Shown here piece after piece: positions 1-64,000 of a stretch of DNA of 64,000 nucleotides (position 1 is the first letter of the stretch; each line of letters opens with the position of its first letter). A model generated the notes under the pieces. It did no database searches. It was not told the DNA's origin and saw only the letters and a list, made by a program, of their open reading frames with translations. The DNA lies in contig DXGM01000011.1 in NCBI GenBank assembly GCA_019113915.1, positions 1-64,000 on the forward strand. The letters run 5' to 3'. The translations under genes were made by a program, and so were the position numbers. The stretch comes from Candidatus Gordonibacter avicola. GTDB lineage: Bacteria > Actinomycetota > Coriobacteriia > Coriobacteriales > Eggerthellaceae.

Positions 1-2
1 CC

Positions 3-3000
3 GGGGGGGGGGGGCTTTCTGAGCCTCTAGCCGTCCAAGGCGAAACTCCAGGAACTACCACAAGTACTGAATCTCTTGCGACTACGGTCGCCCTTCTTGA
101 ATCTCAAACAACCGGATCACTCCCACTCGTACAAGGAACTCCCAAAGCAACTCTCGGAACCTTTGTGTCCGAAGGCCTTGTTTTCGAAGTTAACGAAGAT
201 GGCACCACCGTCGCTCTTGTTGGCATCCATGCCACCGATCTCAAAACCATCTCCGTCCCCACCCAGGTAGCTAGCGGTTCTGACACCTATGCTGTCACGA
301 CCCTCAAAAACCTCGCGGGGGGGGGGGCATTCACTGAGTATTCTGTAGAATCACTCTCCCTACCTGAAACAATTCAAACAATCGACGACGAGGCGCTCAA
401 AGGAGTCTCGTCGCTCAAGCACGTCCAAGTAAGCCCCCGAAACGAGGGCTTTTCGTCGTTTGACGACATGATCTTTACCAAAGACTACTCGAAACTCCTG
501 CTCATTCCCGAGGGCAAGGAGGGCGCTGCTTCTCTCCCCGACCAGTCCACCCTTGTCTCTGCCACTGCATTTTCCCGGTGCAGTGTGCTTTCTCAAATCC
601 TGGTCGGGGACAGCGCCACGTTTACCTCATATGACGGAGTGCTCTACTCCAAGGACCTAAAAACCCTGGTTGCTTGCCCCGCAGGCATCGGCGCTTCCAT
701 CGTGATTCCCGCTGAAACAGAATCCATCGACAAGGATGCTCTCTCAGGCTGCAAAGACCTCGCATCTATCACCGCGCTGGGTAACGTTCAAAAGATCGAT
801 CCCACGGCCTTCTCCGACGAAACCAAAGCAACAGCAGTAGTTGCTCTCCCAGCAGGTGAGGACTACGACTCCCGCAAGTCAACCTGGGAGAACGCCGGCT
901 TTCAACACTTCACCGAACCCGCTCAACCTGGTGCAAACACAAACCAAGACACCGCCAACGAAGCCACTGGCCTCACCTACACCCTGCTCAACGACTACAC
1001 CCTCTCCGTCTCCTGGCAAGGCAAAGACGACCCCGATGCCACTCTCGAAATCCCTGCATCAGCTGAGATCAACGGCGTGTCCTATCGCGTGAGCACCATC
1101 GCCGAAAACGCCTTCGCCAACCGCGGTTCTCTCACGAGTGTGAAACTCCCAACCACCATCACTGCCATCAACAACGGAGCTCTCGCAGGTTGCGCAAACC
1201 TCTCAACCATCGACTTCCCGAACACCCTACGCACCATCGGCGAGCGCGCCTTCGAAGCCACCTCCCTCAAGGACGTGTGGCTTCCTGCCAGCATCAACTC
1301 CATCGGCTCCCGCGCCTTCGCCTCTTGCTCCAACCTTGAGCGCGTAGTCGCTCTCGGCACTCCCGAAGTCACCACCGACGCCCTCGCTGGCTGCACAAAC
1401 GTCTCGATCTACATTCCCTCCGGCTCCGAAGACACCTGGAACCCAGGTCTTCCCCCCGACAACAATCACCTCATGCCCTACGGTATCACGCTCTCCGAAG
1501 AACCCCTCGCCCTTGAAGCCGGCCAAGAAGCTGACCTTCTCGAAGGGGGCAACCTCCAAGCCCCCGACCCGATAAAAGCTTCCTACTCCTATGCTGCCGC
1601 ACCTCTATCGGTGGATGCTGGTCGCGTGAGCGCCAAGAAGGCAGGAACTTCTGACGTCACCGCTGTGCTCATGTTGGATGATGTAGAACTCTCTCGTGCA
1701 AGCAGGACAGTAGAAGTCTCTCCGAGCCCCGATGCTGAAACCAACATCGTCCAGCTAAACTCCGAGGTATCCCTTCCTTCAACGTATCTCGCAGACCTCC
1801 GCACCGCTTCCGCACCCATCAGCGTTGACGCTCCTTTTGCTGTTACCTTTGGCCAAGATGCACCCTACGACGTGGCGGAGGATAAATCTCCCACTTCTAT
1901 GGAGGCATCAGCTAAGTTCATCAACAACATGGATGTTTCCGTACGGCTTTCCAAAGTTACTTGCACATCACAAAACTTTAGCAACGTTTTAGCGGCTAAC
2001 CCTGGTGCTCAAGGTCTCATGAATCAGAAGCTTTTCAGTCTTTATCCTGAGGGTACAACAGACGACAACAAAATGGTTAATTTTGGCTTTGACCCATCTG
2101 TAAATGACGTGACTCCCAGAAACCCAGGCGCTTTCACCATTTCGCCTAAAGCCTCATCCTCTTATATCTTCCGTCTGAATCTAGCCAACGCTAAAGTCAA
2201 TCCAGCTGTTGCTGATGCTGGCATCACGACGCAGAATCTCGCTACTGTGATGTGTACCTTCGAAGCAGCTCCGCTTCTCGGTTTTGGCAATGGTGATGTC
2301 TCGTCGTCCTTCTACTTGAAGGATAAAAATACCAGTGAAGTGTATACAGCAGCCGAAGTCAAAAATCATGCTAACGCAATTGCCAGTGGCAATACAGTTA
2401 TAGAAGCAGCATATCGGTCTTTCATGACAGACGAGAACACTTATGAATGCAAGGCTATCTGGGGTAATACTTCCTACGAAATACGTATCATCGGCATCAA
2501 CCACGATAAACTCGTTGAGCGGACAGCTGATGGTCGCACAGTAGCTGGCCTTACATTCCAGTTCAAAGATTTACTTAAAACAATGTATCCAGTTAATAGT
2601 AAAAAGGACGCTAATGACTGGGGTGTTAACTCCGGCGGTTGGGGCGAAAGTGAGTTGCGCGCTAGGATGAATCCTGGCACAGATACTGTCGTCTACGGTA
2701 CCGATGACAATGAAATTTGGGATTCTGTTCCAAATGATCTTAAGAATAATATTGAGACCGTTATAAAAAAATCTAGCCCACATGGTTCTAAAACCGCAAT
2801 CGCTACCACTTCTAATGACAACCTTTTTATTGCAAGCTATTACGAACTTGGGGGGTCGGTAAAGAGCGGGTGGGAGACCTATATATGGATGACCGAGGAG
2901 GGCGCACAGTATGATTATTGGAAAGGAAAAGTAATCCCATACGGGTATAACGAGGCTTTGAAAAAGAAGTGCGAAGTGTCTTCGACGTTATACGATACTT

Positions 3001-3125
3001 GGTGGGAAAGGACTATCCCTCCAAGCAGTTCTACAAGTTTCATGCTTGTGAATCGAAACGGTGAAACCGACAACAATAATCATGCAAAAATGTCGTACGG
3101 CGTGTGCCCCTGCTTCTGCCTCTAA
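3..3125 (+). CDS. Leucine-rich-repeat (BspA-like) surface protein with C-terminal DUF6273-like domain, 5' partial
   Basis: The reading frame is open from base 3 with no stop, so the gene begins to the left of the window; the GTG at 165 is only an internal codon. About 1040 residues are visible. Roughly the first 480 are BspA/LRR_5-type repeats (for example SLSLPETIQTIDDEAL and VKLPTTITAINNGALAGC). A Big-like bacterial Ig segment follows around residues 500-575. The last ~220 residues look like DUF6273: a W-G-x-S-E-L-R-A-R motif, conserved aromatic blocks and the ending GVCPCFCL. These families are extracellular adhesin or cell-surface modules. The N-terminal export signal is not visible. Unusual: a G12 tract at 3-14 and a G11 tract at 317-327 are both read in frame (the second as Gly-Gly-Gly). 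Gain or loss of one base would truncate the protein. The function is inferred from the family only. Confidence 0.85.
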   Translation, partial: GGGGLSEPLAVQGETPGTTTSTESLATTVALLESQTTGSLPLVQGTPKATLGTFVSEGLVFEVNEDGTTVALVGIHATDLKTISVPTQVASGSDTYAVTTLKNLAGGGAFTEYSVESLSLPETIQTIDDEALKGVSSLKHVQVSPRNEGFSSFDDMIFTKDYSKLLLIPEGKEGAASLPDQSTLVSATAFSRCSVLSQILVGDSATFTSYDGVLYSKDLKTLVACPAGIGASIVIPAETESIDKDALSGCKDLASITALGNVQKIDPTAFSDETKATAVVALPAGEDYDSRKSTWENAGFQHFTEPAQPGANTNQDTANEATGLTYTLLNDYTLSVSWQGKDDPDATLEIPASAEINGVSYRVSTIAENAFANRGSLTSVKLPTTITAINNGALAGCANLSTIDFPNTLRTIGERAFEATSLKDVWLPASINSIGSRAFASCSNLERVVALGTPEVTTDALAGCTNVSIYIPSGSEDTWNPGLPPDNNHLMPYGITLSEEPLALEAGQEADLLEGGNLQAPDPIKASYSYAAAPLSVDAGRVSAKKAGTSDVTAVLMLDDVELSRASRTVEVSPSPDAETNIVQLNSEVSLPSTYLADLRTASAPISVDAPFAVTFGQDAPYDVAEDKSPTSMEASAKFINNMDVSVRLSKVTCTSQNFSNVLAANPGAQGLMNQKLFSLYPEGTTDDNKMVNFGFDPSVNDVTPRNPGAFTISPKASSSYIFRLNLANAKVNPAVADAGITTQNLATVMCTFEAAPLLGFGNGDVSSSFYLKDKNTSEVYTAAEVKNHANAIASGNTVIEAAYRSFMTDENTYECKAIWGNTSYEIRIIGINHDKLVERTADGRTVAGLTFQFKDLLKTMYPVNSKKDANDWGVNSGGWGESELRARMNPGTDTVVYGTDDNEIWDSVPNDLKNNIETVIKKSSPHGSKTAIATTSNDNLFIASYYELGGSVKSGWETYIWMTEEGAQYDYWKGKVIPYGYNEALKKKCEVSSTLYDTWWERTIPPSSSTSFMLVNRNGETDNNNHAKMSYGVCPCFCL

Positions 3126-3138
3126 TCTTGCATTCAGA

Positions 3139-3166
3139 ATCTACCGGGGTTGTGTCCCCGGTAGAT
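3139..3166 (+). terminator. Hairpin terminator after the LRR protein
   Basis: A perfect 11-bp stem (ATCTACCGGGG / CCCCGGTAGAT) with a 6-base loop lies 13 bases after the stop codon. The following stretch is only moderately T-rich. Confidence 0.65.
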
Positions 3167-3244
3167 CACCACCTTCTTTGCAACAACAGCAGCTATCCCT
3201 GTGGCTTTCAAGCTTCGGGGTTCAAAGAAAGGAACGTGCCAGCC

Positions 3245-4598
3245 ATGCCGAGCACGAGATATATATTGAAGTCAAGTACGCGGCACGTAGGTGCCGGCAT
3301 CCTTGCGCTTCTGTTTGTCCTTGTAACAGCGTTAACGCTTGTCTTACCTGCTGTAAAGGCCTATGCAGCAGGCAGTGGAAGCACCTCACTTGGCATCATG
3401 ATCATTGACTCGTCCAAGGGTCAAAGCGCCTCCCCAGGCACCACCAATCTTGGCATCCGTGTAACCAACTCTAGCGTTAAGTTCGAAACAGAATACATCC
3501 TCACGCTCAACTTTAACGATACCTCGGGTAACACCTCAACGGTGACCGCAATCTACAACCAGCTTCTTCCCGATATTACCGATCTTCCTTCGCGTACGGG
3601 ATATACCTTCCTTGGCTACTACGACTCGCGAGAGGGTGGCAACCAGATCTATAACCAAAGCGGCAAGAGCCACTCTTGTTTGGAAGACCGCAAAAGATAC
3701 AACGCTCCATGCCCATTGGCAAGCCGCAACTTCGCAAGTCTCGTTTGATCCAAACACAGGAACAGGTGGGCAGACTGGTCAGGTGACTGCTGCGTATGAT
3801 TCTGATATGCCTGCTATTACGTCTAAGCCCACAAAGGACAACCATACCTTCTTGGGTTACTTCGACGACAGAGATGGTGGCACCAAGTACTATAACGCTG
3901 ATCTTACGAGCGCCACCAAATGGAACAGGGTGGATGCTACTGCCACCCTCTATGCCCAGTGGCAGATAAACTCCTACACCATGATCTGGAACGCTAATGG
4001 AGGTAGCTGGGGCGAATCAACTGCTAACAAGACTACCACGGTCAACCATGATGCGCTGGTGACTCCACCGGAGCAACCCTCTCGTCCTGGGTATAAGTTT
4101 GATGGGTGGTACAAGGAGGGACTTACTGTCCCTTGGGACTTCAAAACTGACAAGCCAACGCAGAACACCACCCTTTACGCCAAGTGGTCGGAGCATATTG
4201 TGTGTGATATTCCTGTCTCAACGGTGTTTCAAATAGATGCTAAAGGAGACGTAACTGACATTACCGGTAAGAGTCATGCGTTTGTTTCAGATACTGATGC
4301 TCCTATAGTGGTGACCTCCGCTACAAGTGCGCTGCTTGCAGGTGCTGATACGTTGTTCCCCGATGAAGCAGCAATGAAAGGTGTTGCCATTTTGATTACG
4401 CCTAAGGGAGGCCAGCAAAAGTCCATCCCGCTCCCAACAGCAACCCCTGCAACTCTCGGCTGGCGCATCGAAGCGAACACGACCTTGCCCGTCACCTTCG
4501 GCTTACACCTTCCTGCAACTGCCCGCTTAAACTACCTGGCAAACGATGGCACGGCTGAGATAGCCAGCATTTCCTATACCGTTTCTCTCGCTTCCTAA
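3245..4598 (+). pseudogene. InlB-type (Listeria-Bacteroides) repeat surface protein, frameshifted
   Basis: The start at ATG 3245 is chosen for its AAAGAAAGGA ribosome-binding site; it opens a classic signal peptide (hydrophobic core LLFVLVTALTLVLP, then AYA-AG). Three InlB B-repeat/Flg_new units follow: unit 1 ends in TLHAHW, unit 2 in TLYAQW and unit 3 in TLYAKW. The frame breaks at about 3670. Upstream is read as GYTFLGYYDSREGG...QSGK; the continuation ATLVWKTAKDTTLHAHW is in the next frame. Unit 2 has AGCGCC (Ser-Ala-Thr) at the equivalent place where unit 1 has AGCC, so a 2-nt GC deletion explains the break. The first frame stops at 3748. The ~130 residues after the repeats are unrecognised and no LPXTG or SLH anchor is seen. 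It could be a true pseudogene, a phase-off allele or a sequencing error. Confidence 0.75.
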
Positions 4599-4679
4599 TG
4601 AGGTGCTCGCCGCCTCAGCCTCCGAGAGGCGGTGCACACATATCTGCGGCAGGGACCACCCGTCCTGCCACATAACCCG

Positions 4680-4710
4680 CAGGCGCGCCTTCCCATCACG
4701 GGCGCGCCTG
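4680..4710 (+). terminator. Strong hairpin in the gap 4599-4897
   Basis: A 10-bp perfect GC-rich stem (CAGGCGCGCC / GGCGCGCCTG) with an 11-base loop. A second, weaker hairpin (CCGCCTC / GAGGCGG) lies just upstream at about 4611-4635. Together they separate the surface-protein genes from the YtxH gene. No other feature is seen in this gap apart from the -10 element below. Confidence 0.5.
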
Positions 4711-4857
4711 TTGGTGGTTCCTCATCTGGTTCAACCACCTCGCCAACCGCACAAAACATACCCCCGCCCCACCTTCGCTTTCCCCTTCTCAGCAACGAAA
4801 CGTCAACTGAATTCTATTGCGCCTGTGTTTTCCCTCGCTGGCGGGGGAGGGTGCCCC

Positions 4858-4863
4858 TATAAT
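4858..4863 (+). promoter_or_regulatory. -10 element TATAAT upstream of the YtxH-family gene
   Basis: A perfect TATAAT lies 35 bases before the start codon; the -35 region is poor. The AAGGAGG ribosome-binding site follows at about 4887. Confidence 0.5.
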
Positions 4864-4897
4864 GAGCGAATAGACAAACGTCCTGAAGGAGGCAGTT

Positions 4898-5548
4898 ATG
4901 GGCAAGAAAATAGGAGCATTCCTCGTCGGCGGGCTGATTGGCGCCGCCGCTGCGCTTTTGTACGCCCCGCGATCCGGGCAGGAGACGCGCGCCCTCGTTA
5001 CCGAAAAGGTGAACGCGGCATGGGGTGAGGCGCAGGAACTGGGCGCGCAGGCGTCCGCTGGCGCTCAGCAGATGTACCAGGATGTCACCAGCAAGGGCCA
5101 GGATATCGCCCACGACGTGGCATCGAAGGGTCAGGATTTCGCGCATGACGTGGCCTCCAAGGGCCAGCAGGTCATGCAGGATGCCCAGGCCAAGGGCCAG
5201 GAGCTGTACGGCGCGGCCAGCGCTCGCGTGCAGGAGGCGGCCGACACCATTAAGCCGGCGTTCTCTGACAAAAACGACGAGTTGCGTCAGAAGATTGAAG
5301 CCGCACGTCAGCGCATCGCTGCTCAGGTAGCCAAGAACGCCGAGCAGGCGCACGAGGCCGTCAGCGAGAAGATTCCCGTGGCTGCCGATGCGGCTCAGGA
5401 CGCGGCCGACACCGCGAAGGACACGGCCGAAAAGGTTGCGGACAAGATTGAGGGCGCTCCGGAAGCTTCCTCTTCTGAGACTCCGCAGTACGCGCCGGCT
5501 GGTCAGCCGGGCGGTTCGGACATCGCGGAAGGCAAGCAGCAGTACTAG
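4898..5548 (+). CDS. YtxH-family membrane-anchored stress protein with LEA-like repeats
   Basis: The 216-aa protein starts with a single N-terminal membrane segment (KKIGAFLVGGLIGAAAALLYAP) followed by the RSGQETR motif, which is the YtxH/gas-vesicle-protein-like signature. The rest is hydrophilic, helical and repetitive. Near-identical 11-residue units of the type VASKGQDFAHD occur around residues 62-110, giving an amphipathic LEA/apolipoprotein-like helix. A long Ala/Lys/Glu coiled region follows. YtxH proteins are general-stress proteins of unknown biochemical role, held at the inner face of the membrane. A perfect AAGGAGG ribosome-binding site precedes the ATG. It lies just upstream of the PRC-barrel and VTT-family genes, and the three may form an envelope-stress group. 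Confidence 0.8.
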   Translation: MGKKIGAFLVGGLIGAAAALLYAPRSGQETRALVTEKVNAAWGEAQELGAQASAGAQQMYQDVTSKGQDIAHDVASKGQDFAHDVASKGQQVMQDAQAKGQELYGAASARVQEAADTIKPAFSDKNDELRQKIEAARQRIAAQVAKNAEQAHEAVSEKIPVAADAAQDAADTAKDTAEKVADKIEGAPEASSSETPQYAPAGQPGGSDIAEGKQQY

Positions 5549-5698
5549 TAATAGGTACAGCGACAGGCGGCGGCGCAGAACGTCGGGCGGGTTTCTCCTG
5601 CTCGGCGGGCGTCGCCGCTTTCGCATGGACGGCGTGCCGCCGCGTTGTTCGCCTGCGCTGTGAGAGGGCGCATGCGGGCTGCGGGCAGGAGGGCGCGC

Positions 5699-6721
5699 AT
5701 GGGGGATAGATACATGGCCAACCAACTCATCAGCACCGACGAGCTTATTGGCGTGCGCGTTGTCGGCGGCAAAAACGGCACGCGCCGCATCGGCAAGGTG
5801 CGCCGCATCGTCTTCCATCCCAAAGAGCGCCGCGTGGTGGGCTTCGTGGTGAAGCGCCCCGACTTGCTGTGGATGTTCCGCCGCAAGGATATGTTTGTGG
5901 CGATTGACGGCTACGATTTCGAAGACGGCCGCGTGGTGGTGCACGACGACCCGTCGGCCACCGACCGCGGCGCGTGCAAGGCGCTCGGCGTTGACTGGGA
6001 CGAGTGCGTGCTGTGGGTGGGCCTGCCCGTGATGACGGCGGACGGCGACGCGCTGGGTATGGTGGGCAACGTTACGTTTAACCGCCTGACCGGGGCAATT
6101 GATACGGTGATCACCGACTCGGGTGCCACGGCGAATGCGCTGTTGGGCCGTCGCGAGATTTCCGCAAGTATGGTGAAGGGCTTCCGCCGCGGCATGGGTG
6201 CGGCGCTGGCGCAGACAGGAGCCGAGGGCCAAGAGGGCGACGAAGTGGTGCTGGGCGCCATTTTGGTGTCCGACGAGGCGCGCTCACTTGCGGTTGAAGG
6301 CGGCTTGGCCGAGAAGGCCGGCGAGACTACGGCCGTGGTGTTGGATAAGGCGCAATCGGCTGTTGACAAGGCGAAACCCGTGGTGAGCGAGGCTGCCAAA
6401 AAGACGGGCGAAGTGGTGAACAAGGGCGCGTACGCCACCGGCAAGCAGATTGCCGCCACCAAAGGTATGTTCTCCGGGTTCAAGGAGGAGTACCAGAAGG
6501 CGCGCGGGCCGAAGGCGAAGGACGACGGGGACGCGCAGGCGCTTGAGAAGGCGGAGCCCGCTGGTGCGAAGCCGGCGGCCAGCAAGCCCGCAGCGGCATC
6601 TGCAGCAAAGCCCGCGGCCAAGAAGCCGGCCGCCAAGCCCGCCACCAAGAAGCCCGCTCCCAAGAAGAACATGTTCGCTGCGTTCAAAGAGGAATACGAC
6701 AAGGCTCGTCACGATGACTGA
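5699..6721 (+). CDS. PRC-barrel domain protein with Lys/Ala/Pro-rich tail
   Basis: A 340-aa soluble protein. The start at ATG 5699 is supported by AGGAGGG at 5687-5693; the ATG at 5714 is the alternative. The N-terminal ~170 residues hold two PRC-barrel-like segments (GKVRRIVFHPKERRVVGFVV and a second around GMVGNVTFNRLTGAIDTV). These small beta-barrels are known from photosystem H-subunit and RimM and bind proteins or RNA. The middle is an amphipathic helix rich in AVDKAK-type repeats, and the tail is histone H1-like (AAKPAAKKPAAKPATKK). The short motif FKEEYxKAR occurs twice, once before and once at the very end of the tail. The stop overlaps the next gene by 8 bases, so the two are translationally coupled. 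The precise function is unknown. Confidence 0.75.
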   Translation: MGDRYMANQLISTDELIGVRVVGGKNGTRRIGKVRRIVFHPKERRVVGFVVKRPDLLWMFRRKDMFVAIDGYDFEDGRVVVHDDPSATDRGACKALGVDWDECVLWVGLPVMTADGDALGMVGNVTFNRLTGAIDTVITDSGATANALLGRREISASMVKGFRRGMGAALAQTGAEGQEGDEVVLGAILVSDEARSLAVEGGLAEKAGETTAVVLDKAQSAVDKAKPVVSEAAKKTGEVVNKGAYATGKQIAATKGMFSGFKEEYQKARGPKAKDDGDAQALEKAEPAGAKPAASKPAAASAAKPAAKKPAAKPATKKPAPKKNMFAAFKEEYDKARHDD

Positions 6722-7520
6722 TAAATTCAACACGGGTAAAATCAAACAAAAAGTCGAAGAGCGCAAAGAAGAGTTGCACGAAAAAGCCGAGCAAGAGGTA
6801 GTCGTCCGCGGGCGCAAACTGGAAAAGGGCGATATCTTCAAGTTTGTGGGGCTTATTGCGTTCTTTGCCATCATGATTATAATTTGTTTGCTCATCTGGC
6901 CTTATATTGCCGACATTTTTGAGCCGGGCGGGCTGGATCGCGTCATCGCCGACGTGCGCAACGCAGGCCCCGTGGGCTTCCTTATTCTGCTGGGGCTGCA
7001 ATTCTTGCAAATTGTGGTGGCGTTCATTCCCGGCGAGGTGGTGCAAATTGCGGCGGGCCTCTTGTACGGCCCGTGGCTGGGCGCGCTCATTATTTTGTTG
7101 GGATGTATCCTGTCCAGCGCGTTCATTTTTGCGCTGGTGCACAAGCTGGGCGCGCCGTTCGTGCAAAGCATCGTGCCCACGAAACACCTGGAGAAATTCC
7201 GTCGCTTCGAAAAATCTGGCAAACTGAACATCATCGTGTTCATTCTGTTCCTCATTCCGGGGTTGCCGAAAGACGTGTTCACGTACCTGGTGCCGCTCAC
7301 CGACATGCGCATGCGCACCTTCCTGTTGCTGTCGAACCTGGGGCGCATTCCGGGCATCATCGTGTCCACGTACGCGGCTGATGGCCTGATGGAAGGGCGT
7401 TTTGTAGAAAGCGCCATCATTTTTGGCGTGGCGGCGATTATCGCCATTTTGGGCATTGTGTTCCAGAAGCGCATTATGAGTTTTCTGGAGAAACGTACGG
7501 ATCATCGCAAGGACGACTAG
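6714..7520 (+). CDS. VTT-domain (DedA/TVP38-TMEM64 family) membrane protein
   Basis: The ATG at 6714 lies inside the end of the PRC-barrel gene, giving an 8-base overlap. The 268-aa product has a charged N-terminus, a first membrane helix at about residues 47-68, and a VTT core with the motif FIPGEVVQIAAGLLYGPWLGA. The conserved FLIPGLPKDVFTYL re-entrant loop and two further helices follow. TVP38/DedA-like proteins are lipid scramblases or transporters linked to envelope homeostasis. The coupling with the PRC-barrel protein suggests that the two act together. The substrate cannot be read from the sequence. Confidence 0.85.
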   Translation: MTDKFNTGKIKQKVEERKEELHEKAEQEVVVRGRKLEKGDIFKFVGLIAFFAIMIIICLLIWPYIADIFEPGGLDRVIADVRNAGPVGFLILLGLQFLQIVVAFIPGEVVQIAAGLLYGPWLGALIILLGCILSSAFIFALVHKLGAPFVQSIVPTKHLEKFRRFEKSGKLNIIVFILFLIPGLPKDVFTYLVPLTDMRMRTFLLLSNLGRIPGIIVSTYAADGLMEGRFVESAIIFGVAAIIAILGIVFQKRIMSFLEKRTDHRKDD

Positions 7521-7544
7521 GCTCAAACGTTTGGGCTTCGGAGC

Positions 7545-7563
7545 GTCCGGATTTCGGACTTTT
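7545..7563 (+). terminator. Short hairpin with TTTT after the VTT gene
   Basis: GTCCG / CGGAC stem with a 5-base loop, followed by TTTT, 25 bases after the stop. It is weak. The rest of 7564-7713 contains a second imperfect hairpin (GGCAACG...CGTTGCC) and the next gene's ribosome-binding site. Confidence 0.4.
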
Positions 7564-7713
7564 GGATCTTTAGGAAACGGAAACCTTAAGTAAAGTTTTC
7601 AGAGGGCAACGGCATGGTGACGTTTTGTCCACGTTGCCGCACGCCCCGATACTATGGCGCTAGATCAAAGCGCGCTTTTTGCGCGTCCGTCATATGAGGA
7701 GAGAGGTTGAGCC

Positions 7714-8721
7714 ATGAACGCACCCGATAAGAATTTTGGCGCGACCGACGAGGTTGCCTCCGCCGAGGCCGAACTGCGTGCTGCGCAGGAAGCGCTTGAG
7801 GCCGCGAAGGCACGTCTGGCGCAACTAAAGGAAGAGCACCCGCCTATCGAGCCTGGTGGAGAGGATGCGAACGAGGACGCTGAGGATGCAGCTGAGGACG
7901 CTGCTGAGGTACATGCGGTCGAGGACGAAAGTGCCGAAGAGGCTGCGGAAGATGCCACAGCGGTGACTGCCGTGATTGAAGTCGAGCCCGTGAGCTGCAA
8001 GGTTGAGGAAGTTGAGGTGGTTGATGGGGAAGAGGCACCCGCGCCTGCCGCCGATGAAGAAGGTGCCGTTGAGGCGTCGGATGAATCCGAGCCAGACAAG
8101 CCTGAGGCGGTGCCCGATTGGATTCCCTATTCTACGGCTTCCGCGCCGGCGGCGGTGCCTATGCCTGCGTCTTCGCCGGAACCCGCGCCCGCCGCGGCCG
8201 CGCCCGCATCCAGCGACGTGCCGCCGGTTCCGCCCACCTATGAGGCCCAACCCGTCGGAGCGTCTGCGCCCACGCCGGGCTCGGTACCGCCTCCACCAGC
8301 GGGAGCGTCCTACCAGCAGCAGCCTCCGTCGCAGCAGCCCGCCGGCTATGCAGCTCCCGGCTACGGTCAGCCGCCGCACGCCGGCCCCGGTGCCGTGCCG
8401 CCGCAGCAGCCGTATTACAACTACCAGCAGCCGTATTACCAGCAACCGTATGCCCAGCCGGTCCTCACGACGAAGGATCACGTGGCCGCCGGTCTGCTGG
8501 CTATCTTCCTGGGCTCGCTTGGCATCCACAAGTTCTACCTAGGTTATAACACCGCCGGATTCATTATGCTGGCTGTCACTATTGTGGGCAGCATCTTCAC
8601 CTTGGGTCTCGCCGCCGGCGTCATGGGCATCATCGGCATCATCGAGGGCATCCTGTACCTCACGAAGTCCCAAACCGAATTCGAACAAGTATATGTAGTA
8701 AACCAAAGAGAATGGTTCTAA
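7714..8721 (+). CDS. TM2-domain protein with long acidic and Pro/Gln-rich N-terminal arm
   Basis: A 335-aa protein with GAGGAGAGAGG ribosome binding upstream. Residues ~8-50 form an Ala/Glu coiled coil. Residues 50-130 are strongly acidic. Residues ~140-250 are Pro/Gln/Tyr-rich (YYQQPYAQP-type). The last ~85 residues are a classic TM2 domain: KDHVAAGLLAIFLGSLGIHKFYLG, then a second helix pair ending in LTKSQTEFEQVYV. TM2 domains are two-helix membrane modules of unknown biochemical function, common in Gram-positive and host-associated bacteria. A strong hairpin terminator follows immediately, so it is probably monocistronic. Confidence 0.85.
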   Translation: MNAPDKNFGATDEVASAEAELRAAQEALEAAKARLAQLKEEHPPIEPGGEDANEDAEDAAEDAAEVHAVEDESAEEAAEDATAVTAVIEVEPVSCKVEEVEVVDGEEAPAPAADEEGAVEASDESEPDKPEAVPDWIPYSTASAPAAVPMPASSPEPAPAAAAPASSDVPPVPPTYEAQPVGASAPTPGSVPPPPAGASYQQQPPSQQPAGYAAPGYGQPPHAGPGAVPPQQPYYNYQQPYYQQPYAQPVLTTKDHVAAGLLAIFLGSLGIHKFYLGYNTAGFIMLAVTIVGSIFTLGLAAGVMGIIGIIEGILYLTKSQTEFEQVYVVNQREWF

Positions 8722-8723
8722 GA

Positions 8724-8751
8724 GTTTCGGCGGCTTAACAGCCGCCGAAAC
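8724..8751 (+). terminator. Perfect 12-bp hairpin, loop TAAC
   Basis: GTTTCGGCGGCT / AGCCGCCGAAAC around a TAAC tetraloop, two bases after the TM2 gene's stop. A hairpin with a different stem but the same TAAC loop precedes the second copy of the neighbouring repeat at 22843. Confidence 0.7.
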
Positions 8752-8756
8752 CCCCC

Positions 8757-8894
8757 GACGCTGCGGCCGCTTGTGGTACCCAATCTTCGCGCGATCACGA
8801 AGACTCGCGTACCCAAGTACGCTTCGCCTTCGCGATCCCACGAATCTCGGGCACCACAAGCGGCCTCGCTGACTGACTAGCGCCAACCTGGGCG
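8757..8894 (+). repeat. Interspersed intergenic repeat, family A, copy 1
   Basis: A 138-bp element that matches 22878-23014 along its length. Shared parts include GACGCTGCGGCC at the start, CTCGCGTA..AAGTACGC in the middle and GGCCTCGCTGACT near the end. It has internal inverted repeats (CCGCTTGTGGT / ACCACAAGCGG). It occupies most of the gap 8722-9043. The remainder holds only a -10-like TAGAAT at 8982-8987. Confidence 0.75.
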
Positions 8895-9043
8895 CTGCTC
8901 AATGAGGTAGTTGTTAAAGCCGCTTGTCTTTTCGTTCGCCAGTTTTTCGGTGTAGAGGGGCGGGCGGGTTTGTTTTTTGGCTAGAATGACGGTATCGAAT
9001 GGCGAGAGCGCCTTGCGAAGCACGTCCTAATAAGGAGGAAATC

Positions 9044-9988
9044 ATGCCCCACATCACTCGTGACCAGGTTCGAGTTCCGGCCGATGTCATGCCGGAGTCC
9101 CGTGACGAGTACATTGAGAACTACCTGAAGGCCACGCGCGGAACGGGCCGTCTGATGCTGTTCGCGTGCGACCAGAAGATTGAGCACCTCAACAAGGACT
9201 TCTACGGCGAGGGCATCGACATCGCCGACGCCGAGCCGCAGCACCTCTTCGAAATTGGGCGCCAGGGCGTGTGCGGCGTGCTTGCTGGACAGCGCGGCCT
9301 CATTGCGCAGTACGCGGCCGACTATCCCGAGATCAACTACCTCGTGAAGATGAACTCCAAGACGAACCTTGTGGGCGTGAAACAGGACGACCCGTATTCG
9401 CCGCAGCTCTACGATTTGGACGCTGTGCTGGCCATGCGCGAGGCGGGCGTGAACATCGTGGGCCTGGGCTACACCATTTACCTGGGCAGCGAGTATGAGT
9501 CCACCATGATGGCCGAGGCTGGCGAGCTGATCGCTCAGGCTCACGCGAACGGCCTACTGGTGGTGCTGTGGATCTACCCGCGCGGCAAGGCTGTGGCGGC
9601 GGAGAAGGATCCCGACCTTATTGCTGGTGCTGCGGGCGTGGCGCTCTGCCTGGGTGCCGACTTCGTGAAGGTGAACCCGCCGAAGCCCGAGGGCGACGAC
9701 ACGCGCACTCCGGCCGAGGCTCTGAAGGTTGCCTCCATGGCTGCGGGCCGCACGGGTCTGGTGTGCGCCGGCGGCTCCACGGTGGATGCCGAGACGTTCC
9801 TCACGCAGCTCTACGATCAGATCCACGTGGGCGGTGCCTGCGGTAACGCTACCGGCCGCAACATCCATCAGCGCTCGCTGGACGAGGCCGTGCGCTTGAC
9901 CAAGGCCATCAGCGCCATCACCTTGGCCGACTACTCTGTGGCTGACGCCCTGGCCATCTTCAACGGCGAAAAGGATTTCACGCTGTAA
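9044..9988 (+). CDS. Class I fructose-bisphosphate aldolase, DhnA/DeoC type
   Basis: The 314-aa product is a TIM-barrel aldolase of the archaeal-type class I (DhnA, COG1830) family. This family cleaves fructose-1,6-bisphosphate to DHAP and glyceraldehyde-3-phosphate through a Schiff-base lysine. Visible blocks are LMLFACDQKIEHLNKDF (substrate loop), LVVLWIYPRG, ADFVKVNPPKP (the Lys-containing strand) and VCAGGSTVDAE followed by GNATGRNIHQR (phosphate site). The start at 9044 is set by AAGGAGGAA at 9032-9040; an upstream in-frame start is possible but lacks such a site. It is flanked by a terminator. With the isomerase at 21141 it covers glycolysis/gluconeogenesis, but the two are not in one operon. 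A related DhnA function such as 2-amino-3,7-dideoxy-heptulosonate synthesis cannot be fully excluded. Confidence 0.8.
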   Translation: MPHITRDQVRVPADVMPESRDEYIENYLKATRGTGRLMLFACDQKIEHLNKDFYGEGIDIADAEPQHLFEIGRQGVCGVLAGQRGLIAQYAADYPEINYLVKMNSKTNLVGVKQDDPYSPQLYDLDAVLAMREAGVNIVGLGYTIYLGSEYESTMMAEAGELIAQAHANGLLVVLWIYPRGKAVAAEKDPDLIAGAAGVALCLGADFVKVNPPKPEGDDTRTPAEALKVASMAAGRTGLVCAGGSTVDAETFLTQLYDQIHVGGACGNATGRNIHQRSLDEAVRLTKAISAITLADYSVADALAIFNGEKDFTL

Positions 9989-10011
9989 GCAGCTAGTTTT
10001 CGCGATCTCCC

Positions 10012-10051
10012 AAGCCCGCTGCAACCTCCGTTGCCGCGGGCTTTCTTTTTT
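10012..10051 (+). terminator. Rho-independent terminator after the aldolase
   Basis: AAGCCCGC / GCGGGCTT stem with an inner GCAAC / GTTGC stem, followed by TTCTTTTTT. Confidence 0.9.
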
Positions 10052-10065
10052 CATGCACGTTGAGA

Positions 10066-10081
10066 TGTTTCACGTGAAACA
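10066..10081. promoter_or_regulatory. parS-like ParB/Spo0J binding site 1
   Basis: TGTTTCACGTGAAACA, a perfect 16-bp palindrome matching the bacterial parS consensus TGTTNCACGTGAAACA. It is extended to 18 bp by flanking A and T. It is one of seven copies in the window. Confidence 0.8.
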
Positions 10082-10154
10082 TCTGCATTCATTTTTTTGC
10101 TTTCGTGCACTTTTCGCGCAGTAACTTTTTCATTGATTGTAATGATACTGTGAT

Positions 10155-10179
10155 CTTATTGAGATTTATTCTCAATAAG
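10155..10179. promoter_or_regulatory. Fur/PerR-like operator upstream of catalase
   Basis: CTTATTGAGA and TCTCAATAAG form a perfect 10-bp inverted repeat with a 5-base spacer. The core TGAGATTTATTCTCA has the length and symmetry of Fur-superfamily boxes (TGATAATNATTATCA). Its position about 100 bases before katA suggests peroxide or metal control. No fur/perR gene is in the window. Confidence 0.5.
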
Positions 10180-10276
10180 AGCGGCGAAAGAGTTATTTGC
10201 GCGTATGCTGAATCCATCAAATAGCAAACCGCCCGGAATTATTTCTCCTGGGCGGTACAAGGGAAGGGATTCGCCC

Positions 10277-11830
10277 ATGACCGACCACATTGATACCACG
10301 AAGCTCACCAGCGAAAACGGTGCACCTGTTGCTGACAACAACCACACGCTGACCGCCGGCGAGCGCGGCCCGATGATGCTCCAGGACAACTGGATGATCG
10401 AGAAACTCGCGCACTTCGACCGCGAAGTCATCCCCGAGCGACGCATGCACGCGAAGGGCTCTGGCGCGTACGGCACCTTCACGGTGACCGGCGACATTTC
10501 CCAGTACACGAAGGCCGTCGTGTTCCAGCCCGGTGCCGAAACCGACGTGTTCGTCCGCTTCTCCACCGTGGCCGGCGAGCGCGGCGCGGCCGACGCCGAG
10601 CGCGACATCCGCGGCTTCGCCATGAAGTTCTACACGCCCGAAGGCAACTGGGACCTCGTGGGCAACAACACACCGGTGTTCTTCCTGCGCGATCCGAAGA
10701 AGTTCATCGACCTCAACCACGTGGTCAAGCGCGATCCGAAGACGAACATGCACTCCGCCCAGAGCAACTGGGACTTCTGGAGCAGCCTGCCTGAGGCGCT
10801 GCATCAGGTGACCATCGTCATGTCCGACCGCGGCATTCCGGCCAGCTACCGCCACATGCACGGCTTCGGCAGCCATACGTATAGCCTGATCAGCGCCAAC
10901 AACGAGCGCGTGTGGGTGAAGTTCCACCTGAAAACCCAGCAGGGCATCAAGAACCTCACGGACGAGGAAGCCGCTCAGATCATCGCTGGCGACCGTGAGA
11001 GCCACCAGCGCGATCTGTTCGAGGCTATCGAGCGCGGCGAGTTTCCGAAGTGGACGTTCTCCATCCAGGTGATGGACGAGGCCACGGCCAAGAACTACAA
11101 GGAGAACCCGTTCGACATCACCAAAACGTGGAGCCACAAGGAGTTCCCGCTCATCGAGGTGGGTGTGCTGGAGCTGAACCGCAACCCCGAGAACTACTTT
11201 GCTGAGGTGGAGCAGGCCGCGTTCTCGCCGACGCACCTGGTACCGGGCATTGGCCTGTCGCCCGACAAGCTGCTGCAAGGCCGCCTGTTCGCGTACGGCG
11301 ACGCGCAGCGCTACCGCCTGGGCGTAAACCACAACCACATCCCGGTGAACCGTCCGCGCTGCCCCTACGCCGAGTTCCATCGCGACGGCCAGATGCGCAC
11401 CGACGGCAACTTCGGCGGCACCATCGGCTACGAGCCCAACAGCTACGGGCAGTGGCAGCAGCAGGCCGACGCGGCCGAGCCGCCGCTGGACCTGTTCGGC
11501 CCCATGGACGCGTGGGACCCCGCGGATGACCCCACCGACGACACGTTCTACCAGCCGGGCGCACTATATTGCCTGATGGAAGAGCCGCAGCGCGCCGCCC
11601 TCATCGGCAATACCATGCGGAATATGGAAGGCGTCACGGAGAACATCCGCCTGCGCCACGCGGCCCACTGCTACAAGGCCGACCCCGAGTACGGCACACG
11701 CCTGGCCGAGGCACTGGGTGTGGACGTGACCCGTGTTAAGGAACTCGCCGCAATGACCCACGAAGAGCGCATGGCCGCGACTGGCCAGGCGGTACCCACC
11801 CGCAAGAAGGGTGGCGAAGTTCGCGCATAG
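10277..11830 (+). CDS. katA: Monofunctional heme catalase
   Basis: This 517-aa protein decomposes hydrogen peroxide in the cytoplasm. All catalase landmarks are present: the distal His in the [18 protein letters not shown] block, the distal Asn in [15 protein letters not shown], and the proximal heme Tyr in [15 protein letters not shown]. The conserved [18 protein letters not shown] stretch is also there. The length fits small-subunit catalases. The start at ATG 10277 follows a GGGAAGGGA site; an in-frame ATG at 10205 would add 24 residues unlike known catalases. It is monocistronic, with a Fur/PerR-like palindrome upstream and a strong terminator downstream. Catalase in an anaerobe fits tolerance of transient oxygen, in line with cytochrome bd at 30.8 kb. 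Confidence 0.95.
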
Positions 11831-11879
11831 GTTGATTGATGGGCCACGTGATTATTCTCTGACCCAAAAAATCAACAAA

Positions 11880-11895
11880 TGTTTCACGTGAAACA
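11880..11895. promoter_or_regulatory. parS-like site 2
   Basis: TGTTTCACGTGAAACA, here inside a perfect 22-bp palindrome (11877-11898). Confidence 0.8.
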
Positions 11896-11921
11896 TTTGA
11901 AACCAAAAACACGCATCACCA

Positions 11922-11956
11922 AAAAGGAGCGCATCAAAAAACGGTGCGCTCCTTTT
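11922..11956 (+). terminator. Terminator after katA
   Basis: AAAAGGAGCGCA / TGCGCTCCTTTT, a perfect 12-bp stem with an 11-base loop. Flanking A and T runs make it usable from both sides. Confidence 0.85.
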
Positions 11957-12259
11957 CCGTTACTCAAAAATGAGTGATTTTTTAACTGGAATAATTTTTT
12001 CATTGATCGGAAATTTGATTACGTGGCAGGTATTCAAAAAATGATTGAAGTTGAAGTAATGAATAATTTTTTCAGCGATGAAAATTTATTGGTTACATTA
12101 TCATCACTCAAAAAATCGTTGCAGCTCTTTTGCTTCATGTTATGAGTGGTGTCGCCCGTAGTGTCACTCCCGTTGCGCGCTTCTTGGTTCTGCGGTTGTT
12201 TCTTTAATTTGGGTCGTGGTATGGTGAAGTGGAAATTTCACTTCTGCAAGGAGGGGTTT

Positions 12260-13654
12260 ATGAGGAAGCGGTGGTTGGTTGTTGGGGGGTTGGTGGTTGC
12301 TTTGGCGGCGGGGGTTGGGCTGCTTGCGGGATGTGGCTCGGCTCAGCAGCAGGGTGGCGAACCTGATCCCGCGCCGACGCCGGGACCTGCGCCTTCGACG
12401 GCGGCGTACGACGGGCTCGCCGTGGCACAGCCAGCGATTCCCGAGAAGCCGGCCGAAGACGACTACGACACCTGGATGAACACGCTTGACGCCAACCCCG
12501 TGGACTTCAACTTCACGCAGTCCCTTTCCGCGTTCGCCTATCGCAGTGCGGCTGCGGTGCTTGACCCAACAACGGATGCCGTCGGCGCCAACGCCAACGT
12601 CAACGCCGACGCGTCTGTGAACAGCGCTTACTCCCCGCTCAGCCTCTACTACGCGCTCGCGCTTGCGGGCGAAGGCGCAGCAGGCACCACGGCCGAACAA
12701 ATTGCGGCCGCGCTTGGTACACCCGCGAACCTTAGCACGGCCGAGCAGTGCGGCAACCTGTTCCGCGTGCTCGCCACCGATCCGCAGTCGGAGGTAACTC
12801 TGGCTAACTCCCTCTGGCTCGGAAAAGACACCCCCTTTGAACAGGCCTTTATTGACACAGCCATCAATCAATTCTACGCCACACCCTTCTCGGCGGAATT
12901 CGGCACTGCGGCCACGGATGCCGCCATCGCCTCCTGGATCAGCGACAACACGGGTGGCCTCATCAACCCGCAGGTGCAAACCGACGCAAGCCAGATTCTC
13001 TCCATCATCAACGCCATCTACTTCAAAGGCAGCTGGTCAGACCCGTTCGACACCTCGGCCACCACGCAAGAGGTGTTCCATGCGGAACAGGGCGACGTGC
13101 AGGTCGACTTCATGACGCAGCGTCTCGAAAGCCCGCAGGATTTCCGCCGCACCGACACCTACCTGCGCGCCAGCCGCAGCTTCGGCGGCGGCGCTTCCAT
13201 GACATTCGTTCTGCCTGCCGAGGGCACTTCGGCGGCCGACCTCATGGCCGACCCCGCCGCGCTCGAAGAAGCGTTTACCGCCCCGTCCGATGACTTGGGT
13301 CGCATCACCTACATCATGCCGAAAGCCACCTTCGACAGCTCGTTCGATCTCATCCCCGCGCTGAAGCGCCTCGGCGTGGAGGACGCGTTCGGCGACGCCG
13401 CCAATTTCTCCAACCTTACGTCCACGCCAGCCTTCATTTCCGAAGTGAAGCAAGAAAGCCACGTGACCTGGGACGAAGAGGGCGCAGAAGCCGGCGCTTA
13501 CACCAACATGGGCATTGCGAAAATGGCCCTCCCGCCCGAAAACGTCGAAGAGGTAGAACTACGCCTCGATCGCCCGTTCCTCTTCCAAATAACGTCGTCG
13601 CAAGGCATTCCCCTCTTCATAGGCATCTGCGGCGACCCAACCAAGACAGCGTAA
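12260..13654 (+). CDS. Serpin-family protease inhibitor, lipoprotein
   Basis: The ATG at 12260 follows a strong AAGGAGGGG site and opens a lipoprotein signal (hydrophobic segment, lipobox LLAGC with Cys25). The mature 440-residue protein is therefore anchored on the outer face of the membrane. After a Pro-rich linker it shows the complete serpin fold: NSAYSPLSLYYALALAGEGA (helix B), INAIYFKGSW (shutter strand), MTFVLPAEG, and the hinge EEGAEAGAYT. Counting from the hinge puts the scissile bond P1-P1' at Met-Ala, with Lys at P2, a loop like that of elastase-type inhibitors. Serpins trap serine proteases by suicide cleavage. In gut actinobacteria they may blunt host or bacterial proteases (inference). 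Hinge P14 is Ala instead of the usual Thr/Ser. Confidence 0.92.
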   Translation: MRKRWLVVGGLVVALAAGVGLLAGCGSAQQQGGEPDPAPTPGPAPSTAAYDGLAVAQPAIPEKPAEDDYDTWMNTLDANPVDFNFTQSLSAFAYRSAAAVLDPTTDAVGANANVNADASVNSAYSPLSLYYALALAGEGAAGTTAEQIAAALGTPANLSTAEQCGNLFRVLATDPQSEVTLANSLWLGKDTPFEQAFIDTAINQFYATPFSAEFGTAATDAAIASWISDNTGGLINPQVQTDASQILSIINAIYFKGSWSDPFDTSATTQEVFHAEQGDVQVDFMTQRLESPQDFRRTDTYLRASRSFGGGASMTFVLPAEGTSAADLMADPAALEEAFTAPSDDLGRITYIMPKATFDSSFDLIPALKRLGVEDAFGDAANFSNLTSTPAFISEVKQESHVTWDEEGAEAGAYTNMGIAKMALPPENVEEVELRLDRPFLFQITSSQGIPLFIGICGDPTKTA

Positions 13655-13657
13655 CAA

Positions 13658-13689
13658 AAAAGCCCCGGCTCTTAGGAACCGGGGCTTTT
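13658..13689. terminator. Bidirectional terminator between serpin and tRNA-Leu
   Basis: AAAAGCCCCGG / CCGGGGCTTTT, perfect stem with a 10-base loop. It serves the serpin on the plus strand and the tRNA on the minus strand. Confidence 0.9.
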
Positions 13690-13698
13690 GTTTGCGGA

Positions 13699-13781
13699 TG
13701 GTGCCCGAGGCGAGAGTCGAACTCGCACGTCTAGGACAACGGTTTTTGAGACCGCCGCGTCTGCCATTCCGCCACTCGGGC
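13699..13781 (-). tRNA. tRNA-Leu (anticodon CAA)
   Basis: On the minus strand the acceptor halves GCCCGAG and CTCGGGC pair. The anticodon loop is CTCAAAA (anticodon CAA) closed by GCGGT/ACCGT. The T arm is GCGAG-TTCGACT-CTCGC, with a class II variable region. The discriminator is A and the CCA end is encoded. The anticodon reads UUG leucine codons. Confidence 0.93.
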
Positions 13782-14017
13782 GCATCGACAAAGTATACCG
13801 GATGCCTCCCGACCCGTCGAGGGGCAACTTGCACGCCTCGCCGTATTCGCGCATTCACGGCGACGATCACTCAACATCCATCAAACGCCCTGGCGCGCGC
13901 CCGCGGAAAGCAGCATAATGGGACGAACCGCAATCGACGGCACGCGGTGGGCTCCACGCAAAAAAAGCCCGCCACCTGCCGTCATCCACGCACGTGAACG
14001 AGAGCCGGGAGGCAGCC

Positions 14018-15445
14018 ATGGAACATGACGAACTAACTGCTAAAATCGACGCCTACCTCGATAAAAACTGGGACGCCATGGTGGAAGACATCGCCACCCT
14101 CGTGCGCATCCCCAGCTTCCAGGAGGACGACAAGAAGGCCGACGGCGCCCCCTTCGGCCCCGGCCCCAAAAAGGCGCTCACGGCAGCGCTTGATCTGGCG
14201 GAAAACATGGGCTTCACCAGCCACGACGCTGAAGGTTACATCGGCTTCGCCGACTTCCCCGGCACCAGTGACACGCAAATTGGCATCATCGGGCACATGG
14301 ACGTGGTGCCGGCCGGCCCGGGCTGGACGTTCGAGCCCTATGACGTCACGCGCAAGGACGGCTACCTGCTCGGCCGCGGCGTGCTGGACGACAAAGGCCC
14401 CAGCGTCATGGCCCTGCACGCCATGAAATTCTGGAAGGATCTGCAGGACGCGGGCGAGGCCCCGCAGTTCCGCTACACGCTGCGCTTCCTGTTCGGCGCG
14501 AACGAGGAATCCGGCATGGCTGACGTGGCCTACTACCACCTGCACTACGATGACCCGGCGTTTCTGTTCACGCCCGACGCGGAATTCCCCGTGTGCTACG
14601 GCGAAAAGGGCGGCTACGACGGCGAATTGGTGAGCAAGCCCATCGAGCCGTGCGCTCGCGTGGTGGTGGAATTCGAAGGCGGCATGGCCACGAACGCGGT
14701 GCCGGGCCTGGCCCACGCCATCGTGAACGCCGACGCGCACGAGCTGCCGAACACCGACCGCATTGTGGTGACCGAGGCCGGCCCCGGCCGCGCGCGCCTG
14801 GACGCCACGGGCAAAAGCGCACACGCCTCCATGCCCGAGACCGGCGTGAACGCCATCGGCCTCATTGTGGATTACCTGCTGGAACACGGCCTCTGCGGCG
14901 CGGATGAGCGCGCGTTCTTCGAGCTGGATCAAAAGCTGCTCAACCACACGGACGGCAGCGGCCTGGGCATCAAGTCCTCCGACAAGTACTTCGGCCCGCT
15001 CACCGTGGTGGGCGGCACTATCAAGCTGGAAAACGACCGCTTCGTGCAGTCGCTCGACAGCCGTTTTCCCACGTCCATCACGGCTGACGAAATTACCGAA
15101 CGCGTGCGCCAGCTGGCCGATGAAATTGGCGCAACCTTTGAAAACACCCTGCTCATGGAGCCGTTCTTGGTGAAGCCGGACTCGCCGGTTATCCAGGCGC
15201 TGCTGAATGCGTACAACGAGGCCACGGGTGAAGACGCCAAGCCGTTCACCATGGGCGGCGGCACGTACGCGCGTGAGTTCAAGAGCGGCGCCAGCTTCGG
15301 CCCGGAAAAGCCGTGGGTGAAGGACCCCGAGTGGGTGGGCAGCATGCACGGCCCCGACGAGGGTGTGAGCGAAGAGCTGCTGCGCCAGTCGTTCAAGATT
15401 TACGCGCTTACCATTGACAAGCTGATGCAGCTTGACCTGCAGTAA
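14018..15445 (+). CDS. M20-family dipeptidase, PepV-like
   Basis: This 475-aa cytoplasmic metallopeptidase matches the PepV branch of peptidase family M20. Zinc-ligand motifs are GHMDVVPAG (His93, Asp95), GRGVLDDKGP (bridging Asp125), GANEESGM (catalytic Glu pair about residue 160), TPDAEFPV (Asp) and, near the C-terminus, GSMHGPDEG (His). The spacing agrees with PepV, which releases amino acids from dipeptides and some tripeptides. The start at ATG 14018 follows CCGGGAGG. It stands alone, followed by a strong terminator. A role in peptide use fits an asaccharolytic, amino-acid-fermenting anaerobe (inference). Confidence 0.88.
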   Translation: MEHDELTAKIDAYLDKNWDAMVEDIATLVRIPSFQEDDKKADGAPFGPGPKKALTAALDLAENMGFTSHDAEGYIGFADFPGTSDTQIGIIGHMDVVPAGPGWTFEPYDVTRKDGYLLGRGVLDDKGPSVMALHAMKFWKDLQDAGEAPQFRYTLRFLFGANEESGMADVAYYHLHYDDPAFLFTPDAEFPVCYGEKGGYDGELVSKPIEPCARVVVEFEGGMATNAVPGLAHAIVNADAHELPNTDRIVVTEAGPGRARLDATGKSAHASMPETGVNAIGLIVDYLLEHGLCGADERAFFELDQKLLNHTDGSGLGIKSSDKYFGPLTVVGGTIKLENDRFVQSLDSRFPTSITADEITERVRQLADEIGATFENTLLMEPFLVKPDSPVIQALLNAYNEATGEDAKPFTMGGGTYAREFKSGASFGPEKPWVKDPEWVGSMHGPDEGVSEELLRQSFKIYALTIDKLMQLDLQ

Positions 15446-15458
15446 CGGCGAGCGTTAC

Positions 15459-15500
15459 GCGCCCCGGCGACCATGTGGTGTGCCGGGGCGCTTTCTGTTT
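15459..15500 (+). terminator. Terminator after the PepV-like gene
   Basis: GCGCCCCGGC / GCCGGGGCGC with a 13-base loop, then TTTCTGTTTT. Confidence 0.9.
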
Positions 15501-15532
15501 TGCGTGCTTTCATATGTGAAAGGAGGCGTCCG

Positions 15533-16414
15533 ATGGTGGACACCGTGCCCGATAATTTTGTGCCCGCGCTTGGCATAACCGACGCCGAGGGGCTGGAAAA
15601 GGTATCCGACGGCCGCATCATTCTGGAGGGGCTGCCGAACACACGCGATGTCGGTGGTTTGCCCGCGGCCGACGGGCGCTTCGTCAAGCACGCGCGGCTC
15701 ATTCGCTCGGGCGCGCTGGCGGGTGCCACAGAGCGTGACCTGGAGATACTCACCGACAACTTCGACGTGCGCACGGTGGTTGACCTGCGCACTGCCGAGG
15801 AACGCGCCGAAAAGCCCGACCCTGAGGACGCGCTCATGAACGTACGCTTCGTGGATGCGCCGGTGCTGAGCACGTCGGCGTTCGGTGTCACGCACGAGGG
15901 TGGCCTGCGCGGCATGATGAAGACGCTGCGCACACTGCAGGACGACCCGGCCCAGATCATGATGGACTTATACCAAAAAATGATGCTGGACGAGGACAGC
16001 CGCCGCGGGTTCGCAACCTTCTTCAACGCGGTGCTGAACACGCCCGAGGGCGCGGTACTGTGGCACTGCACGGTGGGGAAGGATCGCGCGGGCCTTGCCG
16101 CCATGCTGCTGTTGCACGTGCTGGGCGTGTCGCGCGACGACATCATGCGCGACTATCTGGTGACGAACCGCTATGTGGCGTCGCGCACCGAGGACATCAC
16201 CGACGCGCTGGCGAAGTACCACCTGGCGGGCAAGCTGGAAAGCAGCATTCAGGTGCTGAACTCGGCTGACGTGCGGTTTTTGACGGCGGCGCTGGATGCG
16301 GCCGAGCAGCAGTATGGCAGCTTGGACGAGTATGTGGAACGCGGCGTGGGCGTGAGCGCCGACGAGCGCGCTGCTTTGCGCGAGCGGTATTTGACTGACA
16401 ATCCGCAGGGGTAG
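15533..16414 (+). CDS. Tyrosine-protein phosphatase (Tyr_phosphatase3/ IphP-like)
   Basis: The 293-aa product contains the PTP loop HCTVGKDRAG (nucleophile Cys179, Arg in the loop) and the N-terminal block LPNTRDVGGLPAADGRFVKHARLIRSGAL in near-consensus form, typical of the Tyr_phosphatase3/LipA/IphP group. These enzymes dephosphorylate phosphotyrosine, phosphoserine or phosphoinositides. AAAGGAGG at 15519-15526 fixes the ATG at 15533. No tyrosine kinase is nearby. No signal peptide is seen, so the enzyme is likely cytoplasmic. It is followed by ~290 bp without a gene, holding the promoter of the LytTR gene. Confidence 0.88.
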   Translation: MVDTVPDNFVPALGITDAEGLEKVSDGRIILEGLPNTRDVGGLPAADGRFVKHARLIRSGALAGATERDLEILTDNFDVRTVVDLRTAEERAEKPDPEDALMNVRFVDAPVLSTSAFGVTHEGGLRGMMKTLRTLQDDPAQIMMDLYQKMMLDEDSRRGFATFFNAVLNTPEGAVLWHCTVGKDRAGLAAMLLLHVLGVSRDDIMRDYLVTNRYVASRTEDITDALAKYHLAGKLESSIQVLNSADVRFLTAALDAAEQQYGSLDEYVERGVGVSADERAALRERYLTDNPQG

Positions 16415-16632
16415 TGCGGGGGCGGCAAGCGCGGGACGGGTGGCTGACGGGTGGTTGGCCACCGGGCAGCGCCCCGGCGCCCGGCCGCAGCACCCCCGCA
16501 GCTCCCCCTTCGCCAGCCTCTTCCGCAGTATCAACCCGTCAGCGGCAGCGAAACGCCGCTTTCCGGTTGCTCGCGCGGTTGACGGAAGGCCAACGGCGCC
16601 CGACGGTAAGTAACATCTTATCTTCACGCTTT

Positions 16633-16663
16633 TTGCTGGTTTCTGCCTCCCATGCTCTATAAT
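16633..16663 (+). promoter_or_regulatory. Putative promoter of the LytTR regulator
   Basis: TTGCTG and TATAAT with a 19-base spacer, about 40 bases before the GTG start. Confidence 0.45.
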
Positions 16664-16703
16664 GAGCCTGTGCAATTGCGGGTTCAGAAGCTAGGAGGCT
16701 CAA

Positions 16704-17417
16704 GTGTTAAAAGCGATGATCGTCGATGACGAGGCTCCGGCTCGCTCCGAACTCAAGTTCCTGCTTGATGAGCTGGGACAAACGGAAGTCGTCGCCGAGG
16801 CCGCCAGCGTGCGTGAGGCCATCGAGAAGTTGAAAGAGTACCCGTGTGACGTCATGTTCCTGGATGTGAACATGCCCGAAGCCACGGGGTTGCAACTTGC
16901 CGAGGCCCTGCAGCATTTGAAATTCCCCCCCGCCGTCGTATTTGTGACGGCGTACAGCGAGTTTGCGCTGGAGGCGTTCAAGGTGAGCGCCATCGATTAT
17001 TTGGTAAAGCCGGTTGAAACCGAGCGCCTGTCGCAGGCCATCTCGCGCGTGCGCGAGCACGTGTCGCTGCACGTGCAGGCCCAAAAATCCGAGCGCATTC
17101 CGGTGGAAAAGGGCGGGAAGAAAATTCTCATCGGCATTGACAAAATCCGTTTCGTCATGGCGCGCGACGACTACGCGTATCTGCAAACCGACACCGACCG
17201 CTACTTCTCTACGGTAAGCTTGGCTCAGCTGGAGAAACGCCTGGACGGTCACGGGTTCTTCCGCGTGCATCGCGGCTATCTGGTGAATCTGTCGATGGTG
17301 GAAGAGATCGAGTCTGTCTCCGGAGGCACGCTGCTGCTCACGCTGAACGGCACCGACGAAAAAATTCCCGTCTCCCGCCGCCGCGTCAGTGCTTTAAAGA
17401 AGGCGCTGGGTTTGTAA
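16704..17417 (+). CDS. LytTR-family response regulator
   Basis: A 237-aa response regulator with a GTG start behind AGGAGG. The N-terminal receiver domain has the phosphoacceptor Asp54 (MFLDVNMPEATG), acidic DDE near residue 8, Thr in VFVTAYSEFALEAF and the conserved Lys (YLVKPVE). The C-terminal LytTR DNA-binding domain includes FFRVHRGYLVNLSMVEEI. LytTR regulators often control extracellular polysaccharide, toxin, bacteriocin or autolysis genes. No sensor kinase is adjacent, so it is an orphan here. A terminator follows. Confidence 0.92.
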   Translation: MLKAMIVDDEAPARSELKFLLDELGQTEVVAEAASVREAIEKLKEYPCDVMFLDVNMPEATGLQLAEALQHLKFPPAVVFVTAYSEFALEAFKVSAIDYLVKPVETERLSQAISRVREHVSLHVQAQKSERIPVEKGGKKILIGIDKIRFVMARDDYAYLQTDTDRYFSTVSLAQLEKRLDGHGFFRVHRGYLVNLSMVEEIESVSGGTLLLTLNGTDEKIPVSRRRVSALKKALGL

Positions 17418-17476
17418 AGTGTGTGTGCTTGATAAGGCGTAACGGAAATATTATCGAAAAGGTAAGTGTAATAACC

Positions 17477-17507
17477 ATCCGCTCCGGCTACTCGGGGCGG
17501 ATTTTTT
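17477..17507 (+). terminator. Terminator after the LytTR gene
   Basis: ATCCGCTCCG / CGGGGCGGAT with one G-U pair, 6-base loop, then TTTTTT. Confidence 0.9.
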
Positions 17508-17550
17508 ATTGCTAATAAATAATTTTTTAATCAATTATTTTTTCACTAAA

Positions 17551-17566
17551 TGTTTCACGTGAAACA
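17551..17566. promoter_or_regulatory. parS-like site 3
   Basis: Perfect TGTTTCACGTGAAACA. Confidence 0.8.
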
Positions 17567-17683
17567 GTGCTTGCTTTTTTGGTTATTCATGCATCGCTTC
17601 TTTTTTCTATTTTTTATTTCTCCCATTTTCAAATTTTTATTTTTTCGTTTTCTCAATTATTTGAAATAACTTTTTTGTTGCAA

Positions 17684-17699
17684 TGTTTCACGTGAAACA
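17684..17699. promoter_or_regulatory. parS-like site 4
   Basis: Perfect TGTTTCACGTGAAACA within a 22-bp palindrome, 133 bp from site 3. Confidence 0.8.
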
Positions 17700-18044
17700 T
17701 TGTTTGAACCTTGCTGGACCTTTTTGGAATTTGGAAAATACGTTAACGGGGTAACTTTTTCTTTCGTTTGCCATATTTATTATTGTTTGGCGGTTGTCGT
17801 GCCAGATCATCGGTATAATGTCGAATATATTCAGCATGCGCTTGTTTTGCTGGTTAAACAACGCGCCTCGGGGGTGGGATAAACTCCGTAGCGCTGCGCC
17901 AACCAACGAGCGCAAGACGAAAGGTGCCGGGGCGCTGGGGCGCGCCTTGTGAGCATTGAAGTTCAACGCAGTAGGTGCTGGTCAGCAGCGACGTCATTCG
18001 TTGTTTGAGGAGCGGCCTGGCTTAAGGCGGAGAACGGAAACACG

Positions 18045-18050
18045 TATAAT
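18045..18050 (+). promoter_or_regulatory. -10 element TATAAT before the 951-aa membrane protein gene
   Basis: Perfect TATAAT about 100 bases before the start; the -35 is degenerate. A further TATAAT lies at 17814-17819. Confidence 0.45.
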
Positions 18051-18147
18051 GGGCGGTTGGAAAAAGTGCGCGCTCTTCGAGGCGGGGAAGGAAGCGGGTG
18101 CATGGGTGCGCGGCGCGACACAATGGCGCAGCTGAGGCCTTAGCACG

Positions 18148-21003
18148 GTGGGCATGGCAGGTTCGGAACACTCACTTTCGTTAAACGATTTGCTGGGCCT
18201 TGGGTCCGGTACGCCCGAGCGCGCCTTGGAACAGGAAGAAGTCGCCGCGCCAGAGCCGCCCTCCGAGCCGTCGATTGACCTGCTGCTGAACCTGTTGGGC
18301 GGCGAAACTTCGAAGGCTCCGGCTGAACCGCTTCCGAGGAAAGACGCGCAGCAGGAGGCCGTTGTTGAGCAGGTGCCGACGCAACCCGTCACTGACCAAG
18401 TGGTTGCTGAGGTTGCATCCGCCGGCCATGTTGAACGGGTCATGACAGGTGTGGTGACAGAATACGTTCCGCCGCTGCCGCGCGTGCCGTTTGCGGGCGG
18501 GTCCGCCCCTGCTCAGGAAGCCGTTGCTGCTTCTGCGCGTGCAGCTGAGGAACTGCCGGTAGCCACGTATACTCCTTCGCCTATGGCGTCTTCAGCGCCT
18601 GCATCGCAGGGTGCACCCGTGCCCGAGGCGTCGACCGCGCTTCAAGTGGAGGCCGTGGCCCAGCAGAACGAAGCCGAGTTGGATTTTTTGGCGGAGTTGT
18701 TGGCAATCGCGTCGCTCCCCATCGTGAAAACGGCTCCAACTCCACCGCCCGTAGAGCCGGCTGCTGCTGCCTCACCTGCGGCACCCGAAGAGACTGTCGC
18801 TCCTGCTTCATCGCAAGCTCCCGGTGCTGAACCGGCAGTTCCAGCAACACCTATAACGCCTACTCAATCGTCAGTTTCTGCTGAGTCGGTAACTCCCGCT
18901 CCATCGGCGGCTGAGTTCCTGCCTGCGATGCCAGCTGTCCCTCTGCACGCCGCCGCCCCAGCGGCTGCCGATCAGGGGAGTGCTATCCCTGCAACTTCCG
19001 CCCCTGCTCAGCCCGCTTCGCAGCCCTCGAACGAAGCGGCTGAGAAACCACAGTTGGCTGAGCAGGAAGAACCCCCGACGGGATTGTTCTCGAAGAAGGG
19101 CAAGCACGCCGGCAGTCGCAAAGATCGTCGCGCGGCCAAGGGCAAGCACGCTACCGAAAAAGACGCAGCCCCCGTAGAAGATCCCCGTCCGCAGCAGCAA
19201 AGTTCACCGGCAGAACAGGTGCCTTCGCAGGCGATGCCACAGCTTGAAAAGGCTATTGAACAGGTACAACGTCCGGCAGCGGAAACGACCGCTCCCGTTG
19301 CTGCGCCGGCAGAAGCGGCCGTGGCAACTCCTGCGCCTACTCCTGTTTCAGCCGGACCAGCGCCCCAAATGGCCGCTTCCGCAGCGTCGGTAGCGCCTGC
19401 TGAAAGCAGGGATGCCTCGTCGTGGAAATCCGCTGCGTACACTGTGCCATTCGCGCCCATCGTGTCGGAGTCGGTTCTGCGGCAGAACGCCGCGTCGGCG
19501 GTTGCGGCTGCGGCCTCGGCATCGGCGACGTCCGGCCCGGTGGTGCAAAGGCCCGTCGCGGCGGAGCGCTCGGCCCAGCCTGCTTCTTCCGTCCAAGCAG
19601 ATGGGGTGGCGGATGCGGCTGTGACCGGCTCCGATGCGGTGACTTCCGCGTGGCTGGCGCTCGATCGCTCGGAACTCGATGACCTCACGCGTCTTGAGAT
19701 GCTGCGCGCTGTTCGCAGCAAGTTGGAAGCCGAGATTCTAGAACTTGACCGTATGGCGGCCGCTGCGCAGAAAGCCCCCGCTTCCCAGCAGGCGCGCGGC
19801 CACCAAGTGCCCGTTCAGCAGGCATCGCCTCAACAGCCTCGTCAGGCTGTTGCGCACCAGGCGGCAGCCCAGTCGGCTGCGCCTCACCAGACACCTGTTC
19901 AGCAAACGGTGACTCGCCAGCAACCCCGCCAAGCGATGCCCCGGCAAAGCGCTGTTCAGCAGGCAGTTGTTCAACGCGCGGCCGCTCAACCTATGGCGGC
20001 ACAAGGCGCTTCCAAACCTGTCGCGCAGGTTCAGCAGCAACGTCAACAGCAGCCGCATCCCCAGACCGGGACTCAGCGCTCCCAGTCCCAAGCGGCACCA
20101 AAGCAGCAGGTCAAACCCCAGGCGCAACCTGTCCAAAAGCCTCAGCCCCAGGCCAAGCCGCAGCAGACCCAACCCCAACCCCAACCCCAACCCCAACCCA
20201 AGGCCAAGTCCCAGGTTCACCCCGCGCAGCCCCCTGCGCAAAACACCGAATGGGCGCCCGTTCCCACCAGCGCGCTGTTCCCGCCGGCCGCCAAAGGGAA
20301 GCCTCCGGCCACGCGCTCGTCACTCTCGCCCACGCCACCCAACGAAAAGGAAGAGCCCCTGCTCGGCGAGCGCCCCATTCCCGACAGCCCCCTGTTCAAT
20401 ACCGCACCTGCGTCGCTTGCCGACGGATTGCGTGAGGGAGCGGGCAGCCACGTTCGCCACCTGCGCATGAAAATTGCGCTCGGCGTGACGGGCGTGCTGG
20501 TGGTGGTGGCCCTGTTCCTTGGTGCCGTGTTCCAGCTCTCACAGTCGGGGACCCCGGCCGTGCCGCAGGACAGCGACACCCCCGCCGCCGACGCGCAGCA
20601 GCAGGATAACGACGCGCAAAAGCCTAACGACGACGCGAAGAAAACACCCGCCGACGACTCGCAAAACACCACGTCAGAGCAAGATTTATCCGGCACCGTG
20701 GTCTACCGCTACCGCCAGACCGCGGGCCCCGACGCGCCCTCCACCGTGGAGCGCACCACATTCGGCGAAGACGGCCTCTGCCGCACGTCAAGCCTGGAAA
20801 TAACGTTCAACGACGAAGCCGAGGCCGCCGACTTCCTCGACACGCTCAAGCGCGATTACGGCACCGCGTTTCTCGATGGCAAGGTTGACGGCACGCGCGT
20901 GACGGCGCTCATTGATGTTGGTTCGAACAAACTCGACCGTGACCAGTATGAACGCGCCCTGCGAGCCAGCGTCTCGGACCTTTCCGTCGTCAAAAAGTCT
21001 TAA
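18148..21003 (+). CDS. Very long Ala/Pro/Gln-rich protein with one membrane segment and an extracytoplasmic domain
   Basis: 951 residues. About the first 770 are disordered Ala/Pro/Gln/Glu/Ser sequence. They include a Lys-rich island (residues ~310-340) and a short helical stretch around residues 500-535 (LDRSELDDLTRLEMLRAVRSK-like). A PQ repeat at ~670-685 is encoded by a CCCCAA hexamer array. A single membrane helix lies at ~776-797. The last ~105 residues form a compact domain (VVYRYRQTAGPDAPSTVERT onward) resembling the small YehR/DUF1307-type lipoprotein domain, placed outside the cell. The start is uncertain: GTG 18148 or ATG 18154, both with a weak ribosome-binding site. The function is unknown. 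It could be a scaffold or tether, since the long arm stays in the cytoplasm. Confidence 0.7.
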   Translation: MGMAGSEHSLSLNDLLGLGSGTPERALEQEEVAAPEPPSEPSIDLLLNLLGGETSKAPAEPLPRKDAQQEAVVEQVPTQPVTDQVVAEVASAGHVERVMTGVVTEYVPPLPRVPFAGGSAPAQEAVAASARAAEELPVATYTPSPMASSAPASQGAPVPEASTALQVEAVAQQNEAELDFLAELLAIASLPIVKTAPTPPPVEPAAAASPAAPEETVAPASSQAPGAEPAVPATPITPTQSSVSAESVTPAPSAAEFLPAMPAVPLHAAAPAAADQGSAIPATSAPAQPASQPSNEAAEKPQLAEQEEPPTGLFSKKGKHAGSRKDRRAAKGKHATEKDAAPVEDPRPQQQSSPAEQVPSQAMPQLEKAIEQVQRPAAETTAPVAAPAEAAVATPAPTPVSAGPAPQMAASAASVAPAESRDASSWKSAAYTVPFAPIVSESVLRQNAASAVAAAASASATSGPVVQRPVAAERSAQPASSVQADGVADAAVTGSDAVTSAWLALDRSELDDLTRLEMLRAVRSKLEAEILELDRMAAAAQKAPASQQARGHQVPVQQASPQQPRQAVAHQAAAQSAAPHQTPVQQTVTRQQPRQAMPRQSAVQQAVVQRAAAQPMAAQGASKPVAQVQQQRQQQPHPQTGTQRSQSQAAPKQQVKPQAQPVQKPQPQAKPQQTQPQPQPQPQPKAKSQVHPAQPPAQNTEWAPVPTSALFPPAAKGKPPATRSSLSPTPPNEKEEPLLGERPIPDSPLFNTAPASLADGLREGAGSHVRHLRMKIALGVTGVLVVVALFLGAVFQLSQSGTPAVPQDSDTPAADAQQQDNDAQKPNDDAKKTPADDSQNTTSEQDLSGTVVYRYRQTAGPDAPSTVERTTFGEDGLCRTSSLEITFNDEAEAADFLDTLKRDYGTAFLDGKVDGTRVTALIDVGSNKLDRDQYERALRASVSDLSVVKKS
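20169..20200 (+). repeat. CCCCAA hexanucleotide tandem array inside the 951-aa gene
   Basis: About five copies of the hexamer CCCAAC/CCCCAA encode alternating Pro-Gln. Six-base units keep the frame when copy number changes. Confidence 0.7.
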
Positions 21004-21106
21004 ACCCGCGCCGCCCGATGCCGCGCCGCCCGCCGTGTTTTCGCCGCTCGTATTCACAACTGCATCACAAGCGCAGGCCCAGCGCGCGCGAACGCGTTGC
21101 GTTTGC

Positions 21107-21112
21107 TAGAAT
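21107..21112 (+). promoter_or_regulatory. -10 element TAGAAT of the isomerase gene
   Basis: TAGAAT overlaps the upstream ATG at 21111, which argues that translation starts later, at 21141. The same GCTAGAATGA string precedes the aldolase gene at about 8981. Confidence 0.45.
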
Positions 21113-21140
21113 GAGCGGAACTCCGCTGAAAGAAGGTTTC

Positions 21141-22859
21141 ATGATCTCCGGTGACATGGAAAAACTGTATCCTTCCGCGAAAACGCTCGTGAAGGAATGT
21201 GTTGCCAGCCGCGTCCACGCGAAGGACGCGACGCTGTACGATTTCTCCGAAGGCGCTCAGGCGTGCGCCCAGGAATTCATGGGCTGGACCGATCTTGCCA
21301 GCAACCCGCCGTGCGCGCTGCGCGAGATTCAGGAATTTGCCGATTCCATCATTGCGCAGGGGCTGAAGACTGTCGTGCTCATTGGCCAGGGCGGCTCCAC
21401 GCAGGCCCCCATGACCATCACCAAGTACAACAAGCCGGACTCCGCCCGCATTTCGTTCAAAACGCTGGACTCCGACTCGCCCGTGCGCGTGCGCGCCATC
21501 CTGGCGGAAGCCGACCCGCACACTACCTTATTTATACTGTCGTCGAAAAGCGGCGGCACCATTGAGCCGCGCCTGGCGCTGAGCGCCGTGCGCGATGCCG
21601 TGGCCGACTCCATGCCGCCTGAGGAGTTGGCTGGCCACCTGGTGGCAATCACCGACCCGGGTTCTGACCTGGAGCGACAGGCACGCGAAGAAGGCTGGGC
21701 CGCCGTGTTTTCCGGCGAACCCTCCGTGGGTGGCCGCTTCTCCGCGCTGTCGGTGTTTGGCCTTCTGCCTGCCGCGCTGGTAGGCATTGACCTGGAAGAA
21801 CTCATGGCGCGCGCCGTCGAGGCCGAGCAAAAGTGCAGCGAAGACGCCATCGACAACCCCGCCATTGGCCTAGCCGCCTTCCTCTACGACAACTACCTGC
21901 AAGGACGCAACAAGTTCTCGTTCCTCACGCCGAAACGCGGCCGCGTACTGGGCCTGTGGATTGAGCAGCTGGTGGCCGAAAGCCTGGGCAAAGAGGGCCA
22001 GGGCATCCTGCCGAACATTGAGATTGACTCGCTGGTGCTGAAGCGCGACCCCGGCGACCGCACTATTATTGTGTACCAAACGAAGACCGACCTGTGGGAC
22101 GAGCGCAAGAACTTCGAGATGAGCCTATCCTACATCGACCCCACCATCCCGCGCGCGAACTTCAAGATTGACACCGTGGAAGAACTGGCCGAACACTTTG
22201 TCATGTGGGAATACGCCATTGCCATGTGCGGTTTCCTGATGAAGGTGTGCCCGTTTGACCAGCCCGACGTGGCGTCGGCGAAGGCCGTGGTGCTGGATAT
22301 TTTGAACGAAGGTCAGCCCGCGCCTGACTTCGTGCAGGACTTTATCGGTGACGTGAACATGGGCGAAGTGGAGGTGCGTCTGGCGCCGTGCTTCAAGGAT
22401 TGCACCGACGTGCAGAGCGCCCTGCGCGCGCTGCTGGGCAGCATTCAGCCGGGCGATTACTTCGCACTGAACGCGTTTCTGCCGTTCACGGGCGAGTGGC
22501 GGCGTGAAGCGCTGGAAGCTATTCGCCACAGCGTGGCCGACAAGCGCCGCGTGGTGTCGTGCCTTGAGGTGGGCCCGCGCTACCTGCACTCCACGGGCCA
22601 GCTGCAAAAGGGCGGCCCGAACAACGGCGTGTTTTTGATTCTGTCGGCCGACGAGTTGAAGGACATTCCGCTCACGCGCGAGGCCGAGAGCCTGGGAATG
22701 CTGGCGAAGGCGCAGGCCTCCGGCGACCTGGTGACGCTCGCCGACCGCGGTCGCCGCTGTGTCCACCTGCACCTCCCCGACAACTCCGGCGTAACCCTGC
22801 GTGCGCTGGCGCAAGCGATTACGGAAGTTTTGGAAACTCTTGATGTTCCGACAGCCTAA
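21141..22859 (+). CDS. pgi: Glucose-6-phosphate isomerase
   Basis: A 572-aa cytoplasmic enzyme interconverting glucose-6-phosphate and fructose-6-phosphate. SIS-type blocks include VLIGQGGSTQAP and FILSSKSGGTIEP. The isomerase signature is EPSVGGRFSALSVFGLLPAAL, and the block LGLWIEQLVAESLGKEGQGILP is typical of the isomerase half of transaldolase/isomerase proteins. Here it is a stand-alone isomerase, without the transaldolase domain. The start at 21141 follows AAAGAAGG; the ATG at 21111 lies in the probable -10 box. A perfect hairpin ends the gene, and its TAA stop lies in the hairpin loop. Confidence 0.85.
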   Translation: MISGDMEKLYPSAKTLVKECVASRVHAKDATLYDFSEGAQACAQEFMGWTDLASNPPCALREIQEFADSIIAQGLKTVVLIGQGGSTQAPMTITKYNKPDSARISFKTLDSDSPVRVRAILAEADPHTTLFILSSKSGGTIEPRLALSAVRDAVADSMPPEELAGHLVAITDPGSDLERQAREEGWAAVFSGEPSVGGRFSALSVFGLLPAALVGIDLEELMARAVEAEQKCSEDAIDNPAIGLAAFLYDNYLQGRNKFSFLTPKRGRVLGLWIEQLVAESLGKEGQGILPNIEIDSLVLKRDPGDRTIIVYQTKTDLWDERKNFEMSLSYIDPTIPRANFKIDTVEELAEHFVMWEYAIAMCGFLMKVCPFDQPDVASAKAVVLDILNEGQPAPDFVQDFIGDVNMGEVEVRLAPCFKDCTDVQSALRALLGSIQPGDYFALNAFLPFTGEWRREALEAIRHSVADKRRVVSCLEVGPRYLHSTGQLQKGGPNNGVFLILSADELKDIPLTREAESLGMLAKAQASGDLVTLADRGRRCVHLHLPDNSGVTLRALAQAITEVLETLDVPTA

Positions 22860-22874
22860 CGGCTGTCGGAACAT
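22843..22874 (+). terminator. 14-bp hairpin overlapping the pgi stop codon
   Basis: ATGTTCCGACAGCC / GGCTGTCGGAACAT around the loop TAAC. The TAA of the loop is the stop codon of pgi. Confidence 0.75.
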
Positions 22875-22877
22875 GCC

Positions 22878-23014
22878 GACGCTGCGGCCCCCTGTGGCAC
22901 CTGATCTCGCGGCGATCCCGCAAGCTCGCGTAACGAAGTACGCGTCGCTTGTGCGATTCCCACGATCTCAGGCACCACAGGGGGCCTCGCTGACTTACTA
23001 CGCCAACCGGGGCG
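22878..23014 (+). repeat. Interspersed intergenic repeat, family A, copy 2
   Basis: A 137-bp copy of the element at 8757-8894, again directly after a TAAC-loop hairpin. Its terminal inverted repeat is CCCCCTGTGG.. / ..CCACAGGGGG, different in sequence from copy 1 but still pairing. A short 3' fragment (CTCGCTGACTTACTACGC) also occurs after the second trkA gene at 46269-46287. Confidence 0.75.
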
Positions 23015-23077
23015 GTTTGGCATACGGACCGGTAAGGTAAACGTTCGTGCTTTGTGTGAATTGATTGGGGGCGGATT

Positions 23078-25540
23078 ATGATTGAGGCGCTTGATATACA
23101 GGTGAAGGGTATTGTGCAAGGGGTGGGGTTCCGCCCCTTTGTGTATCGTTTGGCGAAGAAGTACCTGGTGAATGGGTGGGTGCTCAACGCGGCGGACGGC
23201 GTGTTCATCCACGCGGAGGCCGAGTCGAAGCTGCTTGACGAATTCGTGCTGGAGCTGTCCGAGAACCCGCCAGCCGCCTCGCAGGTGGACGAGATCGAGC
23301 TCAAGGAAGTGCCGCTGGAAGACTTCGACACCTTCGAGATTCGCTTTTCGGATGCCGGTGCCGTGGAAAAAACGACGCTCGTGTCGCCCGATCTGGCCAC
23401 GTGCGACGACTGCGCGCGCGAGCTGTTCAACCCCAACGACCGTCGCTTTCGCTACCCCTTCATCAACTGCACGAACTGCGGGCCGCGCTTCACTATTATT
23501 GAGAAGCTTCCGTACGACCGTAAGAGCACGTCAATGAAGGAATTTCCCATGTGCGAGCGCTGCGCCACCGAGTATGGCGACCCGCTCGACCGCCGCTTTC
23601 ACGCCCAGCCCGACGCGTGCTTCGAGTGCGGGCCGCACGTGAGTTGGCGCGAGCACGAGGACGGGAGCATCGACGCGCCGCTGGGCCCGGTGACCTGGGG
23701 AACCACGCGCGAGGAAAGCGACGCCCTTTTCGCCCGCGCCGTGGAGCAGTTGCGCGCCGGCAAGATTCTGGCCGTGAAGGGCCTTGGCGGGTTTCACCTG
23801 GTGTGCGACGCAAACAACGCAGATGCCGTGGCGCTTTTGCGCGCGCGCAAGCACCGCGAGGGCAAAGCGTTCGCGGTCATGATGCCCGATCTGGACGCCG
23901 TGCGCCGCGTGTGCCAGGTAAACGATGCCGAGGCTGCTGTACTTTCCGGCTCGCAACGCCCCATCGTGCTGCTGAAGAAGCGCCCCGATGCCACCTTCGC
24001 TCCCGCGCTGGCTGATGCCCTCCCCGAACTGGGCGTCATGCTGCCCTACACCCCCGTGCAACACCTCCTGCTGCACGATTTCGCGGAAGCAACCGAGGGG
24101 AACGTGGTTCCCATGCTGGTTATGACCTCGGGAAACATTCATGATGAGCCCATCGTCATTGACGACGCGGACGCTTATGAGAAGCTGTTCGCCGTGGCCG
24201 ATGCGTTCATGGGCCACAACCGCGCCATCCGCGCGCGCTACGACGACTCGGTCGTGCGTGTCATCAGCGCCGGCAGTGCTGGCGAAGCCGTCCAATTCGT
24301 CCGCCGCGCCCGCGGCTACGCCCCTCTGCCGTTGACGATGCCAGGTGGCCAGCCGGCAGAACAGGCTGAAACATTCTCGATCTTCGCCACGGGGCCGGAG
24401 CAGAAGAACACCTTCACGCTCACGCGCGACAGTGAGGCGTTTGTTTCGCAGCATATCGGCGACATGGAAAACGCCGAGACGTTTGACGCGTGGCTGCAGG
24501 CGAAAGACCGCTACGAGACGCTGTTCGAAATAGCGCCGCAGCGCATCGCGTGCGACCGTCATCCCGAGTACCTGGCGTCGAAATGGGCGCATGAGCAGGA
24601 ACGATCGTCCGGCGTGCCCGTGACGGAAGTGCAGCATCACCACGCGCACATCGTGTCGGTGCTAGCCGAGCACGGTCTGGAAGGCCCCGTGTGCGGCATC
24701 GCCTTCGACGGCACGGGCTACGGCGAGGACGGCGCCATCTGGGGCGGCGAAGTGCTGCTGAGCAACCTCACCGCGTTTGAGCGGTTTGCGAACTTTGCCT
24801 ACGTGCCCATGCCCGGTGGCGCGGCAGCCGTGAAGCATCCGCTGCGTATGGCCTATGGCGCGCTTTGGGCGTTTGACCTGCTGGAACACCCAGGTGCCGC
24901 CGATGCACTCGCCGCGCTGGGTGAGCAGGCAGAAGTGTGCGACCAGATGATTGAGCGCGGCCTCAACACGCCCATGACCTCGTCGGTTGGTCGCCTGTTC
25001 GACGCCGCCAGCGCGCTTCTGGGCATCTGCACCGAGCCCACGTACGAAGGCGAGCCGGCCATTCTCCTGGAAGCCGCCATTGATGCCGCCGCGCCAGCCG
25101 GCAGTACCGCCGCCGACCCCGACCCCGACGCCACCGCCCGCTACACCCTCGAAGTCGTAAAAAACACCGCCACCCCTGAAAGCACCGCCCAAGACACCTC
25201 CGTCGTGCTCTTCGACGCCGCGCCCACCTTCCGTGCCCTGCTGGAAGACAAGGCGGCCGGCGTGCCCACGGGCATCATCGCGCGGCGCTTCCACGACGCG
25301 TTTGTGCAGGTCATCGTTACGGCGGCCGAGCTGGTGCGCGCGATGTACGACATCAACACCGTGGCGCTTTCCGGCGGCGTGTTCATGAACCGCTACCTGG
25401 TGGAGCACGCGCTGGCGGCGCTCGAAGCGGCCGGATTCACGGTCGCCGTCAACCGCGATCTACCGCCTAACGACGGCTGCATTTCGTTCGGTCAGGCTGT
25501 GGTAGCATGGGCCTCGAACACAGAGGGCGCTTCTTCGTAG
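23078..25540 (+). CDS. hypF: Carbamoyltransferase HypF
   Basis: HypF makes the cyanide ligands of [NiFe]-hydrogenase: it uses carbamoyl phosphate and ATP to carbamoylate HypE. The 820-aa protein has the full order of domains. First is an acylphosphatase domain (GIVQGVGFRPFVYRLA, residues ~11-26). Next is a double zinc finger (CDDC, CTNC, CERC and CFEC at ~109-190), then a YrdC-like domain (ILAVKGLGGFHLVCDA onward). The C-terminal Kae1-like domain has the metal-binding HHAHIVSVL and FDGTGYGEDGAIWGGE. It is the first gene of hypF-hypC-hypD, with a 60-bp gap to hypC. No hydrogenase structural gene or hypE is in the window. Confidence 0.95.
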   Translation: MIEALDIQVKGIVQGVGFRPFVYRLAKKYLVNGWVLNAADGVFIHAEAESKLLDEFVLELSENPPAASQVDEIELKEVPLEDFDTFEIRFSDAGAVEKTTLVSPDLATCDDCARELFNPNDRRFRYPFINCTNCGPRFTIIEKLPYDRKSTSMKEFPMCERCATEYGDPLDRRFHAQPDACFECGPHVSWREHEDGSIDAPLGPVTWGTTREESDALFARAVEQLRAGKILAVKGLGGFHLVCDANNADAVALLRARKHREGKAFAVMMPDLDAVRRVCQVNDAEAAVLSGSQRPIVLLKKRPDATFAPALADALPELGVMLPYTPVQHLLLHDFAEATEGNVVPMLVMTSGNIHDEPIVIDDADAYEKLFAVADAFMGHNRAIRARYDDSVVRVISAGSAGEAVQFVRRARGYAPLPLTMPGGQPAEQAETFSIFATGPEQKNTFTLTRDSEAFVSQHIGDMENAETFDAWLQAKDRYETLFEIAPQRIACDRHPEYLASKWAHEQERSSGVPVTEVQHHHAHIVSVLAEHGLEGPVCGIAFDGTGYGEDGAIWGGEVLLSNLTAFERFANFAYVPMPGGAAAVKHPLRMAYGALWAFDLLEHPGAADALAALGEQAEVCDQMIERGLNTPMTSSVGRLFDAASALLGICTEPTYEGEPAILLEAAIDAAAPAGSTAADPDPDATARYTLEVVKNTATPESTAQDTSVVLFDAAPTFRALLEDKAAGVPTGIIARRFHDAFVQVIVTAAELVRAMYDINTVALSGGVFMNRYLVEHALAALEAAGFTVAVNRDLPPNDGCISFGQAVVAWASNTEGASS

Positions 25541-25600
25541 CGCCGCCCGCAGGCCCGCGCCCTGCGGCGCGCCGGCACCAAGAGAAAGAAGGCATGTATC

Positions 25601-25864
25601 ATGTGCTTGGCCATACCCGCAAAAGTGACCGAACTGAAAGAGAATCGCCTGGCCACGGTGGACATTTTAGGGGTCACGCGCGACATCGCGCTCGACCTCA
25701 CGCCGCAGGCTGGCGTGGGCGATTTCGTGCTCGTGCACGCCGGCTTCGCCATTGAAGTGGTGGACCCGGACTACGCTCAGGAAACCATCGACCTCATCAA
25801 GCAGTTCCCTGAACTGGCCGGTGAGGATATCCCCGACGTGGTGGAAACCGAGGCCGCCCGATGA
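25601..25864 (+). CDS. hypC: Hydrogenase assembly chaperone HypC
   Basis: An 87-aa HypC/HupF protein beginning MCLAIPAKV. Cys2 is the residue that binds the Fe(CN)2CO unit and the hydrogenase large-subunit precursor. The conserved VDILGVTRDIALDL follows. It works with HypD to carry the iron centre. Its stop overlaps the hypD start by four bases (ATGA), indicating translational coupling. Confidence 0.95.
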   Translation: MCLAIPAKVTELKENRLATVDILGVTRDIALDLTPQAGVGDFVLVHAGFAIEVVDPDYAQETIDLIKQFPELAGEDIPDVVETEAAR

Positions 25865-26970
25865 GCGCCTCCGACGCTGCCACCATGGAGGCCGAACTCG
25901 CCGCTTTTAAGGACCCGAAACTGGCGCGCGGTCTCATTGAATCCATCCAGAAGCTGGCGCCCGCCGGCGGAGCCACGCTCATGGAAGTGTGCGGCACCCA
26001 CACGGTGGCCATCGCGCGCAACGGCATTCGCAACCTCATGCCGGAGAGCATCAAGCTTGCGTCTGGCCCCGGCTGCCCGGTATGTGTCACTTCGAACCAC
26101 GACATCGACACGGTTATTGCGCTCGCGCGCGTGCCCGGCGTTACCATTGCCACGTTCGGCGACATGACGCGCGTGCCGGGCTCCACGTCCAGCCTGCTCA
26201 AAGAGCAGGCGGCGGGGCGCTCCATCCAGATAGTGTACTCGCCGCTCGACGCGCTGCGCCTCGCCCAAGAAAACCCCAGCCGCGAAGTGGTGTTCGTGGG
26301 CGTGGGTTTCGAAACTACCACGCCGCTGGTGGCCATGGCCATCAAGCGCGCAGCCGAAGCGGGACTCACCAACTTCAGCGTGTTCGGCGCGCACAAAAAC
26401 ATGCCGGGCGCGTTGGAAGCCATCATCAACGACCCGCAACTCCAGTTGGACGCGCTCATTTTGCCTGGTCATGTGAGCACTATTATCGGTGCGAAGCCCT
26501 ATCAATTCCTGGCGGAAAAGTACGGCATCCCTGGTGTCATCACTGGTTTCGAGCCGGTGGATGTGCTGCAGGGCATCGCCATGATCATGCGTCAGCTACA
26601 CGAGGGCCGCGCGGAAATTGAGATTGCTTACGCGCGCGGCGTTATGCCCGAGGGCAACTCCGTGGCGCTCGCCGCCATCAACGAGGTGTTCGAAACGTGC
26701 CCCGCTCTGTGGCGCGGCCTGGGCGAAATCCCCGGTTCCGGCTATCGCATTCGCGAAGAGTTTGCCCAGTTCGACGCTGTGCGCCGCTTCAACCCCGAGG
26801 TCGAACCCACGCAGGACCCCAAAGGCTGCCGCTGTGGCGACGTCCTCCGCGGCATCATGGCTCCCAGCGAGTGCCCCCTGTTCCGCAAAGTCTGTACCCC
26901 CGAAAACCCGGTGGGCCCCTGCATGGTCTCCAGCGAAGGCAGCTGCGCCGCGTACTACCGGTACTATTGA
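25861..26970 (+). CDS. hypD: Hydrogenase expression/formation protein HypD
   Basis: 369 aa. HypD is the Fe-S scaffold on which, with HypC, the Fe(CN)2CO centre is built. Conserved cysteines are present in MEVCGTHTVAIARNGI and GPGCPVCVT, and in the C-terminal [4Fe-4S] cluster region (CRCGDVLRG, then CPLF, VCTP, PCMVS). GFETTTPLVAMAIKRA is the conserved redox-site block. It is the last gene of the three-gene operon and is closed by a strong hairpin. hypE, hypA and hypB are not adjacent. Confidence 0.95.
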   Translation: MSASDAATMEAELAAFKDPKLARGLIESIQKLAPAGGATLMEVCGTHTVAIARNGIRNLMPESIKLASGPGCPVCVTSNHDIDTVIALARVPGVTIATFGDMTRVPGSTSSLLKEQAAGRSIQIVYSPLDALRLAQENPSREVVFVGVGFETTTPLVAMAIKRAAEAGLTNFSVFGAHKNMPGALEAIINDPQLQLDALILPGHVSTIIGAKPYQFLAEKYGIPGVITGFEPVDVLQGIAMIMRQLHEGRAEIEIAYARGVMPEGNSVALAAINEVFETCPALWRGLGEIPGSGYRIREEFAQFDAVRRFNPEVEPTQDPKGCRCGDVLRGIMAPSECPLFRKVCTPENPVGPCMVSSEGSCAAYYRYY

Positions 26971-27040
26971 TAACCCACAAACGGCGGTGCGACGGACAAA
27001 AAACTTCCCCGCACCGCCAAGCAAGTGCCCCCAAAAGCAT

Positions 27041-27072
27041 ACGACGGCCCGAAGTCAACTTCGGGCCGTCGT
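27041..27072. terminator. Bidirectional terminator between hypD and the flavoprotein gene
   Basis: Perfect 14-bp stem ACGACGGCCCGAAG / CTTCGGGCCGTCGT with loop TCAA, between convergent genes. Confidence 0.85.
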
Positions 27073-27127
27073 GATAAGCGCCGCCTGGGAGGGGAAGGCG
27101 GTGCGGAATCAGCCGTGCAACAAAAGC

Positions 27128-28780
27128 CTATGCTTCAGTATTCGCCAAAGCGCTCTTTGCGGAAATGCGGCCAAAGATGAGGCATTCAGCCACATTGCCG
27201 CCGCCCTCATAGTAGTGACCCCAAATGGAGCCAAACTCTCCAGCGGAATACAGCCCCTTAATAGGATTGCCGTCGTAGTCAAGAATAGAGCCGTCAGCAG
27301 CGCGGACGGGGCCGCCGTCGGTGTTGAGGAACGACGGAGCGCACAGCTGAGCATAGAAGGGCGGTTCCTGTACCGGCACAAGAGTACTTTCCGGACGGTG
27401 GAAGTACACATCTTTGCCAGAAGCGCAGCATTCGTTCCACTGGTTTACCGTAGTCACCAACTCTTCAACCGGCACCTTCATCTGCATTGCAAGTTCCTCG
27501 ATGGTGTTTGCAGCGTAGGCGTAGCCCTTTGCATCGGGCGTTGATCCATCCTCTGACGGCGGGATGGCTCCCTGCTCAAGCCCGTTTTTATCGAACACAA
27601 ACCACGCTTTCGAAGGCATGGGCAAATGCGGCCATTCGCCACCAAATTGCATATGGCCGTGACGTGAACCTACATGAAGGCTAAGGTCGGACATATAAGG
27701 GTACTTCTCACGAACGTTGTAGCCGTCCCAATCCATGTAGAAGCGCCGTCCGTTAACACCCACCGTGATACCGAAACCCTTCGGCGCGGGCTTGAAGATG
27801 GGCGGGTTGGTATAGGCGGTATTCTGAAGGTCGCGGCCAGCCATCCAGAAGCCCGCAACATTGTTCATGTGCCAAAAATCTGCACCCAGTTTTGCGCAGA
27901 TGCGATGGCCGTCGCCCGTGTTCAGAGACCCGGCGGCAGGAACAGCTGCACCTTGGCCCAGATAGTTCTGCATCATTTCGGGGCTGTGCTCAAATCCTCC
28001 GCAGCACATGATGACGCCTCGTTTTGCCTTGATGCGCTTCGGGTTCTTCTCGCCAGCAACCACACCGAGCACTGCTCCCGTATCGGCATCTTGCACGAGG
28101 TCGACAAGCGGCGTCGAGGTGCGGTAGTCCACTATGTCGGAGTGCTGAGCCACTGCTTGTTCCAGGAAAACCTGAATGTGATTCGGGCCTTTGACCTCCA
28201 CTTTGCTGTTCTTGCCAACGGCGAAGTAACCAAACGCGTAAGAATTTTCATACTCATGGTATTCTGCGTTGCGCTCTTCAGGGTCCGTGGCGGGCTCGGT
28301 GATGCTCATCTCTTCTTTGATAGCACCATTTTCAATCACCCAGTCGAAAATTTCGGCACATCCCTGAGCGTAGGCGTCGAGCACGTCATCAGGTGTTGTG
28401 CCGTGGGCTAGTGTCTTCAAATAAGATGCCAGCTTTTCAGGTTCTTTGGTCCAAATGGCATCGCCCTTGCAAAACGGGCTGTTGCCGCTGGGTGCGGAAC
28501 CCTTTTCCATAAGCAGGCATGAGGCTCCGTTTCCTTCAGTGGCCACTGTCAAAGCTGCGGCGTTGCCTGCAATGCCAGCGCCAACAACAATGACGTCGAA
28601 TTCCTCGTCCCAGGTTCCGTTGTTTGCGGAAGAAGTCTTATCCGCGTTTTGCGCGGAAGGCGCGCACCCCGCAAGTCCCATGGCGGCCATTCCCGCTCCA
28701 GCCAGTGCTACGCCAGCGGTTTTCACGAACCCTCGACGAGACTGCTCCGGCCCCTTTGCGTACTTTTGAGAATTGTCCAT
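27128..28780 (-). CDS. Tat-exported FAD-binding fumarate-reductase-like flavoprotein
   Basis: 550 aa, with GGAGGGAATT before the ATG. The N-terminus has a twin-arginine signal (SRRGFVKTAG, hydrophobic stretch, AGC that could be a lipobox), so it is exported folded. The FAD-binding motif is VIVVGAGIAGNAAALTVA at ~63. The C-terminal FAD-binding end is GLYSAGEFGSIWGHYYEGGGNVAECLIFGR. It belongs to the fumarate reductase/succinate dehydrogenase flavoprotein group that is expanded in Eggerthellaceae, where members reduce fumarate, urocanate, plant compounds or drugs. It lacks the cytochrome and FMN domains of other versions, so electrons must come from a partner. The substrate is unknown. The divergent LuxR gene is probably its regulator. 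Confidence 0.88.
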   Translation of the reverse strand: MDNSQKYAKGPEQSRRGFVKTAGVALAGAGMAAMGLAGCAPSAQNADKTSSANNGTWDEEFDVIVVGAGIAGNAAALTVATEGNGASCLLMEKGSAPSGNSPFCKGDAIWTKEPEKLASYLKTLAHGTTPDDVLDAYAQGCAEIFDWVIENGAIKEEMSITEPATDPEERNAEYHEYENSYAFGYFAVGKNSKVEVKGPNHIQVFLEQAVAQHSDIVDYRTSTPLVDLVQDADTGAVLGVVAGEKNPKRIKAKRGVIMCCGGFEHSPEMMQNYLGQGAAVPAAGSLNTGDGHRICAKLGADFWHMNNVAGFWMAGRDLQNTAYTNPPIFKPAPKGFGITVGVNGRRFYMDWDGYNVREKYPYMSDLSLHVGSRHGHMQFGGEWPHLPMPSKAWFVFDKNGLEQGAIPPSEDGSTPDAKGYAYAANTIEELAMQMKVPVEELVTTVNQWNECCASGKDVYFHRPESTLVPVQEPPFYAQLCAPSFLNTDGGPVRAADGSILDYDGNPIKGLYSAGEFGSIWGHYYEGGGNVAECLIFGRISAKSALANTEA

Positions 28781-28990
28781 AATTCCCTCCTTGTTGCTTT
28801 TGTTGTAGCGACGCTATCACCATGCCCTAACGAGAAGACTTTGAACATCGCCGGAAAGGGAGATTTCCGCAGGTGAAGGCCATCCCCAAAACGGACGATA
28901 TTGCGTTGGATTTATCGCGGTCGTATGATGAGGTAATAGAAGCCCCCTTCTTGAGCGGTTTTCAGAAGTGAGTTTCCATGCGTCGGGAGG

Positions 28991-30415
28991 ATGACCATTA
29001 ATAGCATGAAAAAGTATCAAACTACCCTCTGCGTGGCATTGGGCTGGGCATTACTTGCGGTGTGGGCCGATTTGTTTGGTCATTCGCCAGGGTTCGCTAT
29101 TCCCTATTCAGGGTTGATAGGCTTGGGAAACATGAGAGTGTATTGGCTTGTTGGCCTGCTGGTTCTCGCGATAAGCATGGCAGCTTTGCCTCGTTGGTTT
29201 GAGCGTGTAAAGCGCTATCTGTTCTTCTGCTTGCCTTTGGTGGCATCATTTGGAACCATGGCTTTCGCCGTGGCATGTCAGCAGACGTTTTTCCCACCAG
29301 AAGTAGTGGCTTTATCAGGCATTATTGTTGCGGGAGCAGGCTATACGTGGTTTACGTGCCTGTTCTGCGGCATGTTGGCGCAGACGCAGTGCATGCGGTA
29401 TGCCATAGGCAGCATCGTAGCAAGCCTGGCGCTCAAAACGGTTTTAGTGCAGCTCTTCACCGGGGTGTTAAGCGCCTCGGCACAAGTTGGTCTCGCCATT
29501 GCGCTTCCTCTTATTATTACCGGGTTCGCATTTGTGGCGGAGCGTGGGGAAGAAACGCGTACTGATAAAGATGAATGGAGGCCAATGGAAGATGGCTCGA
29601 CTGCTTATCGCTCAATTGTTCCGCAAATTATTGTAGCGGTGTTGGTTGTAGCAACTACGCGCGTTATGACGCCCCTCGGGTTTTTCGGCGATCCGCTCAA
29701 CTTGTTTTCGGGAGCGTTCTCTGCGGCGGTGGGGTCTGTGGGTGTGGGCGCCGTGCTGGTGGCGCTTTCGTATGTGCTGCTTGAGAAGCGCACAAAATCG
29801 CGTTTGAGCAAGCGGTTTATGCCCGCATTTCTTGTTATTATCTTCGCTTATTTTCTGTCAGCTACAAGTGCTTCATATCAGGGGATGCTTGCGGCAACAA
29901 CCGAGGTATTCATCACGGCGATTGAAGCGCTTTCTCATGCACTGTTCTGGACGATAATGGTAACTACTATTCGTCTCAAGGAAGCATCGCCGTTTCGTGT
30001 GGTGGGGTTGGCGGCTGGTCTCTACGACGCCATTTCAATTATTTGGGTGGTGTTTTTCTTCAGCTTGGGCGTGGTGAACAATGCGGTAATAATTGTGGTT
30101 GCGTTCGTTATTGTCATGTTAGTGGTGTGGCTGACGGATAGAAACGATCAGGAGTCAAGTGAAGTTGTGCCGCCCGATCTTATGGTTGATCGACGTGCGG
30201 AAATAGCGAAAGCTCACGGACTTTCTCCACGCGAAACGGAAGTGTTTATGATGCTGGCGCAGGGGCGTTCCCGCACTTATATTAGTGATGAGTTGGTGGT
30301 ATCGGAAGGCACGGTTAAAACGCATATCTCTCATATTTATACGAAGTTGGGTGTACATGGCCGTCAGGAAATGTTTGATCTTCTGCTTTCCGGCGAAGAG
30401 GGGGAGGATCGATAG
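28991..30415 (+). CDS. Membrane-embedded LuxR-family transcriptional regulator
   Basis: 474 aa. About twelve hydrophobic helices fill residues 10-380, resembling a transporter-like sensor. They are followed by a LuxR/GerE helix-turn-helix (LSPRETEVFMMLAQGRSRTYISDEL... VSEGTVKTHISHIYTKL) at the C-terminus. This architecture is characteristic of Eggerthellaceae, where it accompanies flavoprotein reductase genes and senses their substrates (family knowledge plus context). It is divergent from the flavoprotein gene across ~210 bp. The start is uncertain: GGGAGG touches the ATG at 28991, while the ATG at 29006 lies 15 bases away. Confidence 0.88.
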   Translation: MTINSMKKYQTTLCVALGWALLAVWADLFGHSPGFAIPYSGLIGLGNMRVYWLVGLLVLAISMAALPRWFERVKRYLFFCLPLVASFGTMAFAVACQQTFFPPEVVALSGIIVAGAGYTWFTCLFCGMLAQTQCMRYAIGSIVASLALKTVLVQLFTGVLSASAQVGLAIALPLIITGFAFVAERGEETRTDKDEWRPMEDGSTAYRSIVPQIIVAVLVVATTRVMTPLGFFGDPLNLFSGAFSAAVGSVGVGAVLVALSYVLLEKRTKSRLSKRFMPAFLVIIFAYFLSATSASYQGMLAATTEVFITAIEALSHALFWTIMVTTIRLKEASPFRVVGLAAGLYDAISIIWVVFFFSLGVVNNAVIIVVAFVIVMLVVWLTDRNDQESSEVVPPDLMVDRRAEIAKAHGLSPRETEVFMMLAQGRSRTYISDELVVSEGTVKTHISHIYTKLGVHGRQEMFDLLLSGEEGEDR

Positions 30416-30459
30416 TGGAACGGCTGGTTAGGGGTTGCAACAAGACCTGCTTCAGAGAA

Positions 30460-30526
30460 GTGTGACGCGCTTCGCGCTACTGATTACGCCAAGAGATGAT
30501 TGCCTTCCCTACCACTATGACGAGGG
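30460..30526 (+). repeat. Interspersed repeat, family B, copy 1
   Basis: About 67 bp sharing GTGACGCGCTTCGCGCT, ATTAC.CCAA.AGATG and CTATGACGAGG-like blocks with 60553-60619. A shorter relative lies at 58706-58725. Confidence 0.6.
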
Positions 30527-30672
30527 CTCTTCCATGTACCATAAACATAACTAAAACGATAACCTTCGTAGGGGCGCTTCACGAAGCGCCCTCTCCGCCA
30601 AAGGCGGAGAACCCAACCACGACCAACATTACCCTTCGCAAAAAAATCCTTCAACGCGTAGTATTCCTTCAT

Positions 30673-30697
30673 AATTGGTGCTACTATGGTAGCAATT
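30673..30697. promoter_or_regulatory. Imperfect inverted repeat upstream of cydAB
   Basis: AATTGGTGCTAC-TATG-GTAGCAATT. Its position suggests an operator. cydAB is often under the redox regulator Rex, whose site is TTGTG-N8-CACAA, but the match here is only partial. Confidence 0.35.
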
Positions 30698-30702
30698 AGG
30701 AT

Positions 30703-30739
30703 CCGAGGGGAAAGCGCTGCGAGGACGCTTCCCCCTCGG
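30703..30739 (+). promoter_or_regulatory. Stable hairpin in the cydA leader
   Basis: CCGAGGGG-A-AAGCG pairs with CGCTT-C-CCCCTCGG (13 pairs, one mismatch). It ends 35 bases before the cydA start and is not followed by a T run, so it is more likely a leader or mRNA-stability structure than a terminator. Confidence 0.45.
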
Positions 30740-30774
30740 AATCGCAAGTTCCAAGGACAAGAAGGGGGTGCGCA

Positions 30775-32277
30775 ATGGATTTCTTCTCCGATCCCGTGAT
30801 GCTGGCACGAGTGCAGTTCGCCTTGACGGCGGCCTATCACTTCTTCTTCGTGCCGCTAACCATCGGCCTGGGGTTGATCCTAGCCATCAACGAAACCCGG
30901 TACTACCGCTCGCGCGACGAAAAAGACGCGGCGGCCTCCCGTTTTTGGGTGAAGATCTTTACCGCGACGTTCGCGATAGGTGTTGCCACGGGCATCACGA
31001 TGGAGTTCTCATTCGGAACGAACTGGGCCGACTACTCGCGCTTTGTGGGCGACATCTTCGGCGCGCCGCTGGCGGCCGAAGCGCTGCTGGCGTTCTTCCT
31101 GGAGTCGGTTTTCCTGGGCATTCTGCTGTTCGGCCGCAAGACGGTTTCGCCGAAGTTTTACCTGGTGTCGGCGTGGCTCGTGTGGTTTGGCTCGTGCCTG
31201 AGCGCGCTTTGGATCCTTATCGCTAACTCGTGGATGCAAACGCCCGCCGGCGCCGAGCTGGCAGCCGATGGCTCGAAGGCCGTCATCACTGACTTTTTGG
31301 CTGCGGCCACGAACCCGTCGCTGCTGGCGCGCTACAGTCACGTGGTAATTGCCCTGCTCATTATGGGTGCGTTCGTGGCTATGGCCGTGTCGGCGTGGTA
31401 TCTGCTGAAGAAGCGCCACACCGACTTCGCCATGAAAACCATGCGCATCGGCGCCGTGGTGGGCATCATGGTCAGCTGCGTCATGATTTTCACTGCGCAC
31501 GCCTCCGCCGTGGTGGTGGCCGAAGAGCAGCCCACGAAACTGGCCATGATGGAAGGCATGTACGACGACGAGGTTCCGCCGCTCTACCTGTTCGGTTGGG
31601 TGGACGAAGAGAACCAGGAGGTCATCACGCCGTTTGCCATCCCCGGCGGCACCAGCTTCTTGGCCACCGGCACCTGGGATACCGAATATCAGGGCCTGAA
31701 CTCGCTGTCCGAAACGGAAAAGTACGGCGCGCTCGACCCCGAGACGGCGCCCGTGAACTTCGTGTTCCAGACCTACCATATTATGGTGGCCATGTACGGC
31801 CTCATCATGATCACGGCTATCCTCGCTATTGTGTTTACCCTGCGTAAAGGCAAGATTCAGAACATGAAGTGGCTGCAGCGCCTTGTGCTTATTTCGCCGG
31901 TGTTCCCTTTGATTGCTATCCAGACGGGTTGGTTCACCGCTGAAATGGGACGCCAACCGTGGGTAGTGTATCCGTCAACCACCGGCCCCGACGGCGTGGC
32001 CCTGGCCACTGACCAGGCAGCTTCCGCGTCGGTGTCGGCGCCGGAGCTTATGATTACCATGCTGCTGTTCTTCCTGGTGTACGTGTTCCTTATTGTGGCG
32101 TGGGCGCGCGTCATGGGTCGCTTCATCAAGGAAGGCCCGGTGGTGAGCGCGGCTGACTCAAGCGAGGCGGCTGAGGCCGCGGGTGCGGGCACGGGTGCGT
32201 CGGGCGCTCGTCAGGCGGACGTCGTTCCCGGTTTCGCGCCGGTCGACGAACCCGCGGTTGTGAAAGGCGGTGAGTAG
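30775..32277 (+). CDS. cydA: Cytochrome bd ubiquinol/menaquinol oxidase subunit I
   Basis: The 500-aa membrane protein is the quinol-oxidising, heme-bearing subunit of cytochrome bd, which reduces oxygen to water at high affinity. Visible landmarks: the N-terminal block LARVQFALTAAYHFFFVPLTIGL with the heme b595 His, LARYSHVVIALLIMGAFVAM with a heme b558 His, and GRQPWVVYPSTTG with the conserved GRQPW motif. The Q-loop is short. About nine membrane helices are seen and the C-terminus is Ala/Gly-rich. AAGAAGGGGG precedes the ATG. cydB starts two bases after the stop. In an anaerobe this serves oxygen removal. Confidence 0.95.
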   Translation: MDFFSDPVMLARVQFALTAAYHFFFVPLTIGLGLILAINETRYYRSRDEKDAAASRFWVKIFTATFAIGVATGITMEFSFGTNWADYSRFVGDIFGAPLAAEALLAFFLESVFLGILLFGRKTVSPKFYLVSAWLVWFGSCLSALWILIANSWMQTPAGAELAADGSKAVITDFLAAATNPSLLARYSHVVIALLIMGAFVAMAVSAWYLLKKRHTDFAMKTMRIGAVVGIMVSCVMIFTAHASAVVVAEEQPTKLAMMEGMYDDEVPPLYLFGWVDEENQEVITPFAIPGGTSFLATGTWDTEYQGLNSLSETEKYGALDPETAPVNFVFQTYHIMVAMYGLIMITAILAIVFTLRKGKIQNMKWLQRLVLISPVFPLIAIQTGWFTAEMGRQPWVVYPSTTGPDGVALATDQAASASVSAPELMITMLLFFLVYVFLIVAWARVMGRFIKEGPVVSAADSSEAAEAAGAGTGASGARQADVVPGFAPVDEPAVVKGGE

Positions 32278-32279
32278 CC

Positions 32280-33317
32280 GTGGAGATGACGTTCTTCAAC
32301 GTGCTGTGGTTCTTTCTGATCTTTGTGCTGATAGGCGGGTACTTTGTCCTTGACGGGTTCGATCTGGGCGCGGGTGTGCTGTATCCGTTCGTGGCGAAGA
32401 ACGACCACGACAAGGCCGTCGTGCGCCGCAGCATCGGGCCGGTGTGGGACGGCAATGAGGTGTGGCTGCTTACGGCGGGCGGTGCGCTGTTCGCGGCGTT
32501 TGCGCCGGCATACGCCACCACGTTTTCCGGGTTCTATCTGGCGGTGATGCTGGTGCTGTTTGGCCTGATTGTGCGCGCCGTGGCCGTGGAATTCCGCGGG
32601 CATGACCCGCAGTGGGGCCGTGCATGGGACGGCTGCTTCTTCGTGGGGTCGCTGCTGCCGGCGCTGCTTCTGGGCGTTGCGGTGGGCAACATTTACGCGG
32701 GCATTCCCATGAGCGAGGCGGGCGACTACATCGGTATGCCGCTGTTGGGCCTGATTACGCCCTTCACGCTTCTGTGTGGGCTGTTGGGTTTGGCCATGTT
32801 TATGGCGGCCGGTGCGTCCTGGTTGGCGTTGAAAGCGCCGAAGCCCTCCGACATGCAGGCGCGCGCGGCGAAGCTGCGTTTGCCCTTGCAGATGGCGGCG
32901 CTTGTGCTGTTTGTAGTGGTGTCGGTGTACGGCCACTTCGGCATTCAGCCGGCTATGGATCCGGCGCTTGGTGCGCTGCGCTGGGTGTTCGCGCTTGTTT
33001 TTGTGGCAGGTATTGTGGCCTCCGTGGTGCTGGCGCGGAAGAAGGAAAGCGACCTCGGCGCGTTTTTGGCGCAGTCCGTATCGGCGTTTTCCCTGGTGGG
33101 CCTTTTGGCTGCGTCGATGTTCCCCAACTTGGTAGTGGCATCGGCCGACAGCATTGGCCCGTCCATTACGCTGATGAGCGCCGCGTCCTCGGAGCTGTCG
33201 CTCATGTGGATGACCATTATCACGTGCGTGGGTCTGCCGTTGGTGCTGGTGTACCACGTGATTATCTACCGTACGTTCCGCGGCCGCGTGAAGGACGATG
33301 ACCTGGCGCATTACTAA
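32280..33317 (+). CDS. cydB: Cytochrome bd oxidase subunit II
   Basis: 345 aa with about eight to nine membrane helices. It begins with the typical [28 protein letters not shown] and contains [23 protein letters not shown]-like sequence ([20 protein letters not shown]). It forms the heterodimer with CydA. The start is GTG 32280; ATG 32286 is a possible alternative. cydC/cydD (the heme/thiol exporter) do not follow. A terminator hairpin lies at 33386. Confidence 0.95.
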   Translation: [345 protein letters not shown]

Positions 33318-33385
33318 GTGCCTGGGGAAGGTGTGCGCGAAGGGCACCCGCGCGCCGTTATGTAAGTAATTAGATCAAAAATCTT

Positions 33386-33416
33386 GAAGGCCGGTTCGTT
33401 TTTCGAATCGGCCTTC
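33386..33416 (+). terminator. Terminator after cydB
   Basis: GAAGGCCGGTTCG / CGAATCGGCCTTC with a TTTTT loop and one G-U pair. Confidence 0.7.
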
Positions 33417-33537
33417 GTCATCCTATAGTATAGTAACAAAATTGATTATAGTACGCGCGAGGGGACAACCGGGGGGAGAAGCTCCTGGTTCGATGGCCAC
33501 AGGGAATGGCCCGCGCCTGAACGAGAGGAGAGCCATA

Positions 33538-34695
33538 ATGGCAGATGATTTTGACAAGGAGCCGCAGAAGCCTGAACCTGCCGAGCCCGCGCCAGTGCCC
33601 GAGCCTGCTCCGGCAGCCGATCCCGCGCCTGCCGCTAGCGAACCGGTTCCCGAAGCTGAGCCCACGGCCGCTCCCGAGTCCGCACCCGTGCCTCAGCCCG
33701 TCGCTGCACCCGCACCACAGCCGCCCGCGCCCGGCACGCAGCCCTACCAGCAGCCGCCAACGCAGCCGTATGCGCCGCAGCCGAGTCAGCCGATGCCTTA
33801 CGGCCAGCAGCCCGCACCTGGTCAGCCGGTGAATCCCTACGGTCAGCCGGCTCAGCCCTACTACCAGCAGCCCATGCAGAAGAGCGGCAAAGCCACAGGC
33901 GCGCTCGTGTGCGGTGTTCTCGCTATCCTGTTCGCGGGGTTGCCGCTTGTGGGCATCATCCTGGGCATTATTGCCATCGTGATGGCGGGTAAGGCCGTGA
34001 AGGAATCGGGCAAGGACGGCAAAACAACGGGTGGCAAGGTGTGCGGCATCATCGGCATTGTGCTGTCGGTGATTGCGTTCATCCTGTATATCGTGCTGAG
34101 TATGGGTGTGCTTGCGTACGTGGCTTCGCAGTCCGACGCGATCGACCGGACGCCCGTCTCGTCCTCTTCGACGAACGATTCCAGCGTGACTCTGACGGAA
34201 GAAGAGCAAAAGGTCCAGACCGTGGTTCAGACTGAGCTCGACAAGATCAAGAACAAGGACGCCGCATTCATGCAGAAGCTGGCGGCCGAACTCGATGACG
34301 AGTTCTCCACTTCATCGGGCTATAGCCTTACCGAGCTGGGCGTTGAGCCGATGGCGTTCGCGGAGTGGCTGGTGGCCGACTTCGATTACAAACTGGACGG
34401 CGTCTACGCGTTCAGTGATGGCACGGGCAGCGCTTACGCCGATGTCACGCTGCGCGACGGGTACGCGTTCCTGAGCGCTTTCCTGAACGATGCGACGGAA
34501 TTTGCAAACTCTGGCGAGCAGATGGACGAAGCTACCGCGAAGGCGCGTCTCGGCGAAATTTTCAACGCCGCGATGGAAAAGACGGCCGATATGACCGACC
34601 AGTACATCAGCTTGGAGTTGAAAAAGACGGGCGACACCTGGGCTGTTGACCAGGACAGCTGGGATGAACAGGTCAGCTACCTTTTCGGTATCTAA
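33538..34695 (+). CDS. DUF4190-like membrane protein with Pro/Gln-rich arm and extracytoplasmic domain
   Basis: 385 aa, with GAGAGGAGAG before the ATG at 33538. Residues 1-115 are disordered Pro/Glu/Ala then Pro/Gln/Tyr-rich. Two membrane helices follow (~119-150 and ~165-196) with the DUF4190-type loop KAVKESGKDGKTTGGKVCGIIG. The remaining ~190 residues form an acidic extracytoplasmic domain with DDEFSTSSGYSLTELGVEP and a C-terminal part that looks like a DUF5105-type fold. The function is unknown. It shares its layout with the proteins at 7714 and 18148, which are otherwise unrelated. Confidence 0.75.
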   Translation: MADDFDKEPQKPEPAEPAPVPEPAPAADPAPAASEPVPEAEPTAAPESAPVPQPVAAPAPQPPAPGTQPYQQPPTQPYAPQPSQPMPYGQQPAPGQPVNPYGQPAQPYYQQPMQKSGKATGALVCGVLAILFAGLPLVGIILGIIAIVMAGKAVKESGKDGKTTGGKVCGIIGIVLSVIAFILYIVLSMGVLAYVASQSDAIDRTPVSSSSTNDSSVTLTEEEQKVQTVVQTELDKIKNKDAAFMQKLAAELDDEFSTSSGYSLTELGVEPMAFAEWLVADFDYKLDGVYAFSDGTGSAYADVTLRDGYAFLSAFLNDATEFANSGEQMDEATAKARLGEIFNAAMEKTADMTDQYISLELKKTGDTWAVDQDSWDEQVSYLFGI

Positions 34696-34744
34696 AGTAT
34701 CGCTTGCGCGGACATGATTCGAGCAAGCGATGCGAGTACGTTAT

Positions 34745-34780
34745 GGAAGGCGGGTCACGCGGCTCGCCTTCCCGGTTTTC
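34745..34780 (+). terminator. Terminator between the DUF4190-like and XRE genes
   Basis: GGAAGGCG / CGCCTTCC with a 12-base loop, then CGGTTTTCCC. Just upstream is a second hairpin, ATCGCTTGC / GCAAGCGAT. Confidence 0.6.
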
Positions 34781-34809
34781 CCGATGAAGAAAGACGATCG
34801 AGTGAAGGG

Positions 34810-35076
34810 CTAATTGGCATCGTTCGGAATGATGCGATCCTCGTCGAAGAAGAATAGTCCCAGCTCAATGCCCAGTCCGTCGGCAAGGCGCGTAAGGGTA
34901 TCAACGGTGGCGTTCTGAAGGCCGCTTTCGATATCGGCGATGTTAGTGCGGTCGACGCCCGTCATGCGGGCTAGCATGCGAACCGACAGGCCTTGCCGCG
35001 TTCGATACATGCGGATGCGCCTACCAATGTTGATTCTGGTTTCAGAGGTTGGGATGAATGTAGTGTCGGGCTGCAT
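34810..35076 (-). CDS. XRE-family transcriptional regulator
   Basis: An 88-aa single-domain helix-turn-helix protein: INIGRRIRMYRTRQGLSVRMLARMTGVDRTNIADIESG and the recognition-helix context typical of Cro/CI/XRE. The C-terminal GLFFFDED resembles antitoxin-type XRE proteins. No toxin gene is next to it. It is divergent from a second small XRE gene across ~110 bp, which must carry both promoters. Confidence 0.85.
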   Translation of the reverse strand: MQPDTTFIPTSETRINIGRRIRMYRTRQGLSVRMLARMTGVDRTNIADIESGLQNATVDTLTRLADGLGIELGLFFFDEDRIIPNDAN

Positions 35077-35185
35077 TCATCAAGATTATGATATGCTTAG
35101 CGAACTTTGGCGGTATGTGTACCTCCAGTCACGTGCTGTCAAACCAGGTGAATCCGCAGTTGAGGAAGGGGATGGCGACAACACA

Positions 35186-35455
35186 ATGCCCCTCGTAATC
35201 AGGATGGACAAACTCATGCGAAAGCACGGACTCAGTCTGAACGAGCTTTCGCGGTTGGTGGGTATAACGCCGCCGAATCTCTCGCGCCTGAAAGTGGGAA
35301 AGTCCAAGTCAATCCGTTTTTCGACGCTTGTTCCGTTGTGCGAGCATTTGCAGTGCCAACCGGGCGATTTGATTGTGTTTAAGAAGGCTGAAGACCTCAC
35401 CGACGACGATGTCGTGTGCACTATAGGGGCTCCGCGCGCCCGCAAGAAAAGCTGA
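35186..35455 (+). CDS. YozG-like Cro/XRE transcriptional regulator
   Basis: 89 aa. The form MPLVIRMDKLMRKHGLSLNELSRLVGITPPNLSRLK... FSTLVPLCEHLQCQPGDL is the short YozG/HTH_26 type. The start at 35186 is chosen because family members begin at this point; GAGGAAGGGG lies rather far upstream (14 bases). An ATG at 35091 would add 32 residues of non-family sequence. The 3' end converges on yqeY with only 23 bp between. Confidence 0.8.
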   Translation: MPLVIRMDKLMRKHGLSLNELSRLVGITPPNLSRLKVGKSKSIRFSTLVPLCEHLQCQPGDLIVFKKAEDLTDDDVVCTIGAPRARKKS

Positions 35456-35478
35456 CGAGCGCGGGAATTCGTTTCATC

Positions 35479-35922
35479 TTATGAGAGGCGGGTGCCCAGC
35501 TCTTGTGCTGCGGCAGCCTTGTCGAAGTTGCCGGACGTCTTCTGCGTGAGCGCACCCATGACGCGCCCCATGTCCTTTTTGGAAGACGCGCCCGTTTCCG
35601 CCAGCACTTCCCCAATGAGGGCGACCAGTTCATCGCCCGAAACTTGCTTGGGCAGATAACCTTCCAAGATAGCCACCTGCTCGGTGAGCATGTCCGTGCG
35701 CTCCTGGTCGTTGCCGGCCTTGATGGAGCCGTCGAGCGTTTCCTTCGTTTGCTTGATGAGGCGCTTGAGCATGGCGTCCACGTCGGCGTCCGTGATGTCG
35801 CGGCGCTCGTTCACTTCGATGTTTTTAATCTCGCCATGCACCTGGCGCAAGATGGACAGCCGCGGCTTATCCTTCGCCTTCATTGCGGCCTTGATCTCGT
35901 CTTTCAGCTCGTCATACTTCAC
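35479..35922 (-). CDS. yqeY: GatB/YqeY domain protein
   Basis: A 147-aa protein of the YqeY family, homologous to the tail domain of GatB amidotransferase subunits. The GTG at 35922 gives the standard KYDELKDEIKAAMKAKDK start; more upstream GTG codons exist. Conserved blocks are RLSILRQVHGEIKN, EGYLPKQVSGDEL and KDMGRVMGALTQK-like. It probably binds tRNA or a tRNA-dependent enzyme, but the function is unproven. It often lies near rpsU or dnaG, neither of which is here. Confidence 0.9.
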   Translation of the reverse strand: MKYDELKDEIKAAMKAKDKPRLSILRQVHGEIKNIEVNERRDITDADVDAMLKRLIKQTKETLDGSIKAGNDQERTDMLTEQVAILEGYLPKQVSGDELVALIGEVLAETGASSKKDMGRVMGALTQKTSGNFDKAAAAQELGTRLS

Positions 35923-36016
35923 GCTACGTCTCACTTTCACTAGCACTCATATCTCACCCCGGAGTATACCCCACACTCACTCTCAAAATGTAACCCCGCT
36001 GAACACCTGTCACGTA

Positions 36017-36032
36017 TGTTTCACGTGAAACA
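36017..36032. promoter_or_regulatory. parS-like site 5
   Basis: Perfect TGTTTCACGTGAAACA. Confidence 0.8.
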
Positions 36033-36124
36033 ATAAAAAACGAAAAAATTATTGCTATTACTAGGATTCATTCCCAATAACACCCCTCAAAAAATCAATT
36101 TTTCGAAAGTTGCCCCCCAAAAAA

Positions 36125-36140
36125 TGTTTCACGTGAAACA
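36125..36140. promoter_or_regulatory. parS-like site 6
   Basis: Perfect TGTTTCACGTGAAACA, 108 bp from site 5. Confidence 0.8.
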
Positions 36141-36272
36141 CGCGCAATAAAAAATCGAACATCAAAAAACGAATGAAAAAGTGAACAAAAAATAAATGGC
36201 CAAAAGAGCAACAAAAGAATGAAAAAAGATAGAGAAAAGGAACAACGAATGGATGACCAAAAGAGCCAGCAA

Positions 36273-36288
36273 TGTTTCACGTGAAACA
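36273..36288. promoter_or_regulatory. parS-like site 7
   Basis: Perfect TGTTTCACGTGAAACA, 148 bp from site 6. Confidence 0.8.
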
Positions 36289-36364
36289 ATTTGCGAAAAA
36301 TCAGTCGATTAAAAAATTATTTTTATTCGCGATGAAAAAGTTAATGAAAAAATGAATGCAGCTA

Positions 36365-37234
36365 TTAAGACGCCGCCTCAAATTTCCCGTTAACAAGATT
36401 CACTTTATTGTTTTGGTTTTGCTGCAAGATTTCGAGCATTTTTGCTCTTGCATCGGATGTGCTTTGGCCTATTCCTACACCATTGGGGACTTGGTACCAC
36501 TGACCTTTGCTGCTTTCGCCAAGAAGTCCGTTGTTGTCGCATATGTAGTAAGCCGTCCAGTCGTTTTTCCTGGGATCCGGATTTGTTCCAGCGTAAAGGA
36601 AAGCCGAAGAGGAATTTGCTTCGAGGCTTTTGAATTCAATATATAAGGTACCTGTCTTATTATTTTTTCCGATGCCCTCAACAGAAGGCCACTCTTTTAA
36701 GCCATTCTTTATAGCGTATGCAATTCTAATTCCAGAATCTCCCTTTAAGACATTTCCGTATTCATCGACAAGGTCATTTCCGTTTTCATCTTTCTGGTGA
36801 TACCAACTGCCATCAAAATCTAAAATGCCCAAATACAATTCTTCGTCCATGCCCAAGCCGTGGATGCTGCATTTTACGGCTATGCCGCCGGTTTCTAGAT
36901 TGCCCTGAATTGAGTATGATCCTTTTTTGGGACAGAGGGAGTTGCCGTTGGTTTGGTCGCCTAGTTGCTTCATGCAGTCGATGAGCAGGCCTTCCAAATA
37001 TCCAGCCTGATCGGCATCTTTGTTGAACATTGCTTCTATGGTTACCATGCTCTTGAGCGAGCGGCGGTTGGATTCGCAGGTGGCGGCCTCGGCCTTCTCA
37101 AGCTGGGTGATGAACGTGGGGATGGCAATAGCCACCAGGACGCCGACTATGGCTACTACTACCAGTAGTTCGGCCAAGGTGAAGCCCGCTTCGTGGCGGA
37201 GCGGGGCGGGGTGTCGGTTGGTTGAGGCATGCAT
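36365..37234 (-). CDS. Type IV prepilin-like (pseudopilin) protein
   Basis: 289 aa. A class III (prepilin) signal is clear: HEAGFTLAELLVVVAIVGVLVAIAIP, cleaved after Gly, with the conserved Glu five residues on. The hydrophobic helix leads into a 240-residue globular domain with several Cys and Asp/Asn-rich loops (DENGNDLVDEYGN). The start at ATG 37234 is chosen because AAGGAG lies 12 bases upstream; ATG 37246 touches that site. No prepilin peptidase, assembly ATPase or other pilin gene is adjacent, so it must use machinery encoded elsewhere. The globular part has noticeably lower GC than its neighbours, a possible sign of transfer. Confidence 0.85.
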   Translation of the reverse strand: MHASTNRHPAPLRHEAGFTLAELLVVVAIVGVLVAIAIPTFITQLEKAEAATCESNRRSLKSMVTIEAMFNKDADQAGYLEGLLIDCMKQLGDQTNGNSLCPKKGSYSIQGNLETGGIAVKCSIHGLGMDEELYLGILDFDGSWYHQKDENGNDLVDEYGNVLKGDSGIRIAYAIKNGLKEWPSVEGIGKNNKTGTLYIEFKSLEANSSSAFLYAGTNPDPRKNDWTAYYICDNNGLLGESSKGQWYQVPNGVGIGQSTSDARAKMLEILQQNQNNKVNLVNGKFEAAS

Positions 37235-37584
37235 TGTGAAGTTCATCTCCTTCTTGCCAATCTGCATCATACCTGCTCTTCGGCGTGTGTACAACAACAG
37301 GGGGAGGGCAAATAATCGTTCAACCGAACCGCGTCAGCGATAACTTTCACACGCTAACGGTAAAGTAGCCACACGCTTTTGCCCACGAAAAGTCCCGCCC
37401 GGCGACGTGTCACAGCTTCGCCCACGTAAGCCACTCCTGGCGACGCGTCGCATACCTCCGCCCACGAAAGCCCTTGTGGGGGAAAGCAAAATCCTTGTTA
37501 CAGGTGTGGGGTGCACGCGAAGGTAACCCTGTGCTCTGCTATGATGGTTTCATAACCCAGCAAACCGCTGAACGAGGGACATTC
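37235..37584. other. 350-bp gap with 40-bp tandem repeats
   Basis: Contains no gene. The right half carries two and a half imperfect direct repeats (see 37381-37478), then the ribosome-binding site of the PH-domain gene. Confidence 0.55.
37381..37478. repeat. Imperfect ~40-bp tandem direct repeats
   Basis: Units begin at 37381, 37420 and 37460 with GCCCACGAAA/GCCCACGTAA. The first two also share GGCGACGYGTC. The similarity covers the whole unit, so it is not a CRISPR array. Confidence 0.5.
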
Positions 37585-38073
37585 ATGAGAGACCTGCCTG
37601 CGAACCAACTCAATCCAAAAATTAAGAACGTGTGGCGCATCAACGATGCCATCTGGCTGACCGTGGTGTTCATCTGCTGCTTTGTGCCTTTTGCCATTGC
37701 GGCAGCCGTGGAGCCGGCCGGTTGGATAACCATCACGCTGATTGCCATTGCCGTCGTCTACCTTGCGTGCCTCATCATCTGGCTCATCGTGCTGCCGCCC
37801 ATTCGTTTCGTGCGCTGGCGCTACGAGCTGTCGAACGACTACCTGGACATCGCGCGCGGCATCATATGGCGCAAACGCTTCATCATCCCGTTCATTCGCG
37901 TGCAGAACACCGACACGCGCCAAGGCCCCATCCTGCGCGCGTTTGGCCTGTCCAGCGTGACGGTGGCCACGGCGGCCGGCGAACACGAGATTCCCGGTTT
38001 GGATGTGGAAACGGCCGATCAGCTGCGCGATAAGGCGGCCGAACTGGCACGTCTCGCTCAGGAGGACGTGTGA
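37585..38073 (+). CDS. Bacterial PH-domain membrane protein, YdbS-like
   Basis: 162 aa, two N-terminal membrane helices (WLTVVFICCFVPFAIAAAV and ITLIAIAVVYLACLIIWLIV) followed by one bPH_2 domain (RFVRWRYELSNDYLDIARGIIWRKRFIIPFIRVQNTDTRQGP in part). Its stop and the next gene's ATG share one base (TGATG). YdbS/YdbT pairs confer resistance to certain toxins and bacteriocins in Bacillus; the role here is inferred. GAGGGAC precedes the ATG. Confidence 0.85.
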   Translation: MRDLPANQLNPKIKNVWRINDAIWLTVVFICCFVPFAIAAAVEPAGWITITLIAIAVVYLACLIIWLIVLPPIRFVRWRYELSNDYLDIARGIIWRKRFIIPFIRVQNTDTRQGPILRAFGLSSVTVATAAGEHEIPGLDVETADQLRDKAAELARLAQEDV

Positions 38074-40136
38074 TGACCGACTATCCGCAATCGCCTTCTC
38101 AGCCGGGCGAGCCGCAGCGACCGCCGTACCCGCAGCAGCCGCCGTACCCGGACGCGCAAGGCCAGCCACAAACGCAGCCCGCGTACTACCAAAGCGCACC
38201 CTATTCGCCGCAACCAGGCGGACAGCCTGTGCCCGCGCCCATGCCTGCACAACCGTCCTACCAGCCACCGGCCGTCCCGCAGGAACCTGAGCGCCAGCAT
38301 GTTCACCACAGCTACATTTGGCTGGGAAGCATTCAGGTGGGCGTCAGCATCTTTGTTGTCATGGTCATCTCGATGTTCTCAGCTATTGCCGGGGCACTTG
38401 CGGAAGGCGAAACCCTCGGGAGCGACCTGCCCATCGTTCTCTTGGTGATAGGACTGTCGTTCGGTGGGCTGCTGCTCATCATTGGTATTGTGTTTCTGTT
38501 CCAATGGTGGTCGTACCGCAACCTTTACTACGAGCTGGGGCCCGAGGAATTCAACCTCTACTCTGGCATCTTCAACAAAAAGCGCGTGCACGTGCCCTAC
38601 CAGCGCATTCAGTCGGTCGACCAACGCGCGTCGCTGCTCCAGCGCATCTTTGGCGTGTGTACCGTGAGCATTGACACGGCAGGCGGCTCTACGAACAAGG
38701 CCGTTTCGGTGCCCTACGTGCAGAAGTCGAAGGCGGAACAGCTGCGCACGGAACTGTTCGCCCGCAAGCAATTCGTCACGGCGGTGCAGAATGGTATGGA
38801 CCCGGTGCAAGCCGCCCAGGCGGTTGCCGCCGCCAGTGGCGTCATGATGCCGCAGGTTGCCCCCAGCGCCCCCGGCCAACCAGGAGCCCCTGGCCAACCG
38901 ATCGCCCCCGGCGCCCCCACCATACCCGGCGCCCCCGCACCCGCCACCGCCAACCTCCCCCACAACGTCCTGGACGCCCCCGCCGAAATCTGGCAAGACG
39001 TGCGCGGTGTGTTCGGTGGCGCAGCCATCGACACCGGACAGGTCACCTACGAGTACGGCCTCAGCAACAAGGAGCTCGTGTTCACCGGCCTGTCAAACAA
39101 CACGGCCCTGGTGCTTATAATCATCGGCGTGCTGGGTGGCGTCGCGCAGTTCGCCGGCGAGATAGTGCCCCTGTTCATGGGAGAGGGTAACCCCCTGGTG
39201 AACAGCGTACTCGCCTGGAGCGCGCAGCTGTTCGGCGGCAGCCTTATCGCCGCAGGCGTCGCAGCGGTGCTGCTGTTCGTGGCGGCGGCCTGGCTCCTTT
39301 CCATCATCGGCACGCTTATCTCGTTCGGCGGCTTCCGCGCGTGTCGCCGCGACAACCGCATCGAGGTGGAGCACGGCCTGCTGCAGCACCAACATCAAAG
39401 CGTGTCCATCGACCGTGTGCAGTCCGTTATGGTGAAGCAAAGCTTCATCCGCCGCCTGCTGGGCTACTGCGAACTGTCGCTCGGCAAGATTGACGCCATG
39501 GCTAACAGTTCGGACGAGCAACAAAAGAGCCTGACCCAAGGTCTGGTAGTGCACCCCTTCGTCAAGCTGAATCGCGTGCCGGAAATTCTTGCGGGCATCA
39601 TCCCCGAGTTCGCGGACGTGCCCGTGGAAAGCACTCCGGTGGCCCCCGTGGCCCTGCGCCGTGCCCTCATCCGTCGCGGCATCATCCAAGGCACGGGCTT
39701 CTGGCTGGCCGTGATGGTGGCCATCGCGCAGGTGTGCTGCAACCTGTTCATTCCCGCCACCGGCCCCGATGCCGAGGCACTTGCCCTGCTGAACATGGGT
39801 GCGTATATAGCCTACGCGCTGTGCGTCGCGCTGCTGGTGCTTGACCTGATAGGCGCCGTGCTCTGGTTCCGCGGCACCGGCTTCGCCTACAACGAGCGCT
39901 TCATGCAGATAAGTAACGGCGGCTTCTCGCGCGAAACCATCAGTTTCCCGCGCAAGAAAATTCAGTACGGCTCCACCAAAACAAACCCGTTTCAGCGTCG
40001 CGCCGGTACCGCCACGGTGAGCGCGCGCACGGCAGCGGGCGTGGGCGGCACCACCGTTCGTCTGATTGACGCTCGCGCGGAAGATGCTGCGGCATGGCTT
40101 GACTGGCTCAAGCCCCGTACAAATGTGATAGAGTGA
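38073..40136 (+). CDS. Bacterial PH-domain membrane protein, YdbT-like, with Pro/Gln-rich arm
   Basis: 687 aa. A ~75-residue Pro/Gln/Tyr-rich N-terminus is followed by paired membrane helices and three bPH_2-type domains: around 150-225 (ELGPEEFNLYSGIFNKKRVHV), 415-500 (ACRRDNRIEVEHGLLQHQ) and 600-687 (GFAYNERFMQISNGGFSRET). A Pro/Gly collagen-like linker lies at 260-290. The conserved motif R(I/V)Q(S/N) recurs in each domain. CAGGAGG precedes the ATG. It forms a two-gene unit with the YdbS-like gene. The N-terminal arm is an addition compared with Bacillus YdbT. Confidence 0.82.
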   Translation: MTDYPQSPSQPGEPQRPPYPQQPPYPDAQGQPQTQPAYYQSAPYSPQPGGQPVPAPMPAQPSYQPPAVPQEPERQHVHHSYIWLGSIQVGVSIFVVMVISMFSAIAGALAEGETLGSDLPIVLLVIGLSFGGLLLIIGIVFLFQWWSYRNLYYELGPEEFNLYSGIFNKKRVHVPYQRIQSVDQRASLLQRIFGVCTVSIDTAGGSTNKAVSVPYVQKSKAEQLRTELFARKQFVTAVQNGMDPVQAAQAVAAASGVMMPQVAPSAPGQPGAPGQPIAPGAPTIPGAPAPATANLPHNVLDAPAEIWQDVRGVFGGAAIDTGQVTYEYGLSNKELVFTGLSNNTALVLIIIGVLGGVAQFAGEIVPLFMGEGNPLVNSVLAWSAQLFGGSLIAAGVAAVLLFVAAAWLLSIIGTLISFGGFRACRRDNRIEVEHGLLQHQHQSVSIDRVQSVMVKQSFIRRLLGYCELSLGKIDAMANSSDEQQKSLTQGLVVHPFVKLNRVPEILAGIIPEFADVPVESTPVAPVALRRALIRRGIIQGTGFWLAVMVAIAQVCCNLFIPATGPDAEALALLNMGAYIAYALCVALLVLDLIGAVLWFRGTGFAYNERFMQISNGGFSRETISFPRKKIQYGSTKTNPFQRRAGTATVSARTAAGVGGTTVRLIDARAEDAAAWLDWLKPRTNVIE

Positions 40137-40142
40137 GGCACC

Positions 40143-40883
40143 ATGAACAAACATGAAACATCCGACGGTCAGGAAGGCCGAAGTACCACGCCTTCATCCC
40201 ATTCCCCTGCGGCCGTGCTTGCTTCGGCAAGCGCCGCGAACACCAAGCGCGCAGTGCGCGAATACTCGCGTGGCGAAGAAGTAGCGAACTCGCTGACGCA
40301 TGGCTTGGGCATTGTGCTCGCGTGCGTGGCCATTGCCATCCTACTGTCGCGCGCATCCGCAGACGGCGGCGGCATCTACCTGTTCGCGTCGCTGGTGTAC
40401 ACCGCCACCATGCTGTTGGAATACACCATGTCCACGCTCTACCACGCCGTCACCAACGAGCGCGCGAAACGCGTGTTCAAGGTGCTCGACCACAGCTGCA
40501 TCTACCTGTTCATTGCCGGCTCGTACACGCCGTTTTGCCTCATCTCCCTGGCCGATTCAGGCGGAATGTGGCTCTGCGCGTTCGTGTGGGGCGTGGCGCT
40601 TCTGGGCGTGGCGTTCGAAGCGTTCTGGGTGTTCCGCCCGCGCTGGATTTCCGCCGTGCTGTACCTGCTGCTGGGCTGGAGCGTCGTGTGGTTTTTGCCC
40701 CAGCTGGTGGCCGCGCTTCCCACAACGGGCCTGTGGCTGTTGGTGGCCGGCGGCGTGTGTTACACCATCGGTTGCGTGTTCTACGTGCTGAAAAAGATTC
40801 CCTATATGCACTCGATTTTTCACGTGTGGGTGTTGGCGGGCAGCATTTGCCAGTTCATCGCCATCGCCTACTATATTATGTAA
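40143..40883 (+). CDS. Hemolysin III / PAQR-family membrane protein
   Basis: 246 aa. After a ~45-residue hydrophilic N-terminus it has seven membrane helices with the HlyIII/YqfA signatures: EEVANSLTHGLG, STLYHAV, DHSCIYLFIAGSYTPF and, near the end, HSIFHVWVLAGS. The conserved Ser, His and Asp residues of the PAQR zinc site are visible. Family members are related to ceramidases and progestin/adiponectin receptors. The name hemolysin is historical. It lies six bases after the PH-domain gene, so cotranscription is likely. Confidence 0.9.
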   Translation: MNKHETSDGQEGRSTTPSSHSPAAVLASASAANTKRAVREYSRGEEVANSLTHGLGIVLACVAIAILLSRASADGGGIYLFASLVYTATMLLEYTMSTLYHAVTNERAKRVFKVLDHSCIYLFIAGSYTPFCLISLADSGGMWLCAFVWGVALLGVAFEAFWVFRPRWISAVLYLLLGWSVVWFLPQLVAALPTTGLWLLVAGGVCYTIGCVFYVLKKIPYMHSIFHVWVLAGSICQFIAIAYYIM

Positions 40884-41047
40884 GCGGTGCGTGCACGAGC
40901 GCGCGGGCATGACAGCCCCACGGTTTGCCGGAGCGGGAGCGGCGCGAACCGTCCGCACCCCTTTGGCGAAGGCGCTTTGGCGCCCGGCGGCCCCGCAGAA
41001 GCGCGGCCGCGTCCCACCGCCTTATGAAGGAGTGAAACCCAAGCATC

Positions 41048-42400
41048 ATGGACATTTGGATTAGCATAGTCGTTACCTTCCTGTTAGTGCTGGTGAATGG
41101 CTATTTCTCTATGTCGGAAATGGCTCTTGTTAACGCGAAGCACGTGCTGTTGCAAAAAGAAGCCGACGAAGGTGACAAGAAGGCCCAGCGCGCGCTGGGC
41201 CTGGCAAGCGACTCGGGCCAGTTTTTGGCCACCATCCAGGTAGCCATCACACTGGTGGGCTTCTTCGCCTCGGCCGCCGCGGCCACGAATTTGTCCGACC
41301 CGCTGGCGAAGTGGCTGTCTAGCTTTGGCGTGGAGTGGCTCGCCCTCATTGCGCCTGGTTTGGCGCCTGTTCTCATCACGCTGGTGGTGTCCTACCTCAG
41401 CATTGTGGTGGGCGAGCTGGTGCCCAAGCGCATTGCGCTGGCCGACGCCGAGCGCGTGAGCAAGTCGGTGGCAGGCCCCTTGAGCGTGTTCCAAAAAGTG
41501 GTATCGCCCCTGGTGGCGCTGACATCGGCCTCGGCAAATGTGCTGTCGCGCATTCTGGGTATCAAAGATGCCGACGAGCGCCAGAACGTGTCGGAAGAAG
41601 AAATCAAGTACATGGTCACCGACAACGACGAGCTGTTAGACGACGAAAAGCGCATGATCCACGACATCCTTGACCTGGGCGACATGACCGTGCACGAAAT
41701 CATGCAGCCGCGCGTGGACATGATGCTGGTGGAAGACGTGGAAACGGTGCGCCAGGCCATCGACCGCATGCGCGGCACCGGCTATTCGCGCCTGCCGGTG
41801 TACCATGAGGACATCGACCACATTGTGGGCATCGTGCACTACAAAGACCTGCTGGCGCCGCTCATGGACGGCAAGGAAGACGAGCCGGTGGCGGACTTCG
41901 CCTACGAGGCCCTGTTCGTGCCGGAAACGAAGGACATCTTCCCGCTTCTTTCCGAAATGCAAACGAATAGGCAACAGATGGCCATCGTGGTTGACGAGTA
42001 CGGCGGCACCGATGGTTTAATTACGGTCGAGGACATTGTGGAGGAAATTGTCGGCGAGATTATCGACGAGTCGGACATCGAGGACAAATACGTCACCCCC
42101 CTGAAGGACGGCGAATGGCTGGCGGACGGGCGCTTCCCCGTGGAAGACGCGCTGAAGCTGGGCTGGCCGGTGACGGAATCGGACGACTACGAAACTATCG
42201 CCGGTTGGCTCATGAGCATGCTGGATGTGGTTCCCCAGGTGGGCGACGAGTTTTCCATTGGGGGTTACCGCTTCAAGATACAGGGGATGCGCAGACGGCG
42301 CATTTCGAATGTGCGCGTAACGCGCGAAGTGGGGCCGAACGGCGAAGGTGCCGAGGCTGCCGAAGGTGCTGAGAGAGGCTACGACCAGGAGGAAGCGTGA
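41048..42400 (+). CDS. CorC/TlyC-type protein (DUF21-CBS-CorC domains)
   Basis: 450 aa. Order: DUF21/CNNM membrane domain (residues 1-180, starts WISIVVTFLLVLVNGYFSMSEMALVNAK), two CBS domains (~200-330; VMQPRVDM-like IMQPRVDMMLVE and VVDEYGGTDGLITVEDIVEEIVGEI), and the CorC_HlyC domain (~345-430). Recent family knowledge links CNNM/CorC proteins to Na+-driven Mg2+ export; the older label is hemolysin-like. GAAGGAGTGAAA precedes the ATG. The stop overlaps the PspC gene by four bases (GTGA). Confidence 0.9.
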   Translation: MDIWISIVVTFLLVLVNGYFSMSEMALVNAKHVLLQKEADEGDKKAQRALGLASDSGQFLATIQVAITLVGFFASAAAATNLSDPLAKWLSSFGVEWLALIAPGLAPVLITLVVSYLSIVVGELVPKRIALADAERVSKSVAGPLSVFQKVVSPLVALTSASANVLSRILGIKDADERQNVSEEEIKYMVTDNDELLDDEKRMIHDILDLGDMTVHEIMQPRVDMMLVEDVETVRQAIDRMRGTGYSRLPVYHEDIDHIVGIVHYKDLLAPLMDGKEDEPVADFAYEALFVPETKDIFPLLSEMQTNRQQMAIVVDEYGGTDGLITVEDIVEEIVGEIIDESDIEDKYVTPLKDGEWLADGRFPVEDALKLGWPVTESDDYETIAGWLMSMLDVVPQVGDEFSIGGYRFKIQGMRRRRISNVRVTREVGPNGEGAEAAEGAERGYDQEEA

Positions 42401-43590
42401 CGGAAGATACTCGGTTACAGCGCTCGCGTGACGCCCTGCTGGGCGGCGTGTGTGCTGGCTTGGCCGAGCACTTCGACGTAGACCCGGTGATAGTGCGCAT
42501 CCTTGCGGTGGTGCTGACGATTGGCACGGCGGGTGCGGCTGCGTTGGTGTATGTGGTGCTGTGGATGATCTTGCCGCTGGCACCCAAAGAGGTGGGCCCG
42601 GTTGAGGTGGCCCCCCAGTCCGTCCATTCCGACACGTATGGGGAAGTGAAGTATCAGCCGACGCGTCTGCGTACGGAAGAGGCTGCTCACGCTGCTGCTG
42701 AGGCGGCATCCGTGCAGCAGGCGCGCGTTTCACAGCCGTACGTGGGAGCTGGGCATGTTCCTCCCGAGCCGCCCGCCGCCGCTGCGGCCGCGTGGGCGCA
42801 GGGAAGGCCGGGGAGTTGGCAAACTCCGCCGCCCGGGTGGCAACCACCCGGGTGGCAGGTGCCGAATTGGCAAACGCCACCGGTAGCCGGGGTTGCGCCG
42901 CAATCGCCGTATGCGCAGCAACCGGGGACGGGGGCGGGGGTTTCGCCGGTGCCGCCGGTTGCGCCCGCGTCCGCCGCGCCCGCGTCCGTGCCACCTGCGG
43001 TGTCGGTGCCGCCCGTACCGCCGGTTGCCCCGGTCGCGCCCGCACCCGTACCCGTCGCCCCGGTCGCACCTTCTGCCGCCGAACGCCGCGACGGTGCCGT
43101 CACCGCAGGCATCTGGGTAGGTTCATTCCTCCTGTTCGTCGGCGTAGGCATGCTGCTGGGTAAAAACATCGACGGCGTATCCTGGTGGCAATTCTGGCCG
43201 CTTGTGCTTGCGGTGGTCGGCATCGTGCAGATGGTGGTTCCCGGCGCGCCGGGCCATCGCACCGACCGTTTCGTTGCTGGTCTCACGTTGTTTTGCCTGG
43301 GCGGCACGCTTCTCCCCATGAGCCTTGGCGTGACCGCATGGGCCACCCTCATCACCATGGTGGTGCATTTGTGGCCATTGCTGCTGGTCATGGCTGGTTT
43401 TTCCCTAATTGGTGCCGTCACACATTCGCCCGTATGGAAACTGGCATCCGGTGCGTGCTTCGTCATGTTCTGCATCGTCGGTCTGGCGTGGTACTCGGTT
43501 CCCGGAGCCGTGGATTCCTTGGTGTTGGTGCTTCCGTACGGTCGGGAGTTCGTACTTCCCTTTGCTATAACCATTGCGGCGGCGCTATAG
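42397..43590 (+). CDS. PspC-domain membrane protein with Pro-rich linker
   Basis: 397 aa, GTG start overlapping the previous stop; AGGAGG lies upstream. Residues 1-60 are a PspC domain (RSRDALLGGVCAGLAEHFDVDP, then a membrane helix ending in LWMILPLAP). Residues ~100-225 are Pro/Ala/Val-rich with PPGWQPPGWQ- and PVAPVAPAP-type repeats. The C-terminal third has four to five helices (DUF5668/LiaF-like). PspC senses envelope damage in the phage-shock response; the coupling with the CorC-like protein suggests membrane-ion homeostasis (inference). Confidence 0.83.
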   Translation: MTEDTRLQRSRDALLGGVCAGLAEHFDVDPVIVRILAVVLTIGTAGAAALVYVVLWMILPLAPKEVGPVEVAPQSVHSDTYGEVKYQPTRLRTEEAAHAAAEAASVQQARVSQPYVGAGHVPPEPPAAAAAAWAQGRPGSWQTPPPGWQPPGWQVPNWQTPPVAGVAPQSPYAQQPGTGAGVSPVPPVAPASAAPASVPPAVSVPPVPPVAPVAPAPVPVAPVAPSAAERRDGAVTAGIWVGSFLLFVGVGMLLGKNIDGVSWWQFWPLVLAVVGIVQMVVPGAPGHRTDRFVAGLTLFCLGGTLLPMSLGVTAWATLITMVVHLWPLLLVMAGFSLIGAVTHSPVWKLASGACFVMFCIVGLAWYSVPGAVDSLVLVLPYGREFVLPFAITIAAAL

Positions 43591-43709
43591 ACGCTACCGC
43601 TCACCGCGAGACTTCACAAACGGTGAAGGCGTTCGAAAAACTCGCGTGCGCCAACCATGGAGAGCCACCTGCACCTCTGCGGTTTTTGCATTTGTCAAGC
43701 GAACAAAAC

Positions 43710-43734
43710 GTGGAGGCCGTCTCCACACTTTTTT
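43710..43734 (+). terminator. Short terminator-like hairpin in the gap 43591-43879
   Basis: GTGGAG / CTCCAC with a 5-base loop, then ACTTTTTT. Shortly downstream a TTGCCC...TAAAAT pair (18-base spacer, about 43734-43763) could drive the next gene. Confidence 0.5.
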
Positions 43735-43879
43735 GCCCCGAACACCCCCCATGGGCTAAAATACACTTCGACAAAACAGCATAGCGCCCCTCGGCAGCAA
43801 CCACTCCCTTACAACCTACCACGCTGTCACCGCCTTGGCGGTATAGTCGCACGCTGTTCAAAGAAAGGTAATCGAGGAT

Positions 43880-44698
43880 TTGGCTAGCAAACGATACAAG
43901 CAGCGGAAGTCGAGCATCGTCGCGAAAGTCGCGGCGGTTGGTTGCGCCTCTTTGGTGGTAGCTGGCGGCATCGGCTTTGGCTTCGCTTCTGCAGGCGGCA
44001 GCGCCCAAGAGGTCAATGCGTTCGGCATTGACGCGTTGAGCGCCCCTGCTTCCGAAAGTTCTCTGACGCTTGCGAACTATACGTCTTCCGACTCGCAGGA
44101 TTCGCACGCAAACACCGCGCTTACCACTACGGCGAAGCGCGACATTTCCAAGGGCATCCAGGCCATTGAGGCCAAGGAAGAAGCCGACCGCAAAGCAGCC
44201 GAAGAAGCTGCTCGCGCTGAGGAAGAGGCCCGCGTGGCCGCTGTCGAAAGCGCCAAAGCGCAGCAGCAAGCGGTTGTTTCTCAGGAAGCTACCACGTCGG
44301 CGCTTGACGGTTTGGCCGATGTTGACTGGTCGGTGGGCCGAGACGCGTTCATCGCTGAGTGGACGGCCCGCATTGATGCGTATTTGGCTGGCTCGCCGCT
44401 GGCGGGGCAGGGCGTCACCTTTGCCACGGCCGCCTGGGACAACGGTGTTGATCCCCGCTGGTCACCCGCTATTTCCAACACCGAAAGCACCAAGGGTGCC
44501 CACTGCTTCCTTCCCTGCAATGCGTGGGGCTGGGGCCAGTCGAGTTGGGGCAGTTGGGAAGAGGCCATCAATGCGCACGTGGCAGGCTTGGCCAGCGTGT
44601 ATGGCTACTCAATCACCTACAATGCGGCAGTTACGTACTGTCCGCCCAACGCCGCTCATTGGTTTGCGAGCACACTCGCACAAATGAAATCGATCTAA
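43880..44698 (+). CDS. Secreted lysozyme-like cell-wall protein
   Basis: 272 aa with a TTG start behind AAAGAAAGG. The N-terminus is a membrane anchor or signal (VAAVGCASLVVAGGIGFGFASAGG). A Glu/Ala/Arg coiled coil occupies ~90-140. The last ~120 residues form a lysozyme/glucosaminidase-like module: ATAAWDNGVDPRWSPAISNTESTKG (candidate catalytic Glu in NTES), CFLPCNAWGWGQSSWGSWEEAINAHV, and CPPNAAHW. Such modules in actinobacteria cleave peptidoglycan. The enzymatic activity is inferred. A perfect hairpin terminator follows. Confidence 0.7.
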   Translation: MASKRYKQRKSSIVAKVAAVGCASLVVAGGIGFGFASAGGSAQEVNAFGIDALSAPASESSLTLANYTSSDSQDSHANTALTTTAKRDISKGIQAIEAKEEADRKAAEEAARAEEEARVAAVESAKAQQQAVVSQEATTSALDGLADVDWSVGRDAFIAEWTARIDAYLAGSPLAGQGVTFATAAWDNGVDPRWSPAISNTESTKGAHCFLPCNAWGWGQSSWGSWEEAINAHVAGLASVYGYSITYNAAVTYCPPNAAHWFASTLAQMKSI

Positions 44699-44701
44699 TG
44701 T

Positions 44702-44732
44702 TTCCGCCGGCCGAGAGCCGGCGGAACTGTTT
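44702..44732 (+). terminator. Terminator after the lysozyme-like gene
   Basis: TTCCGCCGGC / GCCGGCGGAA with loop CGAGA, then CTGTTTT. Confidence 0.85.
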
Positions 44733-44892
44733 TAGGGGCTGCTCGGTTTACGGCCGGCGCGGCCGCCCAAGCCCTCCCACCCATGCAGCTTTTTTGCCAA
44801 ACGGTGCCGATATGCGCCTGATGTGCGGCGATTGCAGTATGCTATGCCTCAGCACGGATAGCGCCGCAGCGGCGCTCCAAGAAAGGACAGGC

Positions 44893-45558
44893 ATGAGCAA
44901 CGTTATTGTCGTCGGTTGTGGGCGTGTAGGCTCGCAGCTGGCGAACATGCTGTCAGACAACGGCAGCAATGTGTGCGTTATCGACCGTAACGCCGATGCG
45001 TTCGCGAATCTCGGGCGCAACTTCAACGGCTCCACGGTTCAGGGCCTCGGTTTCGACGAGGAAACGCTCATCAAGGCCGGCGTGGAGGACTGCGACGTCA
45101 TGGCGGCCGTTACGCAATTCGACAACACGAACCTCATGGTGGCCGAGGTGGGAAGCCGCCTGTTCGGTGTGCCGCATGTTATCGCGCGCCTGTACAACCC
45201 CGACCACGAGCGCGCCTACATGCAGCTGGGTATCGACCATGTGTGCGGCACGTCGCTGGTGGCCGAGGACGTGTTCAGCAAAATTGTGTCGGGCCACGGC
45301 GCTCATATCGACACGTTTGGCGAATTCGAAATTCTACGCTTTTCCTTGGACTTGCGTTGGCGCGAGACGGATCAGCGCACCATTCGTGTGTCCGAGATGG
45401 AGCGCGACCACGACGTGCGTATTATCGCGTTCGAACGCGGCGACGGTTCCGCCTCGTCCATTCCCACGCGCGATTCCATCCTCTACCACGGTGACTCAGT
45501 CCTCGCCTGCGTCCGCCACGAGTTGATTGAATCGTTCTCAAAGTATATTCAGGACTAG
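44893..45558 (+). CDS. TrkA-family K+ uptake regulatory protein 1
   Basis: 221 aa, AAGAAAGGA before the ATG. It has an N-terminal Rossmann RCK-N domain (VIVVGCGRVGSQLANML with GxGxxG, acidic VIDRN) and a C-terminal RCK-C domain. It gates a Trk/Ktr-type channel in response to NAD(H) or nucleotides. A second TrkA protein follows 9 bp later, as in the CeoB/CeoC pair of mycobacteria. No membrane subunit (TrkH/KtrB) is in the window. Confidence 0.9.
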   Translation: MSNVIVVGCGRVGSQLANMLSDNGSNVCVIDRNADAFANLGRNFNGSTVQGLGFDEETLIKAGVEDCDVMAAVTQFDNTNLMVAEVGSRLFGVPHVIARLYNPDHERAYMQLGIDHVCGTSLVAEDVFSKIVSGHGAHIDTFGEFEILRFSLDLRWRETDQRTIRVSEMERDHDVRIIAFERGDGSASSIPTRDSILYHGDSVLACVRHELIESFSKYIQD

Positions 45559-45567
45559 GGAGTAGCT

Positions 45568-46239
45568 ATGTATATCATCATCGCTGGTGGCGGGAAGATT
45601 GGGGAATATTTGGCTAACGTGTTGCTGCAAAGCGGCAACGACGTGGCTGTGATTGAGGAGAACCTACAGACGGCCGACCACCTGTCCATTGTGCTGGAGG
45701 GCCGCTACCTGGTCATTCACGGTGACGGGTGCGACTCGAAGTATCAGGAAGATGCTGGCATTCGCAAAGCCGACGTGTTCGTGGCCACTACCGGTCAGGA
45801 CGACGATAACCTGGTGTCATGCGAAATTGCCCAGCGCGTGTTCAACGTGCCGCGCTGCATCGCGCGCGTGAACAACCCCAAGAACCTGCGCATTTTCCGC
45901 GAGGTGGGCATCGAAAGCGTGTCGTCCACCACGCTGATTGCGAACCTCATTGAGGAAGAGACGCTGCTGGGCAGCGTGAGCGTGGCCTCGTCGCTGACGC
46001 ACGGCAACGTGACGCTGGCCGAGGTCACCGTCCCGCGCATGCGCTACCACTCGAACGAGGCCGGCATACTGGCCTCAAGCGTTCCCATGCCCGACGACAG
46101 CCTGCTGGTAGCCGTCTCAACAAAGGACGACGTCGAAGTGGTGAACGAGGACACGGTGCTGTACGCCGGCGACAAAGCCATCGTAATTGCTGATACAGAC
46201 GTGCTAGATCAAGTGCGCGCGCTGTTCAAAGGCTTGTAG
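45568..46239 (+). CDS. TrkA-family K+ uptake regulatory protein 2
   Basis: 223 aa, starting YIIIAGGGKIGEYLANVLL, with the NAD-binding GxGxxG variant AGGGKIG and VIEEN. The HGDGCDSKYQEDAGI and VARVNNPKN-type RCK blocks follow, and the C-terminal RCK-C domain ends with ALFKGL. The gap to the first trkA gene is 9 bp, so they form one operon. The two are diverged paralogues that probably form a mixed ring. The remaining intergenic stretch has a fragment of repeat family A. Confidence 0.9.
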   Translation: MYIIIAGGGKIGEYLANVLLQSGNDVAVIEENLQTADHLSIVLEGRYLVIHGDGCDSKYQEDAGIRKADVFVATTGQDDDNLVSCEIAQRVFNVPRCIARVNNPKNLRIFREVGIESVSSTTLIANLIEEETLLGSVSVASSLTHGNVTLAEVTVPRMRYHSNEAGILASSVPMPDDSLLVAVSTKDDVEVVNEDTVLYAGDKAIVIADTDVLDQVRALFKGL

Positions 46240-46408
46240 GCTCCGAGGGCCTGCGGCCCACAGACAGACTCGCTGACTTACTACGCTCACTTCTCATAAG
46301 CGCGTCCCGCCGCACTCTCCGCTTCGGCGCTTTCCGTGGAATGGCACGCGGGGCGTTTCTTCTGCGATATAGTTATCCCATCAACTTTGGCAGAGGAAAG
46401 GGATCGGC

Positions 46409-47752
46409 GTGATCAACCGCTACACGCGCCCCGCGATGGGGGCCATCTGGGAGCTGCAAAACAAGTTCGAAATTTGGAAGGAAATTGAGGTTCTGGCGTG
46501 CGAGGCGCAGGCTGAGCTGGGCAAATCCGGCATCACGAAGGAAGAAGCTGCGTGGATTCGCGAGCACGCCAACTTCACCGTGGAGCGCATCGATGAGATT
46601 GAGAAGGTGACGAACCACGACGTCATCGCCTTCACCACGAACATGGCCGAGTACATTGACGCCGATATTCCGGAGGGCACCGAGCCGCCGAGTCGCTGGG
46701 TGCACTACGGCATGACGTCGTCCGACTTGGGCGACACGGCGCTGTCCTACCAGATCACGCAAGCTATCGACATCATTCTGGAAGACATCAAGCAGCTGGG
46801 CGAAACCTGCAAGCGCCGCGCATTTGAGTTCCAAGAAACGTTGTGCGTGGGCCGTACGCACGGAATTCACGCTGAGCCTATGACGTTCGGCATGAAGTTC
46901 GGCAGCTGGGCCTGGGCGCTCAAGCGCGCGCAAACGCGCATGGAAGAAGCGCGCAAGGTGGCCGCCACCGGCGCTATTTCGGGTGCGGTGGGAACGTATT
47001 CCAGCATCGACCCGTTTGTGGAGCAGTACGTGTGCGAGAAAATGGGCCTCACGCCCGATCCGCTGTCCACGCAGGTGCTTGCGCGCGACCGTCATGCCCA
47101 GGTCATGGCTGGCCTCGCGGTGACAGCCTCCACGCTGGAGAGCATCGCCATGCAGGTGCGCCTGCTGCAGCAGTCCGACGTCATCGAGGCTGAAGAGCCG
47201 TTCGCGAAGGGCCAGAAGGGGAGTAGCGCCATGCCGCACAAGCGCAACCCCATCACAGCCGAACGCGTGTGTGGCCTGGCTCGCGTGGTGAAGAGCAACG
47301 CGCAGGTGGCGTTCGACGACGTGGCGCTGTGGTATGAACGCGACATCAGCCACTCCGGTGCCGAGCGCGTGGCGCTGGCCGACAGCTTCATCGCGCTGGA
47401 CTACATGTTCGGCAAGATGCAGTGGATGCTCGACGGTTTGCAAACCTACCCGGCCAAGATGGAGCACAACCTATGGCGCACGCGTGGCCTGATTTTCAGT
47501 TCGAAGGTGCTGCTAGCGCTGGTGGATACGGGCATCAGCCGCGAGGACGCCTACGTTATCGTGCAGCGCAACGCCATGAAGGTGTGGGAAGACATCCAGA
47601 ACGCCGTGGACGGCCCCACGTACCGCGAAAACCTTGAGGCCGATCCCGAGGCGAATCTTAGCAAAGAAGTGCTCGACGAAATTTTCGACCCTTGGGATTT
47701 CCTCACCCGTAAAGATGTCGTGTTCGACCGCCTGAAAGCCCTAGAATTCTAA
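46409..47752 (+). CDS. purB: Adenylosuccinate lyase
   Basis: 447 aa, GTG start behind AGAGGAAAGGG. It catalyses two steps of purine synthesis: SAICAR to AICAR plus fumarate, and adenylosuccinate to AMP plus fumarate. The fumarase/aspartase-superfamily signature GSSAMPHKRNP is exact. HYGMTSSDLGDTAL and VGRTHGIHAEPMTFG (catalytic His) are present. It lies within 5-8 kb of purC and purL but is not in the same transcription unit. TATAGT at 46368-46373 may be its -10. Confidence 0.95.
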   Translation: MINRYTRPAMGAIWELQNKFEIWKEIEVLACEAQAELGKSGITKEEAAWIREHANFTVERIDEIEKVTNHDVIAFTTNMAEYIDADIPEGTEPPSRWVHYGMTSSDLGDTALSYQITQAIDIILEDIKQLGETCKRRAFEFQETLCVGRTHGIHAEPMTFGMKFGSWAWALKRAQTRMEEARKVAATGAISGAVGTYSSIDPFVEQYVCEKMGLTPDPLSTQVLARDRHAQVMAGLAVTASTLESIAMQVRLLQQSDVIEAEEPFAKGQKGSSAMPHKRNPITAERVCGLARVVKSNAQVAFDDVALWYERDISHSGAERVALADSFIALDYMFGKMQWMLDGLQTYPAKMEHNLWRTRGLIFSSKVLLALVDTGISREDAYVIVQRNAMKVWEDIQNAVDGPTYRENLEADPEANLSKEVLDEIFDPWDFLTRKDVVFDRLKALEF

Positions 47753-47760
47753 GGAACGCG

Positions 47761-47786
47761 TGCTATAATATCAATGTCAGCGATGC
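47761..47786 (+). promoter_or_regulatory. Extended -10 promoter and 5' end of a short plus-strand RNA
   Basis: TGC-TATAAT (47761-47769), six bases, then GTCAGCGATGC (47776-47786). The same layout occurs on the minus strand at 48024-47999. Confidence 0.6.
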
Positions 47787-47862
47787 CCGTGGTTCTGAAA
47801 ACGCTGTACGGGCGACGCATTAAGTTCGGGATCGGTAGTTGCCGCTACCGATCCTTCTTTTG
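47776..47862 (+). ncRNA. Predicted ~85-nt RNA, candidate antitoxin RNA
   Basis: The RNA would run from just after the extended -10 to the hairpin GGATCGGTAG / CTACCGATCC with its TTCTTTT tail. It contains an inner hairpin (GCCCGT / ACGGGC). It has no convincing ORF with a ribosome-binding site. It overlaps the 3' end of the 36-codon minus-strand ORF. This is a prediction from layout only. Confidence 0.5.
47829..47860. terminator. Shared hairpin terminator of the convergent pair
   Basis: Perfect 10-bp stem GGATCGGTAG / CTACCGATCC, loop TTGCCG. A T-rich tail on the plus strand makes it a good terminator there. On the minus strand no T run follows. The TAG stop of the small ORF lies inside the stem. 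Confidence 0.75.
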
Positions 47863-47955
47863 CTTAATGGGCACTCTCCCTAACACGAGAACGATAACGT
47901 CCAAGGCGAACGAACCTATAGTGCAGCAAGCTGCAAGTACGAATAGGATGTCCAT
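47845..47955 (-). CDS. 36-aa hydrophobic small protein, candidate type I toxin
   Basis: The ORF encodes MDILFVLAACCTIGSF, continuing ALDVIVLVLGRVPIKQKKDR. It has one membrane helix of about 25 residues, then a Pro and a strongly basic tail. The start has a near-perfect ribosome-binding site (AAAGGAGGTG, 6 bases before the ATG), rare for a chance ORF. It has its own extended -10 (TGT-TAAAAT) and faces a short convergent RNA. Size, topology and layout resemble Fst/Ldr/TxpA-type membrane toxins of type I toxin-antitoxin systems. No sequence match is claimed. Alternatively it is an ordinary small membrane protein. Confidence 0.6.
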   Translation of the reverse strand: MDILFVLAACCTIGSFALDVIVLVLGRVPIKQKKDR

Positions 47956-47998
47956 GACGACCACCTCCTTTCGGAAGCGTCGCCCCAGGTTCAATCGA

Positions 47999-48024
47999 GC
48001 ATCGCTGACCCATTTATTTTAACA
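47999..48024 (-). promoter_or_regulatory. Extended -10 promoter of the 36-aa ORF
   Basis: On the minus strand TGT-TAAAAT, six bases, then GTCAGCGATGC, mirroring the plus-strand promoter at 47761. Confidence 0.55.
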
Positions 48025-48324
48025 ATTCAAACCCACTTTTAAAAGACACTATTTTCCCAGTTCAATACCCATTTTTGCGCTTGATTTCTGTTAGATTTCC
48101 ACTTGATTCGCGCTTGATTTTCGTAAGGTTGCAAGCCAAAAGTAAGATTACCTAACAGATCAATTTATCATAGTGAGCAACGAAAGGCAGCTCGATTGGC
48201 GAAGGGGATGGGGGTGCGCCGCGAGTTCCGCACGAGCCGGATAGCCCAGTGGGCTATCCGTGCGAGCTCAGGACTGCCCGAGCGCCGTACCTCCCGACCC
48301 CAACGCACCGAAGCGGGCAGGTCC
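48025..48324. other. Gene-free stretch: AT-rich half, then strong hairpins
   Basis: 48025-48180 is AT-rich without clear features. 48238-48260 is a perfect hairpin (CGGATAGCCC-AGT-GGGCTATCCG). A second long-range stem pairs AGGAC-TGCCCG (48271) with CGGGCA-GGTCCT (48314-48325), ending at the stop of the Tat-anchored gene. They probably form its structured 3' end. Confidence 0.5.
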
Positions 48325-49917
48325 TTAAGCGAGCGGCCGCCAAACTCTTACGAGGCAGTATTTTTTGGGTTCGCCGTTGAGGGGTTTGTCGTCTATGTTG
48401 GCGTAGGTTACTACGACGTTGTTTGAGCCGGTGGAGGCCAGGTATTCGCCGTAGTCGTCGGCACCGTTTTCGGGTTCAATAAGGAAGTACTGCTTGGTGG
48501 CCAGGTCGATGCCGTTCACGGTGCGCGTGCTTTTCACCATGAACGCGCCGCCGCACCAGGCGGGCGCAGCGGACGGCGTGCGGCTGTAGCAGAACCAGGG
48601 CGCGCCGCTGTAATTTCCGTCCGAAACTCCCTCAAGCGGGGTGTACGTGCCAATGTGTGAGATGCCGTCGCCGTACTGGTACCACGCGTCGAACGAAAAC
48701 GTGAACCCGGTGTCGCCGTAGCCGGCCTCCAAGGGGCGCATTGCCCGGGGGAGCACCATGGTGTCGCGCACCTCGCCGGAATCGGCATCCAGAAGCGTGA
48801 GCTGGTAATACGTACCGGACGTGTCCGCGCGCGGCGTGATAACCACGCCGTTGGCCAGTGCGTAGGGCGGCGTGCACAGGCGGCCGTGCGAGGTGTAAGC
48901 CACCTCAGCCTCAGCCGCGCCGAAGGCCGCGCGCTTCACCAGGGAGTCCTCGGTGCTGTACGGGCCATTCACCTTCGGCAGCACCTGCCAAAACGCGTGC
49001 GACCCCGCAGCGGCAATGGTAGGCGTTTCCCAATCGGAGTCGCCCTCGTCCAAAAGCTGCGGCTCGCCCAAGGTACCCCCGCTCAGCCGCGCGGCGTACA
49101 CGCGCCAAATGCCCTCAAGGATGTTGGCCTCGGTCCACACCAGGCCCGAGGCCGTGGCTCGTGCGTCGTACACGTCGAACCCGTCATCCTGACCGACGGC
49201 CTGCTCCAGCACGGTGGTCAGATCCCCCGAACCCAGCGACAAAATACCCACGTGCACCAGCGGTTTTGCCGTATCGTTGGGAAGCAGGCATGCGGCCACG
49301 TCATCACCCGTCGCCCACAGCAGCGTGCCGTAGGGCAGCTCGTAGCGCCCGGCCAACTCCACGCGCTCAGCCGTGTCGTCCAACTTGGTGAAGGGACTCT
49401 CTTCGTCATCAACGGCCAGCGTGGTCACGTTCGCTTCGGGAACTTCTAGCACGGTGATGTCGCTTGCGGCTTCTTCCTCGCGCTTCTTGAGCAGCACCGA
49501 GGCACCGCCGCCTGCGGCCGCGAGCGCACCCACGCCCAAGGCACCAAACAGGAAGTGACGCCGCGTGAGCAGAATCTCGCCACCTGTGGGGGTAGGAACG
49601 CGTACGCCCTGATCAGCGCCACTGCTGCCACCGCCACGCTTATGCACGCCACCGGCACCACCGCCGGCCACCGCGCTTCCAGCCTTCTGCTGGGTCCCAC
49701 CGCGCGTCTTCCGCTTGACCGCCGCGCGCGTGGAGTTCGATCCCAGGCCAGGGCCACCGCCAAAGCCGCCAACATTTCCGACGTGCCCGCCGCGCGCGTC
49801 CTTTTTTCCGCCAGCATACAGGGCACCGCCAGCCGAACTGCCGCGCCGCTGGGCGCTGCGTTTGGCCGCGCCACCTGACCGGGCGTGGTTGGCATGTGTT
49901 GATCTGCGGGTTACCAT
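48325..49917 (-). CDS. Tat-signal-anchored beta-propeller-like exported protein with Gly/Arg-rich cytoplasmic N-terminus
   Basis: 530 aa from ATG 49917. Residues 1-110 are basic, Gly/Ser/Ala-rich and disordered. A twin-arginine motif (LLTRRHFLFGALGVGALAAAGGGASVLL in outline) follows at ~112-140. The exported part (~370 residues) has WD/beta-propeller-like repeats, with recurrent G-x-x-W or W-x-x-P strands (ASGLVWTEANILEGIWRVY, SHAFWQVLP, GGAFMVKST). It ends ..YCLVRVWRPL. A long N-terminal extension before a Tat signal is unusual. The ribosome-binding site before 49917 is weak; it could be leaderless, or begin further upstream. Function unknown. Confidence 0.65.
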   Translation of the reverse strand: MVTRRSTHANHARSGGAAKRSAQRRGSSAGGALYAGGKKDARGGHVGNVGGFGGGPGLGSNSTRAAVKRKTRGGTQQKAGSAVAGGGAGGVHKRGGGSSGADQGVRVPTPTGGEILLTRRHFLFGALGVGALAAAGGGASVLLKKREEEAASDITVLEVPEANVTTLAVDDEESPFTKLDDTAERVELAGRYELPYGTLLWATGDDVAACLLPNDTAKPLVHVGILSLGSGDLTTVLEQAVGQDDGFDVYDARATASGLVWTEANILEGIWRVYAARLSGGTLGEPQLLDEGDSDWETPTIAAAGSHAFWQVLPKVNGPYSTEDSLVKRAAFGAAEAEVAYTSHGRLCTPPYALANGVVITPRADTSGTYYQLTLLDADSGEVRDTMVLPRAMRPLEAGYGDTGFTFSFDAWYQYGDGISHIGTYTPLEGVSDGNYSGAPWFCYSRTPSAAPAWCGGAFMVKSTRTVNGIDLATKQYFLIEPENGADDYGEYLASTGSNNVVVTYANIDDKPLNGEPKKYCLVRVWRPLA

Positions 49918-50068
49918 GGTGTTTATTGTGTCATTTCCTGCACGGGTTCCAGCCGGTCCAAGGGGAATTGCTACAATAAACGCAAACACGACCTGGGCGC
50001 TCGGCAAGGAATGCGCCACGTGCGCGACCGGGTGCTTTACCAGCTGGCGACGACTTGAGGTGGTATTC

Positions 50069-50779
50069 ATGAGCAACGAAACGCGACGCATACTGCTTGT
50101 TGAAGACGAAAAGGCAATCCGCGATGCCGTAACGGCGTACCTGGAGCGCGAAAACTACTGGGTGACGGCGGTTGGCGACGGCCAGGAGGCGCTCGAGGAA
50201 TTCTCGAAGCACCACTTCGACCTGGTCATTCTCGACCTTATGCTGCCCCGCGTACCGGGCGAGCGCGTCTGCCGCGCCATTCGCGACAACTCCGACGTAC
50301 CTATTATTATGCTCACGGCGAAGGGCGAAGTGGAAGACCGCATCATCGGCCTGGAACTGGGCGCCGACGACTATTTGGTGAAGCCGTTCAGCCCCCGCGA
50401 ACTGGTGGCCCGCGCCCGCGCGCTGCTCCGCCGCGTGCATGCCGACAGCGAACCGCAGCGCGAGGTGCTGGAGTTCGGCGAACTCACCATTGATGTGTCC
50501 GGCCACAAGGTGCTGGTCAACAACGAGGAAATTGACCTCACGGCCAGCGAATTCAAGCTGCTCACCACGCTGTCGCGCTATCCCGGCCGCGTGTATTCGC
50601 GCATGGAGCTGGTGGAGAAGGTGCTCGGTTACGACTTCGAGGGCTACGAGCGCACCATCGACAGCCACGTGAAGAACCTGCGCGCGAAAATTGGCGACAA
50701 CCCGCGCAGCCCGAAGTGGCTCCACACCGTCCACGGCGTGGGTTATCGTTTTGAGGATCCGACCAAGGTTTCGCAATAG
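50069..50779 (+). CDS. OmpR/PhoB-family response regulator
   Basis: 236 aa, start ATG 50069 behind GAGGTGG. Receiver domain with Asp56 (LVILDLMLPRVPG), acidic EDE near residue 12, and conserved Lys in YLVKPFSPREL. Winged-helix C-terminal domain with LTASEFKLLTTLSRYPGRVYSR and RTIDSHVKNLRAKIGDNP. It is transcribed with the following histidine kinase, about 50 bp apart. It is divergent from the Tat-anchored gene, which is a plausible target. The signal is unknown. Confidence 0.95.
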   Translation: MSNETRRILLVEDEKAIRDAVTAYLERENYWVTAVGDGQEALEEFSKHHFDLVILDLMLPRVPGERVCRAIRDNSDVPIIMLTAKGEVEDRIIGLELGADDYLVKPFSPRELVARARALLRRVHADSEPQREVLEFGELTIDVSGHKVLVNNEEIDLTASEFKLLTTLSRYPGRVYSRMELVEKVLGYDFEGYERTIDSHVKNLRAKIGDNPRSPKWLHTVHGVGYRFEDPTKVSQ

Positions 50780-50826
50780 GCGCCTTCGGCGTCGAAGTGA
50801 ACCCCACCGTGCAGGAGGGACGCAGC

Positions 50827-52437
50827 GTGCAGGATTCGGCGACGACCGGGCCCATCGGCAAGGCGGGGGCGGACGACGCCAACGCGCGCAAGCGTAAACG
50901 GTCGGGCTGGGCAGACCTTTCATACACCACCCGCGTGACGGCGGCATTCGCCTTCATCGCGGCCATGACCGCGCTGGTGGCCATAGGCGTGGTGTCCTTT
51001 GTGTGGGAGCAGCACTTCCAAACGTACACGCGCGAAAACATGCAATCGGTGGCCGAAATTACGGCCGCCAACATCGCCGTGAAATACGAGGCTAGCGGCA
51101 CGTTTGACGAAGCCACACTGGGCCCGGCGCGCGCCATGATTGAAGTGACGCCGGGTGTGGGCATGCTGGTGATAGACTCCACGAACCCGGAGGCTAACCC
51201 ACGCGGGCTGACCGTGTTCGACTCCACGCTCATCAATGATGACGAAGGCGGCGACGGCAAGGGCACGTCCACCGGCATCAGCAAGGATTTGTCGCTTGCG
51301 CCACAGAAGATGGACATGCAAAACGCCGCGCAAGCTCCCATTATTGTGCACGATAGGGCCGTGGGCTCCGTGCGCGTGTGGGTGCTGGGTTCCGACACGC
51401 TGCTGCGCTCCACCGACGAAGAATTCCGCAGCAAGTCCTACCAGGCCATGCTGTTCGCAGCCGCCATGGCCATCTTGCTGGCCTCGTGCATCGGCTTCCT
51501 GTTCGCGCGCAACCTGGTGAGTCCCATCAACCGCATGACGAAAACGGCGAAGGCCATCAAAGAAGGCGACCTGTCGGCGCGCACCGACCTCCATGGTGAC
51601 GACGAGATAGCCCGCCTCGGCGAAACGTTTGACGAGATGGCCGACTCGGTAGAGAAGGACCGCGAACTTGAGCGGCGCCTGACTACCGACGTGGCGCACG
51701 AGCTGCGTACACCGCTTATGGCCATCCAGTCCACGGTGGAGGCTATGGTCGACGGCGTGTTCGAAGCCGACTCCGAGCACCTGGAAACGGTAAACTCCGA
51801 GGTGCAGCGCTTGAGCCGCCTGGTAGATTCGCTGTTGAAACTGTCACGTCTGGAAAACCGCGCCAACCCCATGAAGGAAGAGGTCGTGGACGTGGGGCAG
51901 CTGATCAGCGGCATTATTGCCACGCATGATGCGTTCGTTACCGACTCGGGCCTTTCGCTGGAATACGTTGCCGACGAAGGCGTGCGCGTGCTGGGCGACG
52001 CGGACATGATTCGCCAGGCCACGGCGAATCTCATCTCGAACGCCGTGCGCTACACGCCCGAGGGCGGCCACATCACCGTCAGCGTGAAGCGCGGCGACAT
52101 TATGGCCTCCATCGCTGTGCGCGATACGGGCATCGGCCTCACGCCCGAGGAATGCAAGATGGTGTTCTCCCGCTTCTGGCGTGCCGACGCCGGGCGCAAC
52201 CGCGAAAGCGGCGGTTTGGGCATTGGCCTGGCCGTTGTGAAGGAAATCGTCGACCGTCACGGCGGCTGGGTGCAGGTGGAAGGCCGCAAGGATGAAGGCG
52301 CCTGCTTCACCATTCATCTGCCGCTGTACGACGAGGGCCGGCAGCTCAAGCCGCGCCAGCAAAAGCAGTCGAAGGTGCCCAAGGGTTCAAAGGCCAAAGA
52401 AAAGCCGCAAAAGTCCCGAGCCAAGGGCAGAAAGTAG
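50827..52437 (+). CDS. Sensor histidine kinase (HAMP-HisKA-HATPase)
   Basis: 536 aa. The GTG at 50827 is chosen for AGGAGGG at 50813-50819; the GTG at 50797 would add ten residues. Order: membrane helix (~38-60), extracytoplasmic sensor of ~150 residues, second helix (~215-237), HAMP (SPINRMTKTAKAIKEGDLSAR), HisKA with phospho-His291 (TTDVAHELRTPL), and HATPase_c (LISNAVRYTPEGG, VRDTGIGLTPEE, GGLGIGLAVVKEI). The tail is Lys-rich. It is the partner of the PhoB-type regulator just upstream. Similar pairs respond to envelope stress or phosphate; the sensor domain gives no clear ligand. Confidence 0.93.
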   Translation: MQDSATTGPIGKAGADDANARKRKRSGWADLSYTTRVTAAFAFIAAMTALVAIGVVSFVWEQHFQTYTRENMQSVAEITAANIAVKYEASGTFDEATLGPARAMIEVTPGVGMLVIDSTNPEANPRGLTVFDSTLINDDEGGDGKGTSTGISKDLSLAPQKMDMQNAAQAPIIVHDRAVGSVRVWVLGSDTLLRSTDEEFRSKSYQAMLFAAAMAILLASCIGFLFARNLVSPINRMTKTAKAIKEGDLSARTDLHGDDEIARLGETFDEMADSVEKDRELERRLTTDVAHELRTPLMAIQSTVEAMVDGVFEADSEHLETVNSEVQRLSRLVDSLLKLSRLENRANPMKEEVVDVGQLISGIIATHDAFVTDSGLSLEYVADEGVRVLGDADMIRQATANLISNAVRYTPEGGHITVSVKRGDIMASIAVRDTGIGLTPEECKMVFSRFWRADAGRNRESGGLGIGLAVVKEIVDRHGGWVQVEGRKDEGACFTIHLPLYDEGRQLKPRQQKQSKVPKGSKAKEKPQKSRAKGRK

Positions 52438-52528
52438 CCAAACTGCGCGATAATAAGCGCCGTGAACGAGCGCCGCGCTCCGGGGGCGGAGGCGTAGCGA
52501 GCATCTGATGAAAGGACACGTACCAACC

Positions 52529-53401
52529 ATGACCGGAATCGACATCAAGCCCGACGCGCAAGGCAAAGTGCGCGATCTCTACGATCTGGGCGACAAGCTG
52601 CTGTTGGTGGCCACCGACCGCATCTCGGCGTTCGACTACATTTTGGAAGACGAGATCCCGCACAAGGGCGCCGTGCTGACGCAACTGTCGTGCTTCTGGT
52701 TTGAGCTGTTGGACGGCGTGGTGGAGAATCACCTGATCAGCGCCGACGAGGCCGACCTACCCGAGCAGTTCAAGCCTTACGCCGATTACCTGCGCGGTCG
52801 CTTCATGCTGGTGAAGAAGGCCGACATGTTCCCCGCCGAGTGCATCGTGCGCGGCTACCTGGCCGGCAGTGGCCTCAAGGAGTACCAGAAGCAGGGTACG
52901 GTGTGTGGCATTCAGCTGCCCGAGGGCCTGGAGAATTCCTCGAAGTTGCCGGAGCCCATCTTCACGCCGTCCACGAAGGCCGACATTGGCGACCACGACG
53001 AGAACATCAGCTTCGAGCGCTTGGTGGAAATCATCGGCGAAGACGACGCGACGCAGCTGCGTGACCTGGCACTGAAGGTGTACACCACGGCGCGCGACCA
53101 CGCGGCCGAGCGCGGCGTGATTATTGCCGACACGAAGTTCGAGTTCGGGCGCATTGATGGCAAGATTATTCTGGCCGACGAAGTGCTGACGCCCGATTCG
53201 TCGCGCTTCTGGCCGGGCGACGAGTACGCGCCGGGCAAGGATCAGCCCAGCTTCGACAAGCAGTACGTGCGCGACTGGCTCACCGCCAACTGGGATCGTC
53301 AGGGCAACCCGCCCCGCCTGCCCCAGGACGTCATCGAGCGCACCAGCGAGAAGTACATTCAGGCGTACGAGAAGATTACGGGTAGGAAGTTCGCTTACTA
53401 G
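52529..53401 (+). CDS. purC: Phosphoribosylaminoimidazole-succinocarboxamide (SAICAR) synthase
   Basis: 290 aa, ATP-dependent ligation of aspartate to CAIR in purine synthesis. Conserved blocks: GKVRDLYDLGDKLLLVATDRISAFD, the signature ECIVRGYLAGSGLKEY, and IIADTKFEFG followed by LADEVLTPDSSRFW. The length and order are of the longer (yeast-like) PurC type. The start at ATG 52529 is the family-like one; ATG 52508 would add seven residues. A repeat element (family C) separates it from the next gene. Confidence 0.95.
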   Translation: MTGIDIKPDAQGKVRDLYDLGDKLLLVATDRISAFDYILEDEIPHKGAVLTQLSCFWFELLDGVVENHLISADEADLPEQFKPYADYLRGRFMLVKKADMFPAECIVRGYLAGSGLKEYQKQGTVCGIQLPEGLENSSKLPEPIFTPSTKADIGDHDENISFERLVEIIGEDDATQLRDLALKVYTTARDHAAERGVIIADTKFEFGRIDGKIILADEVLTPDSSRFWPGDEYAPGKDQPSFDKQYVRDWLTANWDRQGNPPRLPQDVIERTSEKYIQAYEKITGRKFAY

Positions 53402-53423
53402 TAAGTGAGAGTGCGCAGGTTGA

Positions 53424-53516
53424 CCGTAGGGCAAGGGTTCTCCCCTTGCCGCGAAAGTGCGGTTGACCTGCGTGCTTTTTGACAGACGACGGCAAGGACG
53501 GAACCCTTGCCCTACG
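53424..53516. repeat. Nested palindromic repeat, family C, copy 1
   Basis: Ends form an inverted repeat: CCGTAGGGCAAGGGTTC on the left and GAACCCTTGCCCTACGG on the right. The left end also makes its own hairpin (GGCAAGGG / CCCTTGCC type). It resembles 63179-63270. The right arm supplies the region just before the next gene's ribosome-binding site. Confidence 0.65.
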
Positions 53517-53527
53517 GAGAGATCATT

Positions 53528-54283
53528 ATGTCGCAACGCAATCCTATGAACGACCGCTATCAGACCGACGAGCGCCGCGGGCAAACCCGCAAGAGCGCCG
53601 CGGCCATGAAGCCTAAGACGAAGGCCGCCGCCACGGTGCGCGTGGCTCCGCCGCAAAAGACGAAGCAGCAGAAGAAGGCCGAGAAAAAGGTGGCCCGCGC
53701 CAAGCAAGCTGAACTCGACCGCAAGTATTACAACCCGCCGACGCCCCAGTACAAGCGTCTGCGCAAACTATGGTGGGGCCTGCTCATTGGTGCCATCGCG
53801 CTCACGGTGCTGTCCTGGTTCGGCCGTACGTTCCTACCCGAGGCCGCCACGTACGTCACGCTGGGCTTGGCCTACGCCTGCATCATCGGCGCCCTGTACG
53901 TCGACTTCTCCAAGATTCGCAAGGTGCGCCGCGCGTACCAGGAGGAAATGGAGAACCGCAAGTCCAAGGAGCAGCGCGCGCTGGAGAAGCAGCAGAAGGC
54001 CCAGCAGAAAAGCCTCAAAGAGCAGGAGGCTGACAAGGCTGAGGAAGCTGAGGCCGAAAAGCCCAAGAAGCGCAGCCTGTTCGGCAGCGGTTTCCGCCTG
54101 TCAAAGGCCGAGGAAGCCAAGGTGGAGAAGCAGGCTTCCAAGAAGGGCCAGGCAGATGGCGAGGGCGCGAGCGCTGATGCTGACGCAGGCGCGGACGAGG
54201 GCGAGTCTGCGTTCAAGCGCGCGAAAGCAGATGTCGCCAAGGCCGAGAAGGCCGCCAAGGAGCAATCCCAGCAAGCGAAGTAG
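53528..54283 (+). CDS. Lys/Ala/Glu-rich membrane protein of unknown function
   Basis: 251 aa from ATG 53528 (GGAGAGAT upstream). Residues 1-85 are very basic. Two membrane helices lie at ~84-104 and ~112-130 (LWWGLLIGAIALTVLSWFG, YVTLGLAYACIIGALYVDF). A long charged coiled coil follows (KSKEQRALEKQQKAQQKSLKEQ), then an acidic, Ala-rich tail. No family is recognised. The topology places both arms in the cytoplasm. purL starts 26 bp downstream, so it may be cotranscribed with purine genes. Confidence 0.65.
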   Translation: MSQRNPMNDRYQTDERRGQTRKSAAAMKPKTKAAATVRVAPPQKTKQQKKAEKKVARAKQAELDRKYYNPPTPQYKRLRKLWWGLLIGAIALTVLSWFGRTFLPEAATYVTLGLAYACIIGALYVDFSKIRKVRRAYQEEMENRKSKEQRALEKQQKAQQKSLKEQEADKAEEAEAEKPKKRSLFGSGFRLSKAEEAKVEKQASKKGQADGEGASADADAGADEGESAFKRAKADVAKAEKAAKEQSQQAK

Positions 54284-54309
54284 GCGCGATAAAGGAGAGA
54301 GAGGGACTC

Positions 54310-57300
54310 ATGGTTTCCCGTGTCTATGTGGAGAAGAAGCCCGGCTTCGACGGCGAAGCGCGCGCGCTCGCGCACGAGTTGCGTGACATCCTGGGCATAG
54401 AGCACCTTGAGGGATTGCGCCTGGTGAATCGCTATGACGTGGAGGGTATCTCCGACGAGTTGTTCTCGCAGTGCGTGCCCACGGTGTTCAGCGAGCCACA
54501 GTCTGACGTGGCCACGCTGGACATGCCCGACGCGCGCGGAGCGGCGGTGTTCGCGGTGGAGTATCTGCCGGGGCAGTTCGACCAGCGTGCGGACTCTGCC
54601 AGCGAGTGCATTCAGCTGATCAGCCAGGGCGAGCGGCCCGAGGTGCGCAGCGCGAAAGTGTATCTATTGGAAGGCGCCCTCACCGACGAGGACGTGGCCG
54701 CCATCAAGCGCTACGTGATCAACCCCATTGAGGCGCGTGAAGCGTCGCTTGAGCCGCGCGACACGCTACATATGGAACAGCCCGTGCCCGGCGCGGTGGA
54801 AATCATTAGCGGGTTCCTGGACTTGGACGAGGCGGGGCTCGCGGCGTTTCTGGACGAGCGCGGCCTTGCCATGGATCTGGCCGACCTCACATTCTGCCAG
54901 CAGTATTTCGCCGAGGAAGGGCGCTGTCCCACCATCACCGAAATCAAGATGATTGACACGTACTGGTCCGACCACTGCCGCCACACTACGTTCGGCACCG
55001 TGCTGGACGACGTGGTGATTGAGGACGAGGCCGTGCAGAGAGCGTTCGAGCGCTATTTGGAAATGCGTCACGATCTGGGCCGCGACGAGAAGCCGGTGTG
55101 CCTCATGGACATGGGCACCATCGGCGCGCGCTGGCTGAAGGCGCAGGGTACGCTGACCGGGCTCGACGAGTCCGAAGAAATCAACGCCTGCACCGTGAAG
55201 GTGAAGGTTGACGTGAACGGCGAGGAGCAGGATTGGCTCTACCTGTTCAAGAACGAGACGCACAACCACCCCACCGAGATTGAGCCGTTCGGCGGCGCGG
55301 CCACCTGCGTGGGCGGCGCCATTCGCGACCCCTTGAGCGGTCGCAGCTATGTGTATCAGGCTATGCGCGTGACGGGTGCGGCTGACCCGCTGGTTCCTGT
55401 GAGTGAGACGCTGCCCGGCAAGCTGCCGCAGCGCAAGCTGGTAACCACGGCCGCAGCGGGCTACTCGTCGTACGGCAACCAGATTGGTCTGGCAACAGGC
55501 CAGGTGAACGAGCTGTATCACCCGGGCTATGCCGCTAAGCGCATGGAAATTGGCGCGGTGGTGGGTGCCACGCCAGCCGACCACGTGCGTCGCGAAACGC
55601 CGGCGCCGGGCGACGTGATTGTGCTGTTGGGCGGACGCACCGGACGCGACGGCATCGGCGGTGCGACGGGTTCGTCGAAGGCGCACAAGATGGGCTCGCT
55701 TGAGAGTTGCGGCGCGGAGGTGCAGAAGGGTAACGCGCCTGTTGAGCGCAAGATTCAGCGCCTGTTCCGCCGCGGTGACGCGTGTCGTCTCATCAAGCGC
55801 TGCAACGATTTCGGCGCGGGCGGCGTATCCGTGGCCGTGGGCGAGTTGGCCGACGGCCTGCACATCGTGTTGGACCGCGTGCCGAAAAAGTACGATGGAC
55901 TGGACGGCACCGAGCTGGCTATTTCTGAGAGCCAGGAGCGCATGGCCGTGGCGCTAGCGGCCGAGGACGTGGATACGTTCATTGGCTACGCGCATGAGGA
56001 AAACCTTGAGGCCACGCCCATTGCGACGGTTACCGAAGAGCCGCGCGTGCGCATGGAGTGGAACGGCGACACCATCGTGGATGTCAGTCGCGCCTTCCTC
56101 AACAGCAACGGCGCGCCGAAGCACCAGGTGGTGCGCGTGGTGCCGGGTGGTACCTACGAGCGCACGTGGGAGGGCGACACGCTGGCCGAGCGCATGGGCG
56201 CGCTGGTGAGCGACCTCAATGTGTGCTCGAACAAGGGTCTGTCCGAGCGCTTCGACTCCACCATTGGCGCGGCTACGGCGCTCATGCCGTTTGGCGGCTC
56301 GCGCCAGCTAACGCCCGCGCTGGCCATGGTGGCGAAGTTGCCCGTGTTTGGCGAAACCACCACTGTGAGTGGCATGGCCTGGGGTTTCAACCCCTACCTC
56401 ACCGAGGCCGACCCGTTTGTGGGATCGTACGTGGCCGTGGTTGAGAGCGTGGCGAAGCTGGTGGCCGCGGGCTTTGCGCGCGAGGACATGTACCTCACAT
56501 TCCAGGAATACTTCGAGAAGTTGCGCGACGAGCCCGAGCGCTGGGGCAAGCCGGCCGCGGCCGTGCTGGGCGCGCTGATGGCTCAGGTGGACTTGGGCGT
56601 GGGCGCTATCGGCGGCAAGGACTCCATGTCCGGCAGCTTCGAGCAGCTGGATGTGCCACCGACGCTGGTGTCGTTCGCGACGGCCGTGGGGTCGGTGGAG
56701 CGTGTGACGTCGCCCGAGTTCAAGCAGGCCGGCAGCCGCGTGGTGCGCATTGCGCCCGCGAGCTATAACGGCGTGTTGCCCGATGCCGCAGGGCTGTTGG
56801 AAGCGAGTGCGCTGGTGGAGCGCTTGATTAGCGATGAGTTGGCACTGGCTGTATCCACCCCAGGCTACGGCGGCACCGCCGAAGCCCTGTTCAAGATGTG
56901 CGTAGGCAACGGCATCGGCGTGCGTTTGACCGATGGCATGGAAGCCGACGACCTCTTCGCGCCCGCGTACGGCAGCTTCCTGATTGAGATGCCTGCGTGC
57001 GCTGAACTTCCTGAGTCGTCGGATGCCGTGCGCATTGACGAGCTGGGCGAGACAACCGAAGCCTACGAGTTTGTAGCCTGCGACGAAACCCTCAACCTGG
57101 CCGAACTGCAAGAAACATGGGAAGCCAAGCTTGAACCCGTGTTCCCGTATCGCTCGAAAGATACTCGTTCGGAAGCGAGCGCAAGCAACACCCCCTGTCA
57201 TCCTGAGCGGAGCGAAGCGGAGTCGAAGGATCCCGTGCGGCGCCAGCCGTCTTCCTCGCCAGTGGAGCCGGTCGAACTCATCTCCCATCGCGACGCCATT

Positions 57301-58128
57301 CCGCTTACGTACAACGGCACCATCGCGCGTCCGCGCGTGGTCATCCCCGTGTTCCCGGGCAACAACTGCGAGTACGACAGCGCCCGCGCGTTCGAACAGG
57401 CCGGTGCTGTGGTGGAAACGCTCATCGTGAACAACCTCTCGCCCGAGAAGGTGGCCGAAAGCACCGAGGCGCTGGTCAAAGCCATCAATAACAGTCAGAT
57501 CATCATGATCCCCGGCGGCTTCTCCGGCGGCGACGAGCCCGACGGCTCCGCGAAGTTCATCACAGCGTTCTTCCGCGCTCCTGCTGTCACCGAGGCGGTG
57601 CGCGACCTCTTGCAGAATCGCGACGGCCTCATGCTGGGCATCTGCAACGGCTTCCAAGCGCTCGTGAAGTTGGGTCTCGTGCCGTTCGGCGACATTCGCC
57701 CGATGGATGAGGATTGCCCGACGCTCACGTTCAACGAAATCGGCCGTCACCAGAGCCGCCTCGTGCGCACGCGTGTGGCGTCGAATCTGTCCCCGTGGCT
57801 CGCCCGCTGCGAGGTGGGCGACATCCATACGGTGCCAGTGAGCCACGGCGAGGGTCGCTTCGTTGCTAGCCCCGAGGTGCTGGCCCAGCTGCAAGCGAAC
57901 GGCCAAATTGCCACGCAGTACGTGGATGCCAACGGTATGCCGTCGATGGACCTTGACGTGAACCCGAACAGCTCCGTGCTTGCCATTGAGTCCGTGACCA
58001 GCCCCGACGGCCGCATCCTCGGCAAAATGGGCCACAGCGAGCGCCGCGGCAACGGCCTCTACCAAAACGTCCCCGGCAACCAATGGCAACCCCTCTTCGA
58101 AAGCGGCATCAGCTACTTCACCGACTAG
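54310..58128 (+). CDS. purL: Phosphoribosylformylglycinamidine synthase (large, single-chain type) with in-frame repeat insertion
   Basis: 1272 aa. It converts FGAR, glutamine and ATP to FGAM. The N-terminal and two AIR-synthase-like halves are complete (DTYWSDHCRHTTF, LFKNETHNHPTEIEPFGGAATCVGGAIRD, NDFGAGGVSVAVGELADG, GAIGGKDSMSGS). The C-terminal class I glutaminase has VIPVFPGNNCEYDSA, the nucleophile Cys in GICNGFQALVKLG, His in VPVSHGEGRF, and the end GHSERRGNGLYQNV. Between them, residues ~955-990 form a linker containing CHPERSEAESKDPV (residues 963-976), encoded by an interspersed palindromic repeat that kept the frame. AAAGGAGAGAGAG precedes the ATG. Confidence 0.95.
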   Translation: MVSRVYVEKKPGFDGEARALAHELRDILGIEHLEGLRLVNRYDVEGISDELFSQCVPTVFSEPQSDVATLDMPDARGAAVFAVEYLPGQFDQRADSASECIQLISQGERPEVRSAKVYLLEGALTDEDVAAIKRYVINPIEAREASLEPRDTLHMEQPVPGAVEIISGFLDLDEAGLAAFLDERGLAMDLADLTFCQQYFAEEGRCPTITEIKMIDTYWSDHCRHTTFGTVLDDVVIEDEAVQRAFERYLEMRHDLGRDEKPVCLMDMGTIGARWLKAQGTLTGLDESEEINACTVKVKVDVNGEEQDWLYLFKNETHNHPTEIEPFGGAATCVGGAIRDPLSGRSYVYQAMRVTGAADPLVPVSETLPGKLPQRKLVTTAAAGYSSYGNQIGLATGQVNELYHPGYAAKRMEIGAVVGATPADHVRRETPAPGDVIVLLGGRTGRDGIGGATGSSKAHKMGSLESCGAEVQKGNAPVERKIQRLFRRGDACRLIKRCNDFGAGGVSVAVGELADGLHIVLDRVPKKYDGLDGTELAISESQERMAVALAAEDVDTFIGYAHEENLEATPIATVTEEPRVRMEWNGDTIVDVSRAFLNSNGAPKHQVVRVVPGGTYERTWEGDTLAERMGALVSDLNVCSNKGLSERFDSTIGAATALMPFGGSRQLTPALAMVAKLPVFGETTTVSGMAWGFNPYLTEADPFVGSYVAVVESVAKLVAAGFAREDMYLTFQEYFEKLRDEPERWGKPAAAVLGALMAQVDLGVGAIGGKDSMSGSFEQLDVPPTLVSFATAVGSVERVTSPEFKQAGSRVVRIAPASYNGVLPDAAGLLEASALVERLISDELALAVSTPGYGGTAEALFKMCVGNGIGVRLTDGMEADDLFAPAYGSFLIEMPACAELPESSDAVRIDELGETTEAYEFVACDETLNLAELQETWEAKLEPVFPYRSKDTRSEASASNTPCHPERSEAESKDPVRRQPSSSPVEPVELISHRDAIPLTYNGTIARPRVVIPVFPGNNCEYDSARAFEQAGAVVETLIVNNLSPEKVAESTEALVKAINNSQIIMIPGGFSGGDEPDGSAKFITAFFRAPAVTEAVRDLLQNRDGLMLGICNGFQALVKLGLVPFGDIRPMDEDCPTLTFNEIGRHQSRLVRTRVASNLSPWLARCEVGDIHTVPVSHGEGRFVASPEVLAQLQANGQIATQYVDANGMPSMDLDVNPNSSVLAIESVTSPDGRILGKMGHSERRGNGLYQNVPGNQWQPLFESGISYFTD
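57196..57234 (+). repeat. Interspersed palindromic repeat inserted in purL
   Basis: TGTCATCCTGAGCGGAGCGA at its left, ending in AGTCGAAGGATCC. This is the widespread TCATCCTGAGC...GTCGAAGGATC repeat known from intergenic regions of many bacteria. Here it is read in frame as CHPERSEAESKDP. Confidence 0.8.
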
Positions 58129-58225
58129 GCTGCCAGCATTTCAAACCTTTCAAGGGCGGCGCATCCTATGGGTGTGCCGCCCTTGGTATACTGGGGGTAT
58201 GCGGCCCGCGAGAGAGGTGGTTGGG

Positions 58226-58471
58226 ATGAAGATCCTGGGTATGGGTGTACCTGAATTGGTATTTATCTTCTTTAGCTTTCTGCTTCCTGTTGGAGTGATA
58301 CTGTTCATTGTGTGGCTTGTTTTGAAGCGCCGTAGCACCGTCGATGAAAAGCAGCGGGCGAGCGCAGCGGCATATCAGCGACTGGCGCAGCTTGATGATT
58401 TGCGCAAGCGCGGTGCCCTCACCGAAGAAGAGTTCGCCCAGAAGAAGCAGCAGATCATGAATGAGTTGTAG
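58226..58471 (+). CDS. SHOCT-domain small membrane protein
   Basis: 81 aa. The start at ATG 58226 follows GAGAGGTGG. One membrane helix (ELVFIFFSFLLPVGVILFIVWLVLK) is followed by a C-terminal SHOCT motif (LAQLDDLRKRGALTEEEFAQKKQQIMNEL in outline). SHOCT is a short helical oligomerisation motif at protein C-termini. Lies 8 bp before the zinc-ribbon gene. Confidence 0.8.
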   Translation: MKILGMGVPELVFIFFSFLLPVGVILFIVWLVLKRRSTVDEKQRASAAAYQRLAQLDDLRKRGALTEEEFAQKKQQIMNEL

Positions 58472-58479
58472 GAGGCGCT

Positions 58480-58701
58480 ATGGGCTTTCTGGAATCGTTC
58501 AATCGCGGACTTTCGGGCGACGATCAGTACGAAATTGCCGGCCGCATTGTGGCGTGCTCCCACTGTGGTGGCGAGGAATTTGACGAACGCTCGGCGCAAC
58601 TCAACACGGCGGGCTTATCGTTCCTTGACCTCGATTGGGCCAACCGCAGCGCCACGGTCCTTGTCTGCAAACACTGCGGCCACCTGGAGTGGTTTCTCTA
58701 A
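58480..58701 (+). CDS. Small zinc-ribbon protein
   Basis: 73 aa with TAGGAGG before the ATG. Two CxxC knuckles (CSHCGG and CKHCGH) frame a ~35-residue beta-rich segment (TAGLSFLDLDWANRSATVLVC), the pattern of a zinc ribbon found in uncharacterised nucleic-acid-binding-like proteins. Likely cotranscribed with the SHOCT gene. No function is known. Confidence 0.75.
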   Translation: MGFLESFNRGLSGDDQYEIAGRIVACSHCGGEEFDERSAQLNTAGLSFLDLDWANRSATVLVCKHCGHLEWFL

Positions 58702-58705
58702 AACA

Positions 58706-58725
58706 AGTGTGACGCGCCTCGCGCT
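58706..58725 (+). repeat. Interspersed repeat, family B, short copy
   Basis: AGTGTGACGCGCCTCGCGCT directly after the zinc-ribbon gene, matching the 5' end of the copies at 30460 and 60553. The rest of 58726-58982 shows no clear feature apart from the next gene's AGGGG ribosome-binding site. Confidence 0.5.
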
Positions 58726-58982
58726 AACGAAGAACCTTCCACTTCTGCAGTTCTCGCTGAAGGGGAATGATGAAGCGCGCCGTGGTTCATCTTGTCTCTG
58801 GGCATGAAAAAGGGGCTTGACATTTAATTATCTTGCCCCTGATCTGGGGTTATATTATTACAAAACCACCTAAAAGTCCAGTCGTGTGTTCTTTTGGAAT
58901 ACGCGGTATATATACGTGCATGCTTTTCACGGGTTCGCTTTCGGCGTGAAAGTGGGCAAAACGGGCGCGAAGGGGACGGGTG

Positions 58983-59639
58983 ATGTGGTTGGGTGGAATC
59001 AGCTTGGCAAGGGCACTGCTGGGCACGTCGGTGCGCGACGAGTTGGCGGCGTGCAACGCGGCAACGGTGGCGCATGGTCTCAGCTTGACCGAAGAGCAAG
59101 CCGCGGGCCTCACCGCGCGACGGCGCGAGGCGCTGGCGGCAACGGGGCGTGTTGAATTCGGCCGCGGTGTGTTGCGCGACATCGCGCAGGGGTTCTGCGA
59201 TTCTCCCCACGTGCGGCAAGAAAACTACGAGGAAACGCTTGCGGCTGTGCAAGACACGTTCTACCGGCGCAAAGAGGAAGCCGAAGCCTGCGGCGGCATG
59301 GCAGACGACGAGCTGATAGAGGCCTTGCGAGCGGCGTTCGACGGTCAGGCAAACGGGTCGCTCGATGCGCTGGACGACATTTCGTTGCCAGCGCTACAGC
59401 AGTGGGCGAAGCAGAAGCAGGCAGGCGACTACGATGAAACTACGCAGCGCGAGGCGGAAGAGGAGCAAGACTTTGACGAATACGAACCCCTGCGCGACGA
59501 ACTCGACCGCGTCTACGAAACGGGGCGCGACCAGCGTCCCAGCAACGAATTCGCGGCCAGCTACTACGATGGCTACAACGAACTCTATCGCGTTGGGTTC
59601 GACGCGAACAGTCGCATCGGGGGCTCGTCGCTCTCCTGA
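58983..59639 (+). CDS. DUF6323-like protein, frame interrupted before a DUF6179-like domain
   Basis: 218 aa from ATG 58983. Residues 1-135 (LGGISLARALLGTSVRDELA, LTARRREALAATGRVEFGRG, FCDSPHVRQENYEETL, TFYRRKEEAE) resemble DUF6323. A Glu-rich linker leads into NEFAASYYDGYNELYRVGFDANSRIGG, which looks like the beginning of the next domain. The frame ends 14 bases after a GGGGG run (59619-59623). Removing one G joins it in frame to the following ORF. No function is known for the family; the two DUFs are typically neighbours. Confidence 0.6.
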   Translation: MWLGGISLARALLGTSVRDELAACNAATVAHGLSLTEEQAAGLTARRREALAATGRVEFGRGVLRDIAQGFCDSPHVRQENYEETLAAVQDTFYRRKEEAEACGGMADDELIEALRAAFDGQANGSLDALDDISLPALQQWAKQKQAGDYDETTQREAEEEQDFDEYEPLRDELDRVYETGRDQRPSNEFAASYYDGYNELYRVGFDANSRIGGSSLS

Positions 59640-59679
59640 CGAAGCGCTGGCAGCATTCCAGGAACAGCTATGGGCCCTG

Positions 59680-60519
59680 ATGGCGAAGCAGGTAAGCCTG
59701 TTCACGTTGGGGGAAAGCACCTCGCTTCCCGAATACGACGCGCACCGCCTGCTGGCGTCTACCTGTTTTGTGCTGGGCATTGATCCGGACGACCCCGACG
59801 AAGAGGCTGTATGTGCGGTGGTAGAACAGGGTGCAGAAGCGGTGTTCGCGCGCAATCTGGCGTACCTTGAGGCCGAGACGCGACGCGCGGGCGAACTCTG
59901 GAAAGAGACGTGCTTGGCCGTGCCGCTTTTGGAAAGCATCGCGCTGAAGGACACGCTTGAGAGCCTGCGCGCTTTTCCCGCGCGCTACCAGCCGCGGTTT
60001 TTCGCACATGAGATTCCCGCAGACATCGACTATCCCTTGTCCTGCCCCGTGCCGGAAAGCACGAAGGGCGTGAACTATGTGACCGCCTATCTGGAACAAC
60101 TGAAGGCCGAATGCCTCTTCATGCAGGTGTTTGACCGCGCTCGGTGCCACGCGGTGCTTCGGGCGGTGCATCCGCAGTATGGCGAACTCATCCTCAATCT
60201 CTTTGAGCCGGTGGTGGCCACCGCGGTGGGTTGTGCGCTGGCCGGGTGCTCGGTGCGAAACCTCACGCTGAGCGATGACGACCGGGCGCGCATAAAATCC
60301 CTGCTCAGAGAAGCTTCGCCGCGACACATGAAGAACTTTCTAGATGAAGCGGCCCTTACGGCTTGTGACCAACTTGGATTCCATGCAGCCCCCGCGAATA
60401 GTCCTGACGTCACCAACAACCGCATCCGAAACGCCGTCCGTCAGGTAGCCATCAACCTTATCCCTCGCCTCCGCGCAGCCCTCCACCACGACACGCTCAA
60501 CGGAGTTTTCCCCAGCTGA
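59680..60519 (+). CDS. DUF6179-like protein, probably lacking its true N-terminus
   Basis: 279 aa from ATG 59680, but the coding frame is already conserved-looking upstream (SPDEALAAFQEQLWAL, 59627 onward) without a start codon or ribosome-binding site. It continues VSLFTLGESTSLPEYDAHRLLAS... and ends LRAALHHDTLNGVF. The N-terminal helices of the domain seem to be in the previous ORF, one base out of frame. Either a single fused gene with a frameshift at the G5 run, or a sequencing error. It is predicted to be cytoplasmic and its function is unknown. Confidence 0.55.
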   Translation: MAKQVSLFTLGESTSLPEYDAHRLLASTCFVLGIDPDDPDEEAVCAVVEQGAEAVFARNLAYLEAETRRAGELWKETCLAVPLLESIALKDTLESLRAFPARYQPRFFAHEIPADIDYPLSCPVPESTKGVNYVTAYLEQLKAECLFMQVFDRARCHAVLRAVHPQYGELILNLFEPVVATAVGCALAGCSVRNLTLSDDDRARIKSLLREASPRHMKNFLDEAALTACDQLGFHAAPANSPDVTNNRIRNAVRQVAINLIPRLRAALHHDTLNGVFPS

Positions 60520-60552
60520 AACAAAGACTGTCAGCGCTACCACGGGATAAAA

Positions 60553-60619
60553 GCGTGACGCGCTTCGCGCTGGCTATTACACCAAAAGATGTTTCCTCTT
60601 CCAATCAGTATGGCGAGGA
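60553..60619 (+). repeat. Interspersed repeat, family B, copy 2
   Basis: GCGTGACGCGCTTCGCGCT, ATTACACCAAAAGATG and AGTATGGCGAGG blocks match 30460-30526 in the same order and spacing. Confidence 0.6.
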
Positions 60620-60627
60620 CATATTGC

Positions 60628-60660
60628 GAATCCTTCGAAGAGCGCCTCTTCGAAGGATTC
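60628..60660. terminator. 15-bp perfect hairpin downstream of the DUF6179-like gene
   Basis: GAATCCTTCGAAGAG / CTCTTCGAAGGATTC with loop CGC. No T run follows, so it may be part of the repeat and not a true terminator. Confidence 0.45.
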
Positions 60661-60699
60661 CTGCGTGCCCAAGTGGGCTTCCGTTTGTAGCAGGGGGAG

Positions 60700-60729
60700 T
60701 TGCGGGTTTGAGTGTCTAGCGCGTATAGT
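60700..60729 (+). promoter_or_regulatory. Promoter of the SLH-protease gene
   Basis: TTGCGG and TATAGT with an 18-base spacer, about 90 bases before the ATG. Confidence 0.55.
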
Positions 60730-60820
60730 GAGGTTCAACGATACGCTGAATCACCGGGTGGTTGAATCGGCGGGTCGTAGCGGCGGCGCGGCCGTCGATT
60801 CCTCTTGAAAGGAGCTCGTC

Positions 60821-63175
60821 ATGAAGTTGAGACCTGCCCCGTCCCTTGTTGTCCGCTGCGTAATTGCATTGTCCCTGGTGGCGGGTCTTGCGCCTTCGCT
60901 TGCGCTGGCCGACGAAACGCCGTCGGGTGGCAATCAGCTGGTGAATAACATCGCGCAAAACACACGCGCATCCCTTGAGCGTGTGCGCGCAACGGGAAGC
61001 GCCGCCGCTTACGCCGACCCGGCTACGTACGCGTTCGTCGACGATGGCGACGTGGCCCCGCTCACCTCCTACCCAATGAACGAAAAGTTCGACTTGCGCG
61101 ACCGCAACGTGGTCACGCCTGTAAAGCTCCAAAACCCGTGGGGCACGTGTTGGGGGTTCGGCGCTATTGCTGCGTCGGAGACCAGCATTCTCTCTGAGTT
61201 GGGCTGGGGTGCCGATGACCTCGATTTGTCCGAACTCCACCTGGCCTGGTTCTCGCACACGCCGCTACCGTTGGATGACGAAAGTGGCCAGGGCGGCGAG
61301 GGCTACTATACCGCCAGCAACGGTGCAAACGACCGGTTGGATACGGGTGGGTTCGGCTTCACGGCCACCTCGGTATTTTCTTCTGGCATTGGTCCTGTTC
61401 TGGAAAGCGACGTGCCGTACCGCAACAAAGAAGGCATAACGGAGAATAACTCAAGCGGCACGCCGGTCTATTACTCGCGGGAGGGTAACTGGTCGGTCGA
61501 CGAAAGCCTGCGCTTCGTGCAGGCGGTGGAACTGCAAGAGAGTTCCGTCCTGCCCAGTCCGGCGGCCAAGAATGTCAACGGTGAGTATGAGTACAACGCT
61601 TCCGCGACGGCGGCCTTGAAGGGCGAGCTGTTGGACGGCCGGGCAATCAGTGTTGCGTTCTGCGCAGACACGTCGCGCCCCGGCCAGGAAACACCTGCTC
61701 AGTACATCAATTTGGACACGTACGCGCACTACACCTACGACGATGCGTACGCCAACCATGTGGTCACCATTGTGGGTTGGGATGACACATATTCTAAGAG
61801 CAACTTCCTGGAGGGCCACCAGCCGCCGGCCGACGGCGCGTGGATAGCGAAAAACAGCTGGGGCTCCAGCGACGAAGAATTCCCGAACAAGAATAAGTGG
61901 GGCATCAATGACAGCGGCTACTTCTACCTGTCCTATTACGACCGCAGTCTGGCGGATTTAGAGACGTTTGATTACGACACCACGGAACTTGCGACGGGCG
62001 ATGCGGCCGAAAGCTACTACCTTAACCAGTACGATTACCTGCCTTCCGATGGTGTGACCGCGCATCACGAAGCAACGCCGGTGAGCATGGCAAACGTGTT
62101 CGAATCCAACGAGGATCAGATTGTGCGCGCGCTGTCCTGTGAAACGGCCACGCCGGGTACGGAAGTGACCTACGAGGTGTACCTGCTAAAAGACGGGTTC
62201 GCAAATCCGCGAGACGGTGAACTGCTGACGACGGTGAACATGAGGTATGCTTACGGAGGGTTCCACCGCATTGACTTGAAGGACAAATGCTACATTCCTG
62301 CCGACCAGAAGTTCTCGGTGGTGGTGACCGAGAAGGTGGGTGACCAGTACGCGTTTTTGGTTGACTCCGCCATCAACAAAAATGGCTATGACCAGTTGAC
62401 CAGTCAGGGCATTGAGCTGACCCACTACAACGTAGGCGTGGTGAATCCGGGCGAGAGTTTCGTGTACACCGATGGCGAATGGATCGACTGGCACGACGCC
62501 ATCACCGACATCAAAGCCGCGACGGGCAACGAGGCAGACTTCGACAACTTCCCGCTGAAGGCGTACTCGGACCCTATTGGTCTTCCGCCGTCGGGCTTTT
62601 CCGACGTACACGAGCGCGAATGGTACTCCGGCGTAGTTGATTACGTGGTGAGCAACGACATCATGCACGGCTACGCGGGCACGGACTTGTTTGGGCCGAA
62701 TGACACGTTGAAACGTCAAGATTTGGCGTGCCTATTGTTCAACTACCTGGCGCCGGAGGAAGCGGCTCTGTGGCAGGGCGAGGCGTGGAAGGATGCGACG
62801 TGCGAAACGCCGTTTGTGGATGCGCAGGAACCGGCCTACTATATCCCGGCGCTGAACTGGGCCTACAAGGCGGGCGTGCTTGCGGGGTATGATGATGGCT
62901 CCGGGCGCTTCGGCGTGGGGGATACCACCAGCCGCGAGCAGCTGGCCGTGGTGCTGATGCGCGCTGCGCAGCTTAACGGCGTGGGGCTGCTGGCCGCGCT
63001 TGATGACTTCCCTGACGCGGGCGAGGTGAGCCCCTGGGCCCGTGAGTCAATAGCGTGGTGCGTGGATAACGGCCTCATCACCGGCAGTGACGGCCACCTG
63101 CTTCCCGCCAAGGAAGCCACCCGCGCCGAAACCGCAAAGATGATCAGCGTGTTCGACCAGCTGCGCAAAGGTTAA
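60821..63175 (+). CDS. Secreted papain-family (C1A) cysteine protease with SLH cell-wall anchor
   Basis: 784 aa, AAAGGAGC before the ATG. A signal peptide (VVRCVIALSLVAGLAPSLALA) is followed by a C1A protease domain. The catalytic residues are in NPWGTCWGFGAIAASE (Cys110), YANHVVTIVGWDD (His313) and WIAKNSWGSS (Asn345). A beta-rich middle domain follows (lectin-like, as in other bacterial C1A surface proteases). Three SLH repeats occupy ~590-784 (FSDVHEREWYSGVVDYVVSN, FVDAQEPAYYIPALNWAYKAG, FPDAGEVSPWARESIAWCVDN). SLH domains tether proteins to secondary cell-wall polymers. It may digest host or dietary proteins at the surface. Confidence 0.92.
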   Translation: MKLRPAPSLVVRCVIALSLVAGLAPSLALADETPSGGNQLVNNIAQNTRASLERVRATGSAAAYADPATYAFVDDGDVAPLTSYPMNEKFDLRDRNVVTPVKLQNPWGTCWGFGAIAASETSILSELGWGADDLDLSELHLAWFSHTPLPLDDESGQGGEGYYTASNGANDRLDTGGFGFTATSVFSSGIGPVLESDVPYRNKEGITENNSSGTPVYYSREGNWSVDESLRFVQAVELQESSVLPSPAAKNVNGEYEYNASATAALKGELLDGRAISVAFCADTSRPGQETPAQYINLDTYAHYTYDDAYANHVVTIVGWDDTYSKSNFLEGHQPPADGAWIAKNSWGSSDEEFPNKNKWGINDSGYFYLSYYDRSLADLETFDYDTTELATGDAAESYYLNQYDYLPSDGVTAHHEATPVSMANVFESNEDQIVRALSCETATPGTEVTYEVYLLKDGFANPRDGELLTTVNMRYAYGGFHRIDLKDKCYIPADQKFSVVVTEKVGDQYAFLVDSAINKNGYDQLTSQGIELTHYNVGVVNPGESFVYTDGEWIDWHDAITDIKAATGNEADFDNFPLKAYSDPIGLPPSGFSDVHEREWYSGVVDYVVSNDIMHGYAGTDLFGPNDTLKRQDLACLLFNYLAPEEAALWQGEAWKDATCETPFVDAQEPAYYIPALNWAYKAGVLAGYDDGSGRFGVGDTTSREQLAVVLMRAAQLNGVGLLAALDDFPDAGEVSPWARESIAWCVDNGLITGSDGHLLPAKEATRAETAKMISVFDQLRKG

Positions 63176-63178
63176 GTT

Positions 63179-63270
63179 CATAGGGCAAGGGCTCTGCCCT
63201 TGTCCGGTCAGCAAACACAAACTTGTCAGGTCAATTGTAGTTGACGGCAAGGGCTCTGCCCTTGCCCTAT
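63179..63270. repeat. Nested palindromic repeat, family C, copy 2
   Basis: CATAGGGCAAGGGCTCTGCC at the left is mirrored by the sequence ending CCCTTGCCCTATG at the right. Each arm is itself a hairpin (CAAGGGC-TCT-GCCCTTG). The outer flank GGTCAACCTG pairs in orientation with CAGGTTGACC of copy 1. It lies between the convergent protease and lipase-like genes. Confidence 0.7.
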
Positions 63271-63290
63271 GGTCAACCTGGCAGGTGAGG

Positions 63291-63998
63291 CTAGGCCGAG
63301 GCTTTTGGCTTTGGCGTGAAGCGCTGCACCAACCCTTGCGTTGCTTCGCGCGCCGCCGTTTCCGCAAGGGAGCCCAGCGCGTTTACCAGCACGTCGCGGG
63401 CGCCCTCGTCCAGGTTCTTTGCCGCCTCGCCCAGCAGCGCGATGGACTTCGTGCCGCCCGAGAGCACCTCGGTGGCGTCGCGTGCGCCCGAGGCCTCGAA
63501 CGCCCGGAACAGGGCGTCCACCACCACGGCCGCTTCCTCGTCCGAGAACCGCGCGAGCCACTGGGTTATCACCGCGTCGGTGAAACGCGCGCTGTCGGTG
63601 AGCCCGTGCACGTACACGAAGTCGTCGCCTTCCACGTCCCACGTGAACACGCTGTGCTGCTGCACGCCCTTGTCCGAGCTGTGCACCACCTTTAAGTCCA
63701 GGTCAGCGGGCGAATCCATAAGCATGCCCACCACGGAATCCTGCGGCACCGTCTTGTGCACGCGGTCGCGAATGGCGGCGTATTCGGCGTCGGTTACCAT
63801 GCCGGCCTTGAAGCCGGGGCCGTCGTGCGTGAACACGCGCTCGATGCGGCTTTGCACCTCCGGCTTCGCGCGCAGCGCTGCGTACAGCGCAAGGTTGCCG
63901 CCCTTGGAGTGACCGCCCACGAACAGGCGCTTCGGCAGTCGCGGCGCCACGGCCTCCAGGTAGCGAACGGCCTGTTCCTGCGCGGGAACAGGCGCGTC
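63291..63998 (-). CDS. DUF2974/Mbeg1-like alpha/beta-hydrolase, 5' partial
   Basis: The frame stays open to the right end of the window, so the N-terminus lies beyond it; the GTG at 63950 is internal. The visible 235 residues contain the nucleophile elbow GGHSKGGNLALYAAL (Ser in G-H-S-K-G) and FTHDGPGF, both characteristic of the Mbeg1/DUF2974 lipase-like family. HSVFTWDV and a His region follow. The C-terminal half is helical. The family is common in Firmicutes and Coriobacteria; its substrate is not established. Confidence 0.82.
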   Translation of the reverse strand, partial: DAPVPAQEQAVRYLEAVAPRLPKRLFVGGHSKGGNLALYAALRAKPEVQSRIERVFTHDGPGFKAGMVTDAEYAAIRDRVHKTVPQDSVVGMLMDSPADLDLKVVHSSDKGVQQHSVFTWDVEGDDFVYVHGLTDSARFTDAVITQWLARFSDEEAAVVVDALFRAFEASGARDATEVLSGGTKSIALLGEAAKNLDEGARDVLVNALGSLAETAAREATQGLVQRFTPKPKASA

Positions 63999-64000
63999 GT

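Follow-up and report, generated by a model that had tools for sequence, protein, structure and literature searches.

TxpA/RatA and BsrG/SR4 combine small membrane toxins with convergent antitoxin RNAs that overlap them at the 3' end. The C. difficile CD0977.1-RCd11 type is described in the same terms, with a small membrane toxin, a convergent antitoxin RNA and a 3'-end overlap (PMC7699646). The par/Fst system is described as comprising convergent promoters, a short hydrophobic peptide with a charged tail, an overlap of the two RNAs at a terminator hairpin and a stem-loop over the Shine-Dalgarno region (PMC7472228). In accounts of par/Fst from Enterococcus pAD1 and its relatives the DNA repeats DRa and DRb are direct, so that the RNAs are complementary there, and the terminator is bidirectional. 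According to a 2025 paper, Proteobacteria, Firmicutes and Tenericutes were the only groups with known type I systems until its own cyanobacterial case (PMC12390103). We found no description of type I systems in Coriobacteria, Eggerthella or Actinobacteria in a literature search judged by titles and the starts of abstracts, with most subscription papers outside its coverage.

The window (the whole stretch of DNA analysed, 64,000 nucleotides) is contig 45 of a 3.08 Mb genome. A sequence-only reading had pointed to a convergent type I-like locus in it, and all the elements listed in that reading are found in the window sequence (Table 1). These are two opposed extended -10 promoters of the same layout, with a spacer of six bases between the -10 element and box A on both strands, a second block (box B) common to both transcripts, a 36-codon minus-strand ORF with a ribosome site and encoding a membrane peptide, and a plus-strand hairpin whose 3' arm contains the stop codon of this ORF. 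Directly 3' of the hairpin, the plus strand reads TTCTTTTG. The sequence layout is that of type I systems in general, i.e. a gene for a small hydrophobic peptide and an overlapping antisense RNA gene. In the window as well as in the relatives, the predicted toxin and antitoxin RNAs overlap in the stop codon/terminator region.

Table 1 Predicted features of the locus in window coordinates.
Feature	Position	Strand	Basis
Antitoxin extended -10, TGCTATAAT	47761..47769	+	Sequence; -10-like element in 69/72 relatives
Box A of antitoxin leader, GTCAGCGATGCCCG, repeat of toxin box A	47776..47789	+	Sequence, relatives
Box B of antitoxin leader, GGGCGACGC, repeat of toxin box B; paired to box A in antitoxin RNA	47810..47818	+	Alignment, folding
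Antitoxin RNA terminator hairpin; toxin stop codon in 3' arm	47829..47854	+	Sequence, T-run, co-variation, folding
Predicted antitoxin RNA	47776..47862	+	Match 47776-47862 to a covariance model built from 32 sequences, the window sequence among them; fold z -3.77
Toxin extended -10, TGTTAAAAT	48016..48024	-	Sequence; -10-like element in 63/72 relatives
Toxin leader box A, GTCAGCGATGCTCG, predicted RNA start	47996..48009	-	Sequence, relatives, shuffles
Toxin leader box B, GGGCGACGC; also outer arm of predicted ribosome-site hairpin	47977..47985	-	Relatives, folding
Predicted hairpin hiding Shine-Dalgarno (GGAGG 47964-47968)	47956..47984	-	Folding; single-locus leader z -0.66
36-codon ORF (36 aa plus stop), hydrophobic peptide with basic tail, predicted toxin	47845..47955	-	ORF translation; relatives
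Predicted 3' tail of read-through toxin mRNA	47776..47818	-	Inference from folding and sequence

The 36-aa peptide (P0001) matches no entry in Pfam or NCBIfam. The Fst family is absent both from the matches of P0001 (0 families) and from those obtained with 19 relatives (12 families, E ≤ 1), and no known type I toxin family was matched. The 19 relatives gave isolated weak family matches only, the best being to SecE for one member (Pfam E 0.0016; NCBIfam E 7.7e-4), and three of four peptides matched PHROG profiles at E 0.06 to 0.08, one of them a holin profile. A name was carried by four of 25 database matches, in each case hypothetical protein. A search with the single sequence yields a relative at 59% identity (E 1e-6) as its only clear match; further matches in the family Eggerthellaceae are weaker. 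In the closest relative (L002) the toxin frame passes the usual stop and stays open for ~50 codons, either an extension or a frame difference. A profile of 19 peptides, at E up to 0.001, has matches in 48 of the 297 genomes of the order, 14 of which lie outside the family; at E up to 1 it has matches in 105 of 138 family genomes, many of them weak and at chance level. The genome of the window contains six such ORFs.

The shared leader stands out statistically in the window. The longest inverted word is 11 nt, equalled in four of 2000 dinucleotide shuffles of 47753-48030, and two collinear inverted words, 20 nt together, are equalled in none of the 2000. With boxes A and B placed without gaps, 72 of 89 relatives in the same family have an inverted leader match at 17 or more of 23 positions, compared to 2 of 89 in direct orientation at the same score and 0.62% of shuffled leaders. 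The 89 loci were picked by hand out of 119 candidate small ORFs in the fetched loci, 30 being dropped as alternative starts or ORFs unlike the profile, and the choice was not blind, since the candidate listing also displayed the longest shared word. The ungapped placement is wrong in some loci, e.g. L003, L005, L119 and L138; the leader statistics below take the loci scoring at least 17 (n = 72). Aligned to the downstream sequence, the toxin leader fits better inverted than direct in 81 of 89 loci. Fifteen places were found in other families of the order, and 11 of the 13 loci inspected there have the shared leader, one being masked on the antitoxin side and one lacking it. The combination of peptide and inverted repeat, first noticed at a single locus, recurs in other Coriobacteriia, within the family and beyond it. 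The exact leader pattern matched 17 stretches among 84,980 species genomes, all from Eggerthellaceae or its genera Adlercreutzia, Enterorhabdus or Rubneribacter, and none in viral contigs; the pattern is narrow and would miss the window's own variant too. As judged from these genomes, the facing-promoter layout with matching leaders is a general feature that extends beyond the single locus. Its repetition in more than 70 related loci suggests an undescribed way of keeping a predicted toxin off.

The two leader copies differ from each other with a strong bias. In most loci antitoxin box A has GCCCG against toxin GTCCG, or CCCCG against CTTCG. Over the 72 loci, 102 distinct differences are toxin G/antitoxin A or toxin T/antitoxin C, compared to 15 in the reverse direction and 33 transversions. 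When the loci are grouped into 28 clusters, box A positions 2-10 have 35 wobble-compatible differences, 10 reverse ones and 24 transversions. The bias is weak at positions 2-6 (20 versus 8 reverse, 15 transversions) and more pronounced at positions 7-9 (15 versus 2 reverse, 7 transversions), which the local stem leaves unpaired; for box B the numbers are 19, 3 and 4. Fifteen loci kept apart, including five further copies from the window's own genome, give 28 wobble-compatible differences versus 5 reverse and 12 transversions (16 versus 4 outside the box A core), two loci below score 16 being excluded from this count. Transversions, which fit no pairing, make up 4 to 28 of the 24 to 69 differences per test. 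Pairing between the toxin leader and the complement of the antitoxin leader would be expected to leave wobble-compatible differences, since it tolerates G-U pairs; as RNA, such a complement is present solely in a read-through toxin transcript.

The bias also bears on readings at the level of DNA. The repeats might serve as operators, or they might remain from an event in which promoter and leader were duplicated in inverted orientation; they would then have no role as RNA, and the ORF would encode a harmless small membrane protein. In agreement with this, both -10 elements are directly followed by the repeats, and not all small membrane peptides are toxins. Such a reading nevertheless predicts no strand bias in the differences, and the copies stay matched across divergent subfamilies and families, which makes it quite improbable. 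Likewise, plain inverted duplication, previously offered as one source of the shared leaders, does not explain differences that are strand-biased and wobble-compatible. In the largest subfamily (53 loci) the toxin leader is on average closer to its own antitoxin leader than to those of other loci, with a mean rank of 0.134 against 0.5 and none of 2000 permutations as high. Such cognate co-variation is also seen in 21 MDTQ-type loci; in the MDSF subfamily (8 loci, p 0.12) and the MELL subfamily (6 loci, p 0.80) it does not reach significance.

Matched leaders could also act on each other directly, the loop of the antitoxin leader silencing the mRNA by pairing with the toxin leader or the ribosome site. 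In the window one RNA has GGUUC in its loop and the other GAACC, in line with kissing loops. Over 72 loci there is no cognate preference for such binding: permuted pairs do as well as cognate ones in 215 of 2000 permutations for the loop and in 282 of 2000 for the whole 5' domain. We have accordingly rejected this candidate, to which we give hardly any credence.

The antitoxin RNA of the window folds better than its shuffles (z -3.77; z -6.62 for the terminator alone), and the toxin leader folds no more strongly than its shuffles (z -0.66). In 32 aligned antitoxin RNAs box A can pair with box B in 94.5% of cells, compared to 34-52% when the boxes are slid against each other. This stem is mostly invariant, hence the limited co-variation in it; in the terminator stem compensatory changes occur at all 10 pairs. 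The consensus fold of 39 toxin leaders likewise has an A-B stem, and after it a hairpin that covers the Shine-Dalgarno sequence (columns 32-36 with 48-52); in single-sequence folds this hairpin often reaches into box B instead. Above the gathering score Rfam recognises only a tRNA in the whole window, and near the locus there are three sub-threshold matches (E 1.3 to 4.3).

These structures are compatible with a more conventional form of control. The antitoxin RNA would pair with the overlapping 3' end of the toxin mRNA and bring about its cleavage, and the leader would be a shared 5' stem-loop that stabilises or marks both RNAs, e.g. for one protein. The A-B pairing in the antitoxin RNA, possible in the toxin leader as well, and the co-varying terminator stem are both in line with this. 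It gives no reason, however, for one-sided wobble-compatible differences, notably at the unpaired positions 7-9, and we hold it to be possible but doubtful. A shared structural motif could still explain part of the leader conservation.

Within the 13 bases that precede box A, 63 of 72 toxin leaders and 69 of 72 antitoxin leaders have a -10-like element (score 8 or more; background mean 5.1). The antitoxin-side element scores higher in 57 of the 72 loci, equal in 8 and lower in 7; an excess of antitoxin RNA would fit this stronger element. A common terminator for both RNAs, as in Fst/par, had been supposed. Five or more T among the 8 nt after the hairpin are present on the antitoxin strand in 39 of the 86 loci with a hairpin found, and on the toxin strand in one (mean T count 4.1 and 1.5, respectively), the hairpin caller having picked the wrong hairpin in some loci. 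To judge by these runs, the hairpin looks like a terminator on the antitoxin strand only. The type I-like reading of the locus thus holds as regards the peptide, the leaders, the promoters and the terminator, all of which recur in relatives, and fails as regards a common bidirectional terminator. Since the T-run is missing on the toxin strand, we infer that the toxin mRNA reads through. No terminator was identified for this longer transcript.

The predicted tail of a read-through toxin mRNA is complementary both to that mRNA's own leader and to the antitoxin leader. Leader and tail pair over at least 8 bases in the predicted fold of 69 of 72 read-through mRNAs. The predicted mean energy for opening the ribosome site in these 72 loci is 13.5 kcal/mol without the tail and 8.7 kcal/mol with it, compared to 12.9 kcal/mol with shuffled and 13.1 kcal/mol with reverse-complemented control tails. 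The median effect of the tail is -4.3 kcal/mol, the energy being lower by more than 1 kcal/mol in 66 of 72 loci and higher in one; of the 15 loci kept apart, 10 show a drop of more than 1 kcal/mol and the others hardly any change. The mean probability that the Shine-Dalgarno sequence is unpaired rises from 0.06 to 0.18 with the tail, by more than 0.2 in 21 of 72 loci, and falls in two. This modest rise means that the switch is only partial in the predictions. For all 72 loci the duplex energies predict tighter binding of the tail by the antitoxin leader than by the toxin leader, an advantage that is partly built in, as the tail is the exact complement of the former.

Pairing between leader and tail could equally be imagined to inhibit. 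A 5'-3' panhandle formed by read-through would keep the mRNA inactive until it is trimmed at the 3' end, as in AapA and hok mRNAs; an inhibitory long-distance interaction is described for AapA (PMC6733600), and the pairing predicted in 69 of 72 read-through mRNAs would provide for one here. The predicted sign is the opposite, the ribosome site opening more easily with the tail in 66 of 72 loci. An inhibitory panhandle of this type was rejected on these grounds, and we regard it as unlikely.

The reading we prefer is a chromosomal type I-like module whose antitoxin RNA would mimic the 5' leader of the toxin mRNA and serve as a decoy. Toxin transcripts that stop early would keep the ribosome site closed, because box B joins a hairpin with the Shine-Dalgarno region. 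Transcripts that continue through the antitoxin gene would bear its complement as a 3' tail, and the tail would pair with boxes A and B at the 5' end and free the ribosome site. The antitoxin RNA, as a better-matching copy of the leader, would capture the tail, upon which box B would close the ribosome site again; RNase III could attack the antitoxin-tail duplex. When the supply of new antitoxin RNA ceases, the peptide would be made and would harm the membrane. A point against the decoy model is that boxes A and B are also partners in a local stem, in the antitoxin RNA as well as in the toxin leader. We put its probability at roughly 0.4.

The locus lies just after purB and is missing at this place in all four congeners. 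The same neighboring gene ends 110 bases from purB in one congener (G068) and 568 bases from it in the window. The absence from the congeners implies that the locus comes and goes. In the window purB ends 9 bases before the antitoxin -10 element (47752-47761) and has no terminator of its own here; at least three congeners have a terminator-like hairpin after purB, as seen by eye. In the window, transcription of purB may continue into the antitoxin RNA and stop at the antitoxin terminator. On the other side of the locus, at 48074-48130, there are four direct repeats spaced by 11 bp (around AATCAAG, minus strand). Their distance upstream from the toxin start site is 65 to 120 bases. To judge by the ORFs, the neighborhood at about 49.7-52.4 kb includes genes for an OmpR-type response regulator and a sensor kinase. 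The repeats could be binding sites of the OmpR-type regulator. A similar 11-bp periodicity is found upstream of three of 88 other kept loci. The long intergenic stretch to the right of the locus also contains a perfect 11-bp inverted repeat with a 1-nt gap (48238-48260).

The antitoxin RNA model has matches in 52 of 138 genomes. Twenty-four scored matches without a profile toxin were chosen by eye (L217, L218, L220, L222 and L232, missed by the orientation filter, stayed outside the scoring): eight have another small membrane ORF and in 16 none was found, four of these 16 lying near contig ends. Among the eight, quite different peptides occur under the same leaders and antitoxin RNA in L233, L235, L239, L240 and L241, as if the predicted toxin were exchangeable. 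In L237 and L251 the antitoxin gene borders at its end on the toxin-side promoter sequence, the arrangement that an internal loss would leave. The retention of an antitoxin without a detected toxin is suggestive, being the pattern expected for a harmful peptide, and chance gene loss would look alike. Antitoxin-like RNAs were also seen in L061 (G000:C49:91736-91818) and L063, opposite the 3' end of longer membrane-protein genes instead of a small toxin gene. The relatives that keep the antitoxin RNA without a toxin, and the absence of the locus from the same site in four of four congeners, speak for the type I-like reading. Conservation thus gives good support to a convergent type I-like toxin-antitoxin locus, in which the peptide is the predicted toxin.

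More tentatively, the results may reflect an undescribed form of toxin control across an order of gut bacteria, in which the mRNA would be switched on by its own read-through tail and the antitoxin would impersonate the leader and steal the tail. It would serve several unrelated peptides and would mark the first occurrence of a type I-like family in Actinomycetota. The range of type I systems would widen with a family so broad among gut Actinomycetota, one genome of which has six copies. If true, an antitoxin that copies the leader would represent a new antisense mode, competing for a cis-acting switch instead of masking the ribosome site. Gordonibacter and Eggerthella are described as now transformable (PMC9734109).

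In several respects the locus resembles par/Fst: it has convergent promoters, a small hydrophobic peptide with a charged tail and RNAs that overlap at a terminator hairpin, and the consensus fold of 39 leaders predicts a stem-loop over the Shine-Dalgarno sequence. It differs in that the blocks of the window are inverted, so that both RNAs begin alike (72 of 89 relatives inverted, versus 2 of 89 direct), in that the T-run is mainly on the antitoxin side (39 of 86 versus 1 of 86), which is at odds with a bidirectional terminator, and in that there is no match between the peptide families. We know of no inverted leader repeat in TxpA/RatA, BsrG/SR4 or the CD0977.1-RCd11 type. The msoT1/msoA1 system of Microcystis is described as likewise a type I-like module outside the classical phyla, in a different phylum (PMC12390103). 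In aapA/IsoA of Helicobacter and in hok/sok, as these systems are described, long-distance pairing makes the ribosome site inaccessible until the pairing is abolished by 3' trimming. Here, by contrast, 5'-3' pairing is predicted in 69 of 72 read-through mRNAs and access to the ribosome site rises in 66 of 72; the pairing is thus predicted to open the ribosome site, and the tail that does so is the antisense of the antitoxin gene.
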